In this document: piece after piece, positions 1 to 33,343 of the stretch
Layout of the letters: every line of letters starts with the position of its first letter
Numbering within the stretch: position 1 is the first letter of the stretch
Source of the DNA: Candidatus Alcyoniella australis
GTDB taxonomy: Bacteria > Lernaellota > Lernaellaia > JAVCCG01 > Alcyoniellaceae
Assembly (NCBI GenBank): GCA_030765605.1
Contig: JAVCCG010000041.1
Coordinates: 1-33,343, forward strand
Reading direction: 5' to 3'
DNA: 33,343 bases
Program-made: the position numbers and the translations under genes
The notes under the pieces: generated by a model
What the model was told of the DNA's origin: nothing
Seen by the model: only the letters and a program-made list of their open reading frames with translations
The model's database searches: none

Positions 1-109
1 TGAGAGAAAAGCCGAGAACAATCAAACTGGTTAACAACTATTTTTTCGGCGGTTGACAGAATGAGATAATTCACGCCCGTCAATCGTTCGGTCCACGATG
101 CGAAGTGGC

Positions 110-319
110 GTCCTCATCGTCTTCAACGAGCGCCACGCCATGAAGTTGCTGCGCGAGTACATCGCCTATTACAACGCCGATCGCTGCCATTACGGACTGG
201 GCAAGGATGCCCCTGTTTCACGGCCCGCCCAACGCCGCACTTCGTATGCTGCACGAATTGTGGCCCTTCCGAGAGTCGGCGGCCTGCACCATCGCTACGA
301 GTGGCGCGACGCAGCGTAG
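110..319 (+). pseudogene. IS integrase C-terminal remnant (copy A)
   Basis: About 70 codons read as the C-terminal tail of a DDE integrase/transposase: VFNERHAMKLLREY, then ALPRVGGLHHRYEWRDAA before the stop. No catalytic D-D-E residues are present, so the upstream two thirds of the gene are missing. The same tail occurs at 1051-1266 (+), in part at 10988-11017 (+), and on the minus strand near 1935-1985. The first ATG at 98 lies in unrelated sequence, so this is a relic and not a functional gene. About 217 bases after the stop comes the terminal motif TTTTGGCGAGCCACA (522-536), the right end of the element. Confidence 0.7.
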
Positions 320-536
320 GGTTCGGGCGTGTCGGGCTGACGGCAGGAAGCTCCCATCGACGCTGGGGGTGTGTCCTGCTGTTGGAATTTCCACTTGAAT
401 TCGCGCCCGGGCCGATGCTCCCGCCAAAAGCGACCGCTGGCCACCGATCAAAACTCGGCGTCAAAGAACAAATTGGAGGAACGAGGACATCAATCCGCGG
501 GCGAAATCACGCGCGATCTAATTTTGGCGAGCCACA
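320..536 (+). mobile_element. Right end of IS remnant A
   Basis: This is the non-coding tail between the integrase stop and the element end. It finishes GATCTAATTTTGGCGAGCCACA. The inverted end at 1741-1757 has nearly the same sequence, and the ends at 1482, 2126 and 11233 are variants. A boundary right after ACA is inferred because the flanking DNA differs at every copy. Confidence 0.6.
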
Positions 537-760
537 ATGATTCCCTTGGGAATCCCATTGGAAGGCCATGAAAACGCCCCATGCATGAGGGTCGTATCAA
601 ACGACCTCCGCGCGCGAGGGGTTTGACCGCCACCAGTCGTCGATACAAAATCGATCTCCAAGCCCTCGCGATCGAAAGCCGTCGAGAATTTCAACGCTTC
701 CTTTCTTGACAGCGCGTTCACTGATGTGCTGCAATTACCGCCTAGAGAAAGGTGGAACCA
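537..760. other. Gene-less interval
   Basis: No convincing gene is seen here. A TTGACA hexamer at 706-711 could be a -35 element for the small gene at 761, but no good -10 follows at the expected distance. A short inverted repeat (TTCCCTTGGGAA) lies at 541-552. Confidence 0.4.
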
Positions 761-886
761 ATGGGCGACAAGTCTGAGAAATCCAAGAACAAGAACAAGA
801 AGCAAGGCGAGGACAAAAAGAAACGCGCCCAGGCGGCCGCAGCCGCGAAGAAGGTGCCCCTGCCCTCAGGTCCCAAGAAGAAGTAG
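761..886 (+). CDS. Small lysine-rich hypothetical protein (41 aa)
   Basis: An ATG at 761 follows GAAAGGTGG with good Shine-Dalgarno spacing and opens a 41-residue frame ending in TAG at 884-886. The product begins MGDKSEKSKNKNKKQ, contains an alanine run and ends SGPKKK. It is very basic, almost half lysine, and has no hydrophobic segment. The layout recalls short, conserved MGDK-start lysine-rich hypothetical proteins found in several Proteobacteria, whose function is not known to me; that resemblance is from memory. The clean ribosome site and consistent composition support a real gene despite its size. It sits between two IS remnants, so it may be mobile cargo or an original chromosomal gene left isolated. 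Confidence 0.6.
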   Translation: MGDKSEKSKNKNKKQGEDKKKRAQAAAAAKKVPLPSGPKKK

Positions 887-1050
887 CGGGCGTCTCGACG
901 GCGGCCTTTCGAGCCGGTGGCGGCGACGACGTTGACGTCCCGCCCTTCTTTTCCTCTCCGCCCGGCAGTAACGTGGACTCAGTGGAGGTTCACCATGTCG
1001 GGGCGCCTGTCCCTCGCCAAAACTCGTCCATTAATGAAATCAACGAATTA

Positions 1051-1266
1051 CTCGATCATGTCATAGTCTTCAACGAGCGCCACGCCATGAGGCTGCTGCG
1101 CGAGTACGTCGCCTACTACAGCGCCGACCGCTGCCACTACAGGCTTGGTAAAGATTCCCCGATTCCACGGCCCGCCCAACGCCGCACTTCGTATGCTGCA
1201 CGAATTGTGGCCCTTCCGAGAGTCGGCGGCCTGCTCCATCGCTACGAGTGGCGCGACGCGGCGTAG
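1051..1266 (+). pseudogene. IS integrase C-terminal remnant (copy B)
   Basis: The frame from about 1051 reads LDHVIVFNERHAMRLLREY and ends LLHRYEWRDAA. It is closely similar to copy A and starts at nearly the same point of the integrase. The catalytic part is absent, and upstream codons (973-1050) do not continue the homology obviously. The tail has the typical integrase-core C-terminus, in which a DHxIVFNERH segment follows the catalytic Glu in related transposases, including the intact one at 9801-10913 in this window. Confidence 0.7.
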
Positions 1267-1482
1267 GATCAGGCAGCCAACGGCAATCAGCAGATATTGT
1301 TCATTGATGCGGCGGTGTGTGCGGACAACGGGTTTTCCACACGACTATGCACCAGGGGCGACTCTGCCACCCATCGGGATCAATCTCTTTCGGGCCGTTT
1401 CAATTGAAAAAGAACGAAACGCGGGTTCGATTGCGTTGATTCAACGGCTCGATGATGGCCGATCTGTTTTTGGCGAGCGACA
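1267..1482 (+). mobile_element. Right end of IS remnant B (184-bp repeat)
   Basis: Positions 1299-1482 match 11050-11233 with only three mismatches by eye. The unit ends GATCTGTTTTTGGCGAGCGACA. The sequence just outside differs completely at the two sites: a CRISPR repeat fragment here, and the end of a protein-coding fragment at 11234. This places the element boundary at 1482/1483. Confidence 0.75.
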
Positions 1483-1716
1483 GGCTCCATTGAAGCCATG
1501 ATAGGATACCGCGAGCAACGCAAGCATATAACTGGTCTCCACGGTCTCCGGACCGTGGCTCCATTGAAGCATACACTGGACTAACCTGGAGCGGGTAGCA
1601 TGCGAGGTGTCTCCACGGTCTCCGGACCGTGGCTCCATTGAAGCTGCTCTACTTTGATAATTTTACCGGCGAACACACCGGTCTCCGCGGTCTCCGGACC
1701 GCGGCTCCATTGAAGC
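1483..1716 (+). CRISPR. Orphan CRISPR array remnant, 3 full repeats plus 1 partial
   Basis: Three 36-nt repeats lie at 1535-1570, 1609-1644 and 1681-1716. A 14-nt repeat 3' end, GGCTCCATTGAAGC, lies at 1483-1496. Each repeat opens GTCTCC and closes with ATTGAAGC, a 3' end typical of many CRISPR families. The core is an 8-bp stem (CCACGGTC/GACCGTGG) around TCCG. In the third full repeat the stem changes on both sides (CCGCGG/CCGCGG) and keeps pairing. Spacers are unique: 1497-1534 (38 nt), 1571-1608 (38 nt), 1645-1680 (36 nt), then a cut spacer at 1717-1740. No cas gene lies in the window. Both array ends abut IS ends, so this is an interrupted fragment. Confidence 0.75.
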
Positions 1717-1740
1717 ACGCGGATCGGGTGGTAAATGTCC

Positions 1741-2126
1741 TGTGGCTCGCCAAAACCAGATCACGGGTGATTTCGACCTTTGGTTCGGGTCATCGCTAAT
1801 CCGTAGTAGCGGGTCTCCATCGGCAGCAGTCTCAGCCCGTGCAATGGTTCAAGTAAAAGTCCGACAGCTGGACAAACCACGGCCTGATCGACGTATCCCG
1901 CTGGCGACCTGAAATCAGCGAGCCCTGCGCCACGTCGCGCCACTCGTAGCGATGGTGCAGGCCGCCGACTCTCGGCAGGGCTATAACGGAACCAATATCC
2001 CAGGAAGCCGAGCAGCAAACGAACCGTTTTCAGCGGATTTTGAGCCTTCATGTCGACAAGGTAGCCCGATTCAGCCATGCTCGCAACATGCTGATTTCAT
2101 TGCCGGATGAGTTTTGGCGAGGGACA
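1741..2126. mobile_element. 386-bp IS deletion derivative with inverted ends
   Basis: The left end reads TGTGGCTCGCCAAAAC (1741-1756). The right end is its near inverse, GTTTTGGCGAGGGACA (2111-2126), with two mismatches over 16 bases. Between them, on the minus strand at about 1935-1985, is the same integrase tail (ALPRVGGLHHRYEWRDV) seen in copies A, B and D. The element therefore keeps both termini but only a trace of its transposase, as in a MITE-like non-autonomous derivative. No clear target-site duplication is seen. The left end cuts into a CRISPR spacer. Confidence 0.6.
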
Positions 2127-2340
2127 GGATCCTTGACGGCAAAGTTCGGCCGCAGGCGGGGCTTGGGTCCAGCGTTAGAAGTTGCCCCGAAATACCGACT
2201 GCGTTATGCTGACAACAATTCAGCAAGGAAGCACCCGATCACGAGCGGAGAATGGACATATTTTTATTGTCAAGGGATTTTGGCGCAAAGAGTATTCGAT
2301 CCAATAGGTCCAAAACATCGGCGAAAAGAATCTGTACCCG
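2127..2340. other. Upstream region of the STAND gene
   Basis: No gene is seen. The stretch must hold the promoter of the 2341 gene, but no good -35/-10 pair stands out: TTGTCA near 2267 is followed by TATTCG only at a long spacing. Confidence 0.35.
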
Positions 2341-5300
2341 ATGAAAGAACAGACGCCGGTAAAAGGTTCAGGGCCGCGAGAAAAAAAGCCGCGTAATGTA
2401 CGTGTCTTCGTCTCCTCCACCTTCCAGGATATGCAGCAAGAGCGCGACGAGTTGATCAAGAACATCTTCCCTCAACTGCGCAAGATGTGCGCCGAACGCG
2501 GGGTGGGATTCACCGAGGTCGATTTGCGTTGGGGCGTGACGCAAGAGCAGTCCGAGCGCGGCGAGGTGTTACCCATCTGTTTGGCTGAGATCGAGCACTG
2601 CCGCCCGTATTTCATCGGCCTGTTGGGCGAACGCTACGGTTGGGTGCCCGATTCCATTCCCCCGGAGTTGATCAGGGAAATGCCCTGGCTCGCCGAACAC
2701 CTGGAAAAAAGCGTCACCGAACTGGAAATATTGCACGGCGTGTTGAACAACCCAGCAATGGCGGATCACGCCTTTTTCTACTTCCGAGATCCGGCCAGCC
2801 CACTGACTGTTCCATCGGACAACGAGACATCGGCGGAAAAGCTCAAGAAGCTAAAAACAAGGATTAAGGCCGAAGGTTTCCCGGTCAAAGAGAACTACTC
2901 CGACCCGGAAACTGCGGGGCAATTGGCCTTTAAAGACCTCATGGATGCCATTGATCGGGATTACCCCGACCAGAAGTTGACGCCATTGGACCGTATGCGG
3001 TTGGACCACGAGATGTTTGCTGAAAGCCGGGCTAGGGTCTATGTCGGGCGGAAGGAATACTTCGACACCCTGGACAAGCATATGCGGGAAGACGGCGCGC
3101 CGCTCGTGATCCTGGGCGAATCCGGATCGGGGAAATCCGCCCTGCTGGCCAATTGGGCGATCAAGTTTCAGAAGGAAAACCCGAAAGTGTTTTTCTTGGT
3201 GCACTTTATTGGTAGCAACGCCGACAGCGCCAATTGGGCGGTGATGCTTCGCAGGATCATGGGGGAGATCAAGCAGCGGGACACTATGACCGATGAGTTG
3301 CCGGACACTCCCGAAAAGCTGCGCGCCGAATTCCCCAACTGGCTCTCCATGGCCGCGGCTCGCGGGCGCTTGGTTCTGGTGCTCGATGGACTAAACCAGC
3401 TTGAAGACCGCGACCAGGCACCCGACCTAGTTTGGCTGCCGGAGTTCGTTCCGCCCGAGGTTCAGCTGATCATGTCCACCCTTCCAGGGCGTCCATTGGA
3501 TGAATTGAAAAGGCGCGGCTGGCCGACAATGGAAATCTTGCCGCTGGCGTACGAGGAAAGACGCGAGCTGATTCAAAAATATCTCCACCTGTTCACCAAG
3601 TCGCTTCCCGACGATCAAGTTGATTCGATCGCGTCGACTCCGCAATCGGCCAATCCGCTTTTCGTCCGTGCCCTACTCGATGAACTACGTGTGTTTGGCA
3701 TTCAAAAGGAAATCCCGCGCCGCATTGAGCAGTATCTTCAGGCGCGAAATCCGAAAGAGCTGTACGAGTTAGTCCTGGCCCGGCTCGAAGACGACTACGG
3801 ACCAGCGTTGGTGCGCGACGCCATGTCTCTGTTGTGGGCGGCGAGGCGGGGGCTGTCGGAATCCGAACTCCTCGACATCCTGAACATACCGCCATTGGCC
3901 TGGTCGCCCCCTCACCTGGCTATGGACGAATCTCTCGTGCTTCGTTCCGGGCTCATCGGCTTTTTTCACGAGTTTCTGCGGCAGGCCGTGCATGATCGAT
4001 ATCTGAACATGCCGGATGCCGAGAAAGCCGCGCACGTGCAAATCGCAGACTACTTCACCATGCGCGATATCAACGACCGCAAAGTGGATGAACTGCCGTG
4101 GCAGCTTGCTGAAGCCCGTGAATGGAAACGACTAAAGAGCTGTTTTGAGGATCTGCCTTTTTTTGCGGCCGCGTACATAAAGAACCAATTCGAATTACGT
4201 GCTTATTGGCAAAAGATTGAGGAGAATTCAACGGTTACTTGTGTGAAAGTGTATGAGAAAATTCTCGACAATCCTTCTGAATATATTGAGTTTCTTTTTG
4301 TACTTTCAGACCTGTTTTATTCAAAGGGGTACATTGATGAAGCATTGAAACTTAGAAATACCCAAAGAAAATACTATCGCTCTATCCATGATTATGCCAA
4401 CCTGCAAAGGATTCTTCATAATCAGGCATCAATTTTATTCGACAGAGGCGAGTATGATAGTGCTATGGTTCTTCATAAGGAACAGGAACAAATATGCCGA
4501 AAATTGGGAGACAGGAAAGGCCTTTCTGTCTCGCTAGGTGCTATGGCCTTGATACTTAGAAATCTGGGTGATCTAAATGGCTCGATTATTTTGCTAAAGG
4601 AACAGGAAACAATATGTCGAAAAATGCAAAATGAAGATGGCTTATCTTCATCGCTTGGCAATCAAGCAGTTAATTTTAAAGATTTGGGCGAATTGATAAA
4701 GGCGATGGACTTGCTAAAGGAACAAGAAGGGATTTGCAGACGAATTGGTGATCGAGTTGGCTTGTCTGCCTCTCTGGGAAACCAAGGAACAATTCTTAAA
4801 AATATCGGCGATCTCGAAGGAGCAATGATTCTCCACAAGGAGCAAGAAAAAATATGCCGACAATTAGGAGATATGCATATGCTATCTATTTCCTTGGGTA
4901 ACCAAGCATTGCTTTTAAAAGCACGCGGCGATCTCGATGGTGCAATGGCTTTGCACAAGAAGGAAGAGAAAATATACCGGAAAATGGACAACAAGCATGG
5001 TTTATCATTATCTATGGGCAATCAGGCTCTAATTCTTTATTCACGAAGCGATCTCGATGGTGCCATGGCTTTGCACAAGGAGGAGGAGCGAATATGTCGT
5101 GAGCATGGAATCAAGGATGGACTGCAAAGATCCTTCGGCCATCAAGCCAACATATTGGCCGACAAAGGCGACCTTAAGACCGCAATGGCTCTTTATAAGG
5201 AGAAAGAACAAATCTGTCGCCAACTGGGATTAAAAAATAGTTTACAATCGTCTCTTGGTAACCAGGCGTTGATTCTTAAGGAGCTCGGTGATCTGGATGG

Positions 5301-5658
5301 CGCAATGGTCTTGCTAAAAGACCAGGAAAGGATATGTCGTGAATTGATGAATAAGTACGGATTGTCCAATTCCCTCGGTAATCAGGCTGGCATTCTTTCC
5401 CAGCGAGGCGAATTGCAAGATGCAATCGCAGTGTACGAGAAACAAGAACGTATTTGCCGGGAAATTGGGCGGCCCATGGAAATCGCTATTTCCTTATATA
5501 ATCAAGCAGCGATTCTGGCGGGAGATATGAAGAAGTACAAGGAGGCTCTTCCACTTATAACTGAAGCTCTAAGTATATTTAGTCGCCTCCAAAGCCCCTA
5601 TGTAAAGTCTGCCAGAGAGGTACTAGATTATATTAGATGCACACTCGAAGTAAAGTGA
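2341..5658 (+). CDS. DUF4062-STAND NTPase-TPR protein (NLR-like)
   Basis: This 1105-residue protein has the plan of a STAND signalling ATPase. Residues 20-105 match DUF4062 (RVFVSSTFQDMQQERD, DLRWGVT, GLLGERYGW), a TIR-like domain also found in eukaryotic TEP1, NPHP3 and NWD1. The P-loop GESGSGKS lies at 259-266 and Walker B (LVLVLDG) at 344-350. A winged-helix-like part follows (around 470-560). From about residue 690 there are nine or more TPR units of exactly 40 residues, each with a conserved EQExICR core and a GNQAxIL helix. Family knowledge suggests ligand sensing by the TPRs, NTP-driven oligomerisation and an N-terminal effector, as in antiviral STAND (Avs) proteins. A role in defence is inference. 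The 5' half is GC-rich and the TPR half clearly AT-richer. The ATG at 2341 has only a weak purine-rich ribosome site. Confidence 0.85.
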   Translation: MKEQTPVKGSGPREKKPRNVRVFVSSTFQDMQQERDELIKNIFPQLRKMCAERGVGFTEVDLRWGVTQEQSERGEVLPICLAEIEHCRPYFIGLLGERYGWVPDSIPPELIREMPWLAEHLEKSVTELEILHGVLNNPAMADHAFFYFRDPASPLTVPSDNETSAEKLKKLKTRIKAEGFPVKENYSDPETAGQLAFKDLMDAIDRDYPDQKLTPLDRMRLDHEMFAESRARVYVGRKEYFDTLDKHMREDGAPLVILGESGSGKSALLANWAIKFQKENPKVFFLVHFIGSNADSANWAVMLRRIMGEIKQRDTMTDELPDTPEKLRAEFPNWLSMAAARGRLVLVLDGLNQLEDRDQAPDLVWLPEFVPPEVQLIMSTLPGRPLDELKRRGWPTMEILPLAYEERRELIQKYLHLFTKSLPDDQVDSIASTPQSANPLFVRALLDELRVFGIQKEIPRRIEQYLQARNPKELYELVLARLEDDYGPALVRDAMSLLWAARRGLSESELLDILNIPPLAWSPPHLAMDESLVLRSGLIGFFHEFLRQAVHDRYLNMPDAEKAAHVQIADYFTMRDINDRKVDELPWQLAEAREWKRLKSCFEDLPFFAAAYIKNQFELRAYWQKIEENSTVTCVKVYEKILDNPSEYIEFLFVLSDLFYSKGYIDEALKLRNTQRKYYRSIHDYANLQRILHNQASILFDRGEYDSAMVLHKEQEQICRKLGDRKGLSVSLGAMALILRNLGDLNGSIILLKEQETICRKMQNEDGLSSSLGNQAVNFKDLGELIKAMDLLKEQEGICRRIGDRVGLSASLGNQGTILKNIGDLEGAMILHKEQEKICRQLGDMHMLSISLGNQALLLKARGDLDGAMALHKKEEKIYRKMDNKHGLSLSMGNQALILYSRSDLDGAMALHKEEERICREHGIKDGLQRSFGHQANILADKGDLKTAMALYKEKEQICRQLGLKNSLQSSLGNQALILKELGDLDGAMVLLKDQERICRELMNKYGLSNSLGNQAGILSQRGELQDAIAVYEKQERICREIGRPMEIAISLYNQAAILAGDMKKYKEALPLITEALSIFSRLQSPYVKSAREVLDYIRCTLEVK
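4450..5500 (+). repeat. 120-bp tandem repeats encoding TPRs
   Basis: Within the STAND gene, a 120-bp unit recurs in frame at least nine times. It is recognisable by repeated GGCGATCT-like segments followed by GGN-GCAATG and then AAGGA-CAGGA. Several neighbouring units are close enough for recombination to add or remove repeats. The encoded unit is a 40-residue helix pair with an invariant I-C/Y-R motif. Confidence 0.8.
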
Positions 5659-5705
5659 AATAAATGTCAAAATGTAACCTATCAGAAGGTGTGAAAAGAT
5701 TGATT

Positions 5706-6503
5706 TCATATTAATTTTGTCTTTGTTTTTCGCAGGTGGGATGCTGCTGCGTAAGTTGTCTCTCCTCCACATTGAGGACAAGGCCTCCCAGACAGTCTCA
5801 TCCCTGTGTCAAAACGCGACACGCCAGTACATCCTCCACATACCACAATATTGCACTTTTCGCAGTATCTTGATGCTATGATCGCAACATCTGGTGTAAA
5901 CACCATAACTGTGCCTTCGCCAAGAGGTCTACCCAACGCTTTGCATTCTCTCCCGCATTGTTCGCAAATTATTTCCACAGGACTGTTGTTGCGGTCCGCG
6001 CTGTCAAGCTTTTGCATTTCATTAGCTGACCGCTTAAATTTACCTATTTTAGCAGATATTCTTGCCTTCTGTTTGTATGTAACTTCGACAACGGCTTGCT
6101 GAAATATGTCAGCCTCATATTGGTTTGGCTTCTTCCCAAATCCTAAAAACCCTTTCTTGCCTGAGGCCACTAGTCGGATGGCTTTGAGTATCGCGGTATT
6201 ACTAATTTGCTTCTCCACCTGTGTTTTAGCATTTTGCTCATCGAACGCTTTGATAATAATAGAAGTTGGTCCTGGAGCCGTAATTTCCTTCTTTGTTATG
6301 GCGTTCGCGTCGCCAGGGATTTGACTTTGCACTTTCGCAAAGGCTGCTTCCGTTGTTTCTGAATCAGCTTTTATTGTCTTGGGGTTTCCATCTGAGAGCA
6401 CTTTTTCCGAGAGGAGGTGAAGACCCTCGGGTATCTGAGCTCTAATTTGTTGCCTGGCCTCCTCTAAGGAATTGGCCTCAACATCAATTGTTTTTTCAGA
6501 CAT
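5706..6503 (-). CDS. Triplicated-repeat protein with C-terminal zinc ribbons
   Basis: This 265-residue protein is not in a family I can name. Residues 5-42, 43-80 and 81-142 are three diverged copies of one unit: TIxxxAxSxEEA, then a helix to QIP, then KEI...GP. The third runs into GKKGFLGFGKKPNQYEAD, which resembles the conserved loop of the Jag/KhpB N-terminal domain. The C-terminal part carries CEQC (180-183), CEKC (214-217), CGGC (222-225) and CPQC (242-245), clearly zinc-binding ribbons. Residues 5-150 align along their whole length with residues 130-275 of the next gene upstream (6574-7827), so the two are paralogues. The ATG at 6503 follows AAAGGGG by seven bases. The gene is AT-richer than its neighbours, suggesting separate acquisition. 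Confidence 0.7.
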   Translation of the reverse strand: MSEKTIDVEANSLEEARQQIRAQIPEGLHLLSEKVLSDGNPKTIKADSETTEAAFAKVQSQIPGDANAITKKEITAPGPTSIIIKAFDEQNAKTQVEKQISNTAILKAIRLVASGKKGFLGFGKKPNQYEADIFQQAVVEVTYKQKARISAKIGKFKRSANEMQKLDSADRNNSPVEIICEQCGRECKALGRPLGEGTVMVFTPDVAIIASRYCEKCNIVVCGGCTGVSRFDTGMRLSGRPCPQCGGETTYAAASHLRKTKTKLI

Positions 6504-6573
6504 TGTTTAACCCCTTTCGTGGAGTCCTTCAGGTCTCTGCCGAATAGTCGCGAAACAAAACCCATCATGTCAT

Positions 6574-7827
6574 TCAGGTGCCTCGATAGACGACGACTAC
6601 GAAGAAAGGACTCCCGGTCTTGTCGTTCGACTCCATAGCCCGGACCTTGTAGTCGTGGCTCTTGACGGGCTCAGGCGGGAAGGCTCCGCCAGTCCTCCCG
6701 TGACAGGCTTCGATTCCCGCTTGAACCACCTCGTCCAGCACACCGGAAGCGCCGCGGGCCGCGGCCCGGTAGAGGGATCGCGTCCGGCCATGCTCGCATG
6801 GGTGCAGGGGGCCCTGCTTGAGGACCCTGCTAATCCAGGTACCAGCCGTGTCCTCGATGGTTCCGACGGCCACCTTTGACGCGGCTACGGCAACTGCCTC
6901 CCCTTCCGGTGCCAGGACGATCGCACCGAGAAGCTCGCTGAGCGGTTTCCCTGAGGCATATCTCGGGTTGCGAAGTTCGTATGGTCTGTCATCAACGGCG
7001 AGGCGCACTTCCAAGGGTGGGCGATAGGCGACCTCCACGACGGCCTGTCGGCGCACCGACACCTCGTATTCGCCAGGCCGCCTGCCAATACCGATGAAGC
7101 CTCTTCGACCGGGCTTCGTCAACGCCACCTCGCGGACCTCGTCGTCCTCTTCTATCCGGGCCTCGGCTTCGGACCTCGCATCGTTCTCGTCGAGCGCCTC
7201 CACCTCGAGCGTTGTCGCGCCAGGCTCACGCAAGACCTTCCGCTCAGCTACCTCCGCATTGTCGGGCAGCTCTGCCTCAGCATTGGCAAATGCCGAGTCG
7301 GTGTCCAATCCGACGCCCTTGATGGTCGCGGCAAGACCGAGGTTGATCCAGTCCTGAGAGGTGATGTCCAAACCCGCGGGCAGTTGCTCAAGGGCCTGCG
7401 ACCACGCGTCTTCCAGGGAATGAGCCACGATGAGGAAGCTGCGCTCTTGGGCTCCCGACGAAGCCTGCTTGGGGCTGCCGGCAGCCGACTGCCCAATGCT
7501 CGAACGGAGGACGACGTTCTCGAGCTGGTCAATCGAGTTCTTGATTTCCTCCGGAGGCGCATCACTCTCGTGCTGCCGAGACTCCGACGCCTTTCCCTTC
7601 ACCGTTGCGAACTCTGTGTCGACCGCCGCACAGACTGCCTCGACGTCGAAATCAGTTCTCCGCCTGTTAGGCACTACGAAGTAGACAAGGCTAATCCCGC
7701 CCAGTCGCTTGCCCTGAAATGTCCTCTCGCACCAGACAACATCCGAGTACTCTGGACAGATCGACCTCAACACCTCCCAGCCATCGTCCTCGCTCCCCTT
7801 GTACGGATCCGTGGTGACGAGGTACAC
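6574..7827 (-). CDS. Paralogous triplicated-repeat protein (417 aa)
   Basis: Residues 130-167, 168-205 and 206-267 repeat the three-unit module of the 5706-6503 protein. The second units pair well (TIKGVGLDTDSAFANAEAEL against TIKADSETTEAAFAKVQSQI), and the third ends GRRGFIGIGRRPGEYEV. In place of zinc ribbons it has its own N-terminal domain (1-75, YLVTTDPYKGSEDDGWEVL) and a C-terminal domain (280-417). Neither is recognised. The start is GTG at 7827 behind AAAGAAGAAG. No other usual start lies between it and an in-frame stop, although the codons just upstream read CACESCSGFDPKKK and look coding. It is GC-rich and 70 bases upstream of its paralogue. The function is unknown; the loop hints at RNA or nucleic-acid-related roles only by analogy. 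Confidence 0.7.
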   Translation of the reverse strand: MYLVTTDPYKGSEDDGWEVLRSICPEYSDVVWCERTFQGKRLGGISLVYFVVPNRRRTDFDVEAVCAAVDTEFATVKGKASESRQHESDAPPEEIKNSIDQLENVVLRSSIGQSAAGSPKQASSGAQERSFLIVAHSLEDAWSQALEQLPAGLDITSQDWINLGLAATIKGVGLDTDSAFANAEAELPDNAEVAERKVLREPGATTLEVEALDENDARSEAEARIEEDDEVREVALTKPGRRGFIGIGRRPGEYEVSVRRQAVVEVAYRPPLEVRLAVDDRPYELRNPRYASGKPLSELLGAIVLAPEGEAVAVAASKVAVGTIEDTAGTWISRVLKQGPLHPCEHGRTRSLYRAAARGASGVLDEVVQAGIEACHGRTGGAFPPEPVKSHDYKVRAMESNDKTGSPFFVVVVYRGT

Positions 7828-7876
7828 GGTCTTCTTCTTTGGGTCGAAGCCGGAACAGCTCTCGCAAGCACAGTCC

Positions 7877-8116
7877 TTACTTGGCGACTTGCCAGTCCCT
7901 GTACTGCTCGGGACCGTAGTCGGCCAGACGATATTCCTGGCGGAACATCACATCATTGCACCATATCTCATCGGCAGCGAGATCTGCTTGGACTTCGAAG
8001 AGACCGCCGGGCTTGCCGTAGTCCTTCAACTTTGAATCGAACCAGCGATCCCGAAACGCGTTGTGGATACGCGTTGCCGAAGTATGTCCGTCCTTCCGTA
8101 GGGCTTCCCAGTTCAT
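7877..8116 (-). CDS. Hypothetical protein (79 aa)
   Basis: The frame encodes MNWEALRKDGHTSATRIH through to YGPEQYRDWQVAK. It is soluble, tryptophan-rich for its size, and not in a family I recognise. Its ATG overlaps the stop codon of the preceding frame as ATGA (8113-8116), the usual sign of translational coupling. The downstream gene starts 49 bases after its stop. GC-rich codons and the overlap favour a real gene in the cluster. The alternative is that it is one segment of a frameshifted longer gene, since sensible-looking codons (CACESC) continue in another frame after its stop. Confidence 0.5.
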   Translation of the reverse strand: MNWEALRKDGHTSATRIHNAFRDRWFDSKLKDYGKPGGLFEVQADLAADEIWCNDVMFRQEYRLADYGPEQYRDWQVAK

Positions 8117-8553
8117 CTGAACTCCCCCATGGCCAACAGGGCGTCTGGGATTACCTGCAGGTTGCCATCGACCTGGACCGGCTCTTCACGCTTCAGCCCC
8201 TTCATACTCGATAGACCAAACGGGCGGTGAGCATGGCTTCCTGCGACGAGTGGCCACGCTGGCTCCCGGTACGGCATCTGAGCGGCAGTCGCGGCGGCAC
8301 TGGGACACCAGCGGGCGGAAGCGGGCCCTGGCGGATGGACGAGATGATGGTCAAGACCAGGAAACGACTGCGTCCAGGAGACGATTGTGGCAGGATGCAT
8401 CTCGCCGGATGCTGCGGCTGGCACCGCAGTCCGCGCAAGGTGCGTGCGGTCCTGATCGCCGCCGCTTGAGGGGAACGAGTTGGCCGCTGCCGCATCCGGA
8501 CAGCCGTTCTTGGCAATGAACCTGTCGAAGATACGCATCGCCACCCGCTCCAC
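8113..8553 (-). CDS. Hypothetical protein, possibly frameshifted (146 aa)
   Basis: A GTG at 8553, just after the stop of the zinc-ribbon gene, opens a frame beginning MERVAMRIFDRFIAKNGCP and ending VQVDGNLQVIPDALLAMGEFR. The two ends look like natural protein. The middle (about residues 35-105) is rich in Pro, His, Ala and Ser, resembles out-of-frame translation, and matches no family I know. Either it is an unusual small protein, or a frameshift splits an older gene, or only the last 30 codons (from MKGLKREEPVQ) are real. Its stop overlaps the next start as ATGA. Confidence in the full frame is low. Confidence 0.4.
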   Translation of the reverse strand: MERVAMRIFDRFIAKNGCPDAAAANSFPSSGGDQDRTHLARTAVPAAASGEMHPATIVSWTQSFPGLDHHLVHPPGPASARWCPSAAATAAQMPYREPAWPLVAGSHAHRPFGLSSMKGLKREEPVQVDGNLQVIPDALLAMGEFR

Positions 8554-8556
8554 GTC

Positions 8557-9165
8557 CTATTCATCGCGGTCAAAGACCCTGCAGGCGTCCTGGCGGAATC
8601 GCTCGAACGCTGCAAGAAGCTCCGAGGGGTCGGCCGGACACTTCGACTCCATGCGGGCGGGCAGCTCCGAGAGCCAAGCCCCCAGGCGCCGGTCGAGGCG
8701 CTCCAAGATGTCACGACGCTCCTCATCTGTGAGTTCAGCCGTCCCGCTTCGACCGACAAGCGAGGCGAACTCCAGCCACGCGAGCCACGGGTCAAGGAAG
8801 GCCCAGCGGATGTGCTCCGCCACCTCACGATCCTCAGCAGCAATCCGAGCGACTGCCGGGGACCACTCGTAGTAGCGACTCCAAAAGACGTGAAAGAAGT
8901 CTCGAGCCACTGGGTCGCGAGAGATCGCCGAGTCCCGGACTTGCCGAAGGCCCGCAACGAGGGGCGAGTCCGGCCCGCGGCACGCACTCGCAACAATGCA
9001 GGCGCCCGACGGCGGCTCACGCTCCTTCGATGGACCAGCCTGGCCGTACAGCTGGTCATGGACGCCGAATGCCCGAGCGAAGTCCTCTGCACCCTCCTCT
9101 TCGCCGCATTTCGGGCACTTGTCGCCATAGACTTGCTGTCCGCATGTGCCGCACTTCCAAGCCAT
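8557..9165 (-). CDS. Zinc-ribbon protein with CFI-box-like domain
   Basis: This protein of 202 residues begins MAWKCGTCGQQVYGDKCPKC, a zinc ribbon with Cys 5, 8, 17 and 20. Residues 55-131 (ACIVASACRGPDSPLV, then FWSRYYEWSPAVARI and LDPWLAW) fit the CFI-box domain, whose family pattern is CFIATAAYG, an RDxxL helix, a YYxxSPxxA segment and a hydrophobic end. That domain is usually C-terminal, but here about 70 further charged residues follow. The ATG at 9165 is preferred over the upstream GTG at 9177, because that GTG overlaps the AGGAGG that serves as ribosome site. It lies 15 bases downstream of the HTH gene, in the same direction. The role is unknown; zinc binding is inferred from the cysteines. 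Confidence 0.7.
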   Translation of the reverse strand: MAWKCGTCGQQVYGDKCPKCGEEEGAEDFARAFGVHDQLYGQAGPSKEREPPSGACIVASACRGPDSPLVAGLRQVRDSAISRDPVARDFFHVFWSRYYEWSPAVARIAAEDREVAEHIRWAFLDPWLAWLEFASLVGRSGTAELTDEERRDILERLDRRLGAWLSELPARMESKCPADPSELLAAFERFRQDACRVFDRDE

Positions 9166-9180
9166 GATGACCGTCACCTC

Positions 9181-9426
9181 CTACTGGGTTTTCCGAACAC
9201 CCGCGCCGTGCTCGCCCCCAGGTGGGCTGTCGTTCTCGGTTGTCGACGCAGCGGCACCTCCCGCGCGGATCCACTCATCGACCTCGTCCTTCTTGAACTT
9301 CCAGAAGCGCCCGACCCGGTGGCCGGGCATCCCCTTTGCGGTGAGCCAGGCGTATACGGTGTCCTTGCTCACGCCGAAGTGCTCGGCGATTTCATCTACC
9401 GAAAACCAGCGATCATCTGCGGGCAC
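9181..9426 (-). CDS. HTH DNA-binding protein, excisionase/MerR-like
   Basis: This 81-residue protein has one helix-turn-helix domain at residues 6-55: WFSVDEIAEHFGVSKDTVYA, then GMPGHRVGRFWKFKKDEVDEW. This is the standard excisionase-family winged helix fold, where VGRFWKF forms the wing. A disordered Gly/Ser/Pro-rich tail follows. Such proteins act as excisionases or as small transcription regulators; its position as first gene of a cluster favours a regulator. The start is GTG at 9426, preceded by AAGGAG at good spacing. A strong promoter and an inverted repeat sit directly upstream, so autoregulation is plausible but not shown. Confidence 0.75.
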   Translation of the reverse strand: MPADDRWFSVDEIAEHFGVSKDTVYAWLTAKGMPGHRVGRFWKFKKDEVDEWIRAGGAAASTTENDSPPGGEHGAGVRKTQ

Positions 9427-9443
9427 TCGTTGCTCCTTGACGG

Positions 9444-9472
9444 CACGTCAACGTCCGCCTGAGATTGACGTG
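9444..9472. promoter_or_regulatory. Inverted repeat, candidate operator
   Basis: CACGTCAA (9444-9451) and TTGACGTG (9465-9472) form a perfect 8-bp inverted repeat with centres 21 bases apart, two helical turns. It lies just after the -10 element and before the HTH gene. A third related site, GACGTCAA, overlaps the -35. This layout suits binding by the adjacent HTH protein. Confidence 0.45.
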
Positions 9473-9501
9473 AGAATACTGCGGAGGGGATCCGACGTCA
9501 A
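9473..9501 (-). promoter_or_regulatory. Sigma70-type promoter of the HTH cluster
   Basis: On the minus strand TTGACG (9501-9496) is followed after exactly 17 bases by TATTCT (9478-9473). This is a near-consensus pair 47 bases upstream of the GTG start. Confidence 0.65.
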
Positions 9502-9800
9502 CCCGTGCACGTAGGTTTTGATGGGAATTGGGGGGGGGCTCGCCGGAACTCGGCCGGGGCCGTGGGTACCTAAAACTCCATCCGCGCCTGATTTTAACAT
9601 TTCTCGGCGTTCATTGGACGATTTGCTGGCATCAAAACAGGGTATTTGGGAAAGTGGTCGCGTCAATCAACTCGGGGAATGATCTACTTTTCATTTGCAG
9701 AAGAAAATGGAGCGTTGTCCACAAACGAGTCCATCGGCTGTTGGGCCAGTAATTGGTCAGAAGACAACGGTTTCTTTCGAAAACTGCCTGAGCCAGATGT
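9502..9800. other. Interval between HTH promoter and transposase
   Basis: No gene is seen. A run of nine G (9530-9538) is present. Next to it GGCTCGCCGGAAC weakly resembles the IS terminal motif GGCTCGCCAAAAC, so the far end of the 9801-10913 element may lie here, about 250 bases past its stop as in the other copies. Confidence 0.35.
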
Positions 9801-10913
9801 CTACGCCACGAGCCGGTAGCTGTGATGCAGGCCATTCAAAACCGGTGTTGCCACCACCCTGCCCTTGCCTTCCAGGTTTCGGCTCGAAGGAATATCCTCT
9901 GATGGTTTGGGAATGCGCCTGATGCCCTGGTGGTAACGTTCTTGATTGTAAAAGTCCCGAAACTCTCTCAGGATGCGAAACAATTGCCGTTCGTTGAAAA
10001 TAAGCATGTGATCCAGGCATTCCCGTCGTAGTGTGCCGATCAATCGCTCGCAGAACGCGTTCGCATTGGGTGCTTCAAATGGAGTCGGAATTCCCCGAAT
10101 ATTCATCGTATGAACCAACCAGTAGTCTAGCGAAGATCGACAGGAAACAGATTTACCGTTGAATTTGACTCTGACGGACTTCCCCAACTGGCCAAAGATA
10201 CCATCGTTGTCATGGATCAGGAATTTGGGAGATTCATCCCAGGTGGCTTGACAAATTTGCTGCTTCAACCAATCCAACGTTGGATTCAGGTTCACTGCAA
10301 AGTAGACGATCTGTCGGCTTTCCAGTTCCATAATGACGAGGATGTAAATCCGGGCGAAGAAAAAGGTGAATTGAGTGCAGAAGTCAAAGGACCAGATTTC
10401 AAATCCGTGATTCTTCAGAAAGGTGCTCCATTGTTGAGTTCCACGAGGAGGCTTCGACTTTTTGACCCGGTATCGATTCACCGTGCTCGCCGCATGCTCG
10501 ACTCCAAAAAGCTCCCTCAGCATTCCAGAGATTTTCTTCCCGCTGTAGTCCGGGTGATCGGCGGAAATGCGCCTGATGAAATCAATATGCTCCGGGGTAA
10601 TGGGCGGTCTGCCCACTTTCTTTTTCGGTTTCGACAGCTTGCGCCAGTAGTCCTTGAATCGGCGACGTTGCCATCGAATGACTGTTTCTGGTTTGACAAT
10701 GATGAGATGGGATTTCCAGTCGCCCCAGCACTTGGAAAGAAATGTCCAGAGAAGTCTGTCCCGTTCCCTAAGCCTCGACTTTTTCACAGAGCGTTTGAGA
10801 ACGATGATCTGATTCCGTTGGGCAAGAACCAAAATCGCCATTTTCCGCTGGACATAGCCGAAGAGCAAGAGGTTCAGACAGATTAGTATCGTGGCTTCAA
10901 GCAAGATTTTCAT
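9801..10913 (-). CDS. Integrase-core (DDE) transposase, apparently intact
   Basis: A DDE transposase of 370 residues from the ATG at 10913; an upstream TTG at 10949 is less likely. The N-terminal hydrophobic stretch and basic helices are followed by KKKVGRPPITPEHIDFIRRI, an HTH-like region. The catalytic core shows IWSFDFCTQF (first Asp), FLIHDNDGIF (second Asp) and APNANAFCERLIGTLRRECL (Glu). The end, MLIFNERQLFRILREF then NGLHHSYRLVA, is related to the integrase tails of copies A-D, so all belong to one broad IS family, although this copy is AT-richer and divergent. No stop interrupts the frame. Terminal repeats could not be fixed with certainty. Confidence 0.85.
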   Translation of the reverse strand: MKILLEATILICLNLLLFGYVQRKMAILVLAQRNQIIVLKRSVKKSRLRERDRLLWTFLSKCWGDWKSHLIIVKPETVIRWQRRRFKDYWRKLSKPKKKVGRPPITPEHIDFIRRISADHPDYSGKKISGMLRELFGVEHAASTVNRYRVKKSKPPRGTQQWSTFLKNHGFEIWSFDFCTQFTFFFARIYILVIMELESRQIVYFAVNLNPTLDWLKQQICQATWDESPKFLIHDNDGIFGQLGKSVRVKFNGKSVSCRSSLDYWLVHTMNIRGIPTPFEAPNANAFCERLIGTLRRECLDHMLIFNERQLFRILREFRDFYNQERYHQGIRRIPKPSEDIPSSRNLEGKGRVVATPVLNGLHHSYRLVA

Positions 10914-10987
10914 GCCGAAAAGCATTTCAAGACAATCTCGAAAAAGCAAGTGAAATCAACATGGACGAAATTTTCGGAACCCACGAC

Positions 10988-11233
10988 CATCGCTACGAGT
11001 GGCGCGACGCAGCGTAGGGTTCGGCGACCTCCGACAATCAGCGGGAATCGTTCATTGATGCGGCGGTGTGTGCGGACAACGGGTTTTCCACACGACTATG
11101 CACCAGGGGCGACCCTGCCATCCATCGGGATCAATCTCTTTCGGGCCGTTTCAATTGAAAAAGAACGAAACGCGGGTTCGATTGCGTTGATTCAACGGCT
11201 CGATGATGGCTGATCTGTTTTTGGCGAGCGACA
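10988..11233 (+). mobile_element. IS remnant D (integrase end plus right terminus)
   Basis: Codons HRYEWRDAA and a stop (10988-11017) are followed by a tail whose last 184 bases (11050-11233) match 1299-1482 with three mismatches. It ends TTTTTGGCGAGCGACA. The rest of the element is missing: the start of the divergently oriented transposase at 10913 lies immediately to the left. Confidence 0.7.
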
Positions 11234-11352
11234 ATCTGGCGCCGGATGCTACGCGCGAGGCCGTGGAGATCTTGGCCGCGGGCTTAGAGTTGGATGAGGA
11301 TGACGCGGACGGCGTGGTGGTATCCCTCGCAACTAAGAAGCGCATCTCGTAG
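11234..11352 (+). pseudogene. Truncated C-terminal gene fragment
   Basis: Directly after the IS end an open frame reads LAPDATREAVEILAAGLEL then DEDDADGVVVSLATKKRIS and a TAG at 11350-11352. It looks like natural protein but has no start, so the IS insertion or a deletion probably removed the 5' part. The family is not recognised. A chance open frame cannot be excluded. Confidence 0.4.
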
Positions 11353-11471
11353 TGGGAGTAGGGAGTGTGCGACGCAGTGCGTCAGCGCAACGGTTCGGGT
11401 CGATCGGCGATGGTGGTCACAGTGCTGGTCACAGTCGCGCAAAGTGTGACGGGTTTTGTGACCAGAACAAA

Positions 11472-11502
11472 GGAAAGCCCGCAACCAAGGGCGATTGCGG
11501 GC
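11472..11502 (-). terminator. Terminator after tRNA-Asp
   Basis: On the minus strand GCCCGCAA and TTGCGGGC form an 8-bp stem with a 10-base loop, followed by TTTCCTTTGTT. It lies 9 bases after the CCA end of tRNA-Asp. Confidence 0.7.
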
Positions 11503-11510
11503 ATAAACTC

Positions 11511-11587
<77 letters not shown>

Positions 11588-11679
11588 GCATATCTGCGGT
11601 GCCAAAAGAGGCTGCCAATTATAGGGGCTTTGCATCGGCTGTCAAGCGTATTAGACAACCCCTACAACCGGGTGCGAAC

Positions 11680-11755
11680 TGGTGGGCGGAACAGGGCTCG
11701 AACCTGCGACCCACGGCGTGTAAGGCCGTTGCTCTGCCAACTGAGCTATCCGCCC
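11680..11755 (-). tRNA. tRNA-Val (UAC)
   Basis: A 76-nt cloverleaf on the minus strand. The acceptor GGGCGGA pairs with TCCGCCC, with discriminator A and encoded CCA. The D arm is GCTCAGTTGGCAGAGC. The anticodon stem ACGGC/GCCGT holds CTTACAC with anticodon TAC. The T arm is GCAGG-TTCGAGC-CCTGT. Confidence 0.95.
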
Positions 11756-11816
11756 TGATCGTCCCGCATCGCCGCCTGAGCCTTCGCCGCGGCGCACGCT
11801 ACGGGCGAGGGCAAAG

Positions 11817-11843
11817 GGTTTACCACACGGCTTTTCAAGTCAA
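11817..11843 (-). promoter_or_regulatory. Possible promoter of the tRNA pair
   Basis: On the minus strand TTGACT (11843-11838) is followed by TAAACC (11822-11817) at a short 15-base spacing, upstream of tRNA-Val. A weak call. Confidence 0.3.
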
Positions 11844-11891
11844 GGCGCGAGGGCGAAAAAAAACATAACGCGTCGCGTCATGGACCAGGCT

Positions 11892-11930
11892 AAAAAAAGG
11901 CCGGAGGCACCATCGGCGCCCGGCCTTTTT
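11892..11930 (-). terminator. Rho-independent terminator of hup (bidirectional form)
   Basis: AAAAAGGCCGG (11894-11904) pairs with CCGGCCTTTTT (11920-11930). The minus-strand transcript ends in a run of seven T. It lies 22 bases after the hup stop and closes the lon/hup block. Confidence 0.9.
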
Positions 11931-11952
11931 AGGATGTCCAACCTTAGTAGGG

Positions 11953-12222
11953 CTAGACGTAGTCCTTGAGTGCCTTGCCCGGTTTGAACTTGGGCACCTT
12001 GCACGCCTTGATTTTCATCGTTGCGCCGGTCTGCGGGTTGCGCCCGGTGCGCGCTTTGCGCTTGGTGACGTAGAAGGTGCCGAAGCCCACCAGACTTACC
12101 TTCTGGTTTTTCTTCAGCGCCTTTTTGACGTTGACGACCATCGAGTTCAACGCGCGCTCGGCATCCGCCTTGGTCAATGTGGAGTCCTTGGCGATCGCAG
12201 CTACCAGTTCCGCCTTGTTCAT
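11953..12222 (-). CDS. hup: DNA-binding protein HU
   Basis: An 89-residue HU/IHF-family histone-like protein that bends and compacts DNA as a dimer. It starts [20 protein letters not shown] and carries the signature [22 protein letters not shown] for the DNA-embracing beta arm, ending [12 protein letters not shown]. The length fits HU exactly. The ATG at 12222 follows AAGGGGGG at ideal spacing; the longer in-frame extension upstream runs through promoter sequence and is rejected. HU directly downstream of lon is a classic proteobacterial arrangement. A separate promoter at 12260-12290 and its own terminator indicate independent transcription. Confidence 0.95.
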
Positions 12223-12259
12223 GATCAATCCCCCCTTAAAAGGATATTCGTCTAATGCA

Positions 12260-12290
12260 CTTATAACACAGACGAGAGAAAGCCTGTCAA
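12260..12290 (-). promoter_or_regulatory. Promoter of hup
   Basis: On the minus strand TTGACA (12290-12285) and TATAAG (12265-12260) lie 19 bases apart, 37 bases upstream of the hup start. The hexamers are strong but the spacing is slightly long. Confidence 0.6.
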
Positions 12291-12326
12291 GAAAAAACGG
12301 GCGCAAACGCTATGCTGGCGGGGCTT

Positions 12327-14777
<2,451 letters not shown>

Positions 14778-14790
14778 CGGGCTCCTTTGG

Positions 14791-16083
14791 TCATCCGGCC
14801 TTGACTGCCGTGGGCGCGCCGGCCTTGGCCTTGGCGCCGGCGACCTTCTTCTTTTCGTAAATGATGATCGGCTGCTGTTTGCCCAGGATCACCTCTTCAC
14901 CGACCACGACCTCTTTAACGTTGGACTGGCTGGGCAGCTCGTACATGATCTCGAGCATGATCCCCTCGAGAATCGCCCGCAGGCCGCGGGCTCCGCTCTT
15001 GCGACCCATCGCCTCTTTGGCCACGGCCGAGAGCGCCGAATCGGTGAACGTCAGCTTGACGTCCTCCATCTTGAACAGGGTTTGGTACTGTTTAGCCAGC
15101 GAGTTCTTGGGGCGGGTGAGGATTTGGACCAACGCTGAATCGTTTAGCTCCTCGAGGGTCACCAGCACCGGCAGGCGGCCGATGAACTCGGGGATCAGGC
15201 CGTACTTGAGCAGATCCTCGGGCCGCACGCTGGCGAGCACCTCGGAGAGGTCCTGCTCCTTTTTGCTTTTGATGTCCGCGCCGAATCCCATCGAGCTCTC
15301 GCCGATGCGCGCGCGGATGATCTCGTCCAGCCCGTGGAAAGCGCCGCCGCAGATGAACAGGATGTTGGTGGTGTCGACGTGCAGGAACTCCTGCTGCGGG
15401 TGCTTGCGGCCGCCCTTGGGCGGCACGTTGGCCACGGTCCCCTCGATGATCTTCAGCAGTGCCTGCTGCACGCCCTCGCCCGACACGTCGCGCGTGATCG
15501 ACGGCGAATCGGACTTGCGCGAGATCTTGTCGATCTCGTCGATGTAGATGATCCCCTTCTGGGCGCGCTCGATGTCGAAGTCGGCGTTCTGCACCAGGCT
15601 CAGGATGATGTTCTCGACATCCTCGCCCACGTAACCGGCCTCGGTCAGGCAGGTGGCGTCGGCGATGGTAAACGGCACGTTGAGGATCTTGGCCAGGGTC
15701 TGCGCCAGCAGGGTCTTACCCGAGCCGGTGGGACCGACCAGCAGGATGTTGCTCTTGGCGATCTCGACGTCCGAGGCCTCGCTGCTGCGCTTGATGCGTT
15801 TGTAGTGGTTGTGGACCGCCACGCTCAGCGTCTTCTTGGCCAGCTCCTGGCCGATGACGTACTGGTCGAGGATCGACTTGATCTCTTTGGGCTTGGGCAC
15901 ATCGCCCAACGTGCTTTCCTGGGGCTCGCCGGTCTGGTCCTCGAGCAGGATGTCGTTGCACAGATCGATGCACTCGTCGCAGATGTAGACGTTGGGGCCG
16001 GCAATCAGCTTCTTGACCTCGCGCTGACTCTTGCCGCAGAAGCTGCACGATAGGTTGTGGCTGTTGTCGTAACCTGGGCTCAT
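14791..16083 (-). CDS. clpX: ClpX, ATPase subunit of ClpXP
   Basis: A 430-residue AAA+ unfoldase that recognises tagged substrates and feeds them to ClpP. The N-terminal zinc-binding domain has Cys13, Cys16, Cys35 and Cys38 (CSFCGK and CDEC). The Walker A motif GPTGSGKT is at 117-124 and Walker B is [10 protein letters not shown]. The ClpP-docking IGF-type loop appears as the ESSMGFGAD segment. The tail is Ala/Lys-rich. The ATG at 16083 follows GGAG by six bases. It lies 68 bases after clpP and 13 bases before lon. Confidence 0.98.
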
Positions 16084-16151
16084 CTAGTGCTCCGTGTTTC
16101 GCATCGCATATTGCATGACGCCGCCGCGCGGCGCCATGGTCTGCACCACAA

Positions 16152-16751
16152 TCACTTGGATGGCGGCGACGGATTCCTGACGATCACCTCGTCGATTAGG
16201 CCGTAGTCCTTGGCCTCCTTGGCGGTCATGAAGAAGTCGCGCTCCGAATCATGCGAGATTTTTTTAAGGGTGTGCCCGGTGTGGCTGGCCAGGATCTCGT
16301 CGATCTCCTTGCGCACCCTGATGATCTCCCGGGCGTGGATGTCCACGTCCGAGGCCTGACCCGAGAAGCCGCCCAGCGGCTGGTGGATCATCACCCGTGC
16401 GTGGGGCAGGGCCTGTCGGCGGCCCTTGGTCCCGGCGGCGAGCAGGATCGCGCCCATGCTCGAGGCCTGGCCCACGCAGACTGTGCTCACGCTGGGTTTG
16501 ATGTACTGCATCGTGTCGTAGATCGCCAGCCCGGCGCTGATCACGCCGCCGGGTGAGTTGATGTATATAAAGATGTCGTGGTCCGGATCCTGACTCTCAA
16601 GAAACAGCAATTGGGCGATCACCAGGTTGGACGATATGTCGTCGATCTCGCCGCTGAGGAAAATGATCCGGTCCTTGAGCAGGCGGCTGTAGATGTCGTA
16701 CTGCCTTTCGCCCTTGGAAGTCTGTTCGACGACGATCGGTACCAGCGGCAT
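16152..16751 (-). CDS. clpP: ClpP serine protease subunit
   Basis: A 199-residue proteolytic subunit of ClpXP, which forms a two-ring tetradecamer. The catalytic triad is visible: Ser98 in GQASSMGA, His123 in MIHQP and Asp172 in ERDFFM. The start is the ATG at 16751 ([20 protein letters not shown]), preceded by GGAGGG; an in-frame TTG at 16766 lies upstream of that ribosome site. Its start is 30 bases after the tig stop, and clpX follows, the standard tig-clpP-clpX order. Confidence 0.98.
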
Positions 16752-16781
16752 TGTCCCTCCGTTCAATTCTCGCCCGACGGG

Positions 16782-18140
16782 TTAGTCCTCGTCCGCCTCG
16801 GCCTGGTTGTTCTCGCTCTCGTTTTCTTCCTGTTGCGGGTCGGTCTGCGGCTGCTCGGGCTCCACGTCGACTATCGTAGCATGAGACATCAGCAGCTCAA
16901 TGGTCTTCTCATCGGCGAGCTGACTGCGTAGCGCCTCGACCTGACCCTGCTTTTGGAACATCGCCGCGACCTGCTCCACGCTGTTGTTCGCGGACTGGGC
17001 GATCTCGGCGTACTTGGCCTCGATCTCCTCGTCCGAGATCTCGATCTTTTCGGCCTTGGCCACATCGCTGAGGATAAAGCCGACCTTGACTTCGCGCTGG
17101 GCCCGCTCGCGTCCCGATTCGCGTGTGGAATCGACCAGGCCCGCGGCCTGATCCTCGGGCAGCCCCTGCCTCACCAAGTTGCGTTTGAGCTGCTCTTGCA
17201 TCGCGTCCAGCCGCCGTTCGACCAACCTGGCCGGAGCCTCGAGTGGATTTTGTGTGAGCAGTTCGTCGAGCAGGCTCTCCTGCGCCGCGTTGTCGGCCTG
17301 CTTGGCCTTGGTCTGTTCGATCTCGTCGCGCAGTTTGTCGCACAGCGCTGCGAATGATTCCTCGCCCGCGTCCTTGGCCAGCTCGTCGTCGGCCTCGGGC
17401 ACAATGCGCTGCATGATCTCGCGCAGTTTGACCTCGAACACGGGATTTTTGCCGGCCAGCTCGGCGTTGCCGTAGTTGTCCGGGAACTTGACCGGGATTT
17501 CGCGTTGCTCGTCCTTAACCATGCCGATCAAACCCTGTTCCAGATCCTCGATCATCCGCTTGGCTCCGACCTGCAGCCGGTAGTTCTCGGCGGTTCCGCC
17601 CTCGAACGGCTCGCCATCAAGCATCCCCTTGAAGTCGATCTGCGCCCAGTCGCCGTCGGCCAGCGGACGTTCTTCTTCCAGCGGCTCGATGGTCGCGTGC
17701 TGTTCGCGGACCTGCGCCACGCGCTGCTCGACCTCCTCGTCGCTGATCTCGAATTTCGGACGCTTGGCGGTCAGCCCTTTGTACTCACCCAGGTTCAGCT
17801 TGGGCGCCACCTCGACGACAATATCGAAGGCCATCGAGCCGTCGTCCTCGATCTCGGCGCGTTCGACTTCCGGCGGGCTGATCGGCTCGACCTTGCTCTG
17901 CTCCAATGCCAGGGGGAAATATTCCTCGAGCAGTTCGGCGGCCACGTCGGCCTTGATCTGTGAGCCGAAGCGTCGCTCGAGCATCGCCTTGGGCGCCTTG
18001 CCCGGTCTGAAGCCGCGGATCTGTGCGCTTTTAGCCACCTGGCGCAGGGCTTTTTCCGTGCGCTGGGTCACCTGTTCGGCCTCGATCCGGCCGCTGATTC
18101 GTCTTTTAAGACCTTCCAAAGTCGTTACATTGACTTCCAT
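16782..18140 (-). CDS. tig: Trigger factor
   Basis: A 452-residue ribosome-bound chaperone and peptidyl-prolyl isomerase that receives nascent chains. The ribosome-docking signature GFRPGKAP is at residues 43-50. The FKBP-type PPIase domain lies at about 160-243 and the helical substrate-binding arms follow. The C-terminus is a strongly acidic Glu/Asn/Gln-rich tail, longer than usual. The ATG at 18140 follows GGGAG. A leader of about 150 bases upstream contains a small GGCGTC/GACGCC hairpin (18209-18223). A weak promoter-like TTGACC is seen upstream, near 18275. Confidence 0.97.
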   Translation of the reverse strand: MEVNVTTLEGLKRRISGRIEAEQVTQRTEKALRQVAKSAQIRGFRPGKAPKAMLERRFGSQIKADVAAELLEEYFPLALEQSKVEPISPPEVERAEIEDDGSMAFDIVVEVAPKLNLGEYKGLTAKRPKFEISDEEVEQRVAQVREQHATIEPLEEERPLADGDWAQIDFKGMLDGEPFEGGTAENYRLQVGAKRMIEDLEQGLIGMVKDEQREIPVKFPDNYGNAELAGKNPVFEVKLREIMQRIVPEADDELAKDAGEESFAALCDKLRDEIEQTKAKQADNAAQESLLDELLTQNPLEAPARLVERRLDAMQEQLKRNLVRQGLPEDQAAGLVDSTRESGRERAQREVKVGFILSDVAKAEKIEISDEEIEAKYAEIAQSANNSVEQVAAMFQKQGQVEALRSQLADEKTIELLMSHATIVDVEPEQPQTDPQQEENESENNQAEADED

Positions 18141-18297
18141 ATATATACTCCCGCCCCATCTCGGCGCATGGGCCGAGGGTGCAGCTAGACCATCATGCTT
18201 GTCGCTAAGGCGTCAGCGACGCCACGATGACGAGCCCTTGTGAATAACCCGGGCTAGTTAATGCGAAAAACGTCCGTGGGTCAAGGCGTTGACACGC

Positions 18298-19515
18298 TCA
18301 ATCGAGCGGTTCGATCGGCTCGGGGCGCAGGCGCTTACGCGAGGCCAGGGCCGGACCCTGTCGGCGCAGCGTGCCCAGCAGCAGAGCCCGCGAGCGCGAG
18401 CCGATGCGGCGCGCCGGTTGCTCGCCGATCGCCATCTGCACCATCTCGATCAGATGGTAGATCGGCTTGGAGGTGTACGACACGTGGCGCATGGCGGAGA
18501 GCATCATCTGGCAGCCCGCGCAGTACACGCCCAGGGCGTCGGCCTTAACCGATCGCGCCTCGGCCAGCACACGGTGACCGCCGAGGACCATCCGGTCGGG
18601 ACGATGGCTGATCTTGATCGGGAACCCGGCGCCGATGCCGCAGCAATAGCTGTTTTCCCGGCAGTGGGGCATCTCGCGTACGTCCACGCCGATCCGCCTC
18701 AGAATGCGCCGCGGCAGCTCGGCGTAGCGCGGGCCGAGCAGTTTGGTGTAGCAGCTGTCCTGCAAGGTCACGGTCATCTCCAAGGGCCGCACGACCTTCC
18801 AGCGTCCGCTTTCCAGACCCTGGTCGATCAGCTCGAGGTAGGGCGTGATCTCAAGCTCGCGGGTCAGGCCGTAGCGCGGCAGCACGTGTCTGAAGATGTT
18901 GTAGCCCGCTGTGCAGAGAATCGTCATCTTGCGCGTGCCCATTTGTTCGAGCCACTGATTCAACCGCCGTGCGGTCCCACGCAGCTGATCCTCGAGCCCC
19001 TGGCGGAACAGGGTCTCGCCGCAGCAGTAGTCGTACCCGCCGCGGATATCGAGCCCCTCGAACAGCGCGCTTTTAGTCAGCAGCGGCAGGGAGACAACGT
19101 TGCAGCCCGGGTAGCAGATCTCCTCGGCCGGATCCAGGCGTGCCCAGGACTGGACCAGCTCGCGTTCCTCGGCGTTGAAATCATCGGCCGCGGCCTGGCG
19201 GAAGTTGTGCGGCTGGTGTGGTTGGAAATAGGCCGACCAGGCGGGCAGCCCCTGCTGCTCGTAGATCGGGGTGAACGAGGCGCGAAACAGGCTCGCCGGA
19301 TTGGCGTTGTGCTCGCAGCGTAGCGAGCAGGCAAAGCAAGTCTCGCAATGGTACGGCACATGCTCGCCCGTCTCTCCGGCGCGCAGGCGCTCGATCTCGG
19401 CCTTGGCCTGGTCCAGGCTCAGGCGCATCACGTCGCACTCGGCCAGGCAGCGGCCGCAAGTCTGGCAAAGCTTGGGGTCGTAGGGCTCGAAAAAGCGCTG
19501 GGATTCGTATTCCAC
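18298..19515 (-). CDS. CCG-domain Fe-S oxidoreductase (HdrB/GlpC-like)
   Basis: An iron-sulfur protein of about 405 residues. It has two ferredoxin-type clusters, CQTCGRCLAEC (Cys17, 20, 23, 27) and CETCFACSLRC (Cys57, 60, 63, 67). Two cysteine-rich CCG domains follow: the first has YDYCCGE with CTAGYN in place of the usual CxxC, and the second is complete (DSCYTKLLGPRY, NSYCCGIGAGF, CAGCQMM). This is the architecture of heterodisulfide-reductase HdrB-like and GlpC-like electron-transfer subunits. The partner and substrate are not evident because no redox gene is adjacent. The GTG at 19515 follows GGAGA; a GTG at 19527 without a ribosome site is the alternative. Confidence 0.85.
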   Translation of the reverse strand: MEYESQRFFEPYDPKLCQTCGRCLAECDVMRLSLDQAKAEIERLRAGETGEHVPYHCETCFACSLRCEHNANPASLFRASFTPIYEQQGLPAWSAYFQPHQPHNFRQAAADDFNAEERELVQSWARLDPAEEICYPGCNVVSLPLLTKSALFEGLDIRGGYDYCCGETLFRQGLEDQLRGTARRLNQWLEQMGTRKMTILCTAGYNIFRHVLPRYGLTRELEITPYLELIDQGLESGRWKVVRPLEMTVTLQDSCYTKLLGPRYAELPRRILRRIGVDVREMPHCRENSYCCGIGAGFPIKISHRPDRMVLGGHRVLAEARSVKADALGVYCAGCQMMLSAMRHVSYTSKPIYHLIEMVQMAIGEQPARRIGSRSRALLLGTLRRQGPALASRKRLRPEPIEPLD

Positions 19516-19786
19516 GAGACTCTCCACTATTTCAGGGCTGTGGTCATCAAGGGATGATGATATTCAATCCGTCCCCGCCCAACAACCGATTTCCGAACTC
19601 GCCATCGGAAATTATGTGTCAGAAGTTACTAAAAGTAATCCCACGCTTTTGCCGCTGTTGAGCCGCTGTGCGGCGTATCTATCCATGATTTAGATCATTT
19701 TTCCTTTTAATCAACGTTGGCATGCTTTGTGTAGTTTAGCCCATTAGAACGCATCGCACTGAGGGCTGCGGCAAAGGAGACTGGAA

Positions 19787-20071
19787 ATGATCAGCAGAAC
19801 ATTGATCTTGAGCATAGCGATACTTCTGATATTAGCGGCCTCCAACGTGCTGGCGGGCGATACCCAGACCATGGTGCTTCAGCCCGAGGAGGTCCAGACC
19901 CGCTATCTGGATTTGGATACCGTGCCGATCAGCTTGACGATCCTGGTGGATCTGCACAGCGATCAGGCCGCGAATAGCGACTTAGAACAAGTTCAGGCGC
20001 AAAAGGGTGATTTCGTCGACTTAACCACCTTGGCCCTACTCCAAGAAGACAGTCACGCCAGCCTGGAATAG
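19787..20071 (+). CDS. Small exported protein (94 aa)
   Basis: MISRTLILSIAILLILAASN with VLA at 21-23 is a clear signal peptide, cleavage expected after Ala23. The mature part of about 70 residues is acidic (QPEEVQTRYLDLDTVP, then DLHSDQAANSDLEQVQ), has no cysteine and matches no family I know. An AAGGAG seven bases before the ATG and a strong terminator behind it make a real single-gene transcript likely. It is the only plus-strand gene in this part of the window. Confidence 0.7.
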   Translation: MISRTLILSIAILLILAASNVLAGDTQTMVLQPEEVQTRYLDLDTVPISLTILVDLHSDQAANSDLEQVQAQKGDFVDLTTLALLQEDSHASLE

Positions 20072-20105
20072 GCTTTCGACCCTCCTGAACCTTATCCGAC
20101 GCCCT

Positions 20106-20136
20106 GCCCCGCCGCCCCCGGCGGGGCACCTTTTTT
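20106..20136 (+). terminator. Rho-independent terminator
   Basis: GCCCCGCCG (20106-20114) pairs perfectly with CGGCGGGGC (20119-20127) around a CCCC loop, followed by six T (20131-20136). It ends the 19787-20071 transcript; the T-run overlaps the stop codon of the convergent gene. Confidence 0.9.
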
Positions 20137-21400
20137 ATCGGCCCGTTTCATCGGCCTTTATCTGGAGTTTTGATTCGAGCCTGAATAGCAGTTCGGCCAG
20201 CTTTACGGCGATCAGTTCATGCCCCAGCGGCGTGGGGTGAACTGCGTCGCTGAACAGCATAGTCTCTGGGCTGTTGGTAAAGTGCTGAGTCGGATCGATG
20301 ATCGCCACTCCCTGGCGCTGGGCCAGATCGGTTTCGAATTCGCGCAGCTCTGAAATTAACTCAGGGCTGGGGTAGATGATCAGGATCGGGATCGCGCCGT
20401 CTGCGCGGATCTTCTGTACAAGGGCGGTCAGGGCGGCTTTCCAGCCGATGACCTTGTCCAGGTCGCGGGCTTGGTCGCGGTCGACCGTAAGCGAACGGGC
20501 AAGGAAGCCGCCGAAGGCGACCAACGCCCTGATGCTGTTGAGGCATTCGTTGTGCGGCTGCAAGTGTTCGATATTTTCGTACTGCTGATAATGTATGCCC
20601 ACCATGATCGTTACGTATTGCGGCTTCCACCAGGTGGACTCTTGGTAGCGTACAAGCTGTTGTCCCAGGTGGCCCGCCGGCATGGCCAGGTTGATCAGTC
20701 CGGCCCGATCGAGCCCTTTGTCGTGCAGCAGTTCGATGGTCCGGGCCGGGTATGATCGGTTGAAACCCACGTTGGTGCCAAAGGTCGCCGAGTCGCCCAG
20801 GCACAGCAGGCGCGGCTCGAGGACCTGCGTCCGGTCGATCAAAGGGCCGCGGTATCCGGCGTCGTTGATCTCGTAGACTGTGTTCGGCCGCAAGCTGAAG
20901 GCGTCGAACGACAGCGGTAGGCTGAAAGTCCCGAGGAATGTGCGGTCCAGCATCGCGTTGCCCATCGGCAGGCAGAACAAGGCCAGGGCCATGAGCCAGA
21001 GCGCGGTGCGGCCAAGACGCGGCAGTCGGCTTACAACGGGTCGCAGGCCTCTGCCGAGCAAATCCACGAGCACCAGCATGCAAAGCGTGGACCCCAGGCT
21101 GAGCAGGCCCAGCCGCGGCGTGTCGCGGAAGATCCAGAGGAACAAGGCTGTGAGGATCAGCAGGGGAAAGGCGAGCTGTCGCCAGGCGCCGATCGCATCG
21201 TCTCTGAACTGAAGCGAGGCATGGATCGCCGACAACAGCGCCAGGGCCCCGACGATCAACGCGACGCTGGGCGGGCCCAGTTGCAGGTTGGACTCCAATA
21301 GCGTCAGGATCAGGAAAAATCCAACGTAGGCGCAGCACAACACCAACAGCGCCGCAGCTGCGACGAGCAGGCAGCCGCGAATCAGTTGCAGCCTGCGCAT
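20135..21400 (-). CDS. Membrane-anchored SGNH/GDSL hydrolase-like protein
   Basis: A 421-residue protein with about five membrane segments (residues 8-150) and a C-terminal SGNH hydrolase fold outside the membrane. CLGDSATFG holds the block-I nucleophile Ser204. SDAVHPTPLGHE holds the Asp385/His388 pair of block V. The oxyanion Asn of block III (usual GxND) is not obvious: the corresponding strand reads IMVGIHYQQY. Relatives act as esterases or acetyl-transfer enzymes on carbohydrates. The ATG lies three bases after the stop of the DUF2079 gene (TAAACGATG), so the two are coupled. Confidence 0.75.
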   Translation of the reverse strand: MRRLQLIRGCLLVAAAALLVLCCAYVGFFLILTLLESNLQLGPPSVALIVGALALLSAIHASLQFRDDAIGAWRQLAFPLLILTALFLWIFRDTPRLGLLSLGSTLCMLVLVDLLGRGLRPVVSRLPRLGRTALWLMALALFCLPMGNAMLDRTFLGTFSLPLSFDAFSLRPNTVYEINDAGYRGPLIDRTQVLEPRLLCLGDSATFGTNVGFNRSYPARTIELLHDKGLDRAGLINLAMPAGHLGQQLVRYQESTWWKPQYVTIMVGIHYQQYENIEHLQPHNECLNSIRALVAFGGFLARSLTVDRDQARDLDKVIGWKAALTALVQKIRADGAIPILIIYPSPELISELREFETDLAQRQGVAIIDPTQHFTNSPETMLFSDAVHPTPLGHELIAVKLAELLFRLESKLQIKADETGR

Positions 21401-21403
21401 CGT

Positions 21404-23077
21404 TTATTCCGCGTCGCGTACTCGGCGATCATCGCCGTGGGCGACCAGCTGGGTTTGCGAATATACAGCTGGACGCGAATCGATGGTCAGGGGGCTTGCC
21501 CCGAACAGGTAGGGGTTGAGCAAGTTCTGTTCAAGCAGTTTTGCATGTTGCTCGATGAAGTCCAACACCGCCTGGTTGCCCTCGACCCGAGCCCCGCGCC
21601 GCATCAGGACCACCCCGTCTTCAAAGAAGATAGTGCCGAATTCGTCCGACTTGAGGTAGCCCTCTAATTGCTGGAAAAGGGTCTGGCGGGGAGCCATCGT
21701 GATGAAAGAATACATGTCGAACAGCAGGTAATCGAAGCGTTGATCCGCCGGCAGAAAATAGAAGTGGTAGTAACGCTCCATGCGCGGACCGTGAAACCCG
21801 GCGAGGTTCTCCATGCCCTTGACGCGCGATCCCTGGGGGATCATCTCCCAGGCCCTGTCGATGATGCGACCGTGATCGGTCTTCGTGTAGTAGTTGAGGT
21901 TGAACTCCCTGCTAAGCGGAGCCGGGCCGCTTAGCAGGGTCGAGTGCCAGTAGTGATTCGCCGCGTTGACAACGACGAACACCACGACCAGGACCCACAG
22001 CAACGCGGCCTTGTTGTTCAGGCGGTCCCGAAGCTTGCGCAGGCCGAACAGCGCGGAGATGTATATCAGCGGCAGCACCACCGTCATGTCGTTGTGAAAG
22101 TGGAAGCGTTCTCCGATCACCGCTCGGTAGTTGTCGTACCACTGGACCTGCAGGTTGCTTGACATACTGAACATGATGTAAGCGGCCTCCACCGCGGCCG
22201 GGAACAGGTATAGCGGCGCGAGGAACGGCAGGAACAATACGGGCAAAAACTCCAGCAGATGGAGCGCGTTTTCCCTGATGAACAGGTTGTCGTACAACAG
22301 CTGGGGCTTGGTCAGAATGTTGACCAGCGCCTGGCCTACGGTGCCGCCGTAGGCGTTTAAATGCAGCAGCTCCGAGTCCAGCTCGTTGCCAAGATGTCGA
22401 TCGAGCAATAGTACGATGGGCAGCAAGATCGCGATCCAGGCCAGCGAGATCAGTATCGCCCGTCTGCCGTAGGTGCGGTCCCCGCTGATCCACAGCGCGA
22501 TCCCCAACAGCAGATTTATCAGCGGTCCGTTGACCCTCGAGGTGCAGCCCAGGACCAACGCCGCTGAAAACAGCCTTCTTTTTCTGTGCTGAAGAAAGAG
22601 GATTTCCAGCAGCAGAAAAAAGATCAACTGCGGAGCGTAATGGTACCCGCTCAGTGCCAGGTAGCCGGTGAGTGGATGCGCCGCGAATGACACTGTAAGC
22701 AGCCAGGGCCATAGGTAACCTTCGAGCACCTGCCTGCACAGCAGGTAGAAGATCGGCATCGCGGCTGCGAGAAACAGTACGTTGACGAGAATCGGCCACC
22801 AGCTTGAGGGGTGTATCGCCTCGAACAGGAAGATGAAGGCCGCGGCCGGCTGCATGACAATGGTCAGGCTCGACAGGAACGGAACAGTGCCTTGCCGGGA
22901 TTCAAGGAACTCCGTCCAGATCATGTTGAAGTTCACGACGTCGAACGACTGGACACCGTAAGCATTGAGCTTGGCCGCTTGCAGCAGGCTGTATACGGCC
23001 GCGAATATACATGAAAAGACGCAGATCAGCGCAAACGAGCAGCGGGATTTATGCGTCAGGTTTGTTTTGGAATCCAT
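21404..23077 (-). CDS. DUF2079 polytopic membrane protein
   Basis: A 557-residue protein with about ten membrane segments. The N-terminal AYGVQSFDVVNFNMIWTEFL loop, the early LFEAIHPSSWWPILVN segment and the overall plan fit the DUF2079 family, which has a GT-C-like layout and no established reaction. The C-terminal part (about 410-557) is soluble and ends in a charged region. There is no strong ribosome site before the ATG at 23077. It is coupled to the SGNH-hydrolase gene behind it, so a joint role in envelope or glycan modification is a reasonable inference. Confidence 0.75.
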   Translation of the reverse strand: MDSKTNLTHKSRCSFALICVFSCIFAAVYSLLQAAKLNAYGVQSFDVVNFNMIWTEFLESRQGTVPFLSSLTIVMQPAAAFIFLFEAIHPSSWWPILVNVLFLAAAMPIFYLLCRQVLEGYLWPWLLTVSFAAHPLTGYLALSGYHYAPQLIFFLLLEILFLQHRKRRLFSAALVLGCTSRVNGPLINLLLGIALWISGDRTYGRRAILISLAWIAILLPIVLLLDRHLGNELDSELLHLNAYGGTVGQALVNILTKPQLLYDNLFIRENALHLLEFLPVLFLPFLAPLYLFPAAVEAAYIMFSMSSNLQVQWYDNYRAVIGERFHFHNDMTVVLPLIYISALFGLRKLRDRLNNKAALLWVLVVVFVVVNAANHYWHSTLLSGPAPLSREFNLNYYTKTDHGRIIDRAWEMIPQGSRVKGMENLAGFHGPRMERYYHFYFLPADQRFDYLLFDMYSFITMAPRQTLFQQLEGYLKSDEFGTIFFEDGVVLMRRGARVEGNQAVLDFIEQHAKLLEQNLLNPYLFGASPLTIDSRPAVYSQTQLVAHGDDRRVRDAE

Positions 23078-23227
23078 GTTAACTACTCAAGCTATCGACA
23101 GTACCGAATCGAGTCAATGCTTCGGCTCGTTGTTCGGGTTGACCACGATTTCGTTGCCGAGCCCATTGATTGGGCAGCTGATTGTCGCACAGGGGCCGGA
23201 CCAACAGTATGTTGGTCGCGGGTCGCA

Positions 23228-24649
23228 TCAGAACTGACGGAACCGGGTCCAGATACTGCGCACCAGGATCTCGGCCATGCCCAGAAAGTTGATCGGCTTG
23301 CGTACGCCGGAGGACAACAGCCGCAGGATGAAGCGCGGCCGGAAATAGAAGCGGCGGTTGAGCAGGCGGTACAGCTCGTCTACCTGGGCCGCCGACAGAT
23401 GGCGCGTGTTCATCACCGCCTGCTTCTGGGTCCAGTTGTGATAGTTACGGTCCACAAACAGTCGCTCGTTGACCGCGATCTCAAACAGCTCGGAGCGCTT
23501 GATCGGGACCAGGACGTTGATTGCCAGAGTGTCCAACTGCATTTGTTTAATGGTCGCAAAGCTGCGCTCGATCCTCTCCCGGTCCTCCCAGGGAAACCCG
23601 ATGATGATGTTGCCGTTGGTTTGAATCTTGTGCTTGCGGACCCGTACCAGAGTCTCCTTGGCTCGCTCAAGGTCGACCTTTTTATGCATCTGTTCGAGGG
23701 TTTCGCTATCGCCGGACTCGATGCCGAAACTCAGAAAGATACATCCCGACTTGGCCAGCAGTTCCAGCAGCGAATCGTCGATGTTTGAGATGTTGGTCTC
23801 GCACCCCCATTTGAGACGACGCTGGAATCCTTGGTCGATCATCGCCTCGCACAAGGCGGCCGCCCGCTTGCGGTCGAGCAGCAAGTCCTCGTCGTGAAAC
23901 AGGATGAAGTTGGAATTGTATTGGTCGAGGATCTGGGCGATCTCGGCCGTGACGTTTTCGACCGATCGCGCGTGCCATTTGCGGTTGGACAACATCGGCG
24001 TCGGGCAGAACAGGCAGTTATACACGCAGCCCCGGGAGCTGACGCAGGAGGCCATCCGCTGCAACGAGGCGGGGACTCCGAACAGATTCACCATCCGGTA
24101 GCGATCCATCGGCAGCGTCTCGCGCATCGGGAACGGCAGCTCGTCGAGATTCTCGATCCGTGCGCTGATCCCGTTCGAGTGCAATTCTCCGTCGAAATAA
24201 GCCAGCCCCTGTACGTCTCTGATCGATTCGATGCTGCCGTCATAGCGTTCGAGGATCTCGCAAAAGGCATACTCACCCTCGCCGACCAGCACCGCGGCGA
24301 CCCCCGGGTCGCCGGCGATCTCCGGGTTGATCGACGCGTGTTTGCCGCCGTAGACGATCAGCGCTCTACTGACCCGGCGGATGCGCCGCACCAGCTCAAG
24401 GCTGATCGCGTAGCTGTCCGAGAGGACCGAGAGGCCGATCACGTCCGGCTGGTATTCCTCGACCTGCCGCACGATCTGATCGTCGGAGGGATCCGACGTA
24501 GTGAGCTGCTGAATCAGCCGTACGTCGTGACCAGCCTGTCGCGCCGCGGAGGCGATGTAGGTTAGCCCCATCGGCTCGCAGAAAAAGAACAGGCTTTTCC
24601 AGTAACTACTGCGCGGGGCCAGAAGCAGTATTTTCACCGGTGCTCCCAT
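23228..24649 (-). CDS. B12-binding-type radical SAM protein
   Basis: A radical SAM enzyme of about 473 residues from the ATG at 24649 (MGAPVKILLLAPRSSYW). Residues 5-130 form a cobalamin-binding-like Rossmann domain (GLTYIASAARQAGHDV, YQPDVIGLSVLSDSY, IVYGGKHASINPE). The canonical DxHxxG cobalamin ligand is not visible. The radical SAM core has CVYNCLFC (Cys208, 212, 215), and FGIESGDSETLEQMHKK is the typical later motif. The substrate is unknown. Relatives include methyltransferases and cyclases. An upstream ATG at 24712 would add a basic 21-residue extension and is less likely. Confidence 0.85.
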   Translation of the reverse strand: MGAPVKILLLAPRSSYWKSLFFFCEPMGLTYIASAARQAGHDVRLIQQLTTSDPSDDQIVRQVEEYQPDVIGLSVLSDSYAISLELVRRIRRVSRALIVYGGKHASINPEIAGDPGVAAVLVGEGEYAFCEILERYDGSIESIRDVQGLAYFDGELHSNGISARIENLDELPFPMRETLPMDRYRMVNLFGVPASLQRMASCVSSRGCVYNCLFCPTPMLSNRKWHARSVENVTAEIAQILDQYNSNFILFHDEDLLLDRKRAAALCEAMIDQGFQRRLKWGCETNISNIDDSLLELLAKSGCIFLSFGIESGDSETLEQMHKKVDLERAKETLVRVRKHKIQTNGNIIIGFPWEDRERIERSFATIKQMQLDTLAINVLVPIKRSELFEIAVNERLFVDRNYHNWTQKQAVMNTRHLSAAQVDELYRLLNRRFYFRPRFILRLLSSGVRKPINFLGMAEILVRSIWTRFRQF

Positions 24650-24800
24650 CTGTTGCGCGGATATCTGCAGCCGTATCTTGCTCGCTGCTGAAAATGAACG
24701 AGGTATATGCAACCCTCCCGATGCAGGATGCTGAGCTGAGCCTTATTCATCCAATATCGTCAAGCGGGAGCCGGAAAAGAACCCTCACGGAGATCGCGGG

Positions 24801-25919
24801 TCAGTTGGATTGAGATTCGGTGATCGGCTGGGCCGGCTCGTCAACGCACTCGGTGCGGATGGTTGCGATCTGGTCCATGATCGAGAAGAAGGTGTCGGTC
24901 ACGTCGGGGTCGAAGTAGACGCCGCGTCCCTTTTTCATTATCTCGATCGACTCGTCGATGGGGATCGCCTGCTTGTAGGGACGGTCCGAAGTCAGGGCGT
25001 CGAACACGTCGGCCACGGAAGTGATTCGTCCCCACAGCGGGATCTGGTCTCCCTTGAGCCCCTTGGGATAGCCGCTGCCGTCCCACTTCTCGTGGTGGGT
25101 CAGCGCGATCTGCTCGGCCATCTTGAGCACGGCTGTATCCGAGCCGGAGAGGATCTTGCCGCCGATCAACGTGTGCTGCTTCATCACCTCCCATTCGTCG
25201 CTGTCCAGGGAGGCGCGCTTGAGCAGGATTCGATCGGGGATGCCAATCTTGCCGATGTCGTGCATCGGCGCGGCGTAGAGCACGGTGTCCACGTCCTGGG
25301 CCGGCAGCGACATGCTGCGCGAGACCGCGGCCGCGTAGTAGCCGATACGCTTGATGTGGCTGCCGGTCTCCATGTCCTTGTACTCGGCGGCCTGGGCCAG
25401 GCGGAAGATCGTGTCCAGGGTGCCCTGTTTGATCTTCAGCGAGGCTGACTTGAGATCCTCGTAGGCTGTGCGCAGCTGCTCGGTGCGCTTCTCCACCTCG
25501 CGCTCGAGGATCAGCTGGTGGCTCAGCATGTGATCGTTGTAGGCCTTGACCTTGAGCAGCGACTGGACCCGGGCCCGTAGCTCGGTCTGGTCGACCGGCT
25601 TGGACAGGAAGTCGTCGGCCCCGACCTCGAAGGCCTTGATCCTGCTCTCCACTTCGGAGGAGGAGGAGATCGCCACGATCGGGATGATCTTGGTCTCATC
25701 CGAATCCTTGAGCCGCCGGGCGACCTCGAAACCGTTCATCCGCGGCATGTCGATGTCGAGCAGGATCACCTCCGGCGGGTTGGCCGCCACCCGTTCCAGT
25801 GCGTTGATTCCGTCGAAGGCCTCGTCCACCTCGTAGCCCAGGCGGCCGAGAATCGTCGTCAGCAGACGGCGATTCATCTCATCGTCGTCTACGACGAGAA
25901 TCCTCTTAGGTTGATCCAT
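24801..25919 (-). CDS. Response regulator with HD-GYP domain
   Basis: A 372-residue two-domain regulator. The receiver domain (1-120) has the acidic pair Asp11/Asp12, phospho-acceptor Asp55 (LLDIDMP) and Lys108 (SKPVD). A coiled linker (125-160) leads to an HD-GYP domain with His220-Asp221 (MHDIGKIGIPD) and HHEKWDGSGYP at 275-285. All metal ligands look intact, so cyclic-di-GMP phosphodiesterase activity is expected from the family. It follows the hybrid kinase after a short gap and is probably its output or partner. The ATG at 25919 (MDQPKRILVV) is preferred over a TTG at 25955. Confidence 0.92.
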   Translation of the reverse strand: MDQPKRILVVDDDEMNRRLLTTILGRLGYEVDEAFDGINALERVAANPPEVILLDIDMPRMNGFEVARRLKDSDETKIIPIVAISSSSEVESRIKAFEVGADDFLSKPVDQTELRARVQSLLKVKAYNDHMLSHQLILEREVEKRTEQLRTAYEDLKSASLKIKQGTLDTIFRLAQAAEYKDMETGSHIKRIGYYAAAVSRSMSLPAQDVDTVLYAAPMHDIGKIGIPDRILLKRASLDSDEWEVMKQHTLIGGKILSGSDTAVLKMAEQIALTHHEKWDGSGYPKGLKGDQIPLWGRITSVADVFDALTSDRPYKQAIPIDESIEIMKKGRGVYFDPDVTDTFFSIMDQIATIRTECVDEPAQPITESQSN

Positions 25920-26004
25920 CCCCTTGATCCCCAGCTGCGATGCAACTTTCAGCAATTGCCAAAAACGGTGAAATTATAAGGCCAAGGAGAAAAACTGAAA
26001 AGGT

Positions 26005-28644
26005 TTAACTTTCAAGGTTAATGCGCGGGAGCTTAATTATAAAAGCGGCGCCGCCTTCGGCGGCCTTGGGCTCGACCTTAATCGTGCCGCCGTGGGCGAT
26101 GACCAGGTTGCGCACCGTGGCCAGGCCCAGGCCGGTTCCCGCGGGCTTGTTCGAGGTGGTGAAGGCGTCGAAAAGCGTAGACGCCAGGGCCTCGGGAATC
26201 CCCGGACCATCGTCGGCGATGCGGATCAGCGCCGAGCGATCGTCAACAGTGTCGGTGGTGATCCAGATGTGTTTGTCCTTGGGCACCCGGCCGTCGCCCC
26301 ACATCGCTTCCTGGGCGTTCTTGACCAGGTTTTCCAACACTCGCAGCATGCGGTCGTTGTCCAGGTTGACCTGCAGCTCGCGACCGGCCTTGTGGACCAG
26401 CTGCAGCTCGATGCTCATTGCGCCGAGCTTTTGCTTCATCGGTTTGCAGACCGTCTCGACGTAGGCCACCAGCTCGGTCGGCACCAGGTTGAGGTCCGAG
26501 GACTGGCCCCTGGCGAAATCGAGCACCTCGCTGATCATGCGGCTCAGCCGGTTGGCCTCGCTGATTACCGGCTCGAGGTCCTTGCTTACCATCTCGCGGG
26601 AGTCTTCGCTCTGGGCATCCTGGGAGGCGATCTCGGAGAAGCCGATGATCGCGGTCAGCGGATTGCGCAGGTCGTGGACAATGGCGCTGGTCATGCGCCC
26701 GATGGCGGCCAGGCGACTTTCGCGCTCGCTGAGGTTGCGCTCCAAACGGCGGGCCCGCAGCTGCGCCGCGACCCTGGCCTGCAGCTCGCGGATCTCGAAG
26801 GGCTTGGCCAGGTAGTCGTTGGCGCCGACCTCCAGCCCCTCGGCCACGGCCTCGCCGCCGGACTTGGACGTGGCGAGGATCACCGGCACCTGCGACAGTG
26901 CGGCATCCTGGCGGATCTGCCGCGTCAGCTCGAAGCCGTCCATCAGCGGCATCATGATGTCCGAGATGATCAAATCGGGCGACCAGCGCCGCGCCGTCGC
27001 GAGGCCCTCGACGCCGTTCTGGGCCATCTGCACCTGGTAGGTGTCGGTGAGGGTGTTGGCGATGAAGGTCCGCAGATCCGGGTTGTCGTCGACCACCAGC
27101 ACCTTGTCGGCGTCCGGCGGCGCAGCGCCTTCCATTGTCTGCGCGATCATGCTGTTGTCCTTGAGGCTTGCGCCGATCACATCGGAGAACAAGGTCTTCT
27201 TGCGTCCCTCGGACTTCTCTTCGTAGGCAGCACCGAGCATCGAGACCGTGCGTGTGTGCGCCATTTGATCCTCGAGCCGTCGTCCGATCATCCTGCGGCG
27301 TTCAAGGGGAATCGAATCCGGACGCTTGGGGATCTCGACGCGGAAGGCCGTACCCTCGCCGACTTTGGAGCGTACCGTGACCTTGCCGCGGTGGATCTTG
27401 GTCAACTCCTTGACCATCGCCAGACCCAACCCCGTTCCCTCGCGCCGCCGGTCCGAGCCGTCTTCGACCTGCAGGAAGCGCTCGAAGATCAACTGCAGCT
27501 GGTCTTCGGGGATCCCCTCGCCGGTATCCTCGACCTCGAACCAGACGATCTCCTCGTGCTCACCGGTGCGGATCGTCAGTCTGCCGCCGTCGGGCGTGAA
27601 CTTGATCGCGTTGGACATCAGGTTAGCCGCGATCGTGTCGATTTTGTCTCCGTCGAGGATCGAGTCGCTGATTACGTCCAGACCCTCGAGCACCAGCTCG
27701 ATGTTGCGGTTGCTCAGGTGCGGCTTGGCCGACAGCGCCAGGTCGTGCAGGATCTTGCCCAGGTTGGCGTAGACGTACTTGCACTCGAGTTTGCCCGCGT
27801 CGATCTTGGCGAAGTCGAGCAGCGAATTGACCTGGCGCAGCAGTCGTCGGGCGTTGGCCTCCATCGCCTCGAGCAGCTGCTTCAGGCGTTCGTCGGGGTC
27901 GCCCCGCAGGATCGCTTCCAGCGGGCCGAGGATCAGAGTCAACGGGCTGCGCAGCTCGTGGCTGACATTGGCAAAGAAACGCATCTTGGCCTTGTCCAGC
28001 TCCTGGAGTTCCTCGTTGGCCTTCTCGATCTGTATGCGCATCTCCAGTCCGTGGCGGCGTGTGCGCTCCTCGCTGACCCCGGCGAAGGCGGTGATGCCCA
28101 CCGCGCCGGACATGAAGAACACCGGCTGGAGCATCGTGAACAGATGAGTTTCGTTGCCGTGGAAGAAGAGGTTGATCGCGACATAACTGCCCACCGACAG
28201 TACTCCGCAGACAACGGCCTCCTTGAGAGTCCAGGGGAAAAACATGCCGGTGACGAACAGGATGAAGATAATTCCGATGTAGTAGAAGCTGGTGAATCCG
28301 CCAAGCAGCGCGGTCATTATCCCGACGCCGAAGATGGTCAACAACGTCATGCCCACCGAGAGCAGGCTTGCCAGTTTCAGGCTGTAGCGCGTGCGCATCA
28401 GCAGGTAGCCGATCAACAGCAATACCGCCACACAGGCGCGGATCGTCAGGAACTCCATGATGCGTTCGTGGACCGTCACCCAGTCCAGCGCCCAAAAGAT
28501 CGAGTAGAAGCCGCCGCCGACCAGCATCATGAACTTGGTGCGCGAGGTCAGCAGCTCCAGGCGCTCCCGATTGAGCGTCTTTTCGAACTCTAGGTCGATT
28601 TCGACAGGTTCGATCGGTTTGACTGGTTGCTCTTCGTTGTTCAT
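26005..28644 (-). CDS. Hybrid histidine kinase, two kinase modules around one receiver
   Basis: An 879-residue sensor kinase. Residues 36-190 contain about six membrane helices as the sensor. The first kinase core has His229 (ANVSHELRSP), an N-box at NLMSNAIKF and DTGEGIP. A receiver domain follows (about 514-630) with Asp562 (ISDIMMP). A second kinase core has His657 (AIVHDLRNP) and DDGPGIP, then GTGLGLATV near the C-terminus. Two full kinase cores flanking a receiver is an uncommon order. The start codon overlaps the stop of the upstream PilZ fusion gene by one base (TGATG), showing translational coupling. Confidence 0.92.
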   Translation of the reverse strand: MNNEEQPVKPIEPVEIDLEFEKTLNRERLELLTSRTKFMMLVGGGFYSIFWALDWVTVHERIMEFLTIRACVAVLLLIGYLLMRTRYSLKLASLLSVGMTLLTIFGVGIMTALLGGFTSFYYIGIIFILFVTGMFFPWTLKEAVVCGVLSVGSYVAINLFFHGNETHLFTMLQPVFFMSGAVGITAFAGVSEERTRRHGLEMRIQIEKANEELQELDKAKMRFFANVSHELRSPLTLILGPLEAILRGDPDERLKQLLEAMEANARRLLRQVNSLLDFAKIDAGKLECKYVYANLGKILHDLALSAKPHLSNRNIELVLEGLDVISDSILDGDKIDTIAANLMSNAIKFTPDGGRLTIRTGEHEEIVWFEVEDTGEGIPEDQLQLIFERFLQVEDGSDRRREGTGLGLAMVKELTKIHRGKVTVRSKVGEGTAFRVEIPKRPDSIPLERRRMIGRRLEDQMAHTRTVSMLGAAYEEKSEGRKKTLFSDVIGASLKDNSMIAQTMEGAAPPDADKVLVVDDNPDLRTFIANTLTDTYQVQMAQNGVEGLATARRWSPDLIISDIMMPLMDGFELTRQIRQDAALSQVPVILATSKSGGEAVAEGLEVGANDYLAKPFEIRELQARVAAQLRARRLERNLSERESRLAAIGRMTSAIVHDLRNPLTAIIGFSEIASQDAQSEDSREMVSKDLEPVISEANRLSRMISEVLDFARGQSSDLNLVPTELVAYVETVCKPMKQKLGAMSIELQLVHKAGRELQVNLDNDRMLRVLENLVKNAQEAMWGDGRVPKDKHIWITTDTVDDRSALIRIADDGPGIPEALASTLFDAFTTSNKPAGTGLGLATVRNLVIAHGGTIKVEPKAAEGGAAFIIKLPRINLES

Positions 28645-31600
28645 CAGCCCTTTTCCGCGCGCACGACTACGGCAGTCGGCGGATCGCCCAGGGCGTCGGA
28701 AGGGCTGATATTCACAAAGCCGGCCTGTAGCATAAGTTCGCAGAGGTTTTCAGGAGTAAAAAAGCGGAAGCGCCCCTCGTCCTCTAATTCTATCACGTGG
28801 GAGACGAAGGCCGCCATGTCGGCCAGACTTTTGATCAGCCGTTGCCGCTCCTGCGCGTCGATGCCCGTACGCTGCTCGATTTCCTGCGCCTCCTCGACAT
28901 AGGACTTGGACGAATCGTAGTTCGGCTTGGGGCTGGAGAGCACGATTACGCCGCCGGGGGCCAGGATGCGATACATCTCCTGGGCTGCGGACAGCGGGTC
29001 GTATAAATAGGGCAGCACGATCGAGCAGCCGATCTTGTCGAACGACTCGGAGGGCAGGTCGATTTGACACTCTTTACGCACACGGCCGAAGCTGAGCTGT
29101 TTCAACGCCAGGTCGCCGGTGTGTTCGGCGTTATCGCAGTTCGGCCGCAGATCCTCGGGCAGAGTGTCGCCTTTGAGGAAACGGCTGGCCATCGACAGTT
29201 CGAGCACGATCTGCACCTCGGTCTCATCCAGATTCGGGGAGAGCAGTAGTACCTCGGCGATGCTCGATGGCGCGCCGTGCAAGATCTCGTGTAGCCGTGG
29301 GCCGTAATCCGCGGCGATCTTGCGCAGGGTCGGGATTTCGATCCCCTCGATTCTTCCGGCGAGAGCCACCGGACCGTAGAGCTTGCCCGAGAGGAAATCG
29401 CGCAACGGTGCGAGCCGCGCCGCCTCGAGGTCGACCACGCGATAGTCCAAGGTCAGATTGTCGAACTCGCCATTGTTTTGGGCGATCATGCGTTCGACCT
29501 TCTCACGGGTGCGCTCAACAGCCTTGGGGACCAAGTCGGTGCAGGTGATGGTAATCGGCTGGCCGTCGGTCTTCAGCTGGTCGAGCAGCGCCAGGGTGAA
29601 GTTGCCCGTACCGCAGCCCAGGTCGATTATCCTCTGGCCCGGCAGGGGGTCGAGCAGCACGGCTTGATCGCGCATCATCGCGACATAGTCCGGGTTGTGC
29701 AGGAACATGTCGTAGCCCTCGACGTCCTCGCCGGGGCCGAACAGATGCTTGTCCCAGAAATCGACCGAGTCCTCGATTCGCGCACGTTTGACGCGCGCCC
29801 ACTCGGCCTCGTTTTGCCGAACAAAGCGAGTCATGTCCGGCTCGATCGCCGGTCGATCGGAGCGGAACAAGTGCCTGGCGACGGTCTCGCTGATCAGCTT
29901 GTACGACTCGATAGCTTCGGGCCCGGTTTTAAGCAGGTGGCCCGAGGGCAGCTCGATGATCTCGCGCAATCCGCCACCCGGCGCGTTGAGCATCTGGCGC
30001 ACGCGCTCGCGGGTCACTACGTAGTCGTAGGTTCCCAGGATCCAGCTTACCGGGATCTCAACCTTGGACATGTCGTTGCGCGCGTCCTCGAGAAATCCCA
30101 TCTTGCGGTCGATGGCGTCGCGGACCACGCCGTTGACGTCGCCGCGGCGGCCGTAGAGGTAGATCGGCTCGAGATGCTCGCCCTCGAGGCATTGCTGAAA
30201 CAGGTCCACGCCGGCGGTGAGGAACTTGAACTGGTCCTGGCCGTCGGGGCAGCCGAACGGAGCGACCCACAGGTCGACCCCCGGCTTCTCGCCGTCGGCG
30301 ATCATTCGCCGTGCCGGGATCGCCGCCACGGAGAAAGAGACCATCACGCGTTTGGCCGGCTGGAACCGGCGTTGCAAGTAGGCCAGGCTGCCGATCATGT
30401 CCGACTCGAAGGTCGAGTAGGTCCAGTTGTAGAAGTAGGCTGCGTCGCCCCCCGGATCGGGGTCGCTGTGGCTTTCGCCGATCATGTGCGTCATGTCGAA
30501 GCGCAGCGTCACCGCGTTGATCCCGTCGCGCCTAAAGTTGTCGATCATCGTGCGCGACAGCAGGTTGAAAACCTCCTTGCGCACCTGGAAGGGCGGGGCG
30601 ATCAGTACTACGACGTCCACCGGCGGCGGGGTCTCGTTGAGGTCGAAGGTGGCGTCGAGGATGCCCGCGACCCGCTCGCGCCGCGTGTTCTTGTATTGGC
30701 AGACGTAGACCTGGCTGCGTTTCGCTTTGCGGTTGCTGGTGAACAGGTCGAGCGCCTTTTTGCGCGTCACGCCAACCAAGCGCCGGACCGTGGAGAGCAG
30801 CGAGGATTTGACCGTACGGTTCTGGATGTTGGCAAAGGCGTCGCGGCCGGTGGGCATATCCAGGAAGTTCAGCCCGATCAGCCAACGATCTTCAAACTCC
30901 GAGTTGGAGATGCGCGTGACCGTAGCGCCTTCGTGGCGGATCGACTGGTTGGCGTCGCACAGTTCGACCTCCGGGAAACGCATTCCCACGGCGACCATGC
31001 TGCTTTTGGACATCAGCACGGCGCAGCCACCCTCGCTGATATCGACGACCTCCAGGCGGATTGAGCCCTCGCCGTAGTGCGGGGCCTGGATGCTCAGCCA
31101 GCTGGCAGCGGCCGTCAGTCGACGGCTGCAGCGCCGGTCGTTGTGGTAGATCCGGTCGGGATACATCAGCCTGGGCTGCGCCCCGTGCTCTGCCACCACT
31201 CCTTCGAACACCGCGTGGAGGGGGCCGTCGAGCAGGGCGCAGTAGATGGCGCTGGCGTTTTCCGGAAGCGGGCGATCGAGGTTGTGCAGCTGCAGGAAAT
31301 CCTCGGACATATCGAGGCGAGCGTCGATCACTGTGCTTGGCGTGGACGAGAGCGCGACCAGTACCTGGACGTCGCGTTCCGAGGCGTTCTTCAGCCGTTC
31401 GGCGATTAGCCGCTTGTCGTTGATCGGCAGCAGGTTGCCCGAGATCACGCCGGGCAACGCGCCCTGCAGCGCCACCACCGCATCGTCCAGGTCGAAGAAA
31501 TGGGCGTATTTACGGATGCGTGACTGATCGCGGGCGTTGATGTCCTCGAACAGCAGGCCGACTCCGTCGCGGTCCATGCGCACGATTCGGCCACCGATGC

Positions 31601-31868
31601 GGATCGGCTTATTCGGCTCCGAGGGCAGGCTCATCTGCAACGACAGTCGACTGCCCACCGGCGGCGGATTGTCGGTACTGATGTAGGCTCCGATCAGGCT
31701 GACGTTTAGCGCGACCGCGCTTGAGTCGTTTAGGGATCCGTCAAGAACGCGGACAACAGCGCGGGTCTTACGCCGGGTAGCCTTTCTCGATTCCTTTGAC
31801 AGCGAGCTACTTTGCTTCCCCTTCTTAGGTGACAAGTCATTCTCCGTTGTGAAAGCGTGGCTAGTCAT
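28644..31868 (-). CDS. PilZ-PilZ-alpha/beta hydrolase-methyltransferase fusion
   Basis: A 1074-residue protein with four recognisable parts. A PilZ domain (29-120) has RRKTR and NVSLIGAYI. A second PilZ-type domain (243-340) has RRCSRR and DISEGGCAV. These are the RxxxR and (D/N)xSxxG c-di-GMP-binding motifs. Residues 375-670 resemble an alpha/beta hydrolase, possibly of the LuxD/acyl-transferase type, with candidate Ser513 (VSFSVAA), Asp615 and His644. From about 740 there is a SAM-dependent methyltransferase with motif I IIDLGCGTGNF and GGVIVLSSPKPNY. The substrate is unknown. It heads an operon with a hybrid kinase and an HD-GYP regulator, so c-di-GMP control of its activity is inferred. 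Confidence 0.8.
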   Translation of the reverse strand: MTSHAFTTENDLSPKKGKQSSSLSKESRKATRRKTRAVVRVLDGSLNDSSAVALNVSLIGAYISTDNPPPVGSRLSLQMSLPSEPNKPIRIGGRIVRMDRDGVGLLFEDINARDQSRIRKYAHFFDLDDAVVALQGALPGVISGNLLPINDKRLIAERLKNASERDVQVLVALSSTPSTVIDARLDMSEDFLQLHNLDRPLPENASAIYCALLDGPLHAVFEGVVAEHGAQPRLMYPDRIYHNDRRCSRRLTAAASWLSIQAPHYGEGSIRLEVVDISEGGCAVLMSKSSMVAVGMRFPEVELCDANQSIRHEGATVTRISNSEFEDRWLIGLNFLDMPTGRDAFANIQNRTVKSSLLSTVRRLVGVTRKKALDLFTSNRKAKRSQVYVCQYKNTRRERVAGILDATFDLNETPPPVDVVVLIAPPFQVRKEVFNLLSRTMIDNFRRDGINAVTLRFDMTHMIGESHSDPDPGGDAAYFYNWTYSTFESDMIGSLAYLQRRFQPAKRVMVSFSVAAIPARRMIADGEKPGVDLWVAPFGCPDGQDQFKFLTAGVDLFQQCLEGEHLEPIYLYGRRGDVNGVVRDAIDRKMGFLEDARNDMSKVEIPVSWILGTYDYVVTRERVRQMLNAPGGGLREIIELPSGHLLKTGPEAIESYKLISETVARHLFRSDRPAIEPDMTRFVRQNEAEWARVKRARIEDSVDFWDKHLFGPGEDVEGYDMFLHNPDYVAMMRDQAVLLDPLPGQRIIDLGCGTGNFTLALLDQLKTDGQPITITCTDLVPKAVERTREKVERMIAQNNGEFDNLTLDYRVVDLEAARLAPLRDFLSGKLYGPVALAGRIEGIEIPTLRKIAADYGPRLHEILHGAPSSIAEVLLLSPNLDETEVQIVLELSMASRFLKGDTLPEDLRPNCDNAEHTGDLALKQLSFGRVRKECQIDLPSESFDKIGCSIVLPYLYDPLSAAQEMYRILAPGGVIVLSSPKPNYDSSKSYVEEAQEIEQRTGIDAQERQRLIKSLADMAAFVSHVIELEDEGRFRFFTPENLCELMLQAGFVNISPSDALGDPPTAVVVRAEKG

Positions 31869-32237
31869 CGGCGATCAGCTAAAACTATCTTATAATAGTA
31901 GTGAAGGCATAAGATTATAAGCGGGCTGGTCATACTTTTGCCGCCCCACAGACTGTGGTATCTGCGGCAAAAATTATTAAGCAATATCGGAATAATGTCA
32001 ACCATATTCTCTAATCTGGTTCAGCTATTTAGCAAAATTTGCTGTAATTTCAAGAACATACTGTTGGCGTATGATTTTAAAGCGGAAAGACGCTTTTAGC
32101 GGATATTTGGCAGCGAGCAAATTATGTCGCGCTGCGTCATTAAATGCGCGGCGGGTCCGGTTGAGCGCAGCCGGGATTCCTGATAGGTTCCCCTGGCGAG
32201 ATTGGCTTTGCGGCCGCCGAGTTCCGGGAGATTTGTA
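31869..32237. other. Divergent intergenic region
   Basis: No gene is seen. This AT-rich spacer lies between the minus-strand PilZ operon and the plus-strand marC-type gene. TATAAT hexamers occur on the plus strand (31891-31896) and on the minus strand (31919-31914), but neither has a convincing -35. A strong hairpin lies at 31936-31972. Confidence 0.5.
31936..31972. other. Nested inverted repeat (hairpin)
   Basis: TTTTGCCGC (31936-31944) pairs with GCGGCAAAA (31964-31972). Inside, CCACAG (31946-31951) pairs with CTGTGG (31953-31958). It has terminator form on both strands but no gene ends here, so it may be an attenuator, an operator or a relic. Confidence 0.6.
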
Positions 32238-32873
32238 ATGCACGAACTGGTGCTGTTTACCACCACGGTGTTCATGGGCTTTTTTGCGATCATGAATCCC
32301 CTGGCCAACACGCCGATTTTCCTTGGGCTGACTGAGGATCTCGACGATCGGGAGCGCAAGATCGTGGCGCTCAAGTCGGTGCTGATCGCGCTTCTGGTGG
32401 TCGGGCTTTTTTCCGTGCTGGGCCGTGCGGTGTTCAAGATGTTCGCCATTACGCTGCCCGCGTTTCGCGTTGCCGGCGGCGTGCTGGTGTTCCTGGTTGG
32501 CTACCACCTGCTGAACGGCCGGGAGTCCAACGTTCAGACGCCCCATGCCCAGGACATTGCCGACAGCGAGGAATCCAAGCTCAGCGTGGCGATCTCGCCG
32601 CTGGCCGTGCCGATCCTGGCCGGTCCGGGGACCATTGCCACGGCCATGAACTTCGCTGCCAAGGCCGACGCCCTGCATGTCGGTGTGGTCCTGGCGGCGT
32701 TTGCCGTGATGTGCCTGATCACCTACCTGTCCTTCGTGTTCGGCGAGGAACTGGTGCGCTACATCGGCAAAGGCGCGATCAAGGCGATCGGCCGACTGAT
32801 GGGCCTGATCCTGGCGGTGATCGGCACGCAGATGCTGCTCAACGGCATCAGCGGCGCCTTCAACCTCGGCTGA
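32238..32873 (+). CDS. MarC family integral membrane protein
   Basis: A 211-residue protein with six membrane helices. It has the MarC (UPF0056) features FFAIMNPLANTPIFLGLT near the N-terminus and SPLAVPILAGPGTIATAM in the middle, plus a C-terminal GRLMGLILAVIGTQMLLNGI helix. The family is widespread; its function is unsettled, and an early link to multiple-antibiotic resistance in E. coli is not supported. The ATG at 32238 has GGGAG at normal spacing. The longer frame from 32202 is rejected because it lacks a ribosome site and precedes the conserved start. Confidence 0.9.
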   Translation: MHELVLFTTTVFMGFFAIMNPLANTPIFLGLTEDLDDRERKIVALKSVLIALLVVGLFSVLGRAVFKMFAITLPAFRVAGGVLVFLVGYHLLNGRESNVQTPHAQDIADSEESKLSVAISPLAVPILAGPGTIATAMNFAAKADALHVGVVLAAFAVMCLITYLSFVFGEELVRYIGKGAIKAIGRLMGLILAVIGTQMLLNGISGAFNLG

Positions 32874-33343
32874 ACACCCCAACACGTAATCAGTGACCGT
32901 GCGCAAAAACGATTAGCTTCCCGCCAGTAGGGCGCAAAGGTCAAGTAATGCCTTACCTGTCGTTTTCGCCGTTTTATACGCTGATAACCGTTGCTAAACA
33001 ACTAGTTGCGCCTCTGTCCTTGGTAAAATACTTTAGGACTTGCATGCGAATTGGGATTACAAATCACAGATTTCGTATAGGTTACGAAGCGCGTATAGTC
33101 GTTGAAATTGCAGAGTAATCGCGATTTGGCTCCATACGATGTTCATATAGGGTTTCCCCCTGCCGCGTAAGTTGCTGATTAATCAGGATAATCTTGAAAC
33201 CGCACGCATGCGATAATCTTTCGAAAAAATCCGCGATTTCCCTGTAATTCCGCCTAAGTACGATAGGGCTTAGTTGATCGCATAGGTTGAGTTTTCGCAG
33301 GTCTGTAAGTTGCTGATTCTAATGCGAAATAATCGCATGGAAA
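32874..33343. other. AT-richer gene-less region with repeats
   Basis: No gene is seen in 470 bases. GTAAGTTGCTGATT occurs at 33167-33180 and again at 33305-33318. CATGCGAT near 33207 and its inverse ATCGCATG (33332-33339) form an inverted pair. GCGATTT and TGCGA words recur. No terminator for the marC-type gene is obvious. Confidence 0.5.

Follow-up and report, generated by a model that had tools for sequence, protein, structure and literature searches.

Two neighbouring genes, A (5706..6503) and B (6574..7827), which lie on the minus strand of the 33,343-nt stretch of DNA analysed here (the window), encode a shared module of about 150 residues that is undescribed and consists, judged by profile comparison and predicted fold, of three tandem units of the Jag_N type. 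The units, each of beta-alpha-beta order, follow one another along the chain, and the last of them ends in a GFLGxGKKP-type loop. Jag_N is a common bacterial domain that normally occurs once per protein; what is new here is a rare three-unit variant of a known domain, not a new kind of system. The members found so far comprise A, B, three complete modules elsewhere (L045, L053 and L071) and one relic (L075). We suggest, with evenly balanced confidence, that they represent a rare and horizontally moving family in which a Jag_N-type docking module is joined to variable binding ends, so that the proteins would, by analogy, act as adaptors.

The modules of A and B align without gaps over residues 3–144 of A and 128–269 of B, with 48 of 142 positions identical (34%, E=1e-29), and a search of the whole source genome reveals only these two copies. 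Within A, an open reading frame of 265 aa, unit 1 spans residues 3–40 (6384..6497, minus strand as for all features of A and B), with a predicted strand at 4–10, a helix at 13–23 and a second strand at 30–37, and unit 2 spans residues 41–79 (6267..6383), with the corresponding elements at 41–48, 51–61 and 66–75. Unit 3 (residues 80–135, 6099..6266) is longer than units 1 and 2 and carries the loop GKKGFLGFGKKP (residues 115–126, 6126..6161), followed by a further strand. In B, an open reading frame of 417 aa, the A-B alignment, the Jag_N profile and the structural model place unit 1 at residues 128–165 (7333..7446), unit 2 at residues 166–204 (7216..7332) and unit 3 at residues 205–260 (7048..7215), where the equivalent loop GRRGFIGIGRRP occupies residues 240–251 (7075-7110). 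The module also includes a conserved extension bearing the motif QQAVVEVxY (residues 127–154 of A, 6042..6125). Residues invariant in all five complete modules (A numbering) are A10, L13, A16, G27, A54, P63, A66 and A86, together with G115, G118, F119 and G121 of the loop and Y129, Q136, A137 and V139 of the extension.

The three units resemble one another as well as their counterparts in the other protein. Using the four-sequence family alignment, from which L045 was left out, the profile score is 28.1 for units 1 and 3 (maximum of 200 column shuffles, 15.9), 22.5 for units 1 and 2 (maximum 14.7) and 14.4 for units 2 and 3 (maximum 13.2), the last being the weakest pair with a narrow margin. 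AlphaFold2 modelling of the module from the five-sequence alignment (mean pLDDT 88.6, pTM 0.64) predicts exactly three beta-alpha-beta units, then the loop, plus three strands; from unit 3 onwards, the model of A places a strand at 78–86, a helix at 89–99 and a strand at 104–113 ahead of the loop, and strands at 127–135, 137–145 and 147–153 after it. The packing of the units is uncertain, given an alignment of only five sequences and a pTM of 0.64. In the model of full-length B, the module is seen again at residues 129–279, and confidence is low elsewhere. The first-pass annotation had proposed, from the letters of the sequence, that the two proteins share three consecutive units, the last ending in GFLGFGKKP or GFIGIGRRP; the gapless alignment, the scores above all shuffles and the repeated units in the model bear this out.

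No family describing the module was found in Pfam, NCBIfam, PADLOC or PHROGs, and no family competes with Jag_N (PF14804), which itself matches below its cut-off of 25 bits. The Pfam profile scores 16.2 bits on A (residues 112–126, E=0.015) and 23.2 bits on L045, and does not match B. With a comparison profile built from 29 Jag_N domains (50 columns), hhalign aligns unit 3 in register over all 50 columns with 94–95% probability, and the four-sequence family alignment gives in-register matches of 78% for unit 1 and 72% for unit 2; for each unit, none of 200 column shuffles scores as high. A stricter control, in which single sequences were set against 500 background windows taken from the contig's remaining proteins, gives a mixed picture. 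In several members, units 1 and 2 exceed all or nearly all of these windows, but unit 2 of A, unit 1 of L045 and both of these units of L071 do not rise above background, and unit 3 stripped of its loop scores at background level. The claim that all three units are of the Jag_N type therefore draws its support from the family-level profile together with the predicted fold. By sequence comparison, units 1 and 2 carry the strand-helix signature of Jag_N and unit 3 carries its loop. Among PDB sequences, the best match of the five-member profile is the Jag protein 3gku, aligned to unit 3 in register, albeit weakly (E=0.16).

A relationship of the module to Jag_N, whether by derivation or through a shared ancestor, is thus well supported by sequence profiles and the predicted fold, in agreement with the earlier proposal of an undescribed repeat related to the N-terminal domain of Jag/KhpB. 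In both sequence and model, unit 3 shares with Jag_N the beta-alpha-beta-beta order and a GFLGxGxKP loop ahead of the last strand. The module differs in having three units in tandem, with the loop in the third alone, and in the added AVVEVxY extension. Moreover, the KH-II and R3H domains of KhpB/EloR/Jag proteins have no match in A, B, L045, L053 or L071. Foldseek searches of the module model against the PDB and viral models return no significant whole-module match (3gku appears at rank 21, not significant on its own), and the three-unit arrangement is accordingly without a recognised solved counterpart. A separate Jag_N protein is encoded on another contig of the source genome.

Other known families are related more loosely. 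L010, L011, L035 and L039, which we take to be FapA/DUF342-type proteins with an N-terminal Jag_N, likewise place a Jag_N-type element at the N-terminus of a different C-terminus, and the module profile matches L010 and L011 through unit 3. However, such proteins contain a single Jag_N, and DUF342 has no match in A, B, L045, L053 or L071. Unit 1 weakly matches DpnD-PcfM (PF14207; E=0.083 for A and 0.013 for L053) over its first strand and its helix, but this family is a single short domain without a loop and its matches to the module lie below cut-off. Jag-like matches to a two-row profile (E 1e-5 to 3e-3) were set aside as single Jag_N domains rather than three-unit modules.

Outside the module, A and B are dissimilar, as the earlier annotation had stated of their accessory domains. 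The C-terminus of A (5754..5978) is a cysteine-rich, zinc-ribbon-like domain with four CxxC motifs in its sequence (CEQC, CEKC, CGGC and CPQC); it matches no family above cut-off in Pfam, NCBIfam or PADLOC, and 144 other genomes searched contain no homologue. A candidate match to this domain, L079, was dropped, being based on 13 residues. In B, the N-terminal region (residues 1–125, 7453..7827; pLDDT about 35–60) has no family match and the C-terminal region (residues 280–417, 6577..6990; pLDDT mostly <50) none above cut-off, and the AlphaFold confidence of both is too low for a structure search. Gene B starts with GTG; its open frame extends further upstream (CACESCSGFDPKKKT) and contains no other start codon there. 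Further upstream, the stretch at 7877-8560 (minus strand) holds only short open reading frames of 79 and 146 aa, which overlap by ATGA and are without solid matches; it may be a decayed gene. It is followed by a zinc-ribbon-like gene (8557-9177, minus strand; 206 aa) with an N-terminal zinc-ribbon-like CxxC pair, a weak zinc-ribbon match and a sub-threshold CFI-box score (29.6 against 40 bits).

Scanning genomes of 84,980 species with a degenerate DNA pattern for the loop and AVV motif detects two true relatives, L045 and L053. The L045 gene (3030-4277), from Candidatus Fermentibacteraceae, joins the module to ankyrin repeats (Ank_2, E=2e-42), and the L053 gene (2062-3165), from Dehalococcoidia, joins it to a weak HEAT-like region (HEAT_PBS, E=7e-4) and a cysteine-rich end. 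Of 26 genome-contig matches to a slightly relaxed form of a pattern that recovers A and B, all but L045 and L053 are ordinary Jag_N proteins or chance; the viral match L044 is due to chance. A search of viral contigs adds L071, whose gene (1169-2245) lies on a 26.9-kb IMG/VR tailed-phage contig next to genes that, judged from their translations, resemble those for terminase, portal and capsid proteins; the C-terminus of L071 has no family match. A profile search of one further phylum uncovers the L075 relic (1576-2106, minus strand), in which units 1 and 2 are retained and unit 3 begins but is cut short by a stop; its loop region is lost or unrecognisable. No further members emerge from profile runs against 386 scattered genomes, 400 of the L053 phylum, 42 of the L045 phylum, and 195 and 399 of two further phyla, from tblastn searches of plasmids (with A, B and L053) and phages (with A, L053 and L071), or from a further viral scan with units 1–2, and patterns from a two-row alignment, which were too narrow, find no relatives. 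The few members across these searches point to a rare family with a scattered distribution, the known members being a lower bound. The module is usually N-terminal, and the C-termini vary from cysteine-rich (A) through ankyrin (L045) and HEAT-like plus cysteine-rich (L053) to no recognised family (L071).

The distribution bears on the proposal of the first-pass annotation that A and B form a two-component assembly. If they were two halves of one complex, their modules would pair and thereby join the zinc ribbons of A to the end domains of B, and indeed the genes are co-directional and only 70 bases apart, the SD-like GAAAGGGG precedes A, and homologous modules could build a pseudo-symmetric dimer. 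It is their adjacency alone, however, that keeps this idea alive. Each of the three other genomes or records with a complete module contains a single copy; co-occurrence could be checked in these three alone, one of which is a viral fragment. A is closer to L053 (49% identity) than to B (31%), although this nearness rests on identity, since no branch of the five-member tree is supported. The two genes also differ in composition, with a GC of 0.449 and GC3 of 0.40 for A and a GC of 0.625 and GC3 of 0.73 for B (compared with a GC3 of 0.87–0.90 for lon/clpX on the same contig). Identity and composition together make A and B resemble separately acquired members rather than recent duplicates, and they look like separate acquisitions that now stand side by side. 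Most likely, they act as separate family members and not as obligate halves of one complex, which we regard as distinctly improbable.

A and B reside in an island that may be described as composite-transposon-like or tRNA-adjacent. Direct repeats of 247 nt (1236-1482 and 10987-11233, 94% identical) and 207 nt (114-320 and 1061-1267, 91% identical) are situated at the ends of IS-type transposases, and the ~9.75-kb segment between the IS remnants holds a NACHT gene, A, B and an HTH gene, with tRNA-Asp and tRNA-Val (11511-11755) adjoining the island. Three copies of a 41-nt repeat (GTCTCCACGGTCTCCGGACCGTGGCTCCATTGAAGC), which contains an internal palindrome, also occur at 1531-1717, spaced ~73 nt apart. 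Together with the unrelated lineages of the members, the AT-rich genes of A and L045 (GC 0.44 for L045 against 0.57 for its locus) and the member on a phage contig, the IS-flanked island fits horizontal movement of module genes among distant bacteria and phage, as read from sequence. For L053, the gap is smaller than for L045 (0.46 against 0.53), and the L071 and L075 genes are hardly AT-rich relative to their surroundings.

Such movement between distant bacteria and phage, as well as the IS-flanked setting, makes it plausible that the proteins act in conflicts involving mobile elements or phage. In a phage-conflict island, the module would recruit for defence or counter-defence proteins, next to two neighbours within the IS-bounded segment. 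The first (2341-5658, plus strand) encodes a 1105-aa DUF4062-NACHT-TPR protein, a predicted STAND-type sensor; the second (9181-9426, minus strand) lies upstream of B and encodes an HTH_17/excisionase-type protein that scores 82.1 bits with the NCBIfam antiphage_MADS1 (MAD1) equivalog model of the MADS defence system, for which the cut-off is 80 bits. HTH_17/excisionase-type domains are common, and this cut-off, passed by a lone HTH gene, may be too lax. The phage contig of L071 and the sporadic distribution of the family would also suit such a setting. Yet the NACHT gene is convergent with A and does not share its operon, PADLOC matches none of the module proteins, and no MADS gene other than the HTH candidate is seen in the window, no second component being found among the proteins tested near A and B. 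Around L045 and L053, no defence gene is recognised, and horizontal movement is consequently no proof of a conflict role. We therefore rate the phage-conflict island as doubtful. It concerns the setting and is compatible with docking; conflict could be the setting of docking or of RNA binding alike. The fuller proposal, that the triple module is a mobile phage- or island-borne recruitment domain of an undescribed adaptor family with interchangeable ends that serves in conflicts between bacteria and phage, we consider unlikely. No neighbouring gene is conserved between module loci, and thus the genome context gives no function for the module.

For the module itself, protein binding by Jag domains serves as the functional precedent. 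The Jag domain mediates protein-protein interactions (PMC11898072), having been termed a domain of unknown function in an older paper (PMC6403258), and in S. pneumoniae KhpB uses it to bind MpgA at its intracellular N-terminus, with confirmation reported by the authors in Lactococcus cremoris (PMC12542702). By analogy with this single Jag_N domain, one example studied in Firmicutes, through which KhpB/EloR grips the cell-wall enzyme MltG/MpgA by its cytoplasmic N-terminus, the module may be a cytoplasmic docking unit, the three units shaping a sheet-and-loop surface that would hold a constant partner, which is probably a domain or short peptide. The variable end of each protein would hold a second partner, and an adaptor, constant on one side and variable on the other, is the simplest reading.

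The main alternative is that A and B are nucleic-acid-binding regulators. In this view, RNA or DNA would be bound by the basic unit 3 loop and by A's zinc-ribbon-like end, and the module would descend from a Jag protein that binds RNA. Jag/KhpB proteins are, overall, RNA-binding (PMC6403258, PMC12542702), both loops are basic and the four CxxC motifs of A would be in keeping with such a function. However, the RNA-binding parts of KhpB are precisely the KH-II and R3H domains that the module proteins lack. Furthermore, the ankyrin and HEAT-like ends of other members are repeats that typically bind protein. We consider this combination of nucleic-acid binding and origin from an RNA-binding Jag protein to be unlikely, and favour the docking adaptor.

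What Jag_N does is only starting to emerge, from work on how KhpB docks onto an enzyme of the cell wall. The triple module turns up in distinct lineages as well as on a phage contig, which suggests that the Jag_N element has been reused as a building block beyond KhpB and FapA proteins, and the module offers a compact system for asking what the Jag_N loop and sheet bind.
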